Below, in pieces: positions 1 through 64,000 of a stretch of 64,000 bases of DNA. Each line of letters starts with the position of its first letter. Position 1 is the stretch's first letter. A program made the translations under genes and the position numbers. Source of the DNA: Hippea maritima DSM 10411 (GTDB lineage: Bacteria > Campylobacterota_A > Desulfurellia > Desulfurellales > Hippeaceae); NCBI RefSeq assembly GCF_000194135.1, contig NC_015318.1, positions 1,192,501 through 1,256,500 of the forward strand, in the 5' to 3' direction. Under the pieces are notes generated by a model that was not told the origin of the DNA, did not search any database, and saw only the letters and a program-made list of their open reading frames with translations.

Positions 1-248
1 TGTTTCAAAGCCTCTTCTTTTGTTGATTCTATTATAGCCTCAAGTTCTTTTTTTATGGCTTCTTTATCTAAAATAAGTTCTTCTTTTTTTACTTGTGCTT
101 TAGAGGAAATATTATGGCCTTTCTTGTTGGATTCTTTGTCTTTTTGGGTATCTAATCGAGTTTCAAAGTGATTATTCTCTGTGCTATTATCTGCACCTTC
201 ACTTGAATCAAAATCCTCAAATATATATTCCTTAACCTCTATGGGCAT
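1..248 (-). CDS. fliH: Flagellar export-apparatus stator FliH, N-terminal part (runs off window)
   Basis: The reading frame begins at an ATG directly abutting the fliG stop codon and stays open to the window edge, giving about 82 residues. The visible part is acidic and Lys/Glu-rich (starting MPIEVKEYIFEDF), turning into a charged, probably helical stretch, as in the poorly conserved N-terminus of FliH. FliH tethers and restrains the FliI ATPase of the flagellar type III export apparatus. The call rests mainly on its position after fliF-fliG, the usual place of fliH. The conserved C-terminal domain lies outside the window, so family membership is inferred. Confidence 0.7.
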   Translation of the reverse strand, partial: MPIEVKEYIFEDFDSSEGADNSTENNHFETRLDTQKDKESNKKGHNISSKAQVKKEELILDKEAIKKELEAIIESTKEEALK

Positions 249-1277
249 TTAGGTTAACACCTCCTCTCCACCGCCACCTATGGAGATAACACCCTCTTCG
301 TCGAGTTTACGTACCACATCAACAATAACCTTTTGTGCTCTCTCAACATCCTTAACCTTAACAGCACCCAAGAACTCAAGCTCTTCCTTCAGTGTCTCAG
401 CTGCACGTGAGGACATATTGCTAAAGAATTTATCCTTAAGCTCATCCGATGCACCCTTAAGTGCCATAACAAGGTCTTTTTTATCCACATGCTTGAGCAA
501 TTCTTGGATATCTTGATCGCTGAGTTTCATAATATCCTCGAATACAAACATCATATCTCTGATTTGACTTGCAAGGTCAGGATTATGCTCGGCTATAGCA
601 TCGATTAAAGCCTTAGACTCTACCCTACCCATACGGTTAATGATCTCCGAAACCTTTCTAACACCGCCAAGTTCTATATTGGAACCACTAACATTTTCAA
701 GCTTGCTTTCCAATATCTCGGAGACATGTTTAATAACCGTAGGTGATACATTTTCAAGAGAGGCCATTCTTAAAGTTACATCGGCCTGCAATTCCTTAGG
801 CAAAAGGGATAACACTTCAGCTGCCGTTGACTGATCCAAATGAGCCAATATTATAGCTATGGTTTGAGGATGCTCATTTTGTATAAACTTAACAAGCTGT
901 TTGGGATCTATATTCTCAAGATAGTCAAACCCATAACTTGATTCCATCATTTTCACAAGCTTGTCGATTATACGCTGAGCCTCTTCAGGACCCAAGGTCT
1001 TAACCAAAATTTCCTTAGCATACTCAAGTCCGCCTACGCTCATGAACTCCTTAGCTTTAAGCATTTTGTAAAACTCATCAACAACCTGCCTTATGATTTT
1101 GGGATCAACAGTCTTCATAAAGGCTATTTCCTTCGAGATAGCCTCAATATCAGATTTTGGAAGAAATGATAAAACTTTTGCAGATAGCTCATCCCCCAAT
1201 ACTATTGTAAGTATAGCTGCTTTCTGGTGAGGACTGAGGTCGTCTACGCTTTTTATATCGGAAGATGTCTTGGCCAT
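249..1277 (-). CDS. fliG: Flagellar motor switch protein FliG
   Basis: FliG forms the rotor ring on the cytoplasmic face of the MS ring and transmits torque from the stator. The 342-residue product has the family's usual length. The N-terminal domain carries the typical LSPHQKAAILTIVLGDE start, the middle domain has the EHPQTIAIILAHL motif near residue 134, and the C-terminal torque helix region (roughly 225-335) is rich in charged residues. It sits 11 bp after fliF and directly abuts fliH, so it is translated from the same flagellar transcript. No anomalies are seen. Confidence 0.97.
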   Translation of the reverse strand: MAKTSSDIKSVDDLSPHQKAAILTIVLGDELSAKVLSFLPKSDIEAISKEIAFMKTVDPKIIRQVVDEFYKMLKAKEFMSVGGLEYAKEILVKTLGPEEAQRIIDKLVKMMESSYGFDYLENIDPKQLVKFIQNEHPQTIAIILAHLDQSTAAEVLSLLPKELQADVTLRMASLENVSPTVIKHVSEILESKLENVSGSNIELGGVRKVSEIINRMGRVESKALIDAIAEHNPDLASQIRDMMFVFEDIMKLSDQDIQELLKHVDKKDLVMALKGASDELKDKFFSNMSSRAAETLKEELEFLGAVKVKDVERAQKVIVDVVRKLDEEGVISIGGGGEEVLT

Positions 1278-1288
1278 ATGTTACACCC

Positions 1289-2941
1289 CTATTGTTTTGG
1301 CTTAGCGCTGATTAAAGTCTTCAAAAGGTTAGCAATTTCTTCTGGATTCTCCTCTGCCGCCTCTCTTATCTTGTCTTCCATCATATTTGCCCTTATCTTT
1401 TCTTCATCCACAACACCTTCTTCGTCGAGCTTTGATGCTATCTCTTCTTCTATTTCCCTTATACTTTTACCTTTAACCTCATTTTCAGTTAGCTCCTCAG
1501 ATGTAGTTTCAGCTGTTCCTTCTGTCTTTTTGGCTCTAACAGAAGAAACAGTCATCACATTCTTAATAAATTTACGCAAGAACAAAAAGTAAAACAATGC
1601 AAGTAAGAAAGCAACTAATGCATATTTATAATAGGATGCCAAATTAACAACCATATTACCACCGCCAAGCGAAACGTTTCCCATTTGTTTCTCTCCTGAC
1701 ATAGCAAACTTCATACATGTAACAGTAACCTTATCACCTCTTTTATTATCATAGCCAATAGCACTCATAACGGCCTGCTGGATAGTACTAATTGTATTTT
1801 GTGGTAAGGATTTAAACTTATATGAAACCACCTTTCCCTTTTTGTTTTTAACAGGTTCATATATACCATCAACAACAACGGCTGCAGATATTTTCTTTAT
1901 CTTAATTAAAGGACCTTCCGTTATGGTCTCCGTTCTGCCTACATCGTAATTTGTAATGGTTTTGGATTTTGAACTTTTGGCTGTGCCAGATGCCGCTGCC
2001 GCGTTGGTTTTATTGTCTATATTAGATATAACCCCTGGCACACCACCGCTTGTAGGTGTAGTTGAGGTAGACTCTTCATTCTCCTCACTAACAACTACAC
2101 TATTTGGATCATAAATAACGGATTTTTTCTTTATTTTACTAAGATCTAACTCCACATCAACGCTAACAACAAATTTATCCTTACCCAAAATAGGGGCAAG
2201 CATACTCTTTATTCTACTTTTATACCTCTGTTCAATAAATTGTTTATACTTAAGCTCATTAGCTGTAAGTAACTGCTCATCAGGTATATTTACAGATAAT
2301 AAATTACCATCACTATCAACAATCGTAACATCCTTGTATGAAAGTCCTGGAACAGCCGATGCGACCAGCTTCTGTATAGCTACAATCTGCTGCCTTGTTA
2401 GAGGCTTGTACAAATCAAGCACTATACTTGCCGTAGGTGGTTGTTGACTCTCCGTAAATATTGTAGGTTTTGGAATAGCTATATTAACCTTAGCCGATTT
2501 TATCTCATTTATATTTGCAATAGTCCTTGTAAGTTCACCTTCAAGAGCCCGTATGTAGTTAATATTCTCGACAAAATTAGTTGTACTGAAATTCTGCTTA
2601 TCAAATATCTCAAAACCAACAACCCCATGCTTTGGAAGCCCTGCCGCAACAAGATCAAGCCTAAGACTATAAACCATATCTTTTGGCACCTCTATAACCG
2701 TACCACCATTTATGAGTTTATACTTTACCCCATGTTGATTAAGATATGTAACTATATCAGACGCATCTTTGGCATTGAGATTTGTAAATAGAGGAGCATA
2801 CGCAACCTTTGATGATGCAATTAAAATAAAAAGAATTCCCGCAACAAGCACACCAACAGAGCTAAATAGAATTATCCTCTGTTGACGATTCATAGTATTA
2901 TAAAACTTCTTAACCTGTTCCAAAAACAATTTAAAGTTCAT
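1289..2941 (-). CDS. fliF: Flagellar MS-ring protein FliF
   Basis: FliF oligomerises in the inner membrane to form the MS ring on which the basal body is built. The 550-residue product has two membrane segments, near residues 24-45 and 437-457, which bracket a large periplasmic region. That region contains ring-building motifs such as NYIRALEGELTRTI and LVASAVPGL. The cytoplasmic C-terminus (about 460-550) is highly charged and holds the FliG-binding tail. It lies between fliE and fliG in a compact operon. Length and topology are normal for the family. Confidence 0.97.
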   Translation of the reverse strand: MNFKLFLEQVKKFYNTMNRQQRIILFSSVGVLVAGILFILIASSKVAYAPLFTNLNAKDASDIVTYLNQHGVKYKLINGGTVIEVPKDMVYSLRLDLVAAGLPKHGVVGFEIFDKQNFSTTNFVENINYIRALEGELTRTIANINEIKSAKVNIAIPKPTIFTESQQPPTASIVLDLYKPLTRQQIVAIQKLVASAVPGLSYKDVTIVDSDGNLLSVNIPDEQLLTANELKYKQFIEQRYKSRIKSMLAPILGKDKFVVSVDVELDLSKIKKKSVIYDPNSVVVSEENEESTSTTPTSGGVPGVISNIDNKTNAAAASGTAKSSKSKTITNYDVGRTETITEGPLIKIKKISAAVVVDGIYEPVKNKKGKVVSYKFKSLPQNTISTIQQAVMSAIGYDNKRGDKVTVTCMKFAMSGEKQMGNVSLGGGNMVVNLASYYKYALVAFLLALFYFLFLRKFIKNVMTVSSVRAKKTEGTAETTSEELTENEVKGKSIREIEEEIASKLDEEGVVDEEKIRANMMEDKIREAAEENPEEIANLLKTLISAKPKQ

Positions 2942-2984
2942 GCTAAGACAATATAATAAAAACGGTTAATTTAGCAACAAAAAA

Positions 2985-3284
2985 CTATACTTGCATGCGC
3001 ATTACTTCTTTGTAGGCCTCTATAGCTTTGTTGCGGATCTCTGTAAGGAGTTTTAACGATACATCGGCCTTTTCTATGGCCATAACGGCATCCTGTATGT
3101 TTTCCATCTTACCTGAGGCTATATCTTTAATAGATTCATCAGCTTTATTTTGTAACTTATTTACTTCATCGAGAGATTTCTTTAGTATATCTGCAAATGA
3201 ATCCCCTTCTGGTTTTTCTGCCTTGGGATTGTTATCTATTTGGCTATTATCTATAGGTTTTAATACTACATCTTTTATATCCAT
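2985..3284 (-). CDS. fliE: Flagellar hook-basal body protein FliE
   Basis: A 99-residue protein of typical FliE length. It ends in the conserved C-terminal block (DAVMAIEKADVSLKLLTEIR followed by NKAIEAYKEVMRMQV). FliE is the junction protein between the MS ring and the proximal rod, and is needed to start rod export. The N-terminal third is variable and polar. The gene lies 34 bp after flgC and about 43 bp before fliF, within the same flagellar operon. Confidence 0.95.
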   Translation of the reverse strand: MDIKDVVLKPIDNSQIDNNPKAEKPEGDSFADILKKSLDEVNKLQNKADESIKDIASGKMENIQDAVMAIEKADVSLKLLTEIRNKAIEAYKEVMRMQV

Positions 3285-3318
3285 ACTACATCCATAATAA
3301 CCCGCTTTTTAGTCTTTT

Positions 3319-3732
3319 TCAAGCCCTTAATATACCTAAAGCAGCTTGAATTGTTTGCTTTGCCGAATCTATTACCGATGCATTAGCCTGATATGTTCTC
3401 ATTGCATCTATTAGGTTTGTCATCTCTATAACTGGGTTAATGTTGGGATATGCTACATAACCATCTTTATTGGCAAGAGGATTCGATGGGTCATAAACTA
3501 ACTTTGGAGGCGTATCATCCCTGATAATATCAGCTACTTGCACTTTTTTAAGTACATCAGAAAACTTTGAATATCCAATAGCCTCAAAAACAACATCTCT
3601 TCTCTTATAAGGACCACCTTCTGGTGTTCTTACTGTATCGGCGTTAGCTATATTTGAAGATATTATATTCATCCTTAAACGCTGGGCACTCATACCACTT
3701 GAGGCTATATTCATACTATCAAATATGCTCAT
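3319..3732 (-). CDS. flgC: Flagellar proximal rod protein FlgC
   Basis: A 137-residue rod protein. The N-terminal flagellar rod signature is clear (NIASSGMSAQRLRMNIISSN followed by IANADT), and the C-terminal heptad-type helix is present (PVIEMTNLIDAMRTYQANAS). These two helices form the coiled-coil core shared by rod and hook proteins. FlgC is exported through the flagellar secretion system and assembles the proximal rod with FlgB. The gene follows flgB by 9 bp. Confidence 0.97.
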   Translation of the reverse strand: MSIFDSMNIASSGMSAQRLRMNIISSNIANADTVRTPEGGPYKRRDVVFEAIGYSKFSDVLKKVQVADIIRDDTPPKLVYDPSNPLANKDGYVAYPNINPVIEMTNLIDAMRTYQANASVIDSAKQTIQAALGILRA

Positions 3733-3741
3733 CTACCCCCC

Positions 3742-4140
3742 CTATGCATTTCTTGTTGATGAGATTATATCTTTATACTCGTTAAACTTATAACGCTCAA
3801 AAGCTGTTAATGTGTTGATAATCAATGTGTTTTTGGCAAGGTAGGTCAACTCTTTATCCAACTTCACGTTGTTCTGGTCATTTTTGACCAAATAATCATC
3901 AACATCTTTTTTTACTATGTAATCTAAATCCTCTTTAGGCTTTATATGCTTTTCATTATCTACTTTAAGCTTCAAATCGTTCTGTCTTAGTTTTAATATG
4001 TCATTAAACGGTATATGCTTAGCCTTATAATTGGGAGTATCCGCATTTGCTATATTGCTTGCTATAAGATCCTGCCTTAAGTTGGCAACATCTAAACCGT
4101 ATTTTAAATAGTTAAAAGTAGAATCATTTAGAAAAACCAT
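3742..4140 (-). CDS. flgB: Flagellar proximal rod protein FlgB
   Basis: A proximal rod protein of 132 residues. The rod signature DLIASNIANADTPNYKAKHI lies near the N-terminus and a C-terminal helix follows. The ATG at 4140 is chosen, rather than an in-frame ATG 21 codons upstream, because a GGAGG ribosome binding site lies just upstream of it and because FlgB proteins start close to a sequence like MVFLNDSTFNYLKYGLD. It is the first gene of the flgB-flgC-fliE-fliF-fliG-fliH operon and lies just downstream of a candidate sigma-54 promoter. Confidence 0.95.
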   Translation of the reverse strand: MVFLNDSTFNYLKYGLDVANLRQDLIASNIANADTPNYKAKHIPFNDILKLRQNDLKLKVDNEKHIKPKEDLDYIVKKDVDDYLVKNDQNNVKLDKELTYLAKNTLIINTLTAFERYKFNEYKDIISSTRNA

Positions 4141-4163
4141 ACAACACCTCCAATATTTTGTTA

Positions 4164-4178
4164 GCAAAAAATATTCCA
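4164..4178 (-). promoter_or_regulatory. Candidate sigma-54 (-24/-12) promoter of the flgB operon
   Basis: Read on the minus strand the sequence is TGGAATATTTTTTGC. This has the invariant GG and GC dinucleotides at the exact spacing of the RpoN consensus TGGCAC-N5-TTGC. The predicted transcript would start about 12 bp downstream, immediately before the flgB ribosome binding site. RpoN control of rod and hook genes is known in several flagellated lineages. The match is incomplete (CAC replaced by AAT), so this is a candidate only. Confidence 0.5.
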
Positions 4179-4227
4179 CAAGCATAAAAATGGAATTAAC
4201 CACTTCAAATGTTACATGAATTACTCA

Positions 4228-4256
4228 TTGACCTTGGCTATGAATTATTATAGAAT
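4228..4256 (+). promoter_or_regulatory. Sigma-70 type promoter of the GAF/HD-GYP gene
   Basis: TTGACC and TAGAAT are separated by 17 bp, each box matching the consensus at five of six positions. The predicted transcription start falls 2-3 bases before the ATG of the following gene, which implies a leaderless or nearly leaderless message. Confidence 0.55.
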
Positions 4257-4264
4257 TAAAAACT

Positions 4265-6343
4265 ATGGGGGAGGCAGATAAATTACTTATAAAAGCCTTA
4301 GAGTTATCAAATAAGATAATAAAAGGAGACTACAAGAAGCATAATTGGAAGCTTATCTTAGATAGTATTGCCCAGTTATGCGGAGTTGACGGTGCATTTA
4401 TAGGATTCTGGTATGGTGGATCTATTAAATTCAAATACTCTTCGTTTTTTATGGCAAAAAACTATCCAAAGCGTATATATCCACAACTTTATGAAGTGCC
4501 ACTTGAATCAAGAAAAGAGTTTTATAAAAAACTAAAAAAAGACGGCTTTCTGATAATAAACGATTATCAGAACTACCCTCTGGCTTTAAAATCCTGGCTT
4601 GATATAGGGTTAAAATCGTTGCTTGCTGTCCTAATAAAAAGCGATGAACACATATTCGGTTCACTACACTTAATAAGCCTTAAAAAAATAAAGGATTTCT
4701 CGGAAGATGAGGTAAAAATATTAAAAACAATAGCCGATACAATAGCATCAGAACTTCAAAAAGAGGTGTACATAAAACAAATAGAAATAGAAAAAGAAAA
4801 AAACAAAAAGCAACTTGAGTTATTCAAGCTAATAGATTCAAGAACAAATCAACATTTCTCGGTAAATCTCATAGCTGAAGCCTTAAAAAAGATAAAAGAA
4901 ATTGCTCATGCAGATATGATGTGCTTTCTTTTTGCTTCAGAAAACCTCTACATAACATTAAACGATAAAGTAGAAATAGGTGATATAGAGGCAAGTAAAA
5001 AGAATATGATATACAGCATATGGAAAAACAACACAAAAACTGTTTCTCAGAGTTGCTCGACCGATAAAAACTACCCAAAGCATTGTATATATATACCAAT
5101 TTTATCTAACAACAAAATAGTAGGTGTGTTTGGATTCGGTTTTACAGAAGAACCTCCGCATGAATTCAAAGAAGAACTTGAAACATTTCAAAATGCTTTA
5201 GCCCATTTTATTTCAATAATCTATACATACAAGACAATCCGCTCTGTTTTCAGTGAATTGTCTGATACAGAAGAGGGGCTTATACAGGCGTTTGTCTACT
5301 CAACAGAGGCAAAGGATATTTACACAAGGGGACACTCAGAACATGTAGCAACATACTCAAAACTTATAGCAAGAAAATTAGGTCTCGATATGTATCAACA
5401 GGAGATGATGTATAACGCTGGGTTGTTGCACGATATAGGTAAAATCGGTATACCCGATGCAATACTACTAAAACCAAGCAAATTAACACCATTTGAATTT
5501 GAAATAATGAAGTATCATCCTGTAATATCATACGAAATTGTCAAAAATGTCCCAAAGTTTAAAGGTATCGCCAAGTGTATAAGACACCATCACGAAAAAA
5601 TGGACGGTAGCGGTTACCCAGACGGCTTAAAAGAGCCTCAAATAGAATTGGGGGCAAGAATATTAACAATAGCAGACATATTCGACGCTTTAACGACAGA
5701 TAGGCCTTATAGAAAAGCCTTAACACCAGAAAAAGCCATAGAAATATTAAAAAAAGAAAAGGTTGACCAAAATATCTTATCAAAAGTAGAAGATGTCTTA
5801 AAGAAGGGCTTTATAAAAGAGGCAGAATATAAAAGTACATTCATACCAGAAAAAATAGAACATCTGCGTAAACATATTGCAGAACTCGACTATATGACAG
5901 GGCTAAAAAGAAGAAGTTATCTCATAAGGGCTATGGATAACTTCATCAAGGAAAACAAGCCCTTTATCTTGTTCATGGTTGATATAAAAAATACAGCATA
6001 CATAAACCATAGATACGGTAGAGATGTAGGAGATAAAATAATACTCTTCGTTGCAGATGAACTTAAAAAAATTCTAAAAAAAGAAGCATTGGCCCGAACA
6101 TCTGCCGATGCCTTTATGTTTATGTACACAGGAGATGATGCAGAAAGCTTTCAAAACATCATATCAAATCAACTAAAAAATGGAATACTGCAGAAGATAA
6201 AAGATAAAAACTGCATAATAGACGAAAATGAAGCAAAAAACATAATAGGATGCTACATAACCTACTCAAAATTTCCTCAAGACGGTAAAACGGCTGATGA
6301 ACTAATGTATATATGCTCATCAAAAAACGCAAAGAAGCAATAA
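4265..6343 (+). CDS. GAF-GAF-HD-GYP-degenerate GGDEF protein (cyclic-di-GMP phosphodiesterase type)
   Basis: A 692-residue soluble signalling protein. Two GAF-like sensor regions occupy roughly residues 15-165 and 185-325. An HD-GYP phosphodiesterase domain follows (335-500), with the full signature LLHDIGKIGIPD near 388 and HHEKMDGSGYPDG near 440, so it probably hydrolyses cyclic-di-GMP. The C-terminal 160 residues resemble a GGDEF domain (YMTGLKRRSYL, FILFMVDIK), but the catalytic GGDEF stretch reads SADAF, so it is presumably not a cyclase. There is no ribosome binding site upstream of the ATG; a GGGGGAGG lies just inside the gene. It begins a plus-strand group that continues through zapE. 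Confidence 0.88.
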   Translation: MGEADKLLIKALELSNKIIKGDYKKHNWKLILDSIAQLCGVDGAFIGFWYGGSIKFKYSSFFMAKNYPKRIYPQLYEVPLESRKEFYKKLKKDGFLIINDYQNYPLALKSWLDIGLKSLLAVLIKSDEHIFGSLHLISLKKIKDFSEDEVKILKTIADTIASELQKEVYIKQIEIEKEKNKKQLELFKLIDSRTNQHFSVNLIAEALKKIKEIAHADMMCFLFASENLYITLNDKVEIGDIEASKKNMIYSIWKNNTKTVSQSCSTDKNYPKHCIYIPILSNNKIVGVFGFGFTEEPPHEFKEELETFQNALAHFISIIYTYKTIRSVFSELSDTEEGLIQAFVYSTEAKDIYTRGHSEHVATYSKLIARKLGLDMYQQEMMYNAGLLHDIGKIGIPDAILLKPSKLTPFEFEIMKYHPVISYEIVKNVPKFKGIAKCIRHHHEKMDGSGYPDGLKEPQIELGARILTIADIFDALTTDRPYRKALTPEKAIEILKKEKVDQNILSKVEDVLKKGFIKEAEYKSTFIPEKIEHLRKHIAELDYMTGLKRRSYLIRAMDNFIKENKPFILFMVDIKNTAYINHRYGRDVGDKIILFVADELKKILKKEALARTSADAFMFMYTGDDAESFQNIISNQLKNGILQKIKDKNCIIDENEAKNIIGCYITYSKFPQDGKTADELMYICSSKNAKKQ

Positions 6344-6349
6344 AGTATT

Positions 6350-7318
6350 ATGCTGAGTTTTACTCTAAGAAAAAAAGCTGAACTCATACCAACATTCTTT
6401 GGCATAACCTTCATTATATTCATAATAATCCACCTCTCTCCGGGCAATCCAGTCAATGCAACAGGCGGATTTAACCCAAATGTAAGCTATGAGTCTTTAA
6501 AAAACATGGAAAAGATTTACCATCTAAATGAGCCAGTTTATGTCCAATACTGGGAGTGGTTGAAGTCTTTAGTTAGGCTTGATTTTGGCTATAGCTTAAT
6601 AGATGGTGTAAGCGTCTCAAAAAAAATTTTAAGCAGTCTACCTATAACACTTCTCATAAATATTGTAGTGTTAGTTTTGTCAATTTCAATTTCAATTCCT
6701 ATAGGCATAATTGGAGCAGCCAAAAAGGACTCATGGATTGATAAATTCTTTACATTCTTCGTATTTAGCGGATATGCAATGCCTTCTTTCTGGCTTGCTT
6801 TGCTTTTAATGATACTTTTAAGTGTAAAATGGCACATTCTACCTTTAGCAGGGCTCCATTCATTTAACGCAAAACCAGGCAGCTTTGGCTGGTATATAGA
6901 TGAGGTAAAACATCTTGCTATGCCCATATTTATAGGTGTATTTGGCTCACTGGCAGGGTTTTCAAGGTATGTAAGAAGTGGTGTAATAGATACTCTGGAT
7001 AAAGATTTTGTAAAATTGATGTTTATAAGAGGAATCAGCAAAAAGAGAATACTATACAAGCATGCATTAAAAAATGCTCTACTGCCACTTATTACAATAA
7101 TGGGATTATCCATACCATCCCTAATTGGTGGAAGTGTTATTATTGAATCAATATTTGCAATACCCGGCATGGGAAGGCTCTTCTATTTTTCCGCAATGGC
7201 AAGAGATTACCCTACAGTAATGGGCATTCTAACCATAAGTACTATACTAACACTATTTGGAAATCTTATAGCTGATATATGTTATGCTTTGACAGATCCA
7301 AGGATAAAGTATGACTGA
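6350..7318 (+). CDS. ABC transporter permease, DppB/OppB type, without partner genes
   Basis: A 322-residue inner-membrane permease with about six membrane segments. It has the BPD_transp_1 loop typical of peptide/nickel importers (FIRGISKKRILYKHALKNAL) and the usual ending (AIPGMGRLFYFSAMARDYP, then DPRIKYD). It resembles the DppB-type permease at 58651-59655 in organisation. No substrate-binding protein, second permease or ATPase is adjacent; the neighbours are a signalling gene 7 bp upstream and a radical SAM gene overlapping its end. It may work with components encoded elsewhere. The substrate is unknown. Confidence 0.88.
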   Translation: MLSFTLRKKAELIPTFFGITFIIFIIIHLSPGNPVNATGGFNPNVSYESLKNMEKIYHLNEPVYVQYWEWLKSLVRLDFGYSLIDGVSVSKKILSSLPITLLINIVVLVLSISISIPIGIIGAAKKDSWIDKFFTFFVFSGYAMPSFWLALLLMILLSVKWHILPLAGLHSFNAKPGSFGWYIDEVKHLAMPIFIGVFGSLAGFSRYVRSGVIDTLDKDFVKLMFIRGISKKRILYKHALKNALLPLITIMGLSIPSLIGGSVIIESIFAIPGMGRLFYFSAMARDYPTVMGILTISTILTLFGNLIADICYALTDPRIKYD

Positions 7319-8258
7319 ATTTACGCCCTTATACATAAAAACCTATGAGGAAGGCAAATTTGATGAAAAAATAGAACACGCATACGATATTTTAAAAAAC
7401 TGTAGACTCTGCCCGCGGCTATGTAAGGTAAATAGATTAAAAGGCAAAAAAGGGATATGCAACACAGCTGAGCCACCAGCAATAGCAGATTACTTTCCCC
7501 ATTTTGGTGAGGAGGATGTCCTTGTTGGGAAAAACGGATCAGGCACAATATTTATATCGTGCTGTAATCTATTGTGCATATACTGTCAAAATGCCTCAAC
7601 AAGCCATCTATGCGAAGGCAACACCACCACCATAGAAAATTTTGCCCAAATGATGATATCCTTACAAAACAAAGGGTGTCATAACATAAATATAGTAACA
7701 CCCACACACATTGTACCACAACTCTTGATGGCTTTGAAAATAGCTATAGAGAAGGGTCTTCATATTCCACTTATCTATAATACAAGCGGATATGAGTTAG
7801 CTAACACTTTGAGTATTTTAGATGGCATTGTCGACATTTACATGCCTGATTTCAAATACTGGGACAGCCAAACAGCTGAGGCGTATTCATCAGCCAAAGA
7901 CTATCCAGAAATAACAAGAAACGCCATAAAAATAATGCATAAACAGGTGGGTGACTTGATTATAGAAAACGGTATAGCAAAAAGAGGACTGCTTATAAGG
8001 CATCTAATTTTACCCAATAGACTTGCAGGCACAAAAAATATAGTAAACTTCATAGCCAAAGAAATATCTCCTAACACATACACCAATATAATGGCTCAAT
8101 ATAAACCTTTCGGTTTGGCTTACAGATTTGACGAAATTGCAAGGCCGATAACAGAAGAAGAATACTTAGAAGCCCTATTGTGGGCCAAAGAGGCAGGTCT
8201 AAAGAGACTTGATAAAACCTGCTATGAGTTTTTAAAAAAGAGGGGTATAGAGGAATGA
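7311..8258 (+). CDS. Radical SAM protein, PflX/COG1313 family
   Basis: A 315-residue radical SAM enzyme. The cluster-binding motif appears as CNLLCIYC near residue 84, in the CxxxCxxC form that coordinates a 4Fe-4S cluster cleaving S-adenosylmethionine. A Cys-rich N-terminal segment (CRLCPRLCKVNRLKGKKGIC, about 31-50) is typical of the PflX group, which is annotated as pyruvate-formate-lyase-activating-like. No glycyl radical enzyme lies nearby, so its target is unknown. It overlaps the preceding permease by 8 bp and the next gene by 4 bp, which indicates translational coupling. Confidence 0.88.
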   Translation: MTEFTPLYIKTYEEGKFDEKIEHAYDILKNCRLCPRLCKVNRLKGKKGICNTAEPPAIADYFPHFGEEDVLVGKNGSGTIFISCCNLLCIYCQNASTSHLCEGNTTTIENFAQMMISLQNKGCHNINIVTPTHIVPQLLMALKIAIEKGLHIPLIYNTSGYELANTLSILDGIVDIYMPDFKYWDSQTAEAYSSAKDYPEITRNAIKIMHKQVGDLIIENGIAKRGLLIRHLILPNRLAGTKNIVNFIAKEISPNTYTNIMAQYKPFGLAYRFDEIARPITEEEYLEALLWAKEAGLKRLDKTCYEFLKKRGIEE

Positions 8259-9301
8259 TGCATGCTATAACGCTGAAGGACTTAGATTTATCATCGCCCA
8301 TAGAGGCAATTATAAACAAAAACACCATACCACCAAAATTCAAAAACTGCTTGTTTGATAATTACATACCAGATAAAGACTATCCATCTCAAAATCAAGC
8401 AAAAGAACGATTAATTCAATTAGTTCAACAAATAGAAACCTTCAAAAGAAAAACGCCAAAAAATAGACTGTTACGTAAATTTTTAAAAACCAACAAGCCG
8501 CCACACATATATTTAGATGGTGTATTCGGTGTCGGAAAAACCCATTTACTTGCCTCTATAGGCAATTCATATACAGGTCCCAAGGTGTTTCTATCTTTTT
8601 CCGAGCTTATGTATCTAATAGCCTATTTCACGCTCTTGGATGTAGTAAATATGCTCTCTAAATACGATATAGTTCTTTTGGATGAATTTGAAGTTGATGA
8701 CCCCGGCGATGCTATGATGGGTATAAACTTTGTAAGGGAAATAAACAAAACAGACACAATAGTAATAGCTACATCAAACACCCTCCCATCCCAAATAGGA
8801 GCAAGAAAACTAGACTTGTTAACATTTAAAGCAAGAATAGGAACTCTAATAAATTCTTTCGAAACTATAATAATTGACGGCAAAGATTATAGATTCAGGC
8901 AACCCAGTTTAGACTTTAGTATTTTAAACTCCAATCTAAAAGAAGTTTTTGAAAACTACAAACCCAAAAATAAAGCCAAACTCTATGTAAACGCAGAAGA
9001 ACTTATAGATAAGCTAAGGGAAGTACATCCAACACGTTACAGAAACATAGCTTATTCTCTTGATGCTATATTCATAGAAAACCTAAGACCGTTCAGCGAT
9101 GCAGAATTAATGGATGCCCTACGGTTCACATATCTCATAGATATGCTCTATTATGGCAATGTGAATATATTTGCAAGCTCAAATATAAACGATATATGGG
9201 ATTTATTCCATGAAGATTTAAAGGAAGGCAAATTCAAAACAAAGGTAGGCAGATGTCTTTCAAGGCTAACGGAAAAATGTGTATTACTTAAAGCAGGCTA
9301 A
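8255..9301 (+). CDS. zapE: AFG1/ZapE-family P-loop ATPase
   Basis: A 348-residue ATPase with Walker A GVFGVGKTHLLASIGN near residue 92 and Walker B IVLLDEFEVDDPGD near 140, both characteristic of the AFG1/ZapE family (COG1485). In Enterobacteria ZapE associates with the Z ring during division; the mitochondrial relative AFG1 acts in protein quality control. The length is near that of bacterial ZapE. It ends the plus-strand group and its last 14 bp overlap the end of the convergent gph gene. The cellular role here is inferred from the family only. Confidence 0.88.
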   Translation: MMHAITLKDLDLSSPIEAIINKNTIPPKFKNCLFDNYIPDKDYPSQNQAKERLIQLVQQIETFKRKTPKNRLLRKFLKTNKPPHIYLDGVFGVGKTHLLASIGNSYTGPKVFLSFSELMYLIAYFTLLDVVNMLSKYDIVLLDEFEVDDPGDAMMGINFVREINKTDTIVIATSNTLPSQIGARKLDLLTFKARIGTLINSFETIIIDGKDYRFRQPSLDFSILNSNLKEVFENYKPKNKAKLYVNAEELIDKLREVHPTRYRNIAYSLDAIFIENLRPFSDAELMDALRFTYLIDMLYYGNVNIFASSNINDIWDLFHEDLKEGKFKTKVGRCLSRLTEKCVLLKAG

Positions 9302-9929
9302 GCAATTCTAGGGGTTTATTTAAAATAAAATCAACCCTGTATTTTTCCAATATATCTTTATTTCTAAAACCGTAGGCTGCCCAACCTATACTAACCTTTG
9401 CAGATTTTGCAGCCTCTATGTCATTTTCAGAATCACCTACCATAATACCACTATCAAACTTTAGGTTATACTTATCCTTAAGCAATAATATTGGCTGAGG
9501 ATGCGGCTTTCTAAAAGGCAGACTATCTCCGCATATAACATCTTTGAAATAAAAATTGATTTTTAACCCTTCTATTACACGTTTTGTAAATATGAAACTC
9601 TTATTAGTAATAATAAACATATCTGTATTTTTTCTTTTGAGATTCTCTAATACCTCCAAAACACCATCGTACAATATAGTATTATCAAGTAAATGGTCGT
9701 AGTAGTGGGCAAAGAAGAAGTTCATTACACTATCGAATAAATCAACCCTACCCTCTTCTTTTAAGCAATCTTCAACCAACCTCCTAACGCCGTTCCCCAC
9801 AAAGCTATAGATTTTCTCATTTGGAAGAGGCTCTAAAGAAAACTCAATGAGCGCAGCATTTATACTATTTGCAAGATCCAAGCGAGAATCTATGAGAGTA
9901 CCATCAAGGTCAAAAAGAACAAAATCCAT
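9288..9929 (-). CDS. gph: HAD-family hydrolase, phosphoglycolate phosphatase type
   Basis: A 213-residue haloacid dehalogenase-fold phosphatase. Motif I is FDLDGTLIDS at the N-terminus with the nucleophile and acid Asp pair, motif II is the ITNKS region near 100, the motif III Lys lies in FRKPHPQP, and motif IV is MVGDSENDIEAA. A helical cap occupies roughly 15-85, as in Gph. The substrate could equally be another phosphorylated metabolite such as pyrophosphate or a sugar phosphate. The ATG lies only about 10 bases past a strong hairpin and has no ribosome binding site. Confidence 0.85.
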   Translation of the reverse strand: MDFVLFDLDGTLIDSRLDLANSINAALIEFSLEPLPNEKIYSFVGNGVRRLVEDCLKEEGRVDLFDSVMNFFFAHYYDHLLDNTILYDGVLEVLENLKRKNTDMFIITNKSFIFTKRVIEGLKINFYFKDVICGDSLPFRKPHPQPILLLKDKYNLKFDSGIMVGDSENDIEAAKSAKVSIGWAAYGFRNKDILEKYRVDFILNKPLELLSLL

Positions 9930-9955
9930 AAAAATAAAAGGGGGCTAAAGCCCCC
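9930..9955 (-). terminator. Intrinsic terminator of the fab operon
   Basis: On the minus strand GGGGGC-TTTA-GCCCCC is followed by TTTTATTTTTA. The hairpin starts 3 bp after the fabF stop codon, and its T tract runs to the base before the gph ATG. It should end most fab transcripts and so limit gph expression to read-through. Confidence 0.85.
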
Positions 9956-9958
9956 TCT

Positions 9959-11191
9959 TTATACCTTTTTGAAAACAATAACGGCGTTTGTACCCCCGAA
10001 ACCAAAAGAATTTGACATAGCCGTCTTAATTTCTTTTTTGAGTGCTTCATTAGGAGTATAAAATAGATCACACTCATCATCAGGATTATCCAAGTTCATC
10101 GTTGGGGGAACAATACCTTCTTTGAGTGCTAAAACACTAAACACAGCCTCAACACCGCCAGCAGCACCCAACAAATGACCTGTTACGGACTTAGTTGAAC
10201 TTATAGTTAGCTTATAAGCATGTTCGCCAAACACCGTTTTAATGGCCTTTGTTTCGATAATATCGTTAAAGTGAGTAGATGTTCCGTGCGCGTTTATGTA
10301 ATCAATATCCTCAGGGTTTAACTTAGCATCATTCAAGGCCATCCTCATAGCGTATGTTGCACCCTCTCCATTGGGGTCAGGTGCTGTAAAGTGGTAAGCA
10401 TCATCGCTCATGCCAAAGCCTGCGAACTCTGCCAAAATTTCAGCTCCTCTTTTAACAGCATGCTCGTATTCCTCAAGAATCAAAACACCGGCACCTTCCC
10501 CTATGACAAAGCCATCCCTGTCTTTATCGAATGGACGAGAAGCTTTATGGGGTTCATCATTCCTGGTGGAAAGAGCTTTCATATTGGCAAAGCCGCTGAC
10601 AGCCAGAGGTGTTATAGTAGACTCTGTCCCTCCGCATATCATAACATCCGCATCACCGTATGCGATGCAACGAGCAGCTAAACCTATTGAGTGGGTCCCT
10701 GTAGCACATGCCGTAACATCACTAAAATTTGGTCCTTTTGCACCAAATTGCATTGCTATGTTTCCGGCAGCCATGTTTATAACGGCAACAGGAATAAAGA
10801 AGGGCGATACCCCCTTCTGACCCCTCTTAAGATAAGCCTCATTGTACTTTTCAATTGTTTGAAGCCCACCTATGCCACTTCCTACACTTACACCAACTCT
10901 AAATGGGTCTTCTTTGCTCATATCCAAACCAGCGCTTTTAACAGCTTCATCTGTTGCTGCAATGGCATACAAAGAAAACAAGTCAATCTTTTTTACATCC
11001 TTCTTCTCAACATACCTTGTAGGCTCAAACCCTTTAACCTCACCTGCTATCTGCACAGTTAACTCAGAAGCGTCGAAGCGTGTTATCTTATCTATGCCGC
11101 TTACACCCTTGCAGGCATTTTCAAAACTTTCCTTAGCATTCAAACCAACGGGTGTTATAGCTCCAACACCTGTTACAACAACCCTTCGCAT
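9959..11191 (-). CDS. fabF: 3-oxoacyl-ACP synthase II
   Basis: FabF condenses malonyl-ACP with acyl-ACP in fatty acid chain elongation. The 410-residue product has the thiolase-fold active site with the nucleophilic Cys in [12 protein letters not shown] (near 163) and the two catalytic His residues in [11 protein letters not shown] (near 302) and [12 protein letters not shown] (near 339). The GFGGTNA signature sits close to the C-terminus. It is the last gene of the fab operon, 9 bp after acpP, and a strong terminator follows. Confidence 0.97.
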
Positions 11192-11200
11192 AGCTCTCTC

Positions 11201-11437
11201 TTATTTATTTAAATGGGATTCAACATAATCGATAGCATCCTGTACAGTAACGATTTTTTGGGCATCAGAATCCGGAATGTCTATGCCGAACTTCTCCTCC
11301 ATAGCCATAACAAGTTCAACTGTATCCAAGGAATCTGCACCCAAATCCTCGATAAATTTAGCCTCAGGCTTTACCTCATCTTCATCCACACCCAACTGCT
11401 CAACTACAATCTTTTTTACTTCCTCTGCTACGTTCAT
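11201..11437 (-). CDS. acpP: Acyl carrier protein
   Basis: A 78-residue acidic carrier protein. The phosphopantetheine attachment Ser is in the invariant motif [18 protein letters not shown] near residue 36. AcpP shuttles acyl chains between the Fab enzymes encoded around it. A GGGGGT-type ribosome binding site precedes the ATG. It sits between fabG and fabF, its normal place in bacterial fab clusters. Confidence 0.98.
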
Positions 11438-11460
11438 CTTACAAACCCCCTCTTTTATTT

Positions 11461-12204
11461 TTAGATATATAATCCGCCACTTATATTGATAACTTCACCC
11501 GTTATATACGAAGATTCCTCACTCAACAAAAACTCAACCAAATTGGCCACATCCTCTACGCTACCCAAACGGCCAAGCGCAATATTATCCATTAAAGCTT
11601 TTTTCTGTTCTTCACTCAAAGCAGCTGTCATATCTGTTTCTATGTAACCTGGAGCAACAGCATTAACCCTTATATTGCGCCCTCCAAGTTCTTTAGCTAA
11701 AGATTTTGTTAAACCAATCAAACCTGCCTTGCTCGCAGCATAATTAGATTGCCCTGCATTTCCCATAAGACCTATAATGCTTGAGATATTGACTATCACA
11801 CCAAACCTTTTTTTTATCATATATTTAGATACATGCTTTATGCAGTTTATAGCACCTTTAAGATTGACATCTATAACACTATCTATATCCTCTTTATTCA
11901 TTCTCATTATAAGATTGTCTTTTGTGATACCTGCATTATTTATCAAATAGTCAATGCTTCCATATTTATTTGCTATTCGTTTTATTGCCTCGCCTGCACC
12001 ATCAAAATCAGCTACATTAAAACCTATAGCCTCGCATTTGCCACCCTTTGAGGTGATCTTATCGCACAATTTCAGGGCTTTATCCTTACTTGAGGAGTAA
12101 TTAATAATAACCGTTAAACCCCTCATTGCAAGTTGATATGCTATTTGTGCTCCTATGCCCCTGCTTGCCCCAGTTACTAAAGCTACACTACCCTTAAACA
12201 TCAT
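11461..12204 (-). CDS. fabG: 3-oxoacyl-ACP reductase
   Basis: A 247-residue short-chain dehydrogenase that reduces 3-oxoacyl-ACP with NADPH. The cofactor motif is [12 protein letters not shown] (near 12-23), the NAG motif is LINNAG, and the catalytic Ser, Tyr and Lys are in NISSIIG and SNYAASKAG near residues 142-159. The start overlaps the end of fabD by 4 bp. Position and length are typical for FabG rather than a generic dehydrogenase. Confidence 0.96.
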
Positions 12205-13142
12205 ACCTTATCCTTATAGCCATTATAACTTTTTAAGTCAACCACATAATTTATATTACCCTTGCGCATTTGTCTTTTTAGCATAGAAGAAAGCACGTTT
12301 TTAGGTCCGAACTCTACAAATTCATCACACCCAAACTCTATAGCCTTTTGAACATTGTCTGTCCATCTCACAGGGTCTGTTATCTGGCTTATTAAGTAAT
12401 CCCTTATTCTTGCACTCTCGCCGATAATTTCCGATTTTGTATTTTCTACAACTGGCCTTTGCGGCTTCCTAAACTCTATTTTCTCTAGAACCTTAGCCAT
12501 TTTATCCTTAACGGGCTCCATCAAAGCGCAATGGAATGGGGCAGATACGTTCAATGGTATTACTTTACCCAAACCTCTTTCACTTGCAAGCTGCGACACC
12601 TTTTCCACGCCCTCTTTGTAGCCCGACACTATAACCTGGTTTTTAGCATTGTAATTGGCTATTTGACAGTAGCCATTCTCAAAGTTTTTAGCAACACCCA
12701 AACAAAGTTTCTCTATTTCTTCATGTTTGTCGGTTATTATAGCAGCCATAGCCCCAACACCCTCAGGCACAGCCTCTTGCATAAACTCACCCCGCTTATG
12801 AACAGCATAGACGGCATCCTCAAAATCTAATGCATCTGCCGCAACTAAAGCCGAATACTCACCCAGAGAGTGCCCCGCAGCCACATCAAAATCAAAATCC
12901 GTCTCACTTTTTACAAGATCATAAATAGCCAATGAAACCGTTAAAATGGCAGGCTGAGCAAAAGCCGTAAGCGTTAGTTTATCTTCTGGGCCTTCAAACA
13001 TTAAAGATTTCAAATCAAAACCCAATGCCTTATTTGCCCTATTAAAAGTTTGTTTTACTATATCAAAGTTGTCGTATAAATCCTTACCCATTCCAACAAA
13101 CTGAGAACCCTGCCCTGTAAACATTAAAAATCTCATTTTCAA
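12201..13142 (-). CDS. fabD: Malonyl-CoA:ACP transacylase
   Basis: FabD moves malonyl from CoA to ACP. The 313-residue protein starts near FTGQGSQFVGMG, has the catalytic Ser in AAGHSLGEYSAL (near 92), and the partner His in SAPFHCALM (near 200). It overlaps fabK upstream and fabG downstream by 4 bp each, consistent with coupled translation. Initiation could be at the first ATG or at the second ATG two codons later. Confidence 0.96.
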   Translation of the reverse strand: MKMRFLMFTGQGSQFVGMGKDLYDNFDIVKQTFNRANKALGFDLKSLMFEGPEDKLTLTAFAQPAILTVSLAIYDLVKSETDFDFDVAAGHSLGEYSALVAADALDFEDAVYAVHKRGEFMQEAVPEGVGAMAAIITDKHEEIEKLCLGVAKNFENGYCQIANYNAKNQVIVSGYKEGVEKVSQLASERGLGKVIPLNVSAPFHCALMEPVKDKMAKVLEKIEFRKPQRPVVENTKSEIIGESARIRDYLISQITDPVRWTDNVQKAIEFGCDEFVEFGPKNVLSSMLKRQMRKGNINYVVDLKSYNGYKDKV

Positions 13143-14086
13143 GCTCCCAAAAGCTCATTTATATTAGCAACAACGTTTTTAGCCTCATCTACAATCTCTT
13201 TTATTATCTCATTAACAGGCTTAATATCTGAAATTAAACCAGAAATCTGACCAGCCATAACACTTCCGTTTTTCACATCACCCTCTCTTGCTGCAAGCCT
13301 CAATCTACCTTCACCGAATTTTTCAAGTTCCTCAGGTGTAGCTCCATTGCCTTCTAATTTTAAAAACTCCCTTGCAAGTTTATTTTTAATGATCCTAACC
13401 GGATGGCCTGTCGCCCTTCCGGTAATAACCGTATCTCTATCCTTAGCTTTAACAACAACCTCTTTATAAGCCTCAGAAATTGTACACTCAACTGAAGCAA
13501 CAAAACGGGTACCCATCTGTACACCTTTAGCACCCAATGCTAGAGCAGCAACAAATCCCCTGCCATCGGCTATTCCACCTGCAGCTATAACGGGAATCTT
13601 CACAGCATCCACAACCTGAGGCACAAGAGCCATTGTTGTGAGTTCGCCTATATGACCGCCAGATTCCATGCCCTCTGCTATAACAGCATCCGCCCCGGTA
13701 TCTTCCATCCTTTTTGCCAGTGCAACACTTGCTACAACCGGTATAACTTTAGCACCTATAGACTTGAACCTATCCATATATTTGCCCGGGCTGCCAGCGC
13801 CCGTTGTTATAACCTTTACTTCATGCCTAACAACAACATCAACAACATCATCTACATAAGGTGAAAGCAGCATTATGTTAACGCCAAAAGGCTTCTCTGT
13901 AAGCTCTTTTGCCTTAATTATCTCATTTTCTACCCAATCTGCAGGCGCATTACCTGCAGCTATAATACCCAAACCGCCAGCTTCAGAAACAGCAGCAGCT
14001 AATACTGCGTCACTGACCCATGCCATACCACCTTGGATTATCGGATACTCTATACCTAATAGATCACAAATCTCTGTCCTAAACAT
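13139..14086 (-). CDS. fabK: Enoyl-ACP reductase II (FMN-dependent)
   Basis: A 315-residue nitronate monooxygenase-like TIM-barrel flavoprotein. Motifs include YPIIQGGMAWVSD at the N-terminus, AEGMESGGHIGE near 138, and the phosphate-binding PVIAAGGIADGRGF near 170. Placement between fabH and fabD points to FabK, the FMN-dependent enoyl-ACP reductase used by some bacteria instead of FabI, rather than to a nitronate monooxygenase. No fabI is seen in this cluster. It overlaps fabD by 4 bp. Confidence 0.92.
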   Translation of the reverse strand: MFRTEICDLLGIEYPIIQGGMAWVSDAVLAAAVSEAGGLGIIAAGNAPADWVENEIIKAKELTEKPFGVNIMLLSPYVDDVVDVVVRHEVKVITTGAGSPGKYMDRFKSIGAKVIPVVASVALAKRMEDTGADAVIAEGMESGGHIGELTTMALVPQVVDAVKIPVIAAGGIADGRGFVAALALGAKGVQMGTRFVASVECTISEAYKEVVVKAKDRDTVITGRATGHPVRIIKNKLAREFLKLEGNGATPEELEKFGEGRLRLAAREGDVKNGSVMAGQISGLISDIKPVNEIIKEIVDEAKNVVANINELLGA

Positions 14087-14089
14087 CTA

Positions 14090-15070
14090 TCACCACCTTA
14101 CAACACCTGCAGCCCAGGTTAAACTTGCGCCAAAACTATTTAACAAAATCACATCCCCTTCCTTTATCCTGCCGCTCTTGTAAGCCCAATCCAATGCAAG
14201 AGGAATAGATGCAGCTGATGTATTGGCATGCTTGTCTATGGTCACTATAACCCTATCTTCATCTATACCTGCCCTCTTTGCCACACTTTCTATAATCCTC
14301 TTATTGGCTTGATGAGAAACCATAAGATCAACATCATTAAAATCCATATTGACCAAATCCAAAGCTTCTTTGCTTACACTTGCTATACTTCTCACAGCCA
14401 TTTTAAAGGTTTCATTACCTTTCATCTTTATGTAAATTTCTCTGCCTTCAATAACCTCTTCTGAGCATGGTTTAGCACTACCTGGAGCAGGAACCCTCAT
14501 AAGATCAGTATATCTACCGTCTGAATGCATAACCATACTTATTATACCTTTATTCTCATCCTCTACAGCCTCAAGGAGAACACACGCCGCCCCATCCCCG
14601 AATAAAACACACGTGGTTCTATCAGTCCAATCTACAATTTTACTTAAAACTTCAGAACCTATCACAAGGGCATTTTTTACCATACCGGCTTTTATGTATG
14701 CATTAGCCACAGATAAGGCATACATAAAACCGCTACAGGCAGCATTTATGTCAAAACCAAAAGCATTATAAGCTCCAAGTTTTTCCTGAACAAACAGAGC
14801 GGTTGCAGGTAAAGGTTGGTCCGGCGTTACAGTGGCAACCACTATAAGCTCAATATCGGACGGAGACAGATCACTGCCCTTTAAGGCATCTAAAGCAGCT
14901 TTATAGGCAAGATCTGATGTAGATTCACCATCTTCAACAATATGTCTTATTTTTATACCTGTTCTCTGTGTTATCCACTCATCAGAGGTATCGACCATTT
15001 TTTCCAAGTCAAAGTTTGTCAAAATTTTCTTGGGTAGATAAGCCCCTGTAGAGATAATCTTTGCATTCAT
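14090..15070 (-). CDS. fabH: 3-oxoacyl-ACP synthase III
   Basis: FabH starts fatty acid synthesis by condensing acetyl-CoA with malonyl-ACP. The 326-residue product has the catalytic Cys in DINAACSGFMYAL near 113, the His in SHQANKRIIE near 252, and the Asn in DKHANTSAASIPLAL near 283. The start overlaps the plsX end by 4 bp. Its length and motifs are fully typical. Confidence 0.97.
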   Translation of the reverse strand: MNAKIISTGAYLPKKILTNFDLEKMVDTSDEWITQRTGIKIRHIVEDGESTSDLAYKAALDALKGSDLSPSDIELIVVATVTPDQPLPATALFVQEKLGAYNAFGFDINAACSGFMYALSVANAYIKAGMVKNALVIGSEVLSKIVDWTDRTTCVLFGDGAACVLLEAVEDENKGIISMVMHSDGRYTDLMRVPAPGSAKPCSEEVIEGREIYIKMKGNETFKMAVRSIASVSKEALDLVNMDFNDVDLMVSHQANKRIIESVAKRAGIDEDRVIVTIDKHANTSAASIPLALDWAYKSGRIKEGDVILLNSFGASLTWAAGVVRW

Positions 15071-16098
15071 GTCCTCACAGCCCCCTTTAATTCCTTAAGA
15101 ACAAAGCAACCCTCCATAGCTGACTCTATTTTGTCGTTCACCTTCTCCTTCGAAAATTTTACAGCCTTCAAAATAGCATTCTTTATGGCTACGCCGTTGC
15201 TTCTACCATGGCTTATAATGCATGAACCCCTAACCCCCAAAAGAGGAGCGCCGCCAAACGACGAATAATCTGTCTTACTTTTTAAAACCCTAAATGCTGG
15301 CTTTGCTAAAAGAAAGCCTATTTTATACCAAAAACTCCTTTTTATTTCCTCTTTTAGAAACTCTATAATTAGATCCGGAATGGATTCACTAACCTTCAAA
15401 ACAACATTTCCCACAAACCCGTCGCATACAACTACATCTGCTCTACCCTTGTATATTTCATCACCCTCTATGTTACCTATAAAATTTAATCTACTCTTAG
15501 AAAGTAAATCGTAACTGGACAACGTGAGCTGATTACCCTTTCCTGGCTCTGAGCCATTGCTTAAAACTGCAACGCGGGGGTTATCTATACCAGCAACATG
15601 TTTTGCATACACATACCCCATAATGGAAAACTCAAGAAGATGTTGAGGTTTACAGTCAACATTAGCCCCTACATCAAGCATCAGCATCTGACCCTCAAGA
15701 GTAGGCAAAAGCGTAGCTATGGCAGGCCGGGAAACACCTTTAATTCTACCCAAGGTAAACATAGCCAATGCCATAGCTGCACCTGAATTGCCGGCTGTCA
15801 TAAATGCGTCGGCCTTACCCTCTTTTACAAGATTAATGCCTACAGCCATAGAAGAGTTTTTTAACCTTAGAGCCTGAGAGGGTTTATCAGACATTCGCAC
15901 AACTTGAGGAGCATCTACAATATTGATTCTCTTTCTAAAACTATCCTCAAACCCCTTAATAAAACCCTTTAACTCCCCCTCTTTGCCCACAAGATATACA
16001 AAAAGATCGCTATTTTCCCTTAGTGCAAACTCAATACCCTTTATGACTTCCTGCGGAGCATGATCCCCGCCGTATGCATCGACGGCAACAGATATCAT
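15067..16098 (-). CDS. plsX: Phosphate acyltransferase PlsX
   Basis: PlsX converts acyl-ACP to acyl-phosphate for glycerolipid synthesis by the PlsY route. The 343-residue sequence begins with VAVDAYGGDHAP, has TAGNSGAAMALAMFTLGRIK near 101-120, and ends with the conserved GGAPLLGVRG and SHGRSN motifs. Its ATG directly abuts the rpmF stop codon. The rpmF-plsX-fabH order is a widely conserved arrangement linking ribosome and membrane synthesis. Confidence 0.97.
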   Translation of the reverse strand: MISVAVDAYGGDHAPQEVIKGIEFALRENSDLFVYLVGKEGELKGFIKGFEDSFRKRINIVDAPQVVRMSDKPSQALRLKNSSMAVGINLVKEGKADAFMTAGNSGAAMALAMFTLGRIKGVSRPAIATLLPTLEGQMLMLDVGANVDCKPQHLLEFSIMGYVYAKHVAGIDNPRVAVLSNGSEPGKGNQLTLSSYDLLSKSRLNFIGNIEGDEIYKGRADVVVCDGFVGNVVLKVSESIPDLIIEFLKEEIKRSFWYKIGFLLAKPAFRVLKSKTDYSSFGGAPLLGVRGSCIISHGRSNGVAIKNAILKAVKFSKEKVNDKIESAMEGCFVLKELKGAVRT

Positions 16099-16278
16099 TT
16101 ACTCCTCAGGTGTTAAAACTTCTCTATCTCCATAATAGCCACAAGATGGGCATACCCTGTGTGGGAGTTTATACTCACCGCAGTTTGGACATTTTGTCAA
16201 AGGAACATTTTTTAATTTCTTGTGTGTTGCCCTCTTTGCAGCCCTTGAATGACTTGACTTTCTCTTTGGCTGAGCCAT
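16099..16278 (-). CDS. rpmF: 50S ribosomal protein L32
   Basis: A 59-residue protein found by reading the gap between ndk and plsX. It starts MAQPKRKSSHSRAAKRATHK, and the C-terminal half carries four cysteines as CPNC and CPSC, forming the L32 zinc ribbon. A GGAGAG ribosome binding site precedes the ATG. The stop codon touches the plsX start codon, the classical rpmF-plsX pairing. Confidence 0.96.
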   Translation of the reverse strand: MAQPKRKSSHSRAAKRATHKKLKNVPLTKCPNCGEYKLPHRVCPSCGYYGDREVLTPEE

Positions 16279-16293
16279 TTTCTCTCTCCTTTC

Positions 16294-16710
16294 CTACACA
16301 AGTTCTAATTCATTGAAAAAGAATTTTATCTCATAGTTTGCAGATTCTTCAGAGTCAGAACCGTGAACAGCATTCCTTTCAATGTTTGAGCCGTAAAGTT
16401 TTCTAATTGTACCTTCTTCCGCCTCTTCTGGGTTTGTTGCTCCCATTAGTTTTCTGTAATCTGCTATTGCATTTTCCTTCTCCAAAACCATAACGACAAT
16501 AGGACCCTCAGACATAAAATCCGTTAGAGAATCATAAAAAGGCCTATCTTTGTGGACTATGTAAAACTTTTTGGCCTGCTTTTTAGTTAAATGGATTTTT
16601 TTCATTCCTATGATGTTAAAACCATTTTCCTCGAGCATAGATATAACCTTGCCTGCATTTTTAGCTGCTACGCAGTCTGGCTTAATGATAGATAAAGTCC
16701 TCTCAACCAC
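16294..16710 (-). CDS. ndk: Nucleoside diphosphate kinase
   Basis: Ndk balances nucleoside triphosphate pools by a phospho-His ping-pong mechanism. The 138-residue product starts [15 protein letters not shown], and the active-site His is in [12 protein letters not shown] near residue 117. The length is typical. It overlaps the preceding zinc-ribbon gene by 8 bp and precedes rpmF. Confidence 0.97.
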
Positions 16711-16978
16711 TCTTTGCCTCCTTGCTTTGTGTAGTTTTTGTATTATTAGTCTTGCTATTGCTGACAGTAGAACTTGAAGAACTTGCCAAATTTGAGCTTT
16801 TATAATCTGTTACATACCAACCTGAACCTTTAAGTTCGAAGGATGTTTGAGATACGAGTTTTTTTATTCCACCTTCTTTACCGCAATTTGGACAAACATC
16901 GGGTGCTGGATCTGTAAACTTTTGCAAAAGTTGAAACCTATGCGAACAAAACTTACACTCATACTCATATATAGGCAT
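16703..16978 (-). CDS. FmdB-family putative regulatory zinc-ribbon protein
   Basis: A 91-residue protein with the FmdB/CxxC zinc ribbon: [15 protein letters not shown] and CPNCGKEGG supply the four cysteines in the first 40 residues. The tail after about residue 60 is low-complexity Ser/Thr/Asn/Lys. The biochemical role of the family is not settled. It lies 6 bp after the DUF167 gene and overlaps ndk. Confidence 0.88.
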
Positions 16979-16984
16979 TTTCGT

Positions 16985-17239
16985 CTATCCTCCTAATCTT
17001 AAGAGTATCTCATCATCGTCTAAGCAATCTATTCTCACAAGCTTACTTCTCGATTTCTCACCTTTCACGATCTCTATACAGCTTTTTGCAACCTTAAGCC
17101 TTTTTGCTAATTTATCAACCACAGCCTTATTAGCCTTGCCTTCAACAGGTTTTTCCTTAATTTTTAAGGTTAATACCCCTTTATCAAAATCGAACTGCTC
17201 GACCTTAGAGTTGGGTTTAACCTTGACCTCTAAAATCAC
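16985..17239 (-). CDS. DUF167 (YggU) family protein
   Basis: An 84-residue protein with the family core VKVKPNSKVEQF at the start, PVEGKANKAVVDKLAKRLKV near 32-51, and IVKGEKSRSKLVRI near 58-71. It is normal in length. The function is not known; relatives are small alpha/beta proteins. It is the first gene of the operon leading into ndk, rpmF and the fab genes, behind a good sigma-70 promoter. Confidence 0.9.
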   Translation of the reverse strand: MILEVKVKPNSKVEQFDFDKGVLTLKIKEKPVEGKANKAVVDKLAKRLKVAKSCIEIVKGEKSRSKLVRIDCLDDDEILLRLGG

Positions 17240-17264
17240 TCCTCCCCCTCCAAAAAGCCTAAAA

Positions 17265-17294
17265 AAATTAGCACAATAGACCCCACAAAGTCAA
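17265..17294 (-). promoter_or_regulatory. Sigma-70 type promoter of the DUF167-ndk-rpmF-plsX-fab operon
   Basis: On the minus strand TTGACT and TAATTT are separated by 18 bp. It lies about 26 bp upstream of the first gene of the operon and is the only good promoter seen in this gap for the minus strand. Confidence 0.5.
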
Positions 17295-17315
17295 CTTTTT
17301 AAACCAAAATATAAT

Positions 17316-17344
17316 TTGACCTTTTATTTTTTATTAGCAATAAT
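17316..17344 (+). promoter_or_regulatory. Sigma-70 type promoter of the interrupted Cache/HD-GYP gene
   Basis: TTGACC and AATAAT are separated by 17 bp, each matching the consensus at five of six positions. The predicted start site coincides with the ATG at 17351, so the message would be leaderless; no ribosome binding site is present. Confidence 0.5.
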
Positions 17345-17350
17345 TACAAT

Positions 17351-17767
17351 ATGAGTCCCAAAATTACCGAAAAAACTTACATAAGGGCTGTATATACAGT
17401 GCTCTTTTTAGTATTCATAATAATGAGCGGTGCGTTCCACTACATTGAAAGATATCAAAAAGATGCCATATACAACTTCGTTTATAATTATGAACTAAAC
17501 AGACAGAAGAAGGAAATTAAGCTTGAAACCTATGCAGCTATATCTTTTATAGATAGTTATACAAAATCAACAATAAAAAGCACCTTCAGGAATTTAGCCT
17601 ACGAGGCCCATCTGGAGAAAATAAGACTCAACCCACACACAAAAAACTTGATTAACTCCCTAAAATTAGACACAAATAAAAAAAGCGCACGGTTTGTTTT
17701 ATTCTATGATAATGGTACATCAAGCGTGGATTTTTTAAACCTAAACAGGTGTAAACCCTACTCATAA
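17351..17767 (+). CDS. N-terminal fragment of a Cache/HD-GYP membrane protein (ends at in-frame TAA)
   Basis: This 138-residue segment has a membrane helix near residues 14-32 and then the first part of an extracytoplasmic sensor region. It ends at TAA (17765-17767). The reading frame stays open on both sides of that codon and continues in the same frame to 19648, so this is the front part of one 765-codon gene. The interruption falls inside the sensor domain. It could be a nonsense mutation, a sequencing error or a site of readthrough. On its own this piece would be a membrane-anchored fragment with no output domain. Confidence 0.75.
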   Translation: MSPKITEKTYIRAVYTVLFLVFIIMSGAFHYIERYQKDAIYNFVYNYELNRQKKEIKLETYAAISFIDSYTKSTIKSTFRNLAYEAHLEKIRLNPHTKNLINSLKLDTNKKSARFVLFYDNGTSSVDFLNLNRCKPYS

Positions 17768-17812
17768 AACCTAAATCTATCATTCAATGATATTCGATTA
17801 TATACATGCTCT

Positions 17813-19648
17813 TTGAAGGAATTCAAAGAGGGTAGTTTCAATGAAACAATTCTATTGGCTCTAACACCAATAACAGACAGCATAAAACTAGGGGCATATA
17901 AAAATATGTTAGAAGTAGAAAACCAAATCATGGAATATACATTCCCTCAACTAAACAAATTTATACTTACCGACAAGAATCAGGATAGTTACTTTTTTGT
18001 GGTAAGGATGTTAAACCTCAATGGGGGCGATGCATTTGCCATGAATATATATAACAAATCCAAAGGCGTGAGCATAGGCAAACCCGTATCATCAAAAGGA
18101 ACGGATGCAAAGGGTAATCCATACAGAGAAAAATATCTAAAGGCCTTAAGAGAAAAAGGAGAAACATACTCTACATACTGGTACCCATCACCTACAACAA
18201 GTAAACCCCGCCTGAAGATTTCCTTTAGAAAATATTACAAACCACTCCATTGGATGATTGGAACGGGTTTCTATGTGGATGCCATCAAACAGACAGCTAC
18301 ACTATTTACAAATAATCTATTTAAACGGATAAGATACTTTCAATTGCTACTGTTTTCACTCTACCTTCTAACGGTTGCATTAATACACATAATAAATAAT
18401 CAATTTTCCTCAGTGACAAACAAAGACACAAATCTAATAACATCTGCCATACCCAAAATAGGCCTAAAAAAAGACCCCATAGAGATAAACAGAATCCACC
18501 TAAGTAAGCTAAAAACTATAGCGGAAAAGCTCAACAGTCTCTCTGCTACAATAATAGATAAAAGCGAACAGATAGAAAAAAACAGAATAGAGTTTATTAG
18601 AACCTTCGTTAAAGTATTAGAGGTAAGGGATTTCTACACAAAAGGACACTCAGAAAGAGTTGCCCTTTATGCCCAAAAAATCGCACAAATTTTAGGTTTA
18701 TCAGAAAAAAAACAACAGGATATATACATTGCTGGCCTATTACATGATTTGGGAAAGGTGGCAATACCAGATAGCATACTACTAAAACCGGGTAAACTAA
18801 GTGAATACGAGTACAAGATTATGAAATACCACCCTGTATTTTCCTATGAACTCACAAAGGATGTTGAATTTTTTAAAGGCATATCCAAATTTATCAGACA
18901 GCACCACGAACGATGTGATGGAAGCGGATATCCAGACGGTTTAAAATGTGAAGAAATTACACTGGAAGGTAAGATTTTAGCAATAGCTGACGTGTTTGAT
19001 GCCCTAACCACATCAAGACCTTACAGAAAAGCCTTTTCCTTAGAAGAAGCACTGAAAACAATGAAAGACATGCCCCTCGATACAAACATAATTGCGGTTA
19101 TAGAAAACAAAATCAAGGATATTTACATAGAAGAAAAAAAGAATGAACTGCCATCGGATATGTTGTCAAGGGTAGAAAAAAGCAGAATAGACCTATTTGA
19201 GAAGGATGTTTTCAGTGGTATCCACAGAATTAAAAGCCTTATAAACTTTATAGATAAGCTCATAGATAATCAAATAGACTTCTATCTATTTATGGTAGAT
19301 ATAAAACATCTAAAAAAGATTAATTACCTATTCGGATACCAAAAAGGTAATGAGGTTATAAATAGAGTAGTCTCAACTATAAAAAACTTAAAATTTGCCT
19401 TGTATCCCAGCAGGGTTGGCTCAAACTATTTTGCCTTTGTATATACTAAATATGACGTAGTTAAAATAAACAAGGAACTCCTAAATGAATTAAAAAAGAT
19501 CAAGATAAACAACACTGAAGTGGAATTTTTTACTACATTTATTCATTCAAAAGGTTTAAGAAACGGCGAGGAGGTAATCTACCTCGCCGAAATGCAGATA
19601 GAAAGTCTAAAATGCTCCTCGCTGAGAAAGAAAAACTCACCTGTCTAA
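17813..19648 (+). CDS. Cache-sensor HD-GYP protein with degenerate GGDEF, C-terminal part
   Basis: A TTG start gives 611 residues. The first 170 complete a Cache-type sensor (KGNPYREKYLKALREKGETY; MIGTGFYVDAI) followed by a membrane helix near 18340-18400. An HD-GYP domain comes next, with LLHDLGKVAIPD and HHERCDGSGYPDG, so cyclic-di-GMP hydrolysis is likely. A C-terminal GGDEF-like domain has GSNYF where the catalytic motif should be. The domain order matches the protein at 4265. The frame is open back to the TAA at 17765, so the TTG is only the first available start in the downstream part and has no convincing ribosome binding site. The 3' end overlaps the convergent MIP18-type gene by 12 bp. 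Confidence 0.82.
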   Translation: MKEFKEGSFNETILLALTPITDSIKLGAYKNMLEVENQIMEYTFPQLNKFILTDKNQDSYFFVVRMLNLNGGDAFAMNIYNKSKGVSIGKPVSSKGTDAKGNPYREKYLKALREKGETYSTYWYPSPTTSKPRLKISFRKYYKPLHWMIGTGFYVDAIKQTATLFTNNLFKRIRYFQLLLFSLYLLTVALIHIINNQFSSVTNKDTNLITSAIPKIGLKKDPIEINRIHLSKLKTIAEKLNSLSATIIDKSEQIEKNRIEFIRTFVKVLEVRDFYTKGHSERVALYAQKIAQILGLSEKKQQDIYIAGLLHDLGKVAIPDSILLKPGKLSEYEYKIMKYHPVFSYELTKDVEFFKGISKFIRQHHERCDGSGYPDGLKCEEITLEGKILAIADVFDALTTSRPYRKAFSLEEALKTMKDMPLDTNIIAVIENKIKDIYIEEKKNELPSDMLSRVEKSRIDLFEKDVFSGIHRIKSLINFIDKLIDNQIDFYLFMVDIKHLKKINYLFGYQKGNEVINRVVSTIKNLKFALYPSRVGSNYFAFVYTKYDVVKINKELLNELKKIKINNTEVEFFTTFIHSKGLRNGEEVIYLAEMQIESLKCSSLRKKNSPV

Positions 19649-19930
19649 TGCCCTTAGAAACTCCTCAGCCTCTTTAGCCCATATAAAGTTTTCCACTTTA
19701 ACATTTGCCTTCTTGACGCCGTCAACTGAAAGAATTGCCTTCTTTATGGCTATTGCAAGCTGCAAACCTACAGGACAGTTCTCAACTGTGGGTCTAAACT
19801 TTATGCTGGCAACCCCGTTTTGTTCATCCACTTTCAAATCATAGACAAGCTTTAGCTTTACAACATCTTCTCTCAATTCTGGGTCATAAACGCCTCTTAA
19901 TTTCTCTAATATCTCATCCTTTATACTCAT
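19637..19930 (-). CDS. MIP18/DUF59-family protein (metal-sulfur cluster assembly type)
   Basis: A 97-residue protein of the MIP18 (DUF59) family, with LRGVYDPELREDVVKLKLVY at the N-terminus and a single Cys in TVENCPVGLQLAIAIKKAIL. Relatives such as SufT and PaaD help in Fe-S cluster maturation. The gene overlaps the upstream MinD-like ATPase gene by 4 bp; together with the NifX-like gene this suggests a small Fe-S or metallocluster handling unit. Confidence 0.85.
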   Translation of the reverse strand: MSIKDEILEKLRGVYDPELREDVVKLKLVYDLKVDEQNGVASIKFRPTVENCPVGLQLAIAIKKAILSVDGVKKANVKVENFIWAKEAEEFLRALDR

Positions 19931-20796
19931 AGCTTCTCCATAACCTTTGAGTATATTTCATCAACAGTCCTTTTGACCGAATCGCAGGCCTCATAAGGTA
20001 TCTGCAGATTAACTATGGCCTTGGGTACGCATTCATCAAATGGAATCCTGCCAAGAACATCCATACCCTCTTTTTCTGCAAATTTCTCTATCTGCCTGGT
20101 TTTTTCTTCATTCAGGTCATATTTGTTTACAACCACCCCGCTTTTTACTTTAAAAGAATCGCAGAGTTTTTTTACCCTTTCTAAATCATGCAAGCCGGCC
20201 GGCGTTGGTTCAGACACCACCACTACGTAATTAGCACCGGAGATAGTAGATATAACAGGGCAGCCAATACCAGGTGAACCATCTACTAAAATGTACGGTA
20301 TGTTTTGTTCCTCACTTATCAGGTGAGCCCTGTGTTTAACCATAGTAACGAGGTTTCCAGAATTTTCAGCACCGGGATAGAGTTTTGCATGTACCATTAA
20401 TCCAAATGGGGTTTCGGATTCGTACCATTCTCCTGAGTAAACCTCATTCATAGCAATGGCCTCAGTTGGGCATGCAACCTTACACAATTCGCAGGAATCG
20501 CACTTTAGCTCATCCACATAGTAATTGCCATCTGGATTTATGTGTATTGCATCAAATCTGCAAAGCCTCCTACATAAATCGCATTTAACGCATTTGTCAA
20601 CATCTATTATGGCTTTAGGGTTTCCTTTGAAAAGCTCTTTATGTTTAAGCTTTGGATTGGTTAAGATATACATATTTGCAGCATCAGCATCAGCATCAAC
20701 TATTATCTTATCCTTCATCACATAAGCTAAGCTTGAGGTTAGAGTTGTTTTACCCGTGCCACCCTTGCCACTAATTATAACAAGCTCCCTACTCAT
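19927..20796 (-). CDS. MinD/Mrp-type P-loop ATPase with 2[4Fe-4S] ferredoxin insert (copy 1)
   Basis: A 289-residue ATPase with a deviant Walker A motif (SGKGGTGKTTLTSSLAY) at residue 9 and a ferredoxin insert at about 65-115 carrying two four-Cys clusters (CVKCDLCRRLC and CDSCELCKVAC). The Walker B-like region is ILVDGSPGIGCP. It is paralogous to the next upstream gene, with which it overlaps by 4 bp. Such tandem pairs are common in anaerobes and are linked to Fe-S cluster or metallocofactor trafficking. The exact function is unproven. Confidence 0.9.
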   Translation of the reverse strand: MSRELVIISGKGGTGKTTLTSSLAYVMKDKIIVDADADAANMYILTNPKLKHKELFKGNPKAIIDVDKCVKCDLCRRLCRFDAIHINPDGNYYVDELKCDSCELCKVACPTEAIAMNEVYSGEWYESETPFGLMVHAKLYPGAENSGNLVTMVKHRAHLISEEQNIPYILVDGSPGIGCPVISTISGANYVVVVSEPTPAGLHDLERVKKLCDSFKVKSGVVVNKYDLNEEKTRQIEKFAEKEGMDVLGRIPFDECVPKAIVNLQIPYEACDSVKRTVDEIYSKVMEKL

Positions 20797-21629
20797 ATCC
20801 TTTCCTCTATCTGCTTAATCACTTCTTTAAAATCGTTTTTGAATTTTTCAAACGGCAAAGCCCCGTTTGAATAACTCCTTGCTATATCTTTAGAAAACGG
20901 CAGTCTGTAGAGTATGGGAATAGTCTCCTCTTGAGCATAATCTTCAATAAGCCTATTATTCTTTTCATACTTATTCACAATGATTCCGAAATTTAGACCC
21001 ATATCTCTAACAAGCTCAACAGATAGCTTTAAATCGCTTAATCCAAAGGGTGTGGGTTCTGCCACCAAGATAACGAAATCAACGCCATCTATAGTCTCAA
21101 CAACAGTGCAAGATGTGCCTGGTGGTGAGTCTAAAACAACTGTTTTTGAATCATCCATGTAGTCCCGTTTCAATGTGGCAATAAGTTGGGTTGCACTGGC
21201 CTGACCTATATCCAAAAGTCCCATAACAAAGTCTATATGGCTAGCCTTTCCAGTCCTTATTTCACCTACCCGCTTCGGAACTTCAATCAAAGCCCCCTCA
21301 ATGGGGCACACATAAGCACAGGCCCCACAAGAATGACATAACTCATCAAAGAACATTGTTTTTTTAAGGGGTTCACCCATAACTACCAAAGCCTTATAGG
21401 CACAAACCTCTGCACACTTACCACAAAATGTGCAGACATCTTCATTTATCTGGGGCACAAGCTCAGTATAAGGAATCTTTTTTTCTATCCTGGGTTTTAA
21501 AAAGAGGTGGCCATTTGGCTCTTCAGCATCGCAATCGATATACTGGGCATTATCCAAAGAATAGGCAAGCATAGTCGCAATGGTGGTTTTCCCTGTACCA
21601 CCTTTTCCGCTTGTTACGGCTATTTTCAT
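20793..21629 (-). CDS. MinD/Mrp-type P-loop ATPase with 2[4Fe-4S] ferredoxin insert (copy 2)
   Basis: A 278-residue paralogue of the neighbouring ATPase: deviant Walker A TSGKGGTGKTTIATMLAY at the start, ferredoxin insert at about 60-110 (CTFCGKCAEVC and CHSCGACAYVC), and Walker B-like VVLDSPPGTSC near 145. The two proteins probably form a heterodimer. It follows the NifX-like gene by 12 bp. The role in cofactor assembly is inferred from the family and context. Confidence 0.9.
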   Translation of the reverse strand: MKIAVTSGKGGTGKTTIATMLAYSLDNAQYIDCDAEEPNGHLFLKPRIEKKIPYTELVPQINEDVCTFCGKCAEVCAYKALVVMGEPLKKTMFFDELCHSCGACAYVCPIEGALIEVPKRVGEIRTGKASHIDFVMGLLDIGQASATQLIATLKRDYMDDSKTVVLDSPPGTSCTVVETIDGVDFVILVAEPTPFGLSDLKLSVELVRDMGLNFGIIVNKYEKNNRLIEDYAQEETIPILYRLPFSKDIARSYSNGALPFEKFKNDFKEVIKQIEERI

Positions 21630-21641
21630 AACTATTCTCCT

Positions 21642-21971
21642 TTAGAATCTCTCAAGCTTACCCTCTTTAAGAAGCTCTATATTATCTTTAACCGTTCCTT
21701 GTTGGGCTTTATATAATTCTAAGTTGGCTGATCTCAGAATCTCCAACGCATTTGGGCCGTAGCTTCCAGATATAATGGCATTTATCCCCTTCTCAACACT
21801 GAACTGAGCAGTAGATACACCAACACCACCCTGATTGTTCAAAAATGGGTTTTTGATAGCTTCGAATTCACCGCTATCGGTATCATAGATTATAAAATAC
21901 TCACCTCTTCCGTATCTCTCATCAATAGTGCTTTCCAATTTATCGCCTTTGGCTGTAATCATGATCTTCAT
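21642..21971 (-). CDS. NifX/NifB-type dinitrogenase cofactor-binding domain protein
   Basis: A 109-residue protein with the DINITROGENASE IRON-MO domain layout: ITAKGDKLESTIDERYGRGE at the start and AIISGSYGPNALEILRSANL in the second half. Small members of this family occur in many non-fixing anaerobes beside MinD-like ferredoxin ATPases, as here. They probably bind a metal cluster. No nif genes lie in the window, so nitrogen fixation is not implied. Confidence 0.88.
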   Translation of the reverse strand: MKIMITAKGDKLESTIDERYGRGEYFIIYDTDSGEFEAIKNPFLNNQGGVGVSTAQFSVEKGINAIISGSYGPNALEILRSANLELYKAQQGTVKDNIELLKEGKLERF

Positions 21972-22003
21972 ATAATTCTACCTCCCAAAATAAATAAAAA
22001 TAA

Positions 22004-22024
22004 CCCCGCTGCATAAGCGCGGGG
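22004..22024 (-). terminator. Intrinsic terminator after the DUF5320 gene
   Basis: On the minus strand CCCCGC and GCGGGG arms (6 bp) enclose a 9-base loop, followed by TTATTTTTATTTATTTT. It lies just past the DUF5320 stop codon and before the NifX-like gene, so it separates or attenuates the two. Confidence 0.8.
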
Positions 22025-22025
22025 C

Positions 22026-22352
22026 TTAATCTTCTCCTTCAAGCTCTTTCAATCTCAACTTTAGCGCTTCTATAGAGCGGGTTAGAGAATCTATCTGGCT
22101 TTCTAAAAACTTCTTCTCATCATCCTTTGACGGGGCAGATGGTGCATGATAAAAATACGGTTCATAACCCCATCTTCCAAAGCCAAAGCCCCTGCCTCTT
22201 CCAAATCCTCTACCTCCGCCAAAACCTCTACCCCATCCAAATCCAGAGCTTCTAACCATGTAGCCGGGCACTGTGTTTCCTGAACAATAACCCAAACCTC
22301 TACCCGTTCTTGGACCTGCTCCAAAAGGACCTGTTCTGTCCCCCCATGGCAT
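22026..22352 (-). CDS. DUF5320-family Gly/Arg/Phe-rich small protein
   Basis: A 108-residue protein starting MPWGDRTGPFGAGPRTGRG, with a Gly/Phe/Arg-rich middle and a C-terminal coiled coil (about 75-105). This is the architecture of the DUF5320 family that commonly accompanies NifX-like and MinD-ferredoxin genes. The ATG at 22352 is preferred over an upstream TTG because a GGAGG ribosome binding site lies 8 bp before it, and the TTG overlaps that site. The function is unknown. Confidence 0.85.
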   Translation of the reverse strand: MPWGDRTGPFGAGPRTGRGLGYCSGNTVPGYMVRSSGFGWGRGFGGGRGFGRGRGFGFGRWGYEPYFYHAPSAPSKDDEKKFLESQIDSLTRSIEALKLRLKELEGED

Positions 22353-22559
22353 ATCTATCACCTCCAACTCATTTTTTTACATTTTTTCATAATGGATTAA
22401 TACACTTTTTATGGCAACTTTCAAGAGTTATTTTATCACTTATTGAACTTATGTTCAATTTTTTGGACTCAAAGCAACACACAAAACCAAAAACCATAAA
22501 AATCACGCCAAGCTCAAATTTTAACTTTACACCCATGCAACGTGAGCTATCACCTATAG

Positions 22560-22588
22560 TTGACTGTTCATCCCTTTTTATGTAAAGT
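22560..22588 (+). promoter_or_regulatory. Sigma-70 type promoter of polA-hemE-hemH
   Basis: TTGACT and TAAAGT are separated by 17 bp. The predicted start is within 1-2 bases of the polA ATG at 22596, which again implies a leaderless message. The rest of the 22353-22595 gap is AT-rich, with no other feature recognised. Confidence 0.45.
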
Positions 22589-22595
22589 TTCCTCT

Positions 22596-25001
22596 ATGAA
22601 TGAGAAGGTTTATCTAATCGACGGTAGTTCATTTTTGTATAGATTTTTCTTTGCCATTAGAGGTCTATCCTACAAAGGTATGCCTACCGGCACCATCTTT
22701 GGATTTGCAAAACTGCTTTTGGAGCTTGATGCTGCAAATCCAACCTACATAGCCATCTTTTTTGATACAAAGGCAAAAACATTCAGGGAAGATATACTTG
22801 AGAGTTATAAGAAAAACAGACCCAAAATGCCGGATGAGTTGAGCATTCAGATAGAGCCAACAAAACAGCTCATCAAGGCATTTGGCATTCCCATTATTGA
22901 ACTTGACGGCTTCGAGGCAGATGACCTCATTGCAACCTATGCAGAGAAACTAAAAAACGACTTTGAGGTTATAATCATAGCATCGGATAAAGACCTATTT
23001 CAGCTTGTAAACAGTAATGTAAAGATATACGACCCAACCAAGAAGGTTTTTTACGACAGAGAGGGGGTATTTAAAAAGCTTGGTGTTTATCCCGAACAGG
23101 TTGCAGATTTTCTGGCTTTAGTGGGAGATAGTATCGACAACATACCCGGCGTAAAGTCCATCGGACCAAAAACAGCCGCAAGTTTATTGGCTCAATATAA
23201 AAACATAGAGGGTATATTGCAAAATTTAGACAATCTAAAGCCAAAAATTAAAGAAGCTATAGAAAAGGAAAAAGATAATTTAGAGCTTTACAGAAAATTA
23301 ACCATAACAGATAAAAAAGCACCTATAAAAATAGAATTAGAGGCAATGAAAAAGAAAGAAAAAGACATAGATAAGATCCAGGAGTTATTCTTAAAATTTG
23401 GATTTAAATCGCTTCTTAAATCACTTCCAGTAAAACATAATACAGTTTCTATGAGCAAAAGCCATACAATCTTAATGGCATTAAACAAATCCGCCATACT
23501 AATAGAAAATAATCAAATAAAAAGAATAGAACCAGGATTTGTAAACACAGATATAGAGACCGTTTATGATTTTAAGGAATTACTCACACAAGGTTTTCAG
23601 TTTGAAAAATACCCATTCGACATAAAATTGGCCTCATATCTTGTAAACCCAGATTCAAAAGGCAATCCGAGGGTATGCTTTGAAAATATAAATGACGAGG
23701 CATTTGCAAAACTCATGAATCTATCTGAGGAAGAAGCAATTTTAGAATCCTACCCCTTTTTAAGAGAATATATAGAAGGAAATAACTTGAACTTCCTTCT
23801 AAGTCAGGTCGAGACACCCCTTTCTGAGGTGCTGGTATCGATGGAAAAGAGAGGAATAAAGATAGACTCAGAATATTTGACATCATTTGAAAATGAATTG
23901 GCAAACAAACTTTATGCTACAGAAAAACAAATACATGCATTGGCAGGTGAGGAGTTTAACATAAACTCCACAAAAGAACTTCAACGTATTCTTTTTGAAA
24001 AACTAGGCATAAAACCCATAAAAAAGACAAAAACGGGTTATTCCACAGACTCAGAGAGTCTGCAAATGTTGGCTCAAAAATACGAAATAGCCCAGCTAAT
24101 TATCACCTACCGTGCAATTTCGAAGGTCATATCCACCTACATAAGACCATTTTTGGATAAGATGGACAAAAGCAACAGACTTCATACAACATTCAATCAG
24201 ACACTAACATCTACAGGCCGGCTTTCATCTTCAAATCCAAACCTACAGAATCTACCTGCTGGGGATGATGAACTGCATTCTGGCATTAGAAAATCGGTGG
24301 TTGCACCTAAAGGATATAAACTTATCTGCTCAGATTACTCTCAAATAGAATTAAGGGTTTTGGCTCAAATGAGCAAGGATAAAACGCTTATTGAAATATT
24401 TAAAAACAACGAGGATATACACACACAAACAGCCGTTAAAATCTTCGGCGTTCATCCTTCAATGGTTGACCACCACTTACGTAGGATGGCAAAAACAATA
24501 AACTTCGGCATAATCTATGGGATGGGCTATGTATCCCTATCAAAAACTCTAAATATCAGCAAAGATAAGGCCAGACAGTTTATAGAAAAATACTTTGAGA
24601 GGTTCGCAGGCGTAAAATCATATATAGAAAATACTACGGAAAAAGCCACAAAGAATGGATTTGTGGAGACATACTTCGGCAGAAGGCGTTATTTTTTCAA
24701 TATAAACTCAAACAACAAGCGGTTAGCTCAGTTCGAAAAAAGGGCTGCAGTCAATGCCACAATCCAGGGTACAGCCGCAGATATAATAAAGATAGCTATG
24801 GTTAAGCTGTATGAAAAACTAAAAAATTTAGATGCCCACATAGTCTTGCAGGTTCACGATGAGTTGCTTGTTGAGGCAAAAGAAGATATAGCCGAGAATG
24901 TGGCAGGTATAGTAAAGGACACAATGGAAAATGCCGTAAAGTTTGATATACCCATAAAAACCAATACAAAGATAGCGAATAACTGGTATGAAGCAAAGTG
25001 A
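22596..25001 (+). CDS. polA: DNA polymerase I
   Basis: An 801-residue family A polymerase. Residues 1-290 are the 5' nuclease domain (DGFEADDLIATY, ASDKDLFQLV, GDSIDNIPGVKSIGPKTAAS). A short central region (about 295-420) replaces the 3'-5' exonuclease; the DxE catalytic residues are not seen, so proofreading is probably absent. The polymerase domain follows, with motif A SDYSQIELRVLAQMS and motif C QVHDELLVE. The ATG that starts MNEKVYLIDGSSFLYR is chosen because this is where the nuclease domain begins. The last 14 bp overlap hemE. Confidence 0.96.
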   Translation: MNEKVYLIDGSSFLYRFFFAIRGLSYKGMPTGTIFGFAKLLLELDAANPTYIAIFFDTKAKTFREDILESYKKNRPKMPDELSIQIEPTKQLIKAFGIPIIELDGFEADDLIATYAEKLKNDFEVIIIASDKDLFQLVNSNVKIYDPTKKVFYDREGVFKKLGVYPEQVADFLALVGDSIDNIPGVKSIGPKTAASLLAQYKNIEGILQNLDNLKPKIKEAIEKEKDNLELYRKLTITDKKAPIKIELEAMKKKEKDIDKIQELFLKFGFKSLLKSLPVKHNTVSMSKSHTILMALNKSAILIENNQIKRIEPGFVNTDIETVYDFKELLTQGFQFEKYPFDIKLASYLVNPDSKGNPRVCFENINDEAFAKLMNLSEEEAILESYPFLREYIEGNNLNFLLSQVETPLSEVLVSMEKRGIKIDSEYLTSFENELANKLYATEKQIHALAGEEFNINSTKELQRILFEKLGIKPIKKTKTGYSTDSESLQMLAQKYEIAQLIITYRAISKVISTYIRPFLDKMDKSNRLHTTFNQTLTSTGRLSSSNPNLQNLPAGDDELHSGIRKSVVAPKGYKLICSDYSQIELRVLAQMSKDKTLIEIFKNNEDIHTQTAVKIFGVHPSMVDHHLRRMAKTINFGIIYGMGYVSLSKTLNISKDKARQFIEKYFERFAGVKSYIENTTEKATKNGFVETYFGRRRYFFNINSNNKRLAQFEKRAAVNATIQGTAADIIKIAMVKLYEKLKNLDAHIVLQVHDELLVEAKEDIAENVAGIVKDTMENAVKFDIPIKTNTKIANNWYEAK

Positions 25002-25974
25002 ACTGTTTTTAAAAACCCTTAAAGGCGAAAAGGCAGGCTATACACCTGTATGGTTTATGCGTCAGGCGGGAAGATTCCTAAAAAGCTATAGAAGAATCAG
25101 AGAAAAATATCCGCTACTTGAGATGTTTACGAACAAGGAATTGATTGTAGAAATTACACTCCTTCCTAAAAAATTAGGTGTAGATGCCCTCATCATCTTT
25201 AGCGACATACTCATACCCCTAAAACTCTTTGGGGCAAAGATAATTTATGAGGACGGCAAAAGTCCCTCGGTGATAATGGATAAAAGCAACATTCAATACC
25301 ATGAAAACCTTGAGAATTTGAGTTTTCTATTCGAAGCCATAGGCGAGGTAAAAAGACATAAAAAGGATCTTGCCCTGTTGGGCTTTGCAGCCGCTCCATT
25401 TACGCTTTTATGTTATGTATTTGGTGGTGTTGAGTTTTTTAAACTTAGGGGATTAATGTATGAAAACCCCGATGGATTTAAAAAGCTAATGGATTTAACA
25501 ACAAAAATGACTATAGACTATTTAAACATGCAACTCAACTCAGGCTGCGATGCGGTTCAGCTATTCGATAGCTGGGCTGGCCTATTGGATGAGAAAACCT
25601 ATAGAGAGTTGGTTCTGCCATTCAATCAAAGGATAGCCAAAAGTATCAAGCCATCCATTTATTTTATTAAGAACTCACACCACTTAAACCACCTGCTGAA
25701 CAAGATGGACTTTGATGGCTTTAGTATCGACTGGCGCAGCGACCTTGTTCAGGTCTATACCTCAACCAACAGATGTGTTCAGGGAAACTTAGACAACACT
25801 GTTCTTTTTGCCGATGAGGCAACAATAAAAACCAAAACAAAAGAAATACTCAAACAGACAGAAAAAATCCCCCACATATTCAACTTAGGCCACGGTGTTT
25901 TACCTCAAACGGATGAGGAAAAGATAAAGATGCTCGTTGACTTCATACACAATGAAACAGGCCGTTTTAGTTAA
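24988..25974 (+). CDS. hemE: Uroporphyrinogen decarboxylase
   Basis: HemE converts uroporphyrinogen III to coproporphyrinogen III in heme synthesis. The 328-residue product has the hallmark PVWFMRQAGRFLKSYR near residue 20 and the second signature LLGFAAAPFTLLCYVFGG near 130. It ends with FNLGHGVLPQTDEE. It overlaps polA upstream and hemH downstream by 14 and 23 bp, so the three are probably translated from one message. Confidence 0.96.
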   Translation: MKQSELFLKTLKGEKAGYTPVWFMRQAGRFLKSYRRIREKYPLLEMFTNKELIVEITLLPKKLGVDALIIFSDILIPLKLFGAKIIYEDGKSPSVIMDKSNIQYHENLENLSFLFEAIGEVKRHKKDLALLGFAAAPFTLLCYVFGGVEFFKLRGLMYENPDGFKKLMDLTTKMTIDYLNMQLNSGCDAVQLFDSWAGLLDEKTYRELVLPFNQRIAKSIKPSIYFIKNSHHLNHLLNKMDFDGFSIDWRSDLVQVYTSTNRCVQGNLDNTVLFADEATIKTKTKEILKQTEKIPHIFNLGHGVLPQTDEEKIKMLVDFIHNETGRFS

Positions 25975-26785
25975 TCTAGGTGGTATAGAAAAACCAACGG
26001 ATATACCCGTATTTTTGTTTAGCATGTTCAATGATAAGCACATCATGCCACTAAAGCAGCCATTCAGGGCAATGGTGGCCTTTATCATAACCCTTCTAAG
26101 AGCAAAAAAAACCTATAACATACTAAAATTATCGCCATCCCCACTTGTAAGAATAACCAAAAGGCAGGCAGAGAAGCTATCTATAAAAACAAATAAGCAT
26201 ATAACTTATGGGTTTAGTTATTCAAAACCGTATTTTAACGATTGCGAGGGCACATTCATTGTTATGCAAAATTTCTATTCTCACACCACGCACGGCAAGG
26301 TTTTAGAATTAAAGAGGACAAAACCACCCTTGTGCATCCATAAAGGCTTCTTTGAGCTATTTGAGTCAAGGATAAACAACGCCTTAAAGAACCACCCCAA
26401 TGCTGCTATACTTTTAAGTGCTCATTCGTTGCCGTTAAAACTGCTAAAAAAAACAAACGATCCATACAGAAACGACTTAGAGGTTTTTAGATTGGCGTTA
26501 AGCAGGATTTTAAAAAAGCCAATCTATCTATCCTTTCAGTCAAGGTTGGGGCCAATAGAATGGCTAAAACCAGAAACGGAAAAAGAGATAAAAAGGCTTT
26601 CAAAACATTACACAGAACTAATTATCTTACCTGTTAGTTTTACAACCGACAATACAGAAACAATTGTCGAGATAGACAGGGCTTATACAAAGATTGCTAA
26701 GGATTGTGGTTTTAGGTGGATAAAAAGGGTAAATTGTTTCAATGATGATGGTGATTTTATTGAGTTTTTAGCCTCCATCCTCTAA
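25952..26785 (+). CDS. hemH: Ferrochelatase-family protein
   Basis: A 277-residue protein. The start at MKQAVLVNLGGIEKPTD matches the family N-terminus. Signature segments include LLSAHSLPLKL, SFQSRLGPIEWLKP and PVSFTTDNTETIVEID, where the conserved His and Glu of ferrochelatase are kept. It is somewhat short for HemH (often 310-320 residues), and the usual SDHLET stretch reads TDNTET. It follows hemE, supporting a role in heme or coproheme metal insertion. The 3' end overlaps the convergent regulator gene by 18 bp. Confidence 0.9.
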   Translation: MKQAVLVNLGGIEKPTDIPVFLFSMFNDKHIMPLKQPFRAMVAFIITLLRAKKTYNILKLSPSPLVRITKRQAEKLSIKTNKHITYGFSYSKPYFNDCEGTFIVMQNFYSHTTHGKVLELKRTKPPLCIHKGFFELFESRINNALKNHPNAAILLSAHSLPLKLLKKTNDPYRNDLEVFRLALSRILKKPIYLSFQSRLGPIEWLKPETEKEIKRLSKHYTELIILPVSFTTDNTETIVEIDRAYTKIAKDCGFRWIKRVNCFNDDGDFIEFLASIL

Positions 26786-27241
26786 CTTGTCACACTCTTT
26801 TTTACCCGTTTTTAGGTAAAGCTTAAATTTCTTAAGCCAACCCGGCTCACCATCTGGTGAGAGCCTTAAAAAGTTCAGAAATTTAACCACCCTATCGACC
26901 GTTTCTGGATGCAGATAGTGCTCTATGGCACAGGCATCTTGAGAAGATATAGTGCTGTCAACCTGCAACACATCACTCAAAAACTCCTTTAAGATCCTAT
27001 GTCTTTCGTCGAGTTTCTTGCCTATCTTTTCACCCAACGGTGTTAATTCTATATATCCGTATGTTTCGTGTATCACAAGATTCTTTGCTTCAAGCTGTTT
27101 TACGGCATTAACAACAGAGGGCATTTTAACATCAAGGCTCTTTGCGATATCTTTTATCCTAACAACCTTATTGCTTTTAGTAATCTCATATATGGTTTTT
27201 AAATAATCCTCTGTTGAGGGTGTAAGCTTTACATCTTCCAT
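26768..27241 (-). CDS. DtxR/MntR-family metal-dependent transcriptional regulator
   Basis: A 157-residue regulator. The N-terminal winged helix (residues 5-65) is of the iron-dependent repressor type (STEDYLKTIYEI, then IKDIAKSLDVKMPSVVNAVK). The dimerisation and metal region follows, with ERHRILKEFLSDVL and CAIEHYLHPETVDRVVKFL. It lacks the C-terminal SH3-like domain of DtxR and so resembles MntR. It probably senses Fe(II) or Mn(II). It is convergent with hemH; no operator is recognised in the window. Confidence 0.88.
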   Translation of the reverse strand: MEDVKLTPSTEDYLKTIYEITKSNKVVRIKDIAKSLDVKMPSVVNAVKQLEAKNLVIHETYGYIELTPLGEKIGKKLDERHRILKEFLSDVLQVDSTISSQDACAIEHYLHPETVDRVVKFLNFLRLSPDGEPGWLKKFKLYLKTGKKECDKLEDGG

Positions 27242-27294
27242 ATATCAATAATAATGAAAAAAGTCCAAGCCGTCAATGGAACAATTGTTCAAAA

Positions 27295-28470
27295 TCACTC
27301 CAAAGCCTCCGATGATTCAAACTCAACCCTTTCTATGCGTTTAAAATCATCGGATATCTTTTGGGTAGTTATGTGAACATCCTTGGCATCCCTACTGAGT
27401 CTATCTATGTCTTTTATGAGCTTTTCCCATCTCTCTTTGTATCTTTCAAAATTCTTTGAGAGTCTTGCAAGCTCCTGCTGAATCTTTAAAGCCTGCTGTC
27501 TGGTCTTAACATCCTTAACAACTGCCTGAACAGTTGCAAGCAAAGCCATAAGGGTCGTTGGGGAAGCTATCCAAATCTTTTTTTGTCTTGCATAAGCTAT
27601 AATATCTGCATGATGGGCGTTGACCTCGGCAAATATGGCCTCAGATGGCAAAAACATCACAGCCATATCAGCTGTTGTTGGAGGGCAAATGTACTTATCC
27701 GCTATATCATCTATGTGTTTTTTTAGATTTTGTTTAAATTGGCTTGTAAATCTTGCCTTGTCGGTCTCTTCTGCTTCAATCATTTTAACATAGTTCTCAA
27801 GGGGAAATTTTGAGTCCACAGCCAACAACCCCATCTCAGGGGCCTTTATAACGGCATCGGCCATAACCCTTTTGCCACTATTCTCAAAACTGTATTGGGT
27901 TTGATAAAGTTCCCCTTCCTGACCGAATACAGACTTTAGTATCGTCTCAAGCCGCACCTCACCAAACACACCTCTTTTCTTCTTATCATCCAAAATCTCT
28001 TGCAAAGACACCACATCTTTGGATAATTCCTCAATCTTACGCTGGGCCTCAGATATCCTTGCAATACCCTCTACTATATCTCTAAATGTCTTATCCACAT
28101 TATCAAATCCAGACTTAAGTCTTTGATCAACCCTATCACTCAGTTGCATCAGTTTATCATTCACAGTCTCCATAAAATTTTTCAACTCATCCCTGTTTTT
28201 GAAGTTTTCAGCCTCTATGGTTGAATTTATATCCCTAAACTTCGTGTATAACTCTTCTTTTAATGTATCATTTAATTTCAGAGTTGTCTGATTGAGCTTT
28301 TCAAACAGTTCGGAATTCTTCTCTATCTGTTTTTGATTCTCAGTGGATATCCTGAGCAGCTCATCCTTTAGTTCATCCCTTATAAGCCTAAACTGCTTTG
28401 TCTGACTAAACGCCAAAAACAGAACCGCACTACCAACAAGTAGTGCGGCAACAATATAATAGACCTCCAT
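27295..28470 (-). CDS. rmuC: DNA recombination protein RmuC
   Basis: A 391-residue protein with an N-terminal membrane helix (residues 4-21), a long coiled coil (about 30-165), and the RmuC nuclease-like domain (about 170-360) with KKRGVFGEVRLETIL, AVDSKFPLENY and MAVMFLPSEAIFAEV. RmuC limits inversions at short inverted repeats in E. coli. The start overlaps the end of the preceding small gene by 1 bp. Confidence 0.93.
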   Translation of the reverse strand: MEVYYIVAALLVGSAVLFLAFSQTKQFRLIRDELKDELLRISTENQKQIEKNSELFEKLNQTTLKLNDTLKEELYTKFRDINSTIEAENFKNRDELKNFMETVNDKLMQLSDRVDQRLKSGFDNVDKTFRDIVEGIARISEAQRKIEELSKDVVSLQEILDDKKKRGVFGEVRLETILKSVFGQEGELYQTQYSFENSGKRVMADAVIKAPEMGLLAVDSKFPLENYVKMIEAEETDKARFTSQFKQNLKKHIDDIADKYICPPTTADMAVMFLPSEAIFAEVNAHHADIIAYARQKKIWIASPTTLMALLATVQAVVKDVKTRQQALKIQQELARLSKNFERYKERWEKLIKDIDRLSRDAKDVHITTQKISDDFKRIERVEFESSEALE

Positions 28471-28784
28471 TACTTTTTAACCTCTTTGCCCAATTTGGAC
28501 TCAATCGATGTAATTTTCTGCGTTAGTCTGTTAGAGCGATTCTTCCTTATGTCAAATTTAACGGTTGAGTAGATCCTATTGCAATCAGGCTCAAGCACAC
28601 TGTAAGCTTTGTTTATAAGCCCAAGAGCCTCTTCCATTGTATCTGTCTCAAACACCGTTCCCATGGGTGTAAGTTTATATTCAAAGCCACTCTCATCAAT
28701 AACTTTAATAACTCTTGAAACATATGAACTCACACTTTCGCCTTTATCCGTTGGAAACATGGCAAACTCAACCAAAACAGACAT
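28470..28784 (-). CDS. MTH1187/YkoF-family thiamine-binding type protein
   Basis: A 104-residue protein with the family N-terminus VEFAMFPTDKGESVSSYVSR and the central YKLTPMGTVFETDTMEEAL. Members form ferredoxin-like-fold tetramers, and some bind thiamine derivatives. No thiamine genes are near. It sits 16 bp after acsA and abuts rmuC, so co-transcription is likely. Confidence 0.87.
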   Translation of the reverse strand: MSVLVEFAMFPTDKGESVSSYVSRVIKVIDESGFEYKLTPMGTVFETDTMEEALGLINKAYSVLEPDCNRIYSTVKFDIRKNRSNRLTQKITSIESKLGKEVKK

Positions 28785-28800
28785 CTAACCCCTCCGATTT

Positions 28801-30756
28801 TTAAGGATTCCTCTCTTTCAATGCTTTTTTGATTTTATCTATTACGCTTACATCTTCAAGAGTAGAAACATCTTGAGTAATCTCTTTATCTGAGGCAATT
28901 GCTTTAAGTACTCTTCTTACAATCTTGCCAGAGCGAGTCTTGGGTAGGGAATCCACAAAAACCACCTCGGATGGTTTTGCTATTGGAGAAACAGTTTCGC
29001 TTACATACTCTCTGAGTTTTCTAACTATCTCATCGTGCCTTGTTCTGTCAACACCTTCTTTAGGAACAACAAAGGCTACAACCTCCTCTCCCGTAATCTC
29101 ATCCGGTCTTCCAACAACGGCTGCCTCTGCCACATATTTGCAGTTCGTGAGGGCGTTTTCAATCTCAGCACAACCTATTCTGTGTGCAGATACATTAACA
29201 ACATCGTCTGCCCTTCCTTCCATCCAGAAATAACCATCCTCATCCTTGGATGCCAGATCGCCTGTGTAATAATACTTACCACCAAACCTATCCCAATACA
29301 GTCTTTTATAACCCTCCTCATCGTTCCACAATGTTCTTACCATAGATGGCCACGGTTTTTTAAGAACAAGATGGCCTGTCTTTGTTGGCTCTTCTATAAT
29401 ATTACCATCATCATCCACAATGTCTGGAAATATACCAGGTACCGGTATACCAACACTACCGGGTTTCTGAGGTGCAACAGGCAATGATGATATCATATGA
29501 CCTGCGGTTTCTGTTTGACCATATGCATCAATCACAGGACATCTCTTGCCACCGACCTTCTCCCAGTACCACAGCCAAGCAGCCTCATTAAGCCTTTCGC
29601 CTCCTGTAGTTAAAAGCCTTAAAGATGAAAGATCGTATTTTTTAAGCCATTCATCACCATGCCTCATAAGAGCCCTTATAGCTGTTGGTGCTGTGTACAT
29701 AACGTTGATTTTGTACTTTTCAACCAGATACCACCATTGAGCGGGACTTGGATATAAAGGCATACCCTCATAGATGAATGTCGTTGACCCTATAGATAAA
29801 GGCCCATACAAGGTGTAAGAATGTCCCGAAATCCAACCAATATTGGCCGTTGACCAAAATGTATCCTCTTCTTTTAGATCAAACACCCAACGAGCCGTTA
29901 GAATTCTCCACAGTAGATAACCCCCCGTTGAGTGAACTACTCCCTTAGGTTTTGATGTAGAACCGGAGGTGTATATTAAAAATAACGGATCCTCTGCATC
30001 CATTGGCTCTGGCTCACAGTAGGGTTTGGCATAATCTGGATCACTCATTAAATCACCCCACCAAAAATCCCTCAACGTCTTCATAGGCACATCTCTATCC
30101 GCATGGCGAACTACTACAACATACTTTATAAACTTGACCTTTTCTATTGCTTTATCTACATTCTCCTTAAGCGGTATAGTTTTTCCACCCCTAAATCCAC
30201 CATCTGCAGTTATAACTATTGAACTCTTTGCATCGAGTATCCTCTCTCTCAGTGCAAAAGAACTCATACCAGCAAAAACCACCGAATGTATTGCTCCAAT
30301 TTTGGCACAGGCAAGCATAGCTATTGGCAATTCAGGTATCATGGGCATATATATAACAACAACATCGCCCTTTTTGACACCCAAGGTCTTCAAAACATTG
30401 GCAAACTTATTTATTTGGTATTGAAGTTCTCTATAAGTGAGTATCCTGCTCTCTCCCTGCTCGCTTTCCCAGATAATGGCAGCCCTGTTCTTCTTTCTGG
30501 TTGTAACATGCCTATCCACGCAGTTATAACACATATTGAGTTTGCCACCTGTAAAGAACTTATAAAACGGTGCATTTGAATCATCAAAGACCTTTTTATA
30601 CGGTTCAAACCAGCTTATCTCTTTCTTTGCAAAGTAATCCCAGAATCCTTCAAAATCTTTTGAAGCCCATTCTCTTAATCTTTTATATTCCTCCTGTGTA
30701 AGATTGGCTTTTTCCAAAAAGTCCTTAGGCACCTCTACCTTTCTGTTTTCAGCCAT
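28801..30756 (-). CDS. acsA: Acetyl-CoA synthetase (AMP-forming)
   Basis: A 651-residue enzyme that activates acetate to acetyl-CoA through acetyl-AMP. The adenylate motif [19 protein letters not shown] lies near residue 265, [10 protein letters not shown] near 415, and the C-terminal [10 protein letters not shown], with the regulatory acetylated Lys, near 615. An N-terminal ACAS_N region with [19 protein letters not shown] is present. It points to acetate use as a carbon or energy source. It is divergent from the protease gene at 30922 and has its own promoter. Confidence 0.97.
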
Positions 30757-30795
30757 TGCTTTCTCCCCCTTATATAACTATATTTTAACTTTGTT

Positions 30796-30825
30796 ATTTT
30801 AACATAGGCTTTTATTCAACGTCAA
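30796..30825 (-). promoter_or_regulatory. Sigma-70 type promoter of acsA
   Basis: On the minus strand TTGACG and TAAAAT are separated by 18 bp, about 40 bp upstream of the acsA ATG, which also has a GGGGGAG ribosome binding site. Confidence 0.5.
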
Positions 30826-30863
30826 GTTAAGAGTAAGTTAACTTCAATTTAGATTAACCTTGA
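30824..30863. promoter_or_regulatory. Candidate operator between the divergent acsA and protease promoters
   Basis: Two AAGTTAA half-sites start 11 bp apart, the second forming a perfect 10-bp palindrome AAGTTAACTT (30835-30844), and a TTAACCTTGA follows. The block fills the space between the -35 boxes of the two divergent promoters. Binding by a regulator is inferred only from the symmetry and position. Confidence 0.35.
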
Positions 30864-30887
30864 TTTAAAGAATTTTTTATTTATAAT
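30860..30887 (+). promoter_or_regulatory. Sigma-70 type promoter of the ClpP-class protease gene
   Basis: TTGATT and a perfect TATAAT are separated by 16 bp. A leader of about 30 bases then leads to an AGGAGG ribosome binding site before the ATG at 30922. Confidence 0.65.
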
Positions 30888-30921
30888 TTTTATAAATTTA
30901 TTCCCTTAGGAGGTTTTATCC

Positions 30922-31785
30922 ATGCATTTGATTGACACACTTATAGGCCAACTATTTTGGATAGTATTCTTTATTATGCTCTTCTATCCATATTTCAAAT
31001 CCCAATCGTTGGAGGGTAACAGAATAAAACTCATCAGGGATCTGGAAAAGAAAAATACATCACGCGTTATAACTCTAATTCACAGACAGGAAACAAAATC
31101 GCTCTTTGGTTTTTTTTCCATGAAGTTTTTGGATATTGAAGATTCAGAAGCTATCCTGAGGGCTATCAGAATGACACCTGAGGATATGCCTATAGATATG
31201 ATCATACACACACCCGGCGGTGTTGCATTAGCTGCCACTCAGATTGCACATGCTTTGGCGGACAGAAAAGCTAAAGTCAAGGTCATTATTCCACATTACG
31301 CCATGTCTGGTGGAACATTAATAGCACTGGCCGCGGATGAAATAATAATGGATAATTATGCCGTGCTGGGACCTGTAGACCCACAACTTGGCAATGAACC
31401 TGCAGCAAGTATAGTAAAAATAAAAGAACTCAAAGATGCAAAAGATATAAGTGATGAAACGCTTGTAAAAATAGACATAAGCCAGAAAGCACTAAATCAA
31501 ATGCATAACACAGTCAAGTCGTTGCTATTGAAAAAGGGATATAATGAAGAATCAGCCAACAGAATAGCAAGTGAGCTATCAAGCGGTAAATGGACGCACG
31601 ATTACCCCATAACCGTCGAGCAGGCAAAGAAGTTGGGATTAAAGATCTCAACCGATGTTCCAAAAGAGGTCTATGCCTTGATGGAATTGTATCCACAGCC
31701 AACAGCCACACAATCTGTTAATTACATACCTTTGCCATACAACAGACCTGGTGATACACACAGCCATACAAAAAAGGATACTTGA
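30922..31785 (+). CDS. Membrane-anchored ClpP-class serine protease (SDH_sah family)
   Basis: A 287-residue protein with an N-terminal membrane helix (about 8-25) and a ClpP/crotonase-fold domain. The conserved IHTPGGVALAATQIAHAL lies near residue 95, and the catalytic Ser region is HYAMSGGTLIALAADEI near 128. The family is annotated as serine dehydrogenase proteinase-like. It is related to signal peptide peptidase SppA and NfeD-type membrane proteases, but the physiological target is unknown. An AGGAGG ribosome binding site precedes the ATG. Confidence 0.87.
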   Translation: MHLIDTLIGQLFWIVFFIMLFYPYFKSQSLEGNRIKLIRDLEKKNTSRVITLIHRQETKSLFGFFSMKFLDIEDSEAILRAIRMTPEDMPIDMIIHTPGGVALAATQIAHALADRKAKVKVIIPHYAMSGGTLIALAADEIIMDNYAVLGPVDPQLGNEPAASIVKIKELKDAKDISDETLVKIDISQKALNQMHNTVKSLLLKKGYNEESANRIASELSSGKWTHDYPITVEQAKKLGLKISTDVPKEVYALMELYPQPTATQSVNYIPLPYNRPGDTHSHTKKDT

Positions 31786-31838
31786 CTTTCATAAAAAAGG
31801 ATTATTATTGAAAAAATATTTAAGTCTGGGAGGTAGAC

Positions 31839-33824
31839 ATGAAAAATACCACACTTAAAACTAAACTCTCCATAGTCATCGTGATAACATCTTTGGCTTT
31901 GCTGTTTTTTGCCGGTTCTTCTGTGGTGTTAAAGTTTAAGGCATATTCCAATCTTTCAAAGTCAGCATCATTGGTGAAACTATCGGTAAAGATCGGCAGT
32001 TTGGTTCACGAATTACAAAAGGAGAGGGGGGCAAGCGCAGGATTTATTGGTGCAAAGGGCAACAAGTTCAGGGAGATATTATCTAACCAACGCATACAAA
32101 CAAACCAAAAGCTAAAAGACCTGCTTAGCATGGCAAAACATGTAAACATAGACAAAAACCCCCGCTTTGCTAAATACTTCAAGGCCGCGATGAGCGAGCT
32201 AAACGGCTTATCCTCAATGAGAAGAAGGGTGGATAGTCTCTCCATAGGCGTAAAGCAGGAGGTTGCATATTACACGCAGATCAATGCTAACCTATTAAAC
32301 GCCGTTGGTGCTATAGGATTTGCAACCAAAGACCCCTTCATATCCAAAGAGCTAAACGCATACACAAATTTTCTTCTATCAAAAGAGAGAGCTGGTATAG
32401 AAAGAGCCGTTTTATCGAACACATTTGCACAGAACCACTTTGGTCCTGGCATGTATGAAAAGTTTATAACACTTATAGCTGAGCAGAACGCATATATGCA
32501 CTCATTCGAGATATCGGCAAACGACAAATTCCTAAGCTATTACAAAACCCATTTCAATGGATCCAGCATCGAAGATGTCAATAAGATGAGGCAGATTGCC
32601 ATAAGCCACTTTGGTAAAGGTAATTTTGGTATTGACCCTGAATACTGGTTTAAAACCATAACAAAGAAGATAAACATATTAAAAAACATTGAGGACTTCA
32701 TGGAAAAGACGATCGTAAAAGACCTAAAGCATAGGATATCCTCTGCTTTGTATGGTTTGACAGTATATCTAATAACACTGGGCTTGGGTATTATGGCTAT
32801 AGCAATGCTTGTATTTGCAATCTTTAAGTATGTCCTTGCAAACATAAGGAAATTAACAGAACAGGCAAAAGAACTTGCAAGTGGACAGGGAGACCTAACG
32901 CAAAGAATCAATGTCGAATCCCATGACGAACTTGGAGAGCTGGGCGAGTGGTTCAACAAGTTTGTAGAAAAAACGCAGATGATGATAAGGGATATAAAGT
33001 CCAGCGTGGGTCAGCTTGGAACCCACTCAAGCCAACTGCAGGCATCTGCTAACAACATGTCAACCCTGATAGAAGAAACATCGAGGAATACAGAGGAGAT
33101 CGCAACAGCCATGAACGATACAACAGAAGCGGTAAACGGCATAGCCCAAGCAACAGAAAACATAAATAGCCTTGCAACCGAGGTTGGCGAGGTCAATGCG
33201 AAGATGATCGAGAACATCCAGGATAGGGTTGACAGGATGAGAAAAAACGCCCTGCTGGCAAAAGAGGCGATGGAGCAGATCAACACCGTTGGTGAGTCTT
33301 CAAAAGAGATCGGCCAAATCATAGCTGTGATTAACGAGATAGCAGACCAAACAAACCTGCTTGCCTTAAATGCTGCTATTGAGGCAGCAAGAGCTGGCGA
33401 GGCTGGTCGTGGTTTTGCTGTTGTTGCTGATGAGGTTAGGAAGTTAGCCGAAAGAACACAAAGGGCAACCGAAGAAATAAGGAACATGATAGACAAGATA
33501 CAAAACGACACCAATGCAGCTGTTGAAAAAACGCGCCAGGCAAATGAGATGATCCTCGAAGAGGAAAAGAAAGCGCAAGAGGATAAACAGGATGTTGAAG
33601 AGGTTGTCGAAAAAACAAACAGGGTTATAGAGGAGATAAACTCAACAAGCGCCGCAACAGAGGAGCTCTCCAGCACATTCTCAGAGATGGATATGCAGAT
33701 AAAGGATATAGCCGAAGCAGCCAAAGAAAACATCCATGTGGTTGAAGAAGTATCAAAAGCCTCAGAACAACTAAATCAAATAGCTATAAATGTGGACAAT
33801 CTCATCAACAAATTCAAAGTTTAA
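31839..33824 (+). CDS. Methyl-accepting chemotaxis protein with NIT-type sensor
   Basis: A 661-residue chemoreceptor. TM1 lies near residues 11-32 and TM2 near 305-328. Between them is a helical periplasmic sensor of the nitrate/nitrite-sensing (NIT) type ([19 protein letters not shown]). A HAMP linker (about 330-380) follows, then a methyl-accepting signalling domain with the hairpin tip [16 protein letters not shown] near 505. It lies one terminator away from the nucleoside transporter. A GGGAGG ribosome binding site is present. The ligand is not certain. Confidence 0.93.
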
Positions 33825-33831
33825 TTTCTCA

Positions 33832-33855
33832 GGGCGGCAGAGACCGCCCTTTTTT
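33832..33855 (+). terminator. Intrinsic terminator of the chemoreceptor gene
   Basis: GGGCGG-CAGAGA-CCGCCC is followed by six T residues, 8 bp after the stop codon. Confidence 0.92.
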
Positions 33856-33882
33856 GTTTTGAATTCAAATATAAAAATTTTG

Positions 33883-33911
33883 TTGACCCTCAAGCTTTAT
33901 CTTGATAAAAA
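33883..33911 (+). promoter_or_regulatory. Sigma-70 type promoter of the BMP-family ABC transporter operon
   Basis: TTGACC and TAAAAA are separated by 17 bp. A TCAAG-N6-CTTGA inverted repeat lies in the spacer and could be an operator. It is followed by GGGGAGG and the ATG at 33940. Confidence 0.45.
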
Positions 33912-33939
33912 TCACTCAAACATTAGGGGAGGTTGGTTT

Positions 33940-35013
33940 ATGAGAAGGTTATTGGTTTTTTTGGTTTTAATCCTAAGTGTTCTTGGTTTTGGTCTTAGCT
34001 CTCAGGCAAAGCAGGATAAAATCAAGGCAGCTTTTCTCTATGTAGGCCCGCACAACGATGGTGGCTGGAGTCAGGCACACGATGAAGGCAGGATGTATCT
34101 CCAGAAGCATCTGCCTTATGTAATCACATCGTACAGCGAGAGCGTCCCGGAGGGTGCAGCATGTGAGAAGATCATAAGGGATTACATTCACAAGGGCTAT
34201 AAGGTAATCTTCGGAACGAGCTTTGGTTTTATGGACTCCATGTATAATGTTGCAAAGGATTATCCAGATGTGATATTTGAGCACTGCTCTGGTTACAAAA
34301 CAAGAAAAAACATGGGAACATACTTCGGAAGAATGTATCAGGTTGATTATCTGGCTGGCCTTGTTGCTGGTATGATGACAAAGACAAATTACATAGGCTT
34401 TGTTGCACCCTTCCCTATTCCTGAGGTTGTCAGAGAGATAGACTCATTCACTATTGGTGTAAGAGAGGTTAATCCAAAAGCAGAAGTTCATGTAATCTGG
34501 ACAAATTCCTGGTTTAACCCAGTAAAAGAAAGAAGTGCTGCTGAAACATTTATAGCAAACAAGGCCGATATAATCGTCAGTGGCTGTGACTCTCCAGCAT
34601 CTATTGAGGCAGCAAAAGCAGCTGGCATACACGCAATAGCCTACGATAGAGATATACATGACAAATTCCCAAAAACCATATTAACCTCAAGAGCATGGAA
34701 CTGGGGTGTTTTCTATGTTAAGGTACTAAAAGAGATTAAAAATGGCACATGGAAATCAAATCAATATTGGGGAGGTCTTGAAACGGGTATAGTAAAACTG
34801 GGTAAATTTGGTGATGATGTTCCAGAGAAGGTAAAAAAATATGTTCTAAAGAGAGCTGAACAAATAAAAGAAGGTAAATTCAAGGTATTTTCAGGTCCAA
34901 TTTATAACCAACAAGGAAAACTTATGGTTAAAGAGGGTCAAGAGTTACCAGATAAGGATAAATTATCTCTTCAATGGTTTGTAAAAGGCGTTATTGGAAG
35001 TATTCCCCATTAA
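33940..35013 (+). CDS. BMP-family ABC transporter substrate-binding protein (nucleoside type)
   Basis: A 357-residue protein with an N-terminal signal sequence (about 1-22, MRRLLVFLVLILSVLGFGL). The mature part has BMP/PnrA-like motifs AAFLYVGPHNDGGWSQAHDE and IFGTSFGFMDSMY. Relatives (PnrA, YufN) bind purine nucleosides. The ATG at 33940 is chosen because GGGGAGG lies just upstream and because the signal peptide begins there. The ATPase and two permeases of the same transporter follow after a hairpin. Confidence 0.93.
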   Translation: MRRLLVFLVLILSVLGFGLSSQAKQDKIKAAFLYVGPHNDGGWSQAHDEGRMYLQKHLPYVITSYSESVPEGAACEKIIRDYIHKGYKVIFGTSFGFMDSMYNVAKDYPDVIFEHCSGYKTRKNMGTYFGRMYQVDYLAGLVAGMMTKTNYIGFVAPFPIPEVVREIDSFTIGVREVNPKAEVHVIWTNSWFNPVKERSAAETFIANKADIIVSGCDSPASIEAAKAAGIHAIAYDRDIHDKFPKTILTSRAWNWGVFYVKVLKEIKNGTWKSNQYWGGLETGIVKLGKFGDDVPEKVKKYVLKRAEQIKEGKFKVFSGPIYNQQGKLMVKEGQELPDKDKLSLQWFVKGVIGSIPH

Positions 35014-35030
35014 TAATAAAATCAAAGCAA

Positions 35031-35063
35031 GGATTGGGCTCATTTCGAGTCCAATCCCTTTTT
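35031..35063 (+). terminator. Hairpin between binding-protein and ATPase genes (attenuator or leaky terminator)
   Basis: An 11-bp stem with one G-T pair (GGATTGGGCTC and GAGTCCAATCC) and a 5-base loop is followed by CTTTTTAATTT. It sits 5 bp before the ATPase start and should lower expression of the downstream genes relative to the binding protein. Confidence 0.75.
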
Positions 35064-35068
35064 AATTT

Positions 35069-36574
35069 ATGGAAACAGTACTAAAGACAGAAAACCTAAC
35101 CAAAGAATTCCCAGAAACTATAGCAAATAAAGATATAAACTTCGAGCTAAGAAAAGGAGAGGTTCACTCGCTTTTGGGTGAAAACGGCGCAGGCAAAACC
35201 ACCCTGATGAATATGCTATACGGCATCTATCTTCCAACAAGTGGTAATATCTACATAAACGGCAAAAGGGTTTTGATAAAATCGCCTCTCGATGCAATTA
35301 AGCTGGGTATAGGCATGATACATCAGCACTTCATGCTTGTAGAAACACTTACAGTTCTTGAGAATATCATTTTAGGTCTAAAAGAATACGGCATCATAAT
35401 AAACAAAAAGGCGGTGCTTAAAAAACTATCGGAGCTTGAAGAGTTATACGGATTGAGCGTAAACCCACAAGCCAAAATTTGGCAGATAGGGGTTGGTGAG
35501 CAGCAAAAAGTTGAGATAATAAAGGTGCTTTTTAGAGGTGCAAATATACTGATATTGGATGAGCCAACCGCTGTTTTGACACCGCAGGAGAGCCAAAACC
35601 TATTTAAAATCCTAAAGAAAATGAAATCAGGCGGCAAATCCATTATCTTCATAACACACAAACTCGAAGAAGTAATGCAGGTATCGGATAGAATCTCAAT
35701 TCTAAGAAGGGGAAGGCTTATAAAAACCATAGACAAACACGAAACATCGAAAGAAGAGTTGGCCAATCTCATGATAGACAAAAACCAGATATGTGAAATA
35801 TTCAAAAGAAACAGCAAAACAAACGAGGTAATACTAAGTATAAGAAACCTTGAGGTTCTATCCGATAAAGGCACAAAGGCCTTAAACGGCATAGATTTAG
35901 ATGTATACAAAGGAGAGATATTGGGCATTGCGGGCGTTTCAGGCAATGGTCAAAAGGAGTTAGTTCAAACCATAGCAGGCCTAAGAAAACCTATAGAAGG
36001 CAAAATAATATTTAACGGTGAGGAGATAGATGGAAAAAAACCTTATTACATTATGAAAAAAGGCATAAACTACATACCGGCAGATAGACTTGCCATGGGA
36101 GTTGCCCCAAACCTCTCTGCGATAGACAACACAATCCTAAGAAGATATAGGCGATTTCCCTTCTCAAAAGGTGGTATAATGAACTACACCAAAGCCTTAG
36201 CATACACACGAATGATAGCAAAGGCATACAAAATAAAATTAGATAACCCATTCTCGCCCATTAAGCTTCTATCTGGCGGCAATATGCAGAAGCTCATCTT
36301 GGCTAGGGAGATCTTGGAAAACCCCAAATTGTTAATAGCTTCATATCCTACAAGGGGTTTGGATATCGCATCGACCCAATTCTTCAGATCCAAGCTTTCA
36401 GAGATCGCAAACAAAGGCAAGACGATCATCCTGGTAAGCGAGGATTTAGATGAGCTTTTGAGTCTTTCTGATAGAATAGCAGTTATGTTCAACGGTCGGA
36501 TAATGGGGGTTGTTGATGCCTCAAATACATCAAAGAATCAATTGGGTCTTTTAATGGCTGGAGAAAGAGCTTAA
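35069..36574 (+). CDS. ABC transporter ATP-binding protein, two nucleotide-binding domains (nucleoside/sugar type)
   Basis: A 501-residue protein with two fused ABC domains. The first has Walker A LLGENGAGKTTLMN near residue 40, and Walker B ILILDEPTAVLTP. The second (about 255-495) has a divergent loop GVSGNGQKEL, a signature region LLSGGNMQKLILAREIL, and LLIASYPTRGLDIAS in place of a standard Walker B. This architecture is that of YufO/RbsA-type ATPases. Its stop overlaps the permease start by 1 bp. No ribosome binding site is obvious before the ATG. Confidence 0.93.
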   Translation: METVLKTENLTKEFPETIANKDINFELRKGEVHSLLGENGAGKTTLMNMLYGIYLPTSGNIYINGKRVLIKSPLDAIKLGIGMIHQHFMLVETLTVLENIILGLKEYGIIINKKAVLKKLSELEELYGLSVNPQAKIWQIGVGEQQKVEIIKVLFRGANILILDEPTAVLTPQESQNLFKILKKMKSGGKSIIFITHKLEEVMQVSDRISILRRGRLIKTIDKHETSKEELANLMIDKNQICEIFKRNSKTNEVILSIRNLEVLSDKGTKALNGIDLDVYKGEILGIAGVSGNGQKELVQTIAGLRKPIEGKIIFNGEEIDGKKPYYIMKKGINYIPADRLAMGVAPNLSAIDNTILRRYRRFPFSKGGIMNYTKALAYTRMIAKAYKIKLDNPFSPIKLLSGGNMQKLILAREILENPKLLIASYPTRGLDIASTQFFRSKLSEIANKGKTIILVSEDLDELLSLSDRIAVMFNGRIMGVVDASNTSKNQLGLLMAGERA

Positions 36575-37641
36575 TGTTTTACTTTGAAAAAAGAAAACAG
36601 ATCTCTTTAAAACTAAAAATAGCTATTCCTTTAATATCGCTTCTGATTGGCTTTATTGTGGGAAGTGTAGCAATACTAATAACGGGCACCAATCCGCTGC
36701 TGGTCTATAAAGAACTATTCTTAAATGCCTTTGGGAGCTGGTATGCCTTTTCTGAAACATTGGTTGCTGCAACGCCGTTAATACTCATCTCTGCAGGTCT
36801 GATTATAGTCTTCAAGATGAGTGTGTGGAACATAGGAGCCTTTGGTCAATATATCATGGGTGCCATATTCAGCTCATACTTTGCCATATTCCTAGACCCG
36901 TCTATCCCAAAGCCTTTAATGCTCTCTATAATGATAGCAGCAAGCTTGATTGGCGGAGCAGTTTGGGCACTGATTCCGACATTACTTAAGATATTCTGGG
37001 AGGTGAACGAAGTAATAACAACTCTACTCCTAAACTATGTATCTCTGTATATATTGAAGTTTTTAATGTATGGCCCCTGGAAAAATCCAACAAGCTACGG
37101 TTTTCCTCTCTCAAAAACATTCCCAGACTCAGCCCAACTTCCCATACTATTCGGCGGATATAGACTTACTATAGCCTTTATATTTGCCCTATTAACGATT
37201 TTAATTGTTTGGTTTCTGCTTAAAAAAACAAGGTTTGGATATGAGGTTAGAGTTATTGGGGACAACCCAACCGCTGCAAAGTATGCTGGTATTAATGTAA
37301 ACAAAAATATAATCATAGCAATGGCAATAAGCGGAGCTCTGGCTGGACTTGCTGGAATGAGTCAGGTTTCCGGCATTATACATTTTCTACAGGTTAAAAT
37401 AAACGCAGACTACGGATACGCATCTATAATTGTTGCATGGATATCATACTTAGACCCATTCTTAACTCTACTGGCCTCTATCTTATTTGGAGGCCTCTCA
37501 TCGGGTGGATACTCCATTCAGATATCTATGCGCGTATCATACGGTATAGTTGGGTTAATAGAGAGTATAGTATTGTTTAGTTTAGTAGGTGCACAGATCT
37601 TTCTAAATTACAAGATCAGGTGGAAAAAACATGAGTCATGA
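36574..37641 (+). CDS. ABC transporter permease, nucleoside type (first)
   Basis: A 355-residue permease with about eight to ten membrane segments and BPD_transp_2 motifs VWNIGAFGQYIMGAIFSS and VRVIGDNPTAAKYAGINV. It matches the YufP-type subunit of BMP-linked transporters. It overlaps the ATPase by 1 bp and the second permease by 11 bp. Confidence 0.92.
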   Translation: MFYFEKRKQISLKLKIAIPLISLLIGFIVGSVAILITGTNPLLVYKELFLNAFGSWYAFSETLVAATPLILISAGLIIVFKMSVWNIGAFGQYIMGAIFSSYFAIFLDPSIPKPLMLSIMIAASLIGGAVWALIPTLLKIFWEVNEVITTLLLNYVSLYILKFLMYGPWKNPTSYGFPLSKTFPDSAQLPILFGGYRLTIAFIFALLTILIVWFLLKKTRFGYEVRVIGDNPTAAKYAGINVNKNIIIAMAISGALAGLAGMSQVSGIIHFLQVKINADYGYASIIVAWISYLDPFLTLLASILFGGLSSGGYSIQISMRVSYGIVGLIESIVLFSLVGAQIFLNYKIRWKKHES

Positions 37642-38563
37642 CATAGTAACACCCCTGCTTTCAAATGCCATTAAAGCTGGAACCATATTGCTTCTTCCAA
37701 CCATCGGTGAAATTTTTTCAGAAAGGGCGGGTATTTTAAACTTGGGCGTTGAAGGTATGATGCTGATCGGGGCTTTCTTTGGCTTTATAGTAGCAAAACT
37801 GACGAACAATCCCTATTACGGTATAATAGCCGGAATGGCAGCAGGCGGTATAGCCTCTCTCATTCATGCATTTGTCTGTATAACGCTTAAGGGCAACCAA
37901 ATAGTCAGCGGTTTGGCCTTAACTATATTTGGTGCTGGATTTACAACCTTTTATGGTCAAAGCTGGATAAACATGAACCTTTCCAACCCATTAAAGGGTT
38001 TGGCCTTACCTGTTTTGAGTAAAATACCACTTATAGGTCCAGTGTTATTCAATCAAGACCTAATCGTGTATCTATCGTATCTGCTAACAATAATTTTATG
38101 GATAATACTATATAAAACCACTATAGGCTTAAACCTAAGGGCTGTGGGCGAGAATGCAAAGGCTGCAAACTCGATGGGCATAAGCGTATCAAAGACAAGA
38201 TACTTCTGGACATTCTTTGGTGGGTTGATGGCCGGTGCTGGTGGGGCTTACCTTACTGTGGCCTATGCCCCGTTCTGGCTTGATGGTATTACAGCAGGCA
38301 GGGGTTGGATAGCCGTGGCATTGGTTATCTTTGCCATGTGGGACCCCATAAAGGCCATATTTGGGGCTTACCTTTTTGGCAGCATAAACGCATTGCAGTT
38401 TCAACTTCAGGCAAGTGGAACCTCCATCCCATCTGCCATCTTAAACATGATGCCCTATCTTGTGACATTCATAGTGATCGTAATAAGCAGCATCATAGTA
38501 AAAACAAAACATATCAGACCGCCAAAAGAGCTGGGTATTCCCTACTTTAGAGAGGAAAAATAG
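37631..38563 (+). CDS. ABC transporter permease, nucleoside type (second)
   Basis: A 310-residue permease with a family start ERAGILNLGVEGMMLIGAFF and the central LRAVGENAKAANSMGISV. It corresponds to the YufQ-type partner and should pair with the preceding permease. The operon ends here: the stop lies 1 bp from the end of the convergent TRAP gene, with no separate terminator seen. Confidence 0.92.
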   Translation: MSHDIVTPLLSNAIKAGTILLLPTIGEIFSERAGILNLGVEGMMLIGAFFGFIVAKLTNNPYYGIIAGMAAGGIASLIHAFVCITLKGNQIVSGLALTIFGAGFTTFYGQSWINMNLSNPLKGLALPVLSKIPLIGPVLFNQDLIVYLSYLLTIILWIILYKTTIGLNLRAVGENAKAANSMGISVSKTRYFWTFFGGLMAGAGGAYLTVAYAPFWLDGITAGRGWIAVALVIFAMWDPIKAIFGAYLFGSINALQFQLQASGTSIPSAILNMMPYLVTFIVIVISSIIVKTKHIRPPKELGIPYFREEK

Positions 38564-38564
38564 C

Positions 38565-40484
38565 TTAAGCTTTGGCCTTTTTGCCCTTTAGATAGTAATA
38601 GCCAAACAGTAAAATCTCCCCTAAGACACCCACAGCATCTGTTTCTATTGAAGGATAGTAAGCAAGCAAACCAAAAATCAAAAACAGAAGCCTCTCAAAA
38701 ATGTTGAGATGCTTACCCCAATAACCCTCCAAAAACACTGTAAATCCAAACAGACCAAATAAACCACTTACAGCAGGCACTATAACATTGCCATTCAAGC
38801 CTGCAAGGAGGTTTGTGTATAAAAACAGGATTGGTATAAGCAATAACCCCTTTGCAAGCTTGAATCCTTCAATTGCCGTAGGTACCGGCTTTGAGCCTGC
38901 TATACCGCTTGCAGCGAAAGCAGCCAAAGCAATAGGTGGTGTAACATTGGCTGTTTCTGCAAGCCAGAACACAACCATATTGGCAGCCAAAATACCCACA
39001 CCCAACATCTTAAATGCAGGCGCAATCAGTATGGCAAGCACTATGTATGATGCCGTAACAGGCAGACCCATACCTAAAAATAGCGCAGCCAACGCTGTAA
39101 AGAGATAGAGTAAAAAGATGCTGTTCGATGTTATCGAGGTTACTATGATAGACAGTGATATACCCAAACCTGTAAGTGTTATTATACCCACAATTATTCC
39201 AGCCACCAAAAGCAGAATACCCGTTCCAACCATATTCCTTGTGCCCAGTATCATTGCGTCTATGATCTCCTTTGGACCCATTCTTGAGTTTTTTCTAATC
39301 CAACTGGAGACAACCACTGCAACGATGCTTATTATTGCAGCATAGGTAGGTGTATAGCCACTAACAAGTAAATACACAAGCACAACAAGGGGAATTAAGA
39401 AATGCCAACCCTTTTTAAATACTTCTTTAACGGATGGAATCTCTGTATCATCTAACGGTTTCAGGTTGCTTTTTACAGCCCTGATATGAACATTCAAAAG
39501 AACTCCTAAATAATACATAACAGCGGGTATGAAGGCCTTACCTATAATGGTAGTGTATGGGATTTGTGTCCATTGAGCCATGATAAATGCACCTGCACCC
39601 ATAATCGGAGGCATCATCTGACCTCCGACCGAAGCCGCTGTTTCAACACCACCTGCAAACTCAGGTGCAAAGCCAATACGCTTCATTAAAGGTATAGTAA
39701 TGGAGCCTGTTCCAACTACATTCGCCACTGAACTGCCAGTAATGGAGCCCATAAGGCCACTTGCTAAAACGGCCACCTTAGCAGGCCCACCAACAGTTTT
39801 TCCAAGCAAAGCTTTGGCCATATCGATGATAAAATCACCTGCTCCACTTTTCAAAAAGAAGGCAGCAAAAAGGATAAACAGATAGACATAGGTTGAGGCA
39901 ATCGTTGCAATATAGCCAAATATACCGTCGTTTGTAAAATACATCCTATACACATAAGTCGAATAGAAAATACCTCTAAAGCTAAACATACCAGGTGGCA
40001 TGTATTTGCCCAAAAACAGGGCATAGGAAGAAAACAAAATCGCAAGAAGCGGAATGACAAGACCTGCTGCTCTTCTTGATAACTCAATCAATAGAATAAT
40101 CGCTATACTGCCAATGATTATATCCCTTAGAATTAAAACCTCATTCCTTGCATGTATTGTATTCTCAAAGAAGACGATATAAAGACCACTAATAAGCACC
40201 AAAAACGCTAAGACCACATCGATTTTTAGTGTTTGTTTAGCCTTCTTTTTGGAAAGCGGATACAAAATAAAGCCAATAAAACCGATAATGGAAAAGAATA
40301 TGGCGTTTTGATGGAGTTCCGAAATTACACCAAAACTATTATACCAAAGAGCAAAAAGCGCCAAAAATACACTTGCTATTTTAACAAGGAGACCTAAGAA
40401 ACCCAGACTATCCGGGTTTCTTAGGCGAACGGATGAACCAGCTTCAGCCTCTATAAGCTCTTCCTGTTTACTTTTCTGATCCAT
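38565..40484 (-). CDS. TRAP transporter fused 4TM/12TM permease (TAXI type)
   Basis: A 639-residue integral membrane protein that fuses the small (DctQ-like) and large (DctM-like) TRAP permeases. DctM motifs include GLMGSITGSSVANVVGTGSI, GGVETAASVGGQMMPPIMGA and FLGMGLPVTASYIVLAILIA. The solute-binding gene lies 1 bp upstream. TRAP systems import organic acids and similar compounds using an ion gradient. The substrate is unknown. Confidence 0.94.
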   Translation of the reverse strand: MDQKSKQEELIEAEAGSSVRLRNPDSLGFLGLLVKIASVFLALFALWYNSFGVISELHQNAIFFSIIGFIGFILYPLSKKKAKQTLKIDVVLAFLVLISGLYIVFFENTIHARNEVLILRDIIIGSIAIILLIELSRRAAGLVIPLLAILFSSYALFLGKYMPPGMFSFRGIFYSTYVYRMYFTNDGIFGYIATIASTYVYLFILFAAFFLKSGAGDFIIDMAKALLGKTVGGPAKVAVLASGLMGSITGSSVANVVGTGSITIPLMKRIGFAPEFAGGVETAASVGGQMMPPIMGAGAFIMAQWTQIPYTTIIGKAFIPAVMYYLGVLLNVHIRAVKSNLKPLDDTEIPSVKEVFKKGWHFLIPLVVLVYLLVSGYTPTYAAIISIVAVVVSSWIRKNSRMGPKEIIDAMILGTRNMVGTGILLLVAGIIVGIITLTGLGISLSIIVTSITSNSIFLLYLFTALAALFLGMGLPVTASYIVLAILIAPAFKMLGVGILAANMVVFWLAETANVTPPIALAAFAASGIAGSKPVPTAIEGFKLAKGLLLIPILFLYTNLLAGLNGNVIVPAVSGLFGLFGFTVFLEGYWGKHLNIFERLLFLIFGLLAYYPSIETDAVGVLGEILLFGYYYLKGKKAKA

Positions 40485-40485
40485 C

Positions 40486-41502
40486 TTACTTTGCTATTAA
40501 TTTAGCGGGAATCTTTACACCCTTCTCTTTGTAATACTTAGCAGCGCCTGGTGCCAAAGGAACGGGTAGCCCATTAATAGCGTTATCCAGACCCAAATAA
40601 TATGTGGCCTTGTGTATGTTGTGCAAGAATGGCAAATTCTCATAGATGGTTTTAACTATCAGATATACATCTTCCTGGGGAACGCCTTTTCTGACTGCTA
40701 AAAAGTTGGGCTGAGCTATAGTATAAATAGGCTTCTTCTGACCTGGATATGTTCCAGGTTTTATAATATATCTGTACCAGACATCGTATGTGGAATCTAT
40801 CTTTTTAAGCTGCTCGTCTGTAAAATTCAGTATGGCAACCTTTTTGGAGCCCATCTTAGCAAAAAGCCTCGTAATTGCTGCAACCGGGGGTCCAGCTGGC
40901 GTGTTTGCACCTGCTATCCTTCCGTTTATCATAGCATCTATACTTGGATTATACCCCAGATAAACAGGGTATACATCCTTACCCACATCTATACCCAAAG
41001 CCCCAAGTATCGTTCTTCCTGAGCCCTCTGTACCTGAACCCCTCTTGCCGATAGAGAACCTCTGGTGCAATCCTTTAAGATCCATGATATTTCCGGTTTT
41101 GACATACTTTTTAAGCAGTGAGAAATGCTCAACATTGGGCCATAGAGCTGTGACGGAATAGAAGAACCTTTGAGGTTTGTTTCTATAAAGCCCCTTACCG
41201 TTGTAAGCCATAGAGCCAAACAAACCCTGCAGGATCGCAAAGTCTGCTTCCTTATTCTTAAGAAGCTGCACATTCTCACCGCTGCCTGCAGATGTAATAG
41301 CCGTTGCCGTAATGCCCTTCTTTGCAAGCTTAACATTGATCAATGTAGCAATGGCCACACCCACAGGATAATAGGTGCCGCCAGGTGTTGCCGTGGCTAT
41401 AATGTAGTTCTTATACTTTTTAGCAAATACCGAAGGTGGCAAACCAAAACTAACTACCAAAAAAGCCAAAACACTCAAAAACACAACCAACCGTCTGCCC
41501 AT
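40486..41502 (-). CDS. TAXI-family TRAP transporter solute-binding protein
   Basis: A 338-residue periplasmic binding protein with a signal peptide (about 1-27). The mature protein begins with the TAXI signature TATPGGTYYPVGVAIATLIN and has ITSAGSGENVQLLKN nearby, then FSIGKRGSGTEGSGRTILGA. It delivers substrate to the fused TRAP permease just downstream. An AGGAGG ribosome binding site is present. Only 36 bp separate its start from an IS1634-type insertion, which has displaced the probable native promoter. Confidence 0.94.
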   Translation of the reverse strand: MGRRLVVFLSVLAFLVVSFGLPPSVFAKKYKNYIIATATPGGTYYPVGVAIATLINVKLAKKGITATAITSAGSGENVQLLKNKEADFAILQGLFGSMAYNGKGLYRNKPQRFFYSVTALWPNVEHFSLLKKYVKTGNIMDLKGLHQRFSIGKRGSGTEGSGRTILGALGIDVGKDVYPVYLGYNPSIDAMINGRIAGANTPAGPPVAAITRLFAKMGSKKVAILNFTDEQLKKIDSTYDVWYRYIIKPGTYPGQKKPIYTIAQPNFLAVRKGVPQEDVYLIVKTIYENLPFLHNIHKATYYLGLDNAINGLPVPLAPGAAKYYKEKGVKIPAKLIAK

Positions 41503-41532
41503 ACTTCACCTCCTAAACTTTTTCTTAGAAAA

Positions 41533-41538
41533 GGTTAT
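41533..41538. repeat. Target-site duplication of IS1634-type copy 1 (GGTTAT)
   Basis: GGTTAT is present directly before the left end of the element and again at 44810-44815 directly after its right end. Six base pairs fits the 5-6 bp duplications known for this family. A 4- or 5-bp duplication with shifted ends is also possible, because the ends run into C and G runs. Confidence 0.75.
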
Positions 41539-43009
41539 CCCCCTTTCCGCACCCAAACCTCTATTTTATTTGACCAAACCCAAATGCACAGAGTAAAAGA
41601 ATGAAAAGGGTCTTAGAATAAACGGAACAGAAAATGCTTACATCTCCCTCTAAAAAGAGGGGGTATTTAAATGTTACAACAAAAAGCAGTTATCAAGAAC
41701 ATGGATCACTTAGGACTAATAGCTGGTATGATAGACGAACTAAAGATAGCAGAAACCATAGATGATGAAATACCATCATCAAGCAAATCAAAGAACCTAA
41801 GCTATGGCGAAGCAACAAAGGCAATGATCCTTAACGGTCTTGGTTATGTCAACAAGCAACTCTACCTAACTCCTCTCTTCTTCAAAGACAAACCACTAAA
41901 GAGATTATTCGGAAGGGATGTTGACTTCCCTTGGTTCAACGATGATGCACTTGGTAGAACATTAGATAAGCTCTTTGAATACGGCGTAAGTGAACTGTAT
42001 GAAAAGATAGCAAGCAGGGCACTCAAAATACTGAACCTTACACCCTCTACCATACACTTAGACAGCACAAGCTTTCATCTTGACGGTAAGTATCCAAACC
42101 AAAAGACGAAAGAAGAAAAAGAAAAAGAAAAAGGAAAAGTAAAAGAAAGAAATGGAAAAGAAGAAAAGGGAAATAACAGTGAAGGAAAATGGGGAAAAGG
42201 AGGAAAAGAAGAAGAGTATGAGCCAACCCCAGTCTTTATCACCCAGGGATACAGCAGAGACCACCATCCAGAGCTCAATCAGGTGGTTTTAAATCTTATA
42301 GTAGAACACAAAGCAGGCATTCCCATATGGATGAAGCCTGCAGATGGTAATAAAATAGATACACAGGCATTTGCCAATATAGTAAAGGAGCATATTAACT
42401 CTTTAAAGAATGCTAATAATACAAAGACAAAGGTGATAGCCGATGCAGCCCTCTTTAGTTCTAAAACAATGGAAGAGTTTAAGAAAAACAACATGCTTTT
42501 CATCTCAAGGGTTCCATCGAAACTAAAACAGGCAAAAGAGATACTCAAAAACCACAATGAAGAGGAATTTATTCAGCTTGATGAGAACTATCAGGCTATC
42601 CAGTACACAGTAGATTATGAAGGAATGAAACAACAGTGGGTTTTATACAAAAGCAGTTATGCTAAATCAAGAGGGGACAAAACGATAAAGAAAGAGTATC
42701 AAGAAAAAGAAAAACAGGAAACAAAACTCATTGAGAAATTACAAAAGAGAGCATTTTTCTGTGAAGCTGATGCAAGAAAAGCATTTGAAGAAAAAACAAA
42801 GAAGTTAGAATGCATAATGATATCAGAGGCTAAACTCATATCAAAGCCCAAATACAAAACAAGAGGACGACCAAAACCAAATGCTAAACCAGACCACTAT
42901 GAATACTACTGGATTATAGAGACCAAGCCAAATGAAGAATACCTAAAACAAAAACAGAACCAAAAGAGTGGCCTTTTTATCCTTGCAACCAATGATATGA
43001 CACTGTCTG

Positions 43010-43018
43010 CCAAGGAAC
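43010..43018. repeat. Nine-bp target duplication of the IS256-type element
   Basis: CCAAGGAAC at 43010-43018 is repeated at 44398-44406. The uninterrupted copy 2 contains it once. Eight or nine bp is the known range for IS256-family insertions. Confidence 0.92.
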
Positions 43019-44397
43019 GAGACATCCCCTAATTTTTGTGTCTCTCTCATCATACCAAATCCCTCCTCACTCTTCAACTCCCTTCCCAAACTTAGCAACA
43101 AACATCTGATTCAGTTCATATCTTTTAGCCTTAATCAGAGGATTAACATTCCAGGTTTTGTGTAATTTATCTGTTGCAATGAAAAGGGCAACATTTAGGA
43201 TATCCATGGACTGGAAGAACCCTCCTTTCTTTAGCCTTTGTTTTTCAAAGGATGAATGTACAGATTCAACAGTGTTTGTTGAATTGATGTACTTTCTTAT
43301 TACCTCAGGGTACTTTAAGAAGGCAAGGAGTTCTTCTTTTCTTGAGTCTAAATATTTGGTGTAGGTCTTGTATTGGTCTTTGAATCTGTCAATTATCTCT
43401 GTTTTGAAAATCTCTATCCCTTTTTCAAAGGTATCACAGGAGTATTTAATCTCCTTGAGCTTTTTGTTCACATATGAGGCATCCTCCTTTTTCATATGCT
43501 TGTATACGTTTCTTGATGCATGAACTGTGCATTTCTGAATATCCGAGTAAGGAAAGAAGGCTCTTATTGCCTCTGAGATTCCGTTGAAATCATCACAGAT
43601 GAACATTAAGACCCTTTTCATTCCCCTGTTGATTAAATCCTGGAATACTTCCATCCAGGTGGATCTGTTCTCACTACCAAAGAATGAGTAATATCCAAGG
43701 AGTGTTTTTTGAGCATTTGTGTCTATCCCTACAACAGTGTAAACGACAGCTCTCTTTACCCTTTTATCCTTTTCATCCTTTACCATACAGTGATAGGCGT
43801 CTATGTATAGAAAATAGTAGTTTTCCTGAAGTTCTTTGGATTTAAATTCAAGCATCTGTGTCTTTATGTATTCAAATATCTCATCGTATGCTTTTTCACT
43901 AAAATCCAGTCCTCTCAATTTCATCTTGTGCACGATTTCCTGTTTTGAGTCTCCATTGATTAGGAAGGAGAAGATTAAATCCTCAAAGCTTTCATCATAC
44001 CTTTGATATTTGGGAGGGAGAAGATGAGAGCGGAAGTTTCCGCTCCTTGTTCTTGGGACATCCAAATTCAGTTTACCAAGGCCTGTGTTTAGGCTCCTTT
44101 TGTAGGTTCCATTGCCTTTGTCTTCTGGGTTCTCAAGTAAGTACTCGTATCTTTCCTTACCCATTATCTCAATAAGTAGTCCTTCCATTAGGGTGGCCAG
44201 TTTATTCTTTCCGTATTCATCCAACTCCTTTACTACATCCATATCCATGTTTGAGATTATCTCCTTAAGCATCTTTCTGTTCATCTCTTAAAGCTCCTCC
44301 ATACTTAGCCTAATTTCAGAGTTCATTAGAACAGTTCATTAAACCCCACTCCATTTTAGTAGGTTTGTGGGGGAGACACAAAAATATTTTAAGTCCC
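43019..44397 (-). mobile_element. IS256-type (mutator-class) insertion sequence
   Basis: A 1379-bp element within the IS1634-type transposase gene. Its ends are imperfect inverted repeats that share ATTTTTGTGTCTC about 12-25 bp from each boundary. It carries one transposase gene on the strand opposite to its host element. Comparison with the uninterrupted copy fixes both boundaries exactly. Confidence 0.92.
43067..44284 (-). CDS. IS256-family (mutator) transposase
   Basis: A 405-residue transposase of typical length. The DDE-type core runs from YLYIDAYHCMVKDEKDKR, with the first Asp (about 160), through LMFICDDFNGISEAIRAFFP to the C-terminal Glu in STNTVESVHSSFEKQR. The mutator signature around CTVHASRNVYKHMKK is present. 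The gene looks intact, so the element may still be mobile. Confidence 0.95.
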   Translation of the reverse strand: MNRKMLKEIISNMDMDVVKELDEYGKNKLATLMEGLLIEIMGKERYEYLLENPEDKGNGTYKRSLNTGLGKLNLDVPRTRSGNFRSHLLPPKYQRYDESFEDLIFSFLINGDSKQEIVHKMKLRGLDFSEKAYDEIFEYIKTQMLEFKSKELQENYYFLYIDAYHCMVKDEKDKRVKRAVVYTVVGIDTNAQKTLLGYYSFFGSENRSTWMEVFQDLINRGMKRVLMFICDDFNGISEAIRAFFPYSDIQKCTVHASRNVYKHMKKEDASYVNKKLKEIKYSCDTFEKGIEIFKTEIIDRFKDQYKTYTKYLDSRKEELLAFLKYPEVIRKYINSTNTVESVHSSFEKQRLKKGGFFQSMDILNVALFIATDKLHKTWNVNPLIKAKRYELNQMFVAKFGKGVEE

Positions 44398-44810
44398 CCA
44401 AGGAACTGCTTGATGAGTATAAATCTCAACAGAGAATAGAAAGGGGCTTTAGGTTCTTAAAATCACCAGAGTTTTTAAGCGATGCCATGTTTCTAAAGAA
44501 CCCAAAACGCATTGAAGCAATGCTTATGATAATGACACTCTCTTTGCTTGTCTATTCTGCCTTGGAATACAGAATAAGAAGTAAGCTTAAAAATCAAAAC
44601 AAATCCTTTCCCAATCAACTTGGCAAACCCATTCAGAATCCCACTGCAAGATGGGTGTTTGAGAACTTCTTTGCTATACATCTACTCTTACTTAATGGGC
44701 AAGAGCAGATTGTTGGGTTGGAAAACAAGCATAGGCTGATATTGGAACTATTGGGTAGTAATTATATGGGGTTTTATGGTATAAATGGAGAAAGAGGTGC
44801 GGAATGAGGG

Positions 44811-44839
44811 GTTATTGCAAAAAAATTATAAATTGTCAA
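44811..44839 (-). promoter_or_regulatory. Probable native promoter of the TAXI-TRAP operon, displaced by the IS
   Basis: On the minus strand TTGACA and AATAAC are separated by 17 bp. The -10 box overlaps the GGTTAT duplication at the right end of the IS1634-type element. It now points into the element, about 3.3 kb from the gene it would have served. The rest of the short gap up to 44884 is AT-rich, with no other feature. Confidence 0.45.
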
Positions 44840-44884
44840 TAGATTATTAATTAATTTAATTGTTATTAACTTGATTGCTCAAAA

Positions 44885-45418
44885 TTAATTGCGTGATATA
44901 GCTGTTTTTGCAAGAGTATCGGCCATTGAGTTCTTATCTCTCTTAATATGCTCTATATTTAAATATTCAAACTTATTGGATAGCCTTAAAACCTCATTGT
45001 ATAAAGTTTTGAGGTTTTTATCTTTTACTCTATAGATACCTTTTAACTGTTTAACTACAAGTTCAGAATCGCTAAACACATTAACCTTTTTTACGCCTAA
45101 TTCTTTTAGTCTTTTTAAGCCTCTTATAAGCGCCGAATATTCAGCTACATTATTCGTGGCAATGCCTATAAATTCTGATATCTTATCCACAACAACACCG
45201 TTTTTCTTTATAACAACACCTATACCTGCCTTGCCAGGATTAGAAGAGGAGGCACCATCAACAAACATCTCGTAAATGTCCTGATGGTTTTTTAGCTTTT
45301 CTATTGCCTCCTCAAAAAAAACTTTTATTTGGGAGTCATCTAAGGATGGATTATCCTTCTTAACTGACTCTATAGACCCTTTCTCAAGGAGTTTTTCGAA
45401 AAATTCATGACTCTTCAT
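44885..45418 (-). CDS. RNase HI-family protein (ribonuclease H-like)
   Basis: A 177-residue protein with a helical N-terminal extension of about 45 residues followed by an RNase H fold. The four acidic catalytic residues are visible in FVDGASSSNPGKAG, NVAEYSALIRGL, VFSDSELVVKQL and KRDKNSMADTLAK. It belongs to the RNase HI type found in reverse-transcriptase-like families, which cleave RNA in RNA-DNA hybrids. It overlaps the upstream coiled-coil gene by 14 bp. Confidence 0.9.
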   Translation of the reverse strand: MKSHEFFEKLLEKGSIESVKKDNPSLDDSQIKVFFEEAIEKLKNHQDIYEMFVDGASSSNPGKAGIGVVIKKNGVVVDKISEFIGIATNNVAEYSALIRGLKRLKELGVKKVNVFSDSELVVKQLKGIYRVKDKNLKTLYNEVLRLSNKFEYLNIEHIKRDKNSMADTLAKTAISRN

Positions 45419-46133
45419 CTTGACTGAAATCTTCCTCTAAATAGAGCATTCTGCCGCAATTTGGACAATAGGTTATATCATCTGTATCCTCAAGCAGCGT
45501 CAGAACCTGCGGTGTTAACTTCATAAAACACCCGTAGCAAGCCTCTTTAACAACAGGAACTATAGCTGTGCCTTTTGCCCATCTGTTGATTCTCTCATAT
45601 TTTTTTAACACGTTTTTGTCGATAGTTGGAAGTAGCTCCTCTTTTATTGTATTAATCTTGGCTATTTGATCTGTTATCTCTTTTCTCCTTATGTTAAATT
45701 TATCCTGTGATTCTTTTAGGGTTCTTTTAAGTTGTTCATACCTATCGTTTAACTCCGCAAGCCCTTTTTCCTTTAAGTGTATTTCCTCTTTTAAAGATTC
45801 GATTTTCTTCTCAAGCATCATCTTGTTTGTTTTTGCCATATCTATCTCAGTGTTAACAGCCTGCATTTGCTTTTCAGTTGAAACACTGTTAAGCTTCAGT
45901 TCAAGCTTATTCAACGTTTCTGAAGTCTCATTCAAAAGATTCTCTTCAAATTCCAAATCTTTATTTAACTTATCCAACTCAGCCTTAGCATCCTCAATCT
46001 GATTCTCTTTAATCTGCACGACCTCTATGATTTTATCTTCTTTGGCCTGCATTCTTTTAACTTCAAGTTCGAGCTCAGCTATTTCTTTGTCGTATTGCTG
46101 GATCTCCAAAAGTTTTTTCAAATCTGCATTCAA
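45405..46133 (-). CDS. Coiled-coil zinc-ribbon protein (CT398/DUF164 type)
   Basis: A 242-residue protein. Residues 1-175 form a long coiled coil, and the C-terminal 60 residues hold a C4 zinc ribbon (CYGCFMKLTPQVL ... YCPNCGRMLY). This arrangement is that of CT398-like proteins, which in Chlamydia bind sigma-54 and flagellar or secretion components. The function here is not known. It lies between the NIF3 family gene (11 bp) and the RNase H gene (overlap). Confidence 0.88.
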   Translation of the reverse strand: MNADLKKLLEIQQYDKEIAELELEVKRMQAKEDKIIEVVQIKENQIEDAKAELDKLNKDLEFEENLLNETSETLNKLELKLNSVSTEKQMQAVNTEIDMAKTNKMMLEKKIESLKEEIHLKEKGLAELNDRYEQLKRTLKESQDKFNIRRKEITDQIAKINTIKEELLPTIDKNVLKKYERINRWAKGTAIVPVVKEACYGCFMKLTPQVLTLLEDTDDITYCPNCGRMLYLEEDFSQDEES

Positions 46134-46144
46134 AACGCCACCTC

Positions 46145-46912
46145 CTATCTATAATCCCAAGGTAAATAATCACTCTCTGATACAAAAACCCTTAACTCTC
46201 TAAATTTCCTCTTTATTATGTCTTTTAATATAAATTTTGAGAATTTTTCCGTATGATAATGGGTAGCATCAACCACGTTTATGCCAGATTCTTTAGCAAA
46301 AATAGCTGTATGATGCTTTAAGTCTCCACTTAAAAACACATCAAAATCCAAATCTAAGATTTCATACACAAGCTCCATACAACTACCCGAACATACGGCA
46401 ACTCTCTTTATGAGCCTATCGTTTGCCTTTATGTATTTAATAGCATCGCAAGAGAGTTTCTCTTTTACATAATCAACAAAAACCTCAAAATCAAGTCCTC
46501 TATTTAGTCTTCCTATTCTCAAAGGTCGTTTATTTTCTATAATCTCAATATCCTTCAATTCAAGTAAATTACATAGATAATCATTTAAACCACCTTCTGC
46601 TATATCCAGATTTGTGTGAAACGCATAAACCCCTATCCCTTTCTGGATAGCTTTATACAAAACGTTATAGGGATAGAAATCATTGAATATCTTTTTGGTT
46701 GAAGAAAACAAAAGTGGGTGATGAGAAACGATAAGATTGCATCCAAGCTTAATGGCCTCATTAATAGTCTGAGAATTTACATCCAAACTTAGCAACACAC
46801 CTTTTATGGAGCTTTCCTGTGGGGAGATTTGAAGGCCGGAATTGTCCCAGCCTTCCTGAAGGCTTAAAGGAAAATATGCTTCTAAGTAGTCAATTAGCCT
46901 TGTTACTTCCAT
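46145..46912 (-). CDS. NIF3-like dinuclear metal-centre protein
   Basis: A 255-residue NIF3/YbgI family protein. The metal ligands are in VSHHPLLFSS near residue 64, FHTNLDIAEGGLND near 98, and DATHYHTEKFSKF near 215. YbgI proteins form toroidal hexamers and are often annotated as GTP cyclohydrolase I type 2, though the in vivo activity is unclear. It is the first gene of a three-gene group and lies just downstream of the tRNA gene on the same strand. Confidence 0.93.
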   Translation of the reverse strand: MEVTRLIDYLEAYFPLSLQEGWDNSGLQISPQESSIKGVLLSLDVNSQTINEAIKLGCNLIVSHHPLLFSSTKKIFNDFYPYNVLYKAIQKGIGVYAFHTNLDIAEGGLNDYLCNLLELKDIEIIENKRPLRIGRLNRGLDFEVFVDYVKEKLSCDAIKYIKANDRLIKRVAVCSGSCMELVYEILDLDFDVFLSGDLKHHTAIFAKESGINVVDATHYHTEKFSKFILKDIIKRKFRELRVFVSESDYLPWDYR

Positions 46913-46928
46913 TAAATAAAATAAAAAA

Positions 46929-47005
46929 TGGTGGGCCCACCAGGACTCGAACCTGGGACCAACCGGTTATGAGCCGGTGGCTCTAGCCAACTGAGCTATG
47001 GGCCC
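46929..47005 (-). tRNA. tRNA with CAU anticodon (Ile2 with lysidine, or elongator Met)
   Basis: A 77-nt cloverleaf including an encoded 3' CCA. The acceptor stem pairs GGGCCCA with TGGGCCC, and the D arm is GCTCAGTTGGCTAGAGC. The anticodon stem-loop is ACCGG-CTCATAA-CCGGT with anticodon CAT, and the T loop is TTCGAGT. The CGG/CCG anticodon stem and the discriminator A resemble tRNA-Ile2 (CAU read as AUA after lysidine modification), but elongator Met cannot be excluded. It is not an initiator type, because it lacks the three G-C pairs of that anticodon stem. Confidence 0.93.
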
Positions 47006-47027
47006 GTTCAACATCAAAGCAGGAATA

Positions 47028-47055
47028 ACTATACAAATTATGAAGCTTTTGTCAA
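47028..47055 (-). promoter_or_regulatory. Promoter of the CAU tRNA
   Basis: On the minus strand a perfect TTGACA and TATAGT are separated by 16 bp, about 22 bp upstream of the tRNA 5' end. The IS481-like copy A has its target duplication starting 5 bp upstream of the -35 box. Confidence 0.75.
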
Positions 47056-47060
47056 CCAAA

Positions 47061-47073
47061 ATCTTAGCATTAT
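47061..47073. repeat. Thirteen-bp target duplication of IS481-like copy A
   Basis: ATCTTAGCATTAT lies directly before the left end and is repeated at 52346-52358 directly after the right end. A preceding A is also shared. This shows that the outer element went in once, and that everything between is later nesting. Confidence 0.92.
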
Positions 47074-47125
47074 ACCAGATAGGTCCAAACATACTTACCA
47101 CCTAAAGCAAATAGAGGTAATATCT

Positions 47126-47362
47126 ATGTCTGAGAATGAGAATGATAGAAAAGAGAGTGGAGGCACCAACATGGAAGTGAAGAGAATAAGAAAGATAGTA
47201 GGGGCAGAAAACCTGAAAGTAGGTTTTCTGCCCGTTAAATCTTTCTCTTTCTCAAGGGCTGATGCAGCCCACATCCTCTTTTGCATATTCAAATCACTGG
47301 ATTTGAATATAATAGGAAGACCCATAAAACTCCTAAAGGGATGGAGGCTGCATCATGGATAG
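47126..47362 (+). CDS. Small leader ORF of IS481-like copy A
   Basis: This 78-codon frame is identical to those at 54211 and 63018. It has an AGAGGT ribosome binding site and overlaps the transposase start by 8 bp. The predicted basic peptide is not recognised. The nucleotide sequence is dominated by inverted repeats, so its coding sequence may mainly serve to move ribosomes through a structured leader. See the entry for copy B. Confidence 0.5.
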   Translation: MSENENDRKESGGTNMEVKRIRKIVGAENLKVGFLPVKSFSFSRADAAHILFCIFKSLDLNIIGRPIKLLKGWRLHHG

Positions 47363-47699
47363 TATATACCACACTTTGAGAAAATCAAACCCTGCAAGTG
47401 CAAGAATTTTGGTCAGAAAGGTTTTAGAGAAAAACAACGGCAATGTCTCAAAAACAGCAAGAATACTTGGCATATCAAGGGCTACAGTGAGAAGGGCAAG
47501 GGATGGAGAACTAAATGACTTATCAAGAAGACCAAAGAACATAAGAAAAAAGATAGACTGTTCTCTTGAAAAACTCATTGTTGATGTTAAAGCTACAATA
47601 AACTCCCCACCAAAAGGGCTTATAAATTCCCCACCCTTTTGGTAGCATGCCCTAATCTTTTTAAAAGATGGAGGGTAAATAAAATTGTTGGGGGTTTGT

Positions 47700-49179
47700 A
47701 TGTATTACTCGGTAAAAGCACTACTGAGTATTGGGAAAAATGTCTCACAGATTGCAAGAGAGCTAAAGATTGACAGGAAAACAGTCAGAAAGATTAAGAA
47801 AAAGGTAGAAAACGGAGAGATTAAGACACCCACCATCAAAAGGAAAAGCATCCTTGATCCATACAAGGATGAAATCATGGAGTATTTAAAAAGTGGTCTC
47901 TCCGCTGTTTTAATCCACCAGAAGTTAAAAGAAAAGCATAGTCTAAATGTAAGCTATAGCTCTGTGAAACGCTACATCAGGAAGCTAAAGCCAGGTGAGC
48001 CCTTCATCCCCTTAATAAGCCCACCTGGCCAAGAAGCCCAAGTAGATTTCGGCTATGCCGGTTATTTCTAATAATAGCAGAAGAAAAAAGAAAGTAAAGT
48101 ACTGGATATTCTCAATGGTTTTGTCCTATTCGAGGTACAGATACTATGAGCTTGTGGATAACCAAAGTATACCGACATTCATAAACTGCCATATCAATGC
48201 ATTTGAATATTTCTCTGGTGCACCAAAGGCTATAAAGATAGACAACCTAAAAAGCGGTGTATTGCATGTTAACTTCTATGAGCCTGAAATTCAGCATGAA
48301 TATGCAAGGATGCTTGAGTATTACAACTCCTCTGCTGTTGCCTGTAGGGTGAGAAAACCAAATGAGAAGGGCAAGGTAGAATCCAGCATAAAATACATAA
48401 AGAACAACTTTCTAAAAAGCATAAGAGCGGAAGGAATAGAAGACATAGACACAGTCAAAGAGAAGCTTTTATTCTGGCAGGACAACATCTGTAATGCAAA
48501 GCTACACGGCACAACAAGAAAAATACCGAAGGATGAGTTTCTCAATGTAGAAAAGGAAAAACTCAACAGATTGCCAGATAGAAGATATGAGACCTACGAT
48601 ATTGCAAAAAGAACTGTAAACACCTACTCCCACATCTATTACAGGTACAACTACTACTCTGTGCCTGAAAAATACATATCAGAAAAGCTCAATATTAGGT
48701 CAAATGGAAAGATAATGGAGATCTATGATTCATCGTTCAACTTAATAGCCACACATGAGCTTTCTCAATCAAAGGGTGAGTTCATAACAAAGGAAAGCCA
48801 TAAACCCAAGATGAAGAAAAATCCCACAGATTCAGAATACACCACCATGACGCTTGATATAGGTGAAAGCGCCTACCTGTTCTATAAAAGGCTAAGAAAA
48901 GAGAAACCTGCCTCATATCACAGGGTAATGAGAGGTGTAATGTCTCTTTCAAAGGGATACCCCAAAGAGACAATGGAGCTTGCATTCAAAAGGGCAATTG
49001 ATTTCAACTGCATAAGCTATTCCTCTTTAAAAAGCATACTGAAGAATGAGCTCTACAACATTCCCTACGACAAACCAGACTCACCCATAGCCTTAGGTTT
49101 TTATAACCCACTAAGAGCTTACGATGAAATGACAGATATAAAAGCAGATATGAAAACAGACATTATGAGTGGTGAGTGA
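47700..49179 (+). pseudogene. istA: IS21 transposase IstA, split by a frameshift
   Basis: The first frame (to a TAA at 48069-48071) gives the helix-turn-helix region (SQIARELKIDRKTVRKIKKK) and the first catalytic Asp in GQEAQVDFGYAG. The second frame, offset by +1, is open from about 48055 to 49179 and continues the same protein with SMVLSYSRYRYYE, the second Asp in IKIDNLKSG, and the Glu in EKGKVESSIKYIK. The joint is TTC TAA T, so skipping one base restores the whole protein. Either a mutation or a frameshift site is possible. The ATG at 47700 follows GGGGG; a TTG five codons earlier is an alternative. Confidence 0.88.
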
Positions 49180-49180
49180 A

Positions 49181-50017
49181 ATGAAAGGGGTGGAAAATGT
49201 AAAAGATATGAAAAACATAGAAAGAAGACTAAAGGAGTTTAAACTCTCTGGCATTGCAAAGACACTTGAGGCAAGGAACAGGTATGCCATTGATAATAAT
49301 CTGACATACATAGACTTCTTAAAACTCCTATTAGAGGATGAATACATAAACAGGCAGAGCAACTCATTTAGAAAAAGACTTACAAAATCAAAGCTTGACA
49401 CAACAAAGACTTTAGATAGCTATGATTTCACATACCAACCAAAGCTAAACAAGAAAGAACTCTTAGACATTGCATCCTGCAGGTTCATAGAGGAGAAGAA
49501 AAACATCATATTCATGGGCAATCCTGGAGTTGGTAAAACCCACCTTGCAAATGCGATAGGATTAGAGGCCCTAAAACAGGGATATAAGGTCTTGTTCATC
49601 CATACCAACGATTTAATCCTAAAGCTCATATCTGCAAGGGGAGATGGAACCTACACCTCAATACTGAACCAGATTCTATCATCTGACCTTCTGATAATAG
49701 ATGAAGTAGGCTTTAAAAAGATCCCATCCAACTATGTGGATGAGTTCTTTGAGGTGATAAGGAGAAGATATGAAAAGGGTTCAATTATAATCACCACTAA
49801 TAGACCATTTGAGGAGTGGGCTAATATATTTTCAGATGCCGTTTTGGCCTCTGCCATAGTTGATAGACTTGTCCATCACTGCCATATATTCAAGATAACA
49901 GGTGAGAGCTATAGAATTAAACACCTAAAGGAGGCAAAAGATAATCAAAACAGTTTAACCCCCCTTTCCGCACCCAAACCTCTATTTTATTTGACCAAAC
50001 CCAAATGCACAGAGTAA
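49181..50017 (+). CDS. istB: IS21 helper ATPase IstB, C-terminus altered by insertion
   Basis: An AAA+ helper with Walker A GNPGVGKTHLANAIG near residue 110 and Walker B LLIIDEVGFKK near 170. IstB selects target DNA and activates IstA. The ATG at 49181 follows the istA stop by 1 bp. The IS1634-type element entered at the last two codons: the original end was probably ...NSLN-stop (completed by AATTAA after the element), and the present frame runs about 19 codons into the invader. The ATPase core is intact. Confidence 0.88.
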   Translation: MKGVENVKDMKNIERRLKEFKLSGIAKTLEARNRYAIDNNLTYIDFLKLLLEDEYINRQSNSFRKRLTKSKLDTTKTLDSYDFTYQPKLNKKELLDIASCRFIEEKKNIIFMGNPGVGKTHLANAIGLEALKQGYKVLFIHTNDLILKLISARGDGTYTSILNQILSSDLLIIDEVGFKKIPSNYVDEFFEVIRRRYEKGSIIITTNRPFEEWANIFSDAVLASAIVDRLVHHCHIFKITGESYRIKHLKEAKDNQNSLTPLSAPKPLFYLTKPKCTE

Positions 50018-51842
50018 AAGAATGAAAAGGGTCTTAGAATAAACGGAACAGAAAATGCTTACATCTCCCTCTAAAAAGAGGGGGTATTTAAATGTTACAA
50101 CAAAAAGCAGTTATCAAGAACATGGATCACTTAGGACTAATAGCTGGTATGATAGACGAACTAAAGATAGCAGAAACCATAGATGATGAAATACCATCAT
50201 CAAGCAAATCAAAGAACCTAAGCTATGGCGAAGCAACAAAGGCAATGATCCTTAACGGTCTTGGTTATGTCAACAAGCAACTCTACCTAACTCCTCTCTT
50301 CTTCAAAGACAAACCACTAAAGAGATTATTCGGAAGGGATGTTGACTTCCCTTGGTTCAACGATGATGCACTTGGTAGAACATTAGATAAGCTCTTTGAA
50401 TACGGCGTAAGTGAACTGTATGAAAAGATAGCAAGCAGGGCACTCAAAATACTGAACCTTACACCCTCTACCATACACTTAGACAGCACAAGCTTTCATC
50501 TTGACGGTAAGTATCCAAACCAAAAGACGAAAGAAGAAAAAGAAAAAGAAAAAGGAAAAGTAAAAGAAAGAAATGGAAAAGAAGAAAAGGGAAATAACAG
50601 TGAAGGAAAATGGGGAAAAGGAGGAAAAGAAGAAGAGTATGAGCCAACCCCAGTCTTTATCACCCAGGGATACAGCAGAGACCACCATCCAGAGCTCAAT
50701 CAGGTGGTTTTAAATCTTATAGTAGAACACAAAGCAGGCATTCCCATATGGATGAAGCCTGCAGATGGTAATAAAATAGATACACAGGCATTTGCCAATA
50801 TAGTAAAGGAGCATATTAACTCTTTAAAGAATGCTAATAATACAAAGACAAAGGTGATAGCCGATGCAGCCCTCTTTAGTTCTAAAACAATGGAAGAGTT
50901 TAAGAAAAACAACATGCTTTTCATCTCAAGGGTTCCATCGAAACTAAAACAGGCAAAAGAGATACTCAAAAACCACAATGAAGAGGAATTTATTCAGCTT
51001 GATGAGAACTATCAGGCTATCCAGTACACAGTAGATTATGAAGGAATGAAACAACAGTGGGTTTTATACAAAAGCAGTTATGCTAAATCAAGAGGGGACA
51101 AAACGATAAAGAAAGAGTATCAAGAAAAAGAAAAACAGGAAACAAAACTCATTGAGAAATTACAAAAGAGAGCATTTTTCTGTGAAGCTGATGCAAGAAA
51201 AGCATTTGAAGAAAAAACAAAGAAGTTAGAATGCATAATGATATCAGAGGCTAAACTCATATCAAAGCCCAAATACAAAACAAGAGGACGACCAAAACCA
51301 AATGCTAAACCAGACCACTATGAATACTACTGGATTATAGAGACCAAGCCAAATGAAGAATACCTAAAACAAAAACAGAACCAAAAGAGTGGCCTTTTTA
51401 TCCTTGCAACCAATGATATGACACTGTCTGCCAAGGAACTGCTTGATGAGTATAAATCTCAACAGAGAATAGAAAGGGGCTTTAGGTTCTTAAAATCACC
51501 AGAGTTTTTAAGCGATGCCATGTTTCTAAAGAACCCAAAACGCATTGAAGCAATGCTTATGATAATGACACTCTCTTTGCTTGTCTATTCTGCCTTGGAA
51601 TACAGAATAAGAAGTGAGCTTAAAAATCAAAACAAATCCTTTCCCAATCAACTTGGCAAACCCATTCAGAATCCCACTGCAAGATGGGTGTTTGAGAACT
51701 TCTTTGCTATACATCTACTCTTACTTAATGGGCAAGAGCAGATTGTTGGGTTGGAAAACAAGCATAGGCTGATATTGGAACTATTGGGTAGTAATTATAT
51801 GGGGTTTTATGGTATAAATGGAGAAAGAGGTGCGGAATGAGG
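49960..51842 (+). mobile_element. IS1634-type insertion sequence, copy 2 (intact)
   Basis: A 1883-bp element with the same inverted repeats as copy 1. It is inserted at the end of istB. The flanks share TTAA on both sides, but no clean 6-bp duplication is seen. The C run on the left is one base longer, and the G run on the right one shorter, than in copy 1, so the exact ends are uncertain by one or two bases. Confidence 0.9.
50092..51840 (+). CDS. IS1634-family (IS4-like DDE) transposase
   Basis: A 582-residue transposase. The N-terminal DUF4277-like region (1-110) is followed by the DDE core with LDSTSFHLDG (near 130), VIADAALFS (near 255) and the ERGFRFLKSPEFLSDAMFLK block with the Glu (near 480). 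Between the first two Asp residues sits a stretch of about 45 residues rich in Lys, Glu and Gly, an unusual insertion encoded by a near-pure purine tract. The gene is intact and probably active. Confidence 0.95.
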   Translation: MLQQKAVIKNMDHLGLIAGMIDELKIAETIDDEIPSSSKSKNLSYGEATKAMILNGLGYVNKQLYLTPLFFKDKPLKRLFGRDVDFPWFNDDALGRTLDKLFEYGVSELYEKIASRALKILNLTPSTIHLDSTSFHLDGKYPNQKTKEEKEKEKGKVKERNGKEEKGNNSEGKWGKGGKEEEYEPTPVFITQGYSRDHHPELNQVVLNLIVEHKAGIPIWMKPADGNKIDTQAFANIVKEHINSLKNANNTKTKVIADAALFSSKTMEEFKKNNMLFISRVPSKLKQAKEILKNHNEEEFIQLDENYQAIQYTVDYEGMKQQWVLYKSSYAKSRGDKTIKKEYQEKEKQETKLIEKLQKRAFFCEADARKAFEEKTKKLECIMISEAKLISKPKYKTRGRPKPNAKPDHYEYYWIIETKPNEEYLKQKQNQKSGLFILATNDMTLSAKELLDEYKSQQRIERGFRFLKSPEFLSDAMFLKNPKRIEAMLMIMTLSLLVYSALEYRIRSELKNQNKSFPNQLGKPIQNPTARWVFENFFAIHLLLLNGQEQIVGLENKHRLILELLGSNYMGFYGINGERGAE

Positions 51843-52377
51843 GTTAAATTAACAATCCAAGGGGTGGGGAATTTAAATGACCCAAAGGTGGGGAAATTTG
51901 GTTGACTTTAACACTCAAGCAGAAGAAAATTGGATGAATACAACGAATTCTTTTCAAAACTGAATGTAGAGTTAAAACCCATACCACCAGGTGCAAAACA
52001 CCTCCAGGCTATAGTTGAAAACTCACACAGAAAAGACGATGAATCATTTTTCTCCATTCATCCAGAAAGGTGCAGGAATGACGCTGAGTTCTTGCTCAAA
52101 GCTCAACAATGGCAGGATACATGGAATACAGCAAGGCCTCACTATGGCATAGACATGAACGGCCTAACGCCTTTTGAGAAACTGAAATCAACAAAAGCTA
52201 TGATATCTGAAAACATAGTAAGGTTTCCAACCTTACTACTGGAAGATATCATAAGGGTAGCAGGCTACCCTTATGAATGGTTGAGTAAGTTTGTGAACCT
52301 GTATATATTTAGTAGAGGTGGTAAGTATGTGTGGACCACTTACCAATCTTAGCATTATCATCATACCATAAAGAAAG

Positions 52378-52680
52378 CTAAACTCTATTCAATTGGGATT
52401 GTTTATAGTAGATAGCCCTGTGTATCAATGCATCTGTCCTTTCTGGTAAATCGAAATATTCGAAAAATACAGTATAAACATCATCCTCTTTTATGATGTT
52501 GGATATTATAGCAGGAATCACAATTTGATCTTTTAAGGGCTTCATCTTAAGCAGAACGGTATCCCCTATATTCAAACCAACTTCAGGGTTTTCTATTCTT
52601 GCCGTAAGAGACTTTGAACCGAATCTTCTGACCTTTAAGTTTATAACTTGCATTCTCTTCTGCTTTAGATCCTTATCCAC
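52378..52680 (-). CDS. PilZ-like C-terminal segment, probably split off the HD-GYP gene by a frameshift
   Basis: This 100-codon frame starts at GTG with no ribosome binding site. Its sequence (MQVINLKVRRFGSKSLTARI, then LNIGDTVLLKMKPLKDQIVI) looks like a PilZ-type beta barrel. The frame is open upstream of the GTG through the codons for FDAIAIPLKSS, which reads as the natural continuation of the HD-GYP protein. The overlap with the HD-GYP frame and the C3/A5 runs at 52716-52723 suggest one indel. It could also be a real overlapping gene. Arg residues of the canonical RxxxR c-di-GMP motif are not clear. Confidence 0.6.
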   Translation of the reverse strand: MDKDLKQKRMQVINLKVRRFGSKSLTARIENPEVGLNIGDTVLLKMKPLKDQIVIPAIISNIIKEDDVYTVFFEYFDLPERTDALIHRAIYYKQSQLNRV

Positions 52681-54044
52681 AGAAGACTTAAGCGGTATAG
52701 CAATAGCGTCAAATTCCCAAAAACATGCAAACTGCCAAATACCGACTCCCCGGTATCTTTTATAAATATATTTACATAATCTTTGGTCGAAGAAATGACA
52801 CTACCCTTGAAATTAAACATCAAATCAAAGAAAAAGAGTTGAACTCGAACGGTTTTTCCGATTTCTATAGCTTCATTTATGGGTTGATAAAATGCTATAC
52901 CAACTACAGTAGGTGTTATATATTCTATAACACCTTGAACAAGCTTGATGCTCTCACCCTTTTCAAACTCCACCACTATGGGCTTGCCTATATTGCTTAA
53001 GTGATTAATCTTTGAAAATTCAAAATCTCTTTTTATATAATATTTTTCTAAAACCTCCAGAGACGCTTCAGCTATTCTCCTATCAAATGCCTTGCCCCTC
53101 AGTTTTCTTACTATAGAAATAATGCGCCTTATATCGAAGCCCTTCCTATCTGGCCTATCAGTGTATAAACCATCGATAGTTTCGCAAAGAGCAAGAATTT
53201 TTGATTCTACAGGTAGCTCATCACCCTTTATGCCGAAATATCCTCCGCCATCTATCCTTTCATGGTGATAATACGCTATATTTACAATATCCTCCATTAA
53301 AGGATTTCTTGCAAATATCACTTTCAAAAAATATGGGTGCTGTTTCAGTATTTCAACCTCTTCTTCGGTATATGAGCCCTGCTTATAGAATATATCGTTG
53401 GAAATATACATCTCACCAATATCGTGAATAAGTGCCGCATAATTCAACTTTCTTATGGAATTCTTGCTTAAACCAATCTTATCTGCTATAGCAACGGCCA
53501 GATCAGCAACCCTAAATGAATGATAAAATGTCCTTGGTCTCATGTTCTTTGTTATATTCAATGAATTTACAGCAAAATACCTTCTCTCAATATCCTCACT
53601 AATCTCTATATAGAGATCGATCAAAAAGGGTTTTATAGATTGTATTAAGCTTTCTAATACATCTTTAACATCAGTGGGAATATATTCCTTTTTTATCAGA
53701 AATTCACATAATCCAACCTCTTGATACTCAACATATATCTTCTCAATATAAACAGAGGAATCTTCTATGAATTTACCGTATAAAAATGGGTAGTCTGTCT
53801 CTATGCTTCCAGTTGATTCATATCTATCATTTTCTTTGAGTATATCCCTAAAACTCTTACTTACCCTGAGCTGCAAACCCTTAAACTCTTCTAAAAATCC
53901 CTTACCGGATTGATAGATATTTAACAAAAAAACCTGCTCATCATTCAACTTCAATAAAATTGCAAACCTGAATTCCTCATCCTCTATGGTAGAGAGGTAT
54001 GATTTTATCGCATCTTTCAATAATCCTATAGGATTATCTTTCAT
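52665..54044 (-). CDS. HD-GYP-domain protein with a C-terminal YcgR/PilZ-like region, probably frameshifted
   Basis: A 459-residue frame with an N-terminal region of unknown fold (1-160), an HD-GYP domain (165-340) with LIHDIGEMYISND near 205 and HHERIDGGGYFG near 260, and a beta-rich tail (350-440) like the N-terminal part of YcgR-type proteins. The GYP motif reads GYF and the usual HDIGK reads HDIGE, so activity may differ from the canonical enzyme. The last 20 residues (LTLLLYRLSLLWIRI) look like out-of-frame translation. It lies between two IS481-like copies. Confidence 0.82.
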   Translation of the reverse strand: MKDNPIGLLKDAIKSYLSTIEDEEFRFAILLKLNDEQVFLLNIYQSGKGFLEEFKGLQLRVSKSFRDILKENDRYESTGSIETDYPFLYGKFIEDSSVYIEKIYVEYQEVGLCEFLIKKEYIPTDVKDVLESLIQSIKPFLIDLYIEISEDIERRYFAVNSLNITKNMRPRTFYHSFRVADLAVAIADKIGLSKNSIRKLNYAALIHDIGEMYISNDIFYKQGSYTEEEVEILKQHPYFLKVIFARNPLMEDIVNIAYYHHERIDGGGYFGIKGDELPVESKILALCETIDGLYTDRPDRKGFDIRRIISIVRKLRGKAFDRRIAEASLEVLEKYYIKRDFEFSKINHLSNIGKPIVVEFEKGESIKLVQGVIEYITPTVVGIAFYQPINEAIEIGKTVRVQLFFFDLMFNFKGSVISSTKDYVNIFIKDTGESVFGSLHVFGNLTLLLYRLSLLWIRI

Positions 54045-54110
54045 ATTCTGCGCCCCACATGTTCTAATTATTTCTTAATTTTCCGCTTTTAAAAAGCATT
54101 TATCTAAATC

Positions 54111-54140
54111 AATTTATCCGTCAAAACATACCCCTGTCAA
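54111..54140 (-). promoter_or_regulatory. Promoter of the HD-GYP/PilZ-like gene
   Basis: On the minus strand TTGACA and TAAATT are separated by 18 bp, about 65 bp upstream of the gene. The IS481-like copy B has its target duplication starting 5 bp upstream of the -35 box. The -10 match is moderate. Confidence 0.45.
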
Positions 54141-54145
54141 GCAAA

Positions 54146-54158
54146 ATCGTAATCTACA
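54146..54158. repeat. Thirteen-bp target duplication of IS481-like copy B
   Basis: ATCGTAATCTACA lies directly before the left end and is repeated at 55555-55567. The right-hand copy supplies the stop codons of both the transposase (TAA at 55559) and, on the other strand, the aminopeptidase gene (TAG at 55565-55563). Confidence 0.92.
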
Positions 54159-54210
54159 ACCAGATAGGTCCAAACATACTTACCACCTAAAGCAAATAGA
54201 GGTAATATCT

Positions 54211-54447
54211 ATGTCTGAGAATGAGAATGATAGAAAAGAGAGTGGAGGCACCAACATGGAAGTGAAGAGAATAAGAAAGATAGTAGGGGCAGAAAACCTG
54301 AAAGTAGGTTTTCTGCCCGTTAAATCTTTCTCTTTCTCAAGGGCTGATGCAGCCCACATCCTCTTTTGCATATTCAAATCACTGGATTTGAATATAATAG
54401 GAAGACCCATAAAACTCCTAAAGGGATGGAGGCTGCATCATGGATAG
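54211..54447 (+). CDS. Small leader ORF of IS481-like copy B
   Basis: A 78-codon frame with an AGAGGT ribosome binding site 9 bp before the ATG. The peptide starts MSENENDRKESGGTNMEVKR, then becomes basic and hydrophobic; no known domain is recognised. It overlaps the transposase gene by 8 bp (ATGGATAG), an arrangement used for translational coupling. The same 237 bp contain two perfect hairpins and one arm of a long-range pairing, so the amino-acid sequence may be secondary to the RNA. All three copies in the window appear identical here. Confidence 0.55.
   Translation: MSENENDRKESGGTNMEVKRIRKIVGAENLKVGFLPVKSFSFSRADAAHILFCIFKSLDLNIIGRPIKLLKGWRLHHG
54287..54440 (+). promoter_or_regulatory. 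Structured leader of the IS481-like transposase gene
   Basis: Hairpin 1 (54287-54318) has a perfect 13-bp stem, GGGCAGAAAACCT paired with AGGTTTTCTGCCC. Hairpin 2 (54341-54355) pairs GGGCTG with CAGCCC. Hairpin 3 (54370-54395) has a perfect 11-bp stem, ATATTCAAATC with GATTTGAATAT. In competition with hairpin 2, TGATGCAGCC (54345-54354) can pair over 10 bp with GGCTGCATCA (54431-54440), which includes two bases of the GGAGG ribosome binding site and the A of the transposase ATG. The same sequences occur at 47202-47355 and 63094-63247. Confidence 0.65.
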
Positions 54448-55561
54448 TATATACCACACTTTGAGAAAATCAAACCCTGCAAGTGCAAGAATTTTGGTCA
54501 GAAAGGTTTTAGAGAAAAACAACGGCAATGTCTCAAAAACAGCAAGAATACTTGGCATATCAAGGGCTACAGTGAGAAGGGCAAGGGATGGAGAACTAAA
54601 TGACTTATCAAGAAGACCAAAGAACATAAGAAAAAAGATAGACTGTTCTCTTGAAAAACTCATTGTTGAAGAGGCAAAAAGCACAGGGTACAGATACAGG
54701 CTTCTAAGCTATTACCTAAAGAACAAATACTCCATAGAGATAAGCGAAAACACAATAAAGAAGGTTTTAAAGAGAAACAGGGTGAGGAAAAAGAAAATAA
54801 GGACTCTAAACAAAAACAGAAGGCATCTTTATGATTATGAACACCTGACGCCCTTTAGCCACCTTCAGATAGACACAAAACACATACTGTATGAAACATC
54901 TCTACCAAAGAGCGTGTATAGACACATAGAGAAATACGACCTGCCAAAATATGAATGGAACGCAATAGATGTAAAAACGAGAATGAGATTTACAGCTTAC
55001 TCCCATACTCTTTCTGCATCCTTTGGATTTGCTTTTATCCTTTTTGTCGTACTGTGGTTAAAGCTGCACAATGTAAGGGGAAAAATAAACATAAGGTTGG
55101 ACAACGGTTCTGAATTTGCATCCTCAAGCAGAAGAAAATTGGATGAATACAACGAATTCTTTTCAAAACTGAATGTAGAGTTAAAACCCATACCACCAGG
55201 TGCAAAACACCTCCAGGCTATAGTTGAAAACTCACACAGAAAAGACGATGAATCATTTTTCTCCATTCATCCAGAAAGGTGCAGGAATGACGCTGAGTTC
55301 TTGCTCAAAGCTCAACAATGGCAGGATACATGGAATACAGCAAGACCTCACTATGGCATAGACATGAACGGCCTAACGCCTTTTGAGAAACTGAAATCAA
55401 CAAAAGCTATGATATCTGAAAACATAGTAAGGTTTCCAACCTTACTACTGGAAGATATCATAAGGGTAGCAGGCTACCCTTATGAATGGTTGAGTAAGTT
55501 TGTGAACCTGTATATATTTAGTAGAGGTGGTAAGTATGTGTGGACCACTTACCAATCGTAA
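54440..55561 (+). CDS. IS481-like DDE transposase (copy B)
   Basis: A 373-residue transposase. The N-terminal helix-turn-helix region (about 15-75) contains NNGNVSKTARILGISRATVR. The integrase-type core has its first Asp in HLQIDTKHILYE (near 143), the second in IRLDNGSEFAS (near 221), and the Glu 42 residues later in AIVENSHRKDD. A GGAGG ribosome binding site precedes the ATG but lies within a predicted stem. The last element-encoded residues are WTTYQ; the final Ser and the stop come from the duplicated target, so the C-terminus depends on the insertion site. Confidence 0.93.
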   Translation: MDSIYHTLRKSNPASARILVRKVLEKNNGNVSKTARILGISRATVRRARDGELNDLSRRPKNIRKKIDCSLEKLIVEEAKSTGYRYRLLSYYLKNKYSIEISENTIKKVLKRNRVRKKKIRTLNKNRRHLYDYEHLTPFSHLQIDTKHILYETSLPKSVYRHIEKYDLPKYEWNAIDVKTRMRFTAYSHTLSASFGFAFILFVVLWLKLHNVRGKINIRLDNGSEFASSSRRKLDEYNEFFSKLNVELKPIPPGAKHLQAIVENSHRKDDESFFSIHPERCRNDAEFLLKAQQWQDTWNTARPHYGIDMNGLTPFEKLKSTKAMISENIVRFPTLLLEDIIRVAGYPYEWLSKFVNLYIFSRGGKYVWTTYQS

Positions 55562-55562
55562 T

Positions 55563-56927
55563 CTACATGTGGGTATAACGCCTTATAGACGCACTTAAAA
55601 CAACTGTTTTATCTTTCTTTATGAGAACATCATCCTCCAACCTAACACCACCAAAACCCACCATTTTTTTTAAAGCATCATAGTTAATAAACTCAAAAAA
55701 CTTTTTACCGGTCTCCCATCTTTCAATTAAAGCCTCTATAAAGTAAACACCAGGTTCAATAGTCATAACATAGCCCTCTTTCAATTCTTTTGCAAATCTT
55801 AAAGCAGAAAGACCAAATTTTTTGGAGCGTTTGATTTTGTCATTGTAGCCTACATAATCTTCTCCTAACCCTTCAAGGTCGTGCACATCTAATCCTAAAG
55901 GGTGGCCTACTCCGTGGGGGTAAACAATCGCATAGGCACCACTCTCAACAATACTATCTGTATTGCCTTTAAAAAAACCGAGATTCTTCATGCCCTCTGT
56001 TATAACCCTTACTGATTCAAGATGAACATCCAAAAACCTAACACCCTCTTTGGCTTTGGATATTGCCTTTTTTTGGGCTACATCAACAATGTCGTATATA
56101 TCCTTTTGGATTTGACTCATACTTCCAACAGGTATAGTTCTTGTTATATCGCTTGCATAGTGGAGTTCTGTTTCAACCCCAGAGTCCATTACAACAAGGT
56201 CGCCCTTTCTCAAAACACCGTCATGTCTTGTGTTATGGAGAATATCGCCCCTTTTCGTTAGAATAGTTGGAAAGGCAAGCCAAACACCATTTTCTATTGC
56301 ATACGCCTCAAATTTTGCGAGAAGTTGCCTCTCATAGATTCCCTCATTTATGTTTTCAAAGGCAATATCGTACATACCTTCACTTATATTTATGGCTCGT
56401 TGAATCTGCTCTATTTCTTCGGTTGACTTTTTAAGCCTTTGTCCTGCCACAGCTTTTATAAAATCAATAGAGGCATAATTATTAACAAATACACTATTTA
56501 TACCCAAAAACTTTTCAATTAAAACTTTGTTTCTAAACCTGTATTGGGGTAAAAACATTAATTTTCTTTTATCCTTCAAGATTCTTCTAAAAAAATCATA
56601 CGCCTTATCAAAAGGTTTTAAACAGCAAAGTCCACTCTTTTTCACACAATCATGTAAATTCTCTTTTCTACCCTCCCAAATCAGCTCATCATCACCAACC
56701 TCATTACCAAATATAAATTCATTATCGTTGTCGATATCTATAATGCCGATAAGATTTGGTCTATCTATGCCAAAATAGTAAAGAAAGGAGCTATCTTGCC
56801 TAAATCTATAGGTATTAGCTGGATAGTTAAATGCAGCCTCACCATTACCAAAAAACACCAAAACACCTCTACCTATAGCCTTTTTCAGCATATCCCTCCT
56901 ATGTCTGTAAACCTCTTTATCAAACAT
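55563..56927 (-). CDS. pepP: Xaa-Pro aminopeptidase (M24B family)
   Basis: A 454-residue metallopeptidase that removes N-terminal residues before proline. The creatinase-like N-terminal domain covers about 1-165. The pita-bread domain has its dinuclear metal ligands in VMDSGVETELHYASDITRT (two Asp), HGVGHPLGLDVHD (His), TIEPGVYF (Glu) and GGVRLEDDVLI (Glu). The ATG at 56927 is preferred because a GGAGGGG site lies just upstream; an in-frame ATG 21 codons earlier has none. The stop codon lies within the target duplication of the adjacent IS. Confidence 0.93.
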   Translation of the reverse strand: MFDKEVYRHRRDMLKKAIGRGVLVFFGNGEAAFNYPANTYRFRQDSSFLYYFGIDRPNLIGIIDIDNDNEFIFGNEVGDDELIWEGRKENLHDCVKKSGLCCLKPFDKAYDFFRRILKDKRKLMFLPQYRFRNKVLIEKFLGINSVFVNNYASIDFIKAVAGQRLKKSTEEIEQIQRAINISEGMYDIAFENINEGIYERQLLAKFEAYAIENGVWLAFPTILTKRGDILHNTRHDGVLRKGDLVVMDSGVETELHYASDITRTIPVGSMSQIQKDIYDIVDVAQKKAISKAKEGVRFLDVHLESVRVITEGMKNLGFFKGNTDSIVESGAYAIVYPHGVGHPLGLDVHDLEGLGEDYVGYNDKIKRSKKFGLSALRFAKELKEGYVMTIEPGVYFIEALIERWETGKKFFEFINYDALKKMVGFGGVRLEDDVLIKKDKTVVLSASIRRYTHM

Positions 56928-57076
56928 AACCCCTCCATCTTCTTTTGGAAAAAACCTATCACCACAGATTACAAAAATCAACATTAACAAACAAAGAGGA
57001 TACTCAAAAAACTTAATGACATTTAAGTTAAAATATGATATTTCTTTTTGAGAAAATTTATTTTAGGAGGTTTGGT

Positions 57077-58603
57077 ATGAAGCGCTTTTTTAAGCTCCTT
57101 CTGTTTTTGGTCATCACTTTAGGCATAAGCCTGCCTCAAGCTATGGCTATCTCACAAAAGGATTACATCATCATAGGTACAACAGACAAGGTCTCATCGT
57201 TAGACCCAGCCAAAGCATACGACTATCTATCAGACAACATACTACAAAACATCATGGAGGGCTTAGTCAAATATGTGCCAGGTACAGCCAAGATAGTGCC
57301 AGGATTGGCCCAGAGGTGGGCAATTTCAAAAGACGGTCTAACTTATACTTTTTGGCTTAAGAAAAATCTAAAATTTTCAAACGGCGATCCTATCAATGCA
57401 CAGGCCTTCAAGTACTCAATTGAAAGGGTTATAAAACTAAAAGGAGAGCCATCATTTCTTCTATCAGACATAGTAAAAAATGTCGAGGTAGTAAATGACA
57501 GTCAATTCAGAATCCATCTCAAATATGCATTTGCACCATTTATAAATATTCTTGCATTTACCGTATCCTTCCCTGTGGACCCAAAAATCTACAAAAATGA
57601 TGCGTTTTACAATGGACTTCCTATCTCAAGCGGGCCATATATGGTTAAAAAATGGGTTAGAGGCCAGCAGATAGAGTTGGTAAGAAACCCGCATTATCAC
57701 GGTGATAAGGCAAAAACACCGATCGTATTGATTAAACTATACAGAAACGCAAACGCCTTATACATCGCACTCCTAAACAAAGAAATTGATGTTGCATACA
57801 GAACGCTCCTGCCTCAGCAGTTCAAACAGATAAAGAAAAACAAAAACTTCAAAACCATGATAGGCCCAAGCCCGTTTATCAGGGAAGTAGTGTTCAATGT
57901 AAAATACAAACCATTTGATAATCCAAAAATCAGAAAAGCCTTTGCATATGCCATAAACAGGACTCAGATTATAAACGATGTATTTAACGGCCAGGTTTCA
58001 CCGCTTTACACACTTATTCCTGAAGGTATGTGGGGACACAAATCTGTAATGCCTCACTATAACCAGAAAAAGGCTATAGAAATACTCAAATCGTTGGGTT
58101 ATTCTAAAGCAAACCCTCTAAAGATAACCCTATGGTATAGCCCAAGCCACTATGGCTCCACAGAGGCTGCCGTTGCTTTAACAATCAAGAACCAGCTTGA
58201 GGCAACAGGGCTTGTGAAATGCCAGCTTAAATCTGCAGAGTGGGCAACATACATAGACTATTGGACAAAGGGCGTTATGGGCATGTTCCTGCTTGGATGG
58301 TATCCAGACTACTTTGACCCAGACGATTATATGTGGCCGTTCTTGGCAACAAGCGCAAGCCCACAGATGGGTTGTTTCTATTCAAACAAGAAGGTTGACG
58401 AGCTCCTCTTAAAGGCAAGAAAATTAACAGACACCAAAGACAGGGCTAAGGTTTATGAGCAGGTTCAGGATATAATGGCACAGGATGCACCATACATTCC
58501 TCTATTCCAGGGTAAACAGAGGGTTGTTTTAAAACCCAATATCGAGGGTGTTTTACTTGACCCGCTGCAAATATTTAGATACTATCTCATCCGCAAAAAA
58601 TAA
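57077..58603 (+). CDS. ABC transporter substrate-binding protein, peptide/nickel type (family 5)
   Basis: A 508-residue binding protein with a signal peptide (about 1-24, MKRFFKLLLFLVITLGISLP). Family 5 signatures include DPAKAYDYLSDNILQNIMEG near 43 and LAQRWAISKDGLTYTFWLKK. The ATG at 57077 follows an AGGAGG site and begins a proper signal peptide. Two permeases and two ATPases follow, making a complete Dpp/Opp-type importer. The substrate is probably a short peptide but is not determined by the sequence. Confidence 0.93.
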   Translation: MKRFFKLLLFLVITLGISLPQAMAISQKDYIIIGTTDKVSSLDPAKAYDYLSDNILQNIMEGLVKYVPGTAKIVPGLAQRWAISKDGLTYTFWLKKNLKFSNGDPINAQAFKYSIERVIKLKGEPSFLLSDIVKNVEVVNDSQFRIHLKYAFAPFINILAFTVSFPVDPKIYKNDAFYNGLPISSGPYMVKKWVRGQQIELVRNPHYHGDKAKTPIVLIKLYRNANALYIALLNKEIDVAYRTLLPQQFKQIKKNKNFKTMIGPSPFIREVVFNVKYKPFDNPKIRKAFAYAINRTQIINDVFNGQVSPLYTLIPEGMWGHKSVMPHYNQKKAIEILKSLGYSKANPLKITLWYSPSHYGSTEAAVALTIKNQLEATGLVKCQLKSAEWATYIDYWTKGVMGMFLLGWYPDYFDPDDYMWPFLATSASPQMGCFYSNKKVDELLLKARKLTDTKDRAKVYEQVQDIMAQDAPYIPLFQGKQRVVLKPNIEGVLLDPLQIFRYYLIRKK

Positions 58604-58604
58604 A

Positions 58605-58624
58605 GGAGGGGGTAAAAGCCCTCC
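58605..58624 (+). terminator. Hairpin between binding-protein and permease genes
   Basis: GGAGGG and CCCTCC arms (6 bp) enclose an 8-base loop; CCTTTG follows. The T tract is weak, so partial termination or transcript stabilisation is more likely than a full stop. The layout is like that of the nucleoside-type operon at 35031. Confidence 0.55.
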
Positions 58625-58650
58625 CCTTTGATTCTAAGGAGTTTTGCGTC

Positions 58651-59655
58651 GTGAAGTCTTACATTTTAACCAGGATAGGCTTATCCATCCCAATGATTCT
58701 AATCATACTAACCATCGTTTTCTTTGTTCTCAGAGTTTTACCAGGCAATCCTGTACTTGCCATGTTAGGACCCAAAGCGCCACCTGAGGTGGTCAAACAG
58801 ATGGAACACAAAATGGGGCTTGATAAGCCTATTTTGGTTCAGTATGTCAATTATTTAAAAAACATAGCCCAGGGTAAATTCGGAGAGTCAACCGTTACGG
58901 GAATGCCCGTTATTAAAGAGCTTATGCAAAAGTTTCCGGCAACACTTGAGCTTACGATCTTTGCCATGATAGTGGCTGTTTTCATTGGTATATTTTACGG
59001 GACATACGCAGCATATAATCTAGGGAACCCCATAGATGTCTCGGCAAGAATATATTCAATTTTTGTCTATTCATTCCCTGTTTTCTGGTTTGGCCTTATG
59101 CTTCAGCTCGTTTTTGGAGTCTGGCTGCATTGGCTTCCTGTATCAGGGGAGGCAAGCCCGTTTATGACTCCGGATAAAACCTATACCGGTATGTATGTGA
59201 TCGATGCAATCATAAACGGTCAGTGGGATGTCCTAAAGGATTCTATAAATCATCTTATCCTGCCATCAATAACCTTAGGTGTTGTTATATCGAGTATATT
59301 TGTCAGGATGGTTAGAGCCAATGTTGTTCTTACACTGTCGCAACAGTTCGTTGTGGCAGCAAGAGCAAGGGGTGTAAAGGAAAAAACCGTTCTTTTCAGG
59401 CACGCCTTAAAAAACGCCCTGCCTCCGATATTGACCATAATGGGATTACAGTTCGCCCTTCTCTTGGGAGGGGCTGTTTTAACAGAGGTCACATTCTCCT
59501 GGCCCGGCATCGGAAGCTATCTAGTATCAAGGATACATGCAAGGGATTTTCCCTCCATTCAAGGAACAATTGTATTTTTTGCCATATTCGTTGCCATCAT
59601 CAGCATACTTGTTGATGTAATAAATGCCTGGATCAACCCACGTGTGAGGTATTAG
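58651..59655 (+). CDS. ABC transporter permease, DppB/OppB type
   Basis: A 334-residue permease that begins with GTG after an AAGGAG site. It has six predicted membrane segments and the family motifs VLRVLPGNPVLAMLGPKAPP near 28, AARARGVKEKTVLFRHALKN near 236, and the ending NAWINPRVRY. It forms the channel with the next gene product, 4 bp downstream. Confidence 0.95.
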   Translation: MKSYILTRIGLSIPMILIILTIVFFVLRVLPGNPVLAMLGPKAPPEVVKQMEHKMGLDKPILVQYVNYLKNIAQGKFGESTVTGMPVIKELMQKFPATLELTIFAMIVAVFIGIFYGTYAAYNLGNPIDVSARIYSIFVYSFPVFWFGLMLQLVFGVWLHWLPVSGEASPFMTPDKTYTGMYVIDAIINGQWDVLKDSINHLILPSITLGVVISSIFVRMVRANVVLTLSQQFVVAARARGVKEKTVLFRHALKNALPPILTIMGLQFALLLGGAVLTEVTFSWPGIGSYLVSRIHARDFPSIQGTIVFFAIFVAIISILVDVINAWINPRVRY

Positions 59656-59659
59656 TTAG

Positions 59660-60541
59660 ATGATAGAAAACTCAAATCAGATGGTATCCTCAAGGATCTC
59701 TTCTTTTATAAAAAACCTTCTTGGCGATTCTTCCGGTATTATGGCCTTTGCAGGACTTACGATCCTTGTGATCTTCATACTGATGGCCATATTTGCCCCA
59801 CTGATTGCACCCTATAGTCCAATAGAGCCTTCAGGCACACCGCTGTTAGCACCCAACATGCAACATCTAATGGGCACAGACAACATGGGGTATGATGTGT
59901 TCTCCCGCTTCATATACGGCTCAAGAATGGCTTTAATAATTGCATTTATCGCTACACTTATAGCCTCTGTTGTGGGCATACCATTGGGGCTTATTGCTGG
60001 CTATTCGGGTGGTGTATTGGATAGAACTCTTACAATGATAATGGACTCTGTTTATACATTTCCGGGTTTAATTTTGGCTATTGCAATAGCAGCGGTCTTA
60101 GGCCCAGGCATCATAAACATATCACTATCCATAGCCGTGGTCTATATACCGACATATTACAGGGTTATAAGGAGTCAGGTCGTAAGCGTAAAATCAGAAC
60201 TCTATGTAGAAGGGGCATACTCCATCGGTGCAAAAACCTCAACAATAATATTCAAATACATATTACCCAATGTTTTACCCTCAATCATCGTTGTTCTGTC
60301 TATGAACATAGCCGATGCAATTATGACAGAGGCTGGATTGAGCTTTTTAGGTCTTGGCATAACACCGCCAACGCCGGATTGGGGGTATGATCTGGCAAAC
60401 GGCCAACAGTTCCTCATATCAAACGACTGGTGGATGAGCTTCTTTCCAGGTATCGCAATTATCTTGATTGTCTTAGGCTTTAGCATGTTTGCAGAAGGTC
60501 TAAATGAGTACTTCAACCCCAACATAGGAGAAAAAAGATAA
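59660..60541 (+). CDS. ABC transporter permease, DppC/OppC type
   Basis: A 293-residue permease with an OppC-like N-terminal segment, then APYSPIEPSGTPLLAPN and HLMGTDNMGYDVFSRFIYGS near 70-90. The EAA-type loop is VEGAYSIGAKTSTIIFKYIL. It ends in the usual LSFLGLGITPPTPDWGYDL region and NEYFNPNIGEKR. Its stop directly abuts the ATG of the ATPase gene. Confidence 0.95.
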   Translation: MIENSNQMVSSRISSFIKNLLGDSSGIMAFAGLTILVIFILMAIFAPLIAPYSPIEPSGTPLLAPNMQHLMGTDNMGYDVFSRFIYGSRMALIIAFIATLIASVVGIPLGLIAGYSGGVLDRTLTMIMDSVYTFPGLILAIAIAAVLGPGIINISLSIAVVYIPTYYRVIRSQVVSVKSELYVEGAYSIGAKTSTIIFKYILPNVLPSIIVVLSMNIADAIMTEAGLSFLGLGITPPTPDWGYDLANGQQFLISNDWWMSFFPGIAIILIVLGFSMFAEGLNEYFNPNIGEKR

Positions 60542-61501
60542 ATGGCTTTAGTGGAAATCAAAGATTTAAGGATAGAATATCAAACAAGAAGCGGCAATCT
60601 AAGCGCCGTTGCAGGCCTAAATTTAAACATAAACGAGCAGGAGAGTTTGGGTATAGTGGGCGAATCTGGGTGTGGAAAGTCAACACTTGGTACGGCCATT
60701 ATGAAGCTATCTCCACAAAATGCCAAACTAACAGGCCAGATAATCTTTGAAGGTAAAGATATACTAAAGCTAAAATCAGAAGATGTAAGAAAAATTAGGG
60801 GCAAGGATATTTCAATGATATTTCAAGACCCCATGACAAGCCTGAATCCGATTATGCGCATAAGAGACCACTTCTTTGAGCTGTTTAAAGTCCATTACCC
60901 AAAAATGACCAAAGAAGAAATGATAAAAATCGCGAGTGAAGCTTTGCTTTCTGTGGGTGTTGACCCATCAAGGCTTGATAACTATCCGTTTGAATTTTCA
61001 GGTGGTATGAGACAGAGGGTCATGATAGCAATAGCCATCTGTTTAAAACCCAAGCTTTTAATAGCCGATGAGCCAACAACCTCTTTAGATGTTGTTGTTC
61101 AAGAGCAAATTATGCAGGTTCTAAAGAACTTAAAAAAAACAAAAAACATGTCCATAATGCTTATAACCCATGATATGGGTATAGTAGCGGAATTGGCAGA
61201 AAAAGTGGCTGTAATGTATGCTGGGTGGATGGTTGAATACTCAACTGTTTTAGAGCTTTACAACAAACCCCTACACCCCTACACACAACTCTTGCTTGAG
61301 TCCATCCCTAATGTAAAGATAGACGATATGGAGTTAAAACATATACCGGGGAGCTTACCCGACCTAAAGAATCCACCCAAAGGCTGCAGGTTTCACCCAC
61401 GATGCCCGTTTGCCAAAGATATATGCAAAAAAGAAGAACCACCTACTGTAGAAATAGAAAACAGAAAAGTAAAATGCTGGTTATACGGTGATAAAACATG
61501 A
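60542..61501 (+). CDS. ABC transporter ATP-binding protein, DppD/OppD type
   Basis: A 319-residue ATPase with Walker [19 protein letters not shown] near residue 36, the Q loop in [18 protein letters not shown], signature [14 protein letters not shown], and Walker [13 protein letters not shown]. The C-terminal oligopeptide extension has [15 protein letters not shown] with the conserved cysteines. It overlaps the next gene by 4 bp. Confidence 0.96.
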
Positions 61502-62487
61502 ATAAAACACTTCTAAAGATTGAAAACCTAAGAAAGGAATTTAAGCTTAAACGCCCATGGCTTGAGGCTTTGTTTAAAAAAGAAACACCGACTGTTAAGG
61601 CCGTTGACGATGTCTCATTTGAAATCAAAAGGGGTGAAACGCTCGGTATAGTAGGAGAATCGGGCAGTGGCAAAACAACAATGGGGCGCTCTATTTTGAG
61701 GCTTATTGAACCAACATCGGGAAAGATAATATTTGACGGTTATGACCTTTTAGGGTTATCCAAAAACAACCTAAGAAAAGCAAGAAAAGACTTCCAAATA
61801 ATATTTCAAGACCCTATGGCAAGCCTAAATCCATATATGAAAATAGGAAAGATAGTATCCCATCCACTTGAGATCCACAACATTGGCTCAAAGACAGAAC
61901 AGAAAGAGAGGGTTCTTTCAATCTTTGAAAAGGTTAACTTAATTCCAGCCAAAGAATTCTTTAACAGATATCCAAAACAGCTATCTGGAGGCCAAAGGCA
62001 AAGGGTTGTTATAGCAAGGGCATTAATCACAAATCCAAAGTTTATCGTGGCAGATGAGCCCACAGCTATGCTGGATGTTTCTGTAAGGTCTCAAATATTA
62101 AAGCTTATGATAGATATAAAAGAGGAGTTTGGACTAACCTATCTGTTTATCACGCATGATCTGGCAAGCGCCAAATACATATGCGACAGAATCGGCGTTA
62201 TGTATCTGGGTAAAATCGTTGAGATGGCAAATACATACGATCTATTTACCAATCCACTTCATCCCTACACCCAGATACTCATGAGCGCTGTACCCATACC
62301 GGATCCCAATATAAAGAGAAAGAAACTTATGCCGAAGGGTGAGATACCCTCTGCAACAAAGATTCCGAAGGGCTGCAGATTCCATCCAAGATGCCCGTTT
62401 GCCAAAGACATATGCAAAGAACAAGAGCCTAAACTAAAGGATGTCGGCGGCAGATTTGTTGCATGTCATTTAATCGATGAAAGCTAA
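61498..62487 (+). CDS. ABC transporter ATP-binding protein, DppF/OppF type
   Basis: A 329-residue ATPase paired with the previous one: Walker [19 protein letters not shown] near residue 51, [18 protein letters not shown], signature [15 protein letters not shown], Walker [13 protein letters not shown]. The C-terminal [15 protein letters not shown] extension is present. It ends the operon; a hairpin that may work in both directions lies 70 bp downstream. Confidence 0.96.
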
Positions 62488-62556
62488 CAATCAAACAAAA
62501 ACAACACTTTCCTGCCTTCTTATTGTTCTAAAACTTATAAATTAAAAACTTAAAAA

Positions 62557-62582
62557 GCCAAAGGGAAGATTTACCCCTTGGC
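62557..62582 (-). terminator. Intrinsic terminator of rpsT, possibly bidirectional
   Basis: On the minus strand GCCAAGGGG and CCCTTTGGC arms (with one mismatch or wobble) enclose an 8-base loop, followed by TTTTTAAGTTTTTAATTT. On the plus strand the hairpin is followed by a weaker T-rich run, so it may also end the transporter operon. Confidence 0.8.
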
Positions 62583-62593
62583 TTGCTTTACTT

Positions 62594-62878
62594 TTATGAT
62601 GCCTGAGCTTGCTTAAATTTTCTGTGAGCTTTTTGATAGAGATTAGAGATTAGCCTTGAGGCTTTGTTTTTGTGTATTATGCCTTTGGAGCAGATTTTTC
62701 TTATTACCTTTTCTGCTTCTTTGAGTTGAGCCTCGACTGTCTCTTTATCGCTCTCTGCCTCTATAAGCATTCTACTCTTTTTAAGGATGTTCTTAAGCCT
62801 TGTTCTATAGGCTTTATTTCTCATATATCTTTTTTTATTCTGCCTTACCCTTTTAATGGCTGACTTGTGGTTCGCCAC
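62594..62878 (-). CDS. rpsT: 30S ribosomal protein S20
   Basis: A 94-residue basic protein with the typical S20 start ANHKSAIKRVRQNKKRYMRN and the C-terminal helix HKNKASRLISNLYQKAHRKF. The GTG at 62878 is chosen because GGAGGGG lies 5 bp before it and because S20 normally begins just before the ANHKSA motif; an ATG nine codons upstream overlaps that site. It is monocistronic, with its own promoter and terminator. Confidence 0.96.
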   Translation of the reverse strand: MANHKSAIKRVRQNKKRYMRNKAYRTRLKNILKKSRMLIEAESDKETVEAQLKEAEKVIRKICSKGIIHKNKASRLISNLYQKAHRKFKQAQAS

Positions 62879-62917
62879 TTGTACCCCTCCTTCTCTTTTT
62901 CTCAAAATGGCTTAGAA

Positions 62918-62946
62918 TTCTTACCATAAAGATTTTTTAAAGTCAA
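62918..62946 (-). promoter_or_regulatory. Promoter of rpsT
   Basis: On the minus strand TTGACT and TAAGAA are separated by 17 bp, about 40 bp before the rpsT start codon. IS481-like copy C begins 19 bp upstream of the -35 box. Confidence 0.55.
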
Positions 62947-63017
62947 TTTTTTAATTCATACATATACCAGATAGGTCCAAACATACTTACCACCTAAAGC
63001 AAATAGAGGTAATATCT

Positions 63018-63254
63018 ATGTCTGAGAATGAGAATGATAGAAAAGAGAGTGGAGGCACCAACATGGAAGTGAAGAGAATAAGAAAGATAGTAGGGGCAGA
63101 AAACCTGAAAGTAGGTTTTCTGCCCGTTAAATCTTTCTCTTTCTCAAGGGCTGATGCAGCCCACATCCTCTTTTGCATATTCAAATCACTGGATTTGAAT
63201 ATAATAGGAAGACCCATAAAACTCCTAAAGGGATGGAGGCTGCATCATGGATAG
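63018..63254 (+). CDS. Small leader ORF of IS481-like copy C
   Basis: Identical to the frames at 47126 and 54211: 78 codons, AGAGGT ribosome binding site, 8-bp overlap with the transposase start, and the same internal hairpins. Its status as a protein gene is uncertain. Confidence 0.5.
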   Translation: MSENENDRKESGGTNMEVKRIRKIVGAENLKVGFLPVKSFSFSRADAAHILFCIFKSLDLNIIGRPIKLLKGWRLHHG

Positions 63255-64000
63255 TATATACCACACTTTGAGAAAATCAAACCCTGCAAGTGCAAGAATT
63301 TTGGTCAGAAAGGTTTTAGAGAAAAACAACGGCAATGTCTCAAAAACAGCAAGAATACTTGGCATATCAAGGGCTACAGTGAGAAGGGCAAGGGATGGAG
63401 AACTAAATGACTTATCAAGAAGACCAAAGAACATAAGAAAAAAGATAGACTGTTCTCTTGAAAAACTCATTGTTGAAGAGGCAAAAAGCACAGGGTACAG
63501 ATACAGGCTTCTAAGCTATTACCTAAAGAACAAATACTCCATAGAGATAAGCGAAAACACAATAAAGAAGGTTTTAAAGAGAAACAGGGTGAGGAAAAAG
63601 AAAATAAGGACTCTAAACAAAAACAGAAGGCATCTTTATGATTATGAACACCTGACGCCCTTTAGCCACCTTCAGATAGACACAAAACACATACTGTATG
63701 AAACATCTCTACCAAAGAGCGTGTATAGACACATAGAGAAATACGACCTGCCAAAATATGAATGGAACGCAATAGATGTAAAAACGAGAATGAGATTTAC
63801 AGCTTACTCCCATACTCTTTCTGCATCCTTTGGATTTGCTTTTATCCTTTTTGTCGTACTGTGGTTAAAGCTGCACAATGTAAGGGGAAAAATAAACATA
63901 AGGTTGGACAACGGTTCTGAATTTGCATCCTCAAGCAGAAGAAAATTGGATGAATACAACGAATTCTTTTCAAAACTGAATGTAGAGTTAAAACCCATAC
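63247..64000 (+). CDS. IS481-like DDE transposase (copy C), N-terminal part, runs off window
   Basis: The first 251 codons match copy B, including the helix-turn-helix region and the first two catalytic Asp residues (HLQIDTKHILYE and IRLDNGSEFAS). No disruption is visible. If a 12-13 bp target was duplicated as in copies A and B, its sequence (up to AATTCATACATAT) would not give an immediate stop codon, so the C-terminus of this copy should be longer. Confidence 0.9.
   Translation, partial: MDSIYHTLRKSNPASARILVRKVLEKNNGNVSKTARILGISRATVRRARDGELNDLSRRPKNIRKKIDCSLEKLIVEEAKSTGYRYRLLSYYLKNKYSIEISENTIKKVLKRNRVRKKKIRTLNKNRRHLYDYEHLTPFSHLQIDTKHILYETSLPKSVYRHIEKYDLPKYEWNAIDVKTRMRFTAYSHTLSASFGFAFILFVVLWLKLHNVRGKINIRLDNGSEFASSSRRKLDEYNEFFSKLNVELKPI

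Follow-up and report, generated by a model that had tools for sequence, protein, structure and literature searches.

IS481-like elements inserted at a fixed position upstream of predicted housekeeping promoters in Hippea maritima and in bacteria of other phyla

Three element copies and their neighbours in the window

The genome of Hippea maritima DSM 10411 consists of one contig of 1,694,430 bp, and the window analysed here is a 64,000-nucleotide stretch of that contig. It contains three copies of an IS481-like element (A, B and C), all on the plus strand. Copy A (47074-52344) has the left end ACCAGATAGG and the right end ..CCACTTACC. Its left end faces the predicted promoter of a minus-strand tRNA-Met(CAU) gene (46929-47005), with the -35 box TTGACA at 47050-47055 and, after a spacer of 16, the -10 box TATAGT at 47028-47033, both on the minus strand. 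The element is flanked by a 14-bp target duplication, AATCTTAGCATTAT (left copy 47060-47073, right copy 52345-52358); the left copy and the -35 box are 4 nt apart. Seven genomes from the genus retain TTGTCAA and a similar -10 region at this tRNA-Met promoter, and the box therefore belongs to the host. In one of these genomes, G003, a 26-bp remnant of a related left end (L165) is preserved about 19 nt from the same promoter box; it could stem from a repeated insertion at this promoter or from an old insertion that both genomes share. Copy A is itself split by an IS21-like element that in turn carries an IS1634-like element (nest at 47584-51911, the innermost element from about 50040), and the istA-like frame of the IS21-like element is broken into ORFs of 128 and 374 codons.

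Copy B (54159-55553) is intact and 1395 bp long. It is flanked by the 14-bp duplication AATCGTAATCTACA (54145-54158 and 55554-55567) and faces a minus-strand TTGACA box at 54135-54140. The gene downstream of this promoter (52665-54044, minus strand) encodes an HD-domain, HD-GYP-like protein, named from a reading of the sequence without a family search. Copy C starts at 62966 and extends beyond the last position of the window (64000), with its right end at genome position 1256860. It faces the box TTGACT (62941-62946, minus strand) in the predicted promoter of a minus-strand rpsT-like gene for ribosomal protein S20 (listed ORF 62594-62905), also named from sequence reading, whose real start likely lies slightly inside the listed ORF. 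Since the sequences on the two sides of copy C (L005/L016) have no target duplication in common, this copy is probably rearranged, and the mismatch suggests recombination between copies.

A sequence-only reading of the window had located plus-strand TGTCAA boxes 18 bp ahead of copies A and B, and an AGTCAA box 19 bp ahead of copy C. These coordinates are correct, and the genes that it placed downstream (a CAU tRNA gene, an HD-GYP gene and rpsT) agree with what is described above.

Insertion register in the host genome and in relatives

A left-end search of the host genome returned 13 junctions, 11 with full and 2 with truncated left ends, while a right-end search returned 11 right ends. As anticipated from the three copies in the window, the ten additional left ends lie at the same offset: either TGTCAA or AGTCAA, the reverse complement of a -35 box, is found outward of 12 of the 13 left ends, and the remaining one (L011) has the weak box ATTCAA at the same place. 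To these junctions we added those of related genomes, a WOR-3 genome and a Nitrospirae genome, giving 27 in all. At least six of seven matches to TTGTCAA were found at exactly 18 or 19 nt from 19 of the 27 left ends, and at 15 nt from one more. The corresponding frequency at random positions was 0.46% in a 400-kb sample of 20 stretches, all from the host genome, whose AT-richness most of the other genomes share without being identical to it. The counts pool copies within genomes, each copy being a separate insertion at a separate locus. The enrichment proposed from three copies thus extends to other genera and phyla, and the left end points towards the promoter at all sites, again as proposed.

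The cut positions can be set without choosing a box, because they are defined by the target duplication wherever both flanks can be compared. Fifteen copies, eight from the host genome and seven from five other genomes, have an intact duplication, and in all of them the near cut is separated from the -35 hexamer by exactly 4 nt on its upstream side; the earlier estimate of 5-6 bp has to be corrected accordingly. All 15 hexamers at this register end in CAA, which is TTG on the promoter strand (TGTCAA in nine, AGTCAA in three, and ATTCAA, AAGCAA and GAGCAA in one each). The start of the duplication is constant and its length varies from 11 to 15 bp, mostly 14-15, indicating a rigidly placed near cut and some freedom in the far one. 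Given these cut positions, and with the hexamer counted as -35 to -30, the duplication spans about -40 to -54 and so corresponds to the UP-element region. The promoter thereby retains both boxes, -35 and -10, together with its native sequence as far as about -54, which upholds the notion of a spared promoter with 18-19 bp upstream of the -35 box intact. One left/right pair (L055) has no target duplication in common and, from its flanks, is probably rearranged. Three relatives whose ends or duplications were not confidently placed (L150, L146 and L149) were excluded from the main counts, L149 being entered solely in a composition table of 39 sites.

Two other elements of the same genome, the IS1634-like element (12 copies) and the IS21-like element (7 copies), showed no box at a constant offset, and five ordinary IS481 elements on plasmids, with one junction each, gave no sign of -35 targeting. 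We consider it practically certain that the element described here targets promoters.

Transposases 56-60% identical to that of the host element are found in WOR-3 (L055), in a Nitrospirae metagenome-assembled genome (L056), in G078 (six matches), in G352 and in G583, and more distant ones in G549, G388, G433, G428 and a Thermovirga plasmid. An identical set was obtained when the search was recentred on a second genome, and a search of viral contigs and phages returned no relatives of the element. The 4-nt register is kept in L109, L116, L117, L056, L144, L145 and L147. In the Thermovirga element, the distance between the presumed left end and a TTGACA-16-TAAAAT promoter is as expected. The spacing departs from the norm in a few relatives, namely L146, where the cut is seemingly directly beside the TTGACT box, L149, which has TTGACT-16-TATAAT close by and no target duplication, and L150. 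That the distant relatives L146 and L149 still adjoin TTGACT promoters at a different spacing could show evolution of the register. Internally deleted copies with retained ends occur in G010 (L069) and in the host (L009), and these are perhaps mobilised by full copies.

Promoters of tRNA genes account for four of the 13 host targets (tRNA-Leu, a Thr-Tyr-Gly-Thr cluster, tRNA-Met and a Lys-His cluster), and a Gln-Glu tRNA cluster is a target in G010. Protein-gene targets, named from sequence reading, include rpsT, tatA-like, hisF-like and dksA/traR-like genes. A scripted search for genes broken by insertion returned three long open frames spanning junctions, and these were rejected on inspection. 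The frame at L004 starts upstream of a gene that itself begins past the junction, nothing marks the 100-codon frame at L002 as a gene, and of the two frames at L009 one is antisense to a TatA-like gene while the other is the frame of that gene extended upstream.

The transposase, its family and its leader

The transposase gene of copy B (54440-55561, plus strand) encodes a 373-aa IS481-like DDE protein with an rve/rve_3 core, an N-terminal HTH and the putative catalytic residues D145, D221 and E263, which are invariant in the alignment. The label IS481-like, given in the sequence-only reading, stands in so far as IS481 is the best curated match, and falls short in that the score lies below the curated cut-off: against profile NF033577 (IS481) the transposase reached 103.5 bits, the cut-off being 224. 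Five relatives scored 83-154 bits, and ISEc18, ISVch1 and a Piscirickettsia element 256-268. An rve-type DDE/RNase H-like core is present (rve_3, E=4e-5; rve, E=0.006, both below the Pfam cut-offs), and Foldseek with a model of the transposase (pLDDT 77) found resemblance to IstA and to retroviral integrases. No RNA-polymerase-binding or other extra docking domain was recognised in this model, whose last 20-30 residues are of low confidence and unreliable. Pfam and NCBIfam yielded no Mutator-family match, the matches being to IS481 and rve instead.

In a tree of 11 promoter-type and 7 ordinary IS481 sequences, the two sets are split by a branch with support of 100/100. Judged by their sequences, the promoter-targeting transposases thus form a group separate from ordinary IS481; the tree is midpoint-rooted, and a sister group would look the same in it as a deep branch inside the IS481 family. 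TGT ends are a general feature of IS481, and we saw them in ISEc18 and ISVch1. The element shares with IS481 the rve core and the N-terminal HTH, but it differs in its ends (ACCAGATAGG../..CCACTTACC, not TGT), in a long leader ahead of the transposase and in its -35 targeting. Its target duplications measure 11-15 bp, whereas those of IS481 range from 2 to 15 bp and are mostly 6 bp (PMC10045372).

The leader of copy B contains a small ORF (54211-54447, plus strand), the stop of which overlaps the transposase start (ATGGATAG). No family match was obtained for it. Several relatives share its C-terminal part, about 33 aa long (..ILxIxKKLG..W.R..PL.GWR..), and this recurrence may be partly due to the arms of a hairpin rather than to the protein. 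The hairpin in question is a predicted RNA structure (54345-54440, plus strand; z = -4.9) that covers the ribosome-binding site and start codon of the transposase. A comparable leader hairpin is predicted in L055, L056, L109, L144 and L107, with z from -3.2 to -6.6 over the six elements; all are single-sequence folds, the MAFFT alignment of the leaders being too gappy for a covariation count. Such a hairpin may silence transcripts that enter the element from outside.

Choice of target and comparison with known systems

What is recognised at the target sites? All promoters considered here are predictions from sequence. A perfect TTGACA is present at 21 of 35 junctions, and 20 of the 35 have a -10 box matching at 5/6 or better at a spacer of 16-18; the corresponding frequencies at random intergenic positions are 0.2% and 4.1%. 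When spacers of 15-19 were permitted, the mean -10 match was 4.7/6 at 27 sites, whereas random positions averaged 3.1 and ordinary TTGACAA sites 3.2. Fourteen sites scored with a non-consensus -35 box, three of them out of register owing to a shorter spacing. Nine of the 14 have a -10 box of at least 5/6, a quality reached by 4.4% of intergenic positions whose -35 score is comparable. At three weak sites, where the register was set by the duplication alone, the -10 boxes are almost perfect and the promoters read TTGAAT-17-TATAAT, TTGCTT-16-TAAAAT and TTGCTC-18-TATAAT. Because well-spaced -10 boxes are enriched even where the -35 box is weak, it appears that entire promoters are chosen, beyond TTGACA. 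The fixed site, the uniform orientation and geometry, their recurrence in relatives of several phyla and the whole predicted promoters are all observed features of these insertions.

Another explanation would be that the transposase itself reads -35-like DNA, that is TTG plus ACA with some tolerance, and that only intergenic insertions survive, with RNA polymerase playing no role. Sequence preferences are common among transposases. The composition of the 39 sites, with TT invariant in the first two positions of the box, G in 95% in the third and C favoured just upstream, would agree with this, and every weak box retains TTG or TTT. Combined with a loss of insertions in genes, direct reading also explains the consensus sites nearly as well: the 400-kb host sample contains 202 TTGACA hexamers, of which just 18 stand in intergenic DNA in front of a gene; these 18 resemble the targets of the element, and 18 of the 23 intergenic hexamers are promoter-like. 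However, contact with the box alone should ignore bases about 20-25 nt further downstream, and the -10 boxes at weak -35 sites are too good for that, including the three whose register is set by the duplication. We therefore regard direct reading as unlikely, if a serious contender.

It could also be argued that AT-rich, bent or readily melted DNA is preferred, and that promoters merely have such DNA, given that the flanks are AT-rich and the duplication spans the UP-element region. The register nevertheless tracks TTG exactly, not AT content. The duplication of L144, CTTCTTGCCCCCGCC, is GC-rich and has the same 4-nt register, and the two other IS elements, resident in the same AT-rich genome, sit at different sites, so a role of DNA shape alone is highly improbable. 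Finally, selection among random insertions, with copies upstream of promoters as survivors and those within genes disappearing, is refuted by the fixed register, since it cannot give a one-orientation position exact to 1 bp, kept at 4 nt in every duplicated copy from different phyla, and since copies of other IS elements have survived in this genome at positions with no such relation.

The fixed near cut, at about -39/-40, coincides with the upstream border of sigma region 4, and the alpha C-terminal domains bind the region that is duplicated here. The position of the near cut, together with the enrichment of -10 boxes, favours docking on the holoenzyme over direct reading of TTGACA. We therefore propose that the IS481-like DDE transposase inserts into promoters of the housekeeping sigma (sigma-70 type), with the left end towards the promoter. 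The transposase, or a complex containing it, would dock on promoter-bound RNA polymerase holoenzyme, and docking would direct strand transfer to the upstream border of sigma region 4, a place bound by the alpha C-terminal domains. In the observed geometry, one strand-transfer point is exactly 4 nt from the -35 hexamer on its upstream side, and the second is 11-15 nt (mostly 14-15) further out. We hold this account as a whole, including the docking on RNA polymerase, to be quite probable. The likely benefit for the element is a safe intergenic landing site with little harm to the host.

The resulting pattern recalls that of the yeast elements Ty1 and Ty3, which integrate upstream of transcribed genes, often tRNA genes, via the transcription machinery. 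Ty elements are retrotransposons that use RNA polymerase III factors, whereas the element described here is a DDE transposon. Among bacterial elements, the ISAjo2 group of the IS1202 family, known as dif hunters, inserts in one orientation 5 bp from XerC at dif (PMC10132070). Both are DDE elements that lack an additional targeting protein and insert in a fixed orientation, at a constant distance from a site bound by a protein, presumably RNA polymerase in the present case; the sites here are promoters with -35 and -10 boxes, not dif/XerC. IS1202 transposases measure 394-507 aa and have Q seventh after the catalytic E, and for the long-duplication group of that family no target was found (PMC10132070). 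The transposase described here differs in its length of 373 aa and in having D270, invariant in a 10-sequence alignment, seventh after the putative E, and the ends of the element are not TGT..ACA.

The closest precedent is the Mutator superfamily, in which TnGBS, ISLre2 and ISKra4 elements make oriented insertions 13-17 bp upstream of sigma-A promoters, TnGBS-related ISs forming p-MULT 3, mostly with one orientation, and the ISKra4 group p-MULT 4; the authors read this behaviour as limiting the cost to the host (PMC3942029). Mutator-type elements such as TnGBS and ISKra4 and the element described here thus have in common an oriented insertion at a constant distance upstream of the -35 box. In contrast, Mutator-type elements lie 13-17 bp from the -35 box with the right end by the promoter, and the IS481-like element 18-19 bp from it with the left end by the promoter, and the transposases are unrelated in family. 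The sequence-only reading had taken promoter targeting to be absent from established IS481 knowledge, and in the literature searched, which included few subscription journals, there was indeed no report of it for IS481-like elements; as a strategy it has the Mutator-type precedent (PMC3942029), the sole one found. Promoter targeting by bacterial transposons therefore extends beyond the Mutator type to an unrelated DDE family, in which it was kept over large evolutionary distances. Somewhat less firmly than for the account as a whole, we lean towards the view that the clade of IS481-like transposases of the retroviral-integrase type from Hippea, WOR-3, Nitrospirota and Synergistota is led to promoters by docking on promoter-bound RNA polymerase, cuts 4 nt upstream of the -35 box and evolved this trait independently of the Mutator-type elements. 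With a register exact to one base, it is a simple system in which guidance of transposition by the transcription machinery can be tested, and its insertion points flag likely active promoters in little-studied bacteria.
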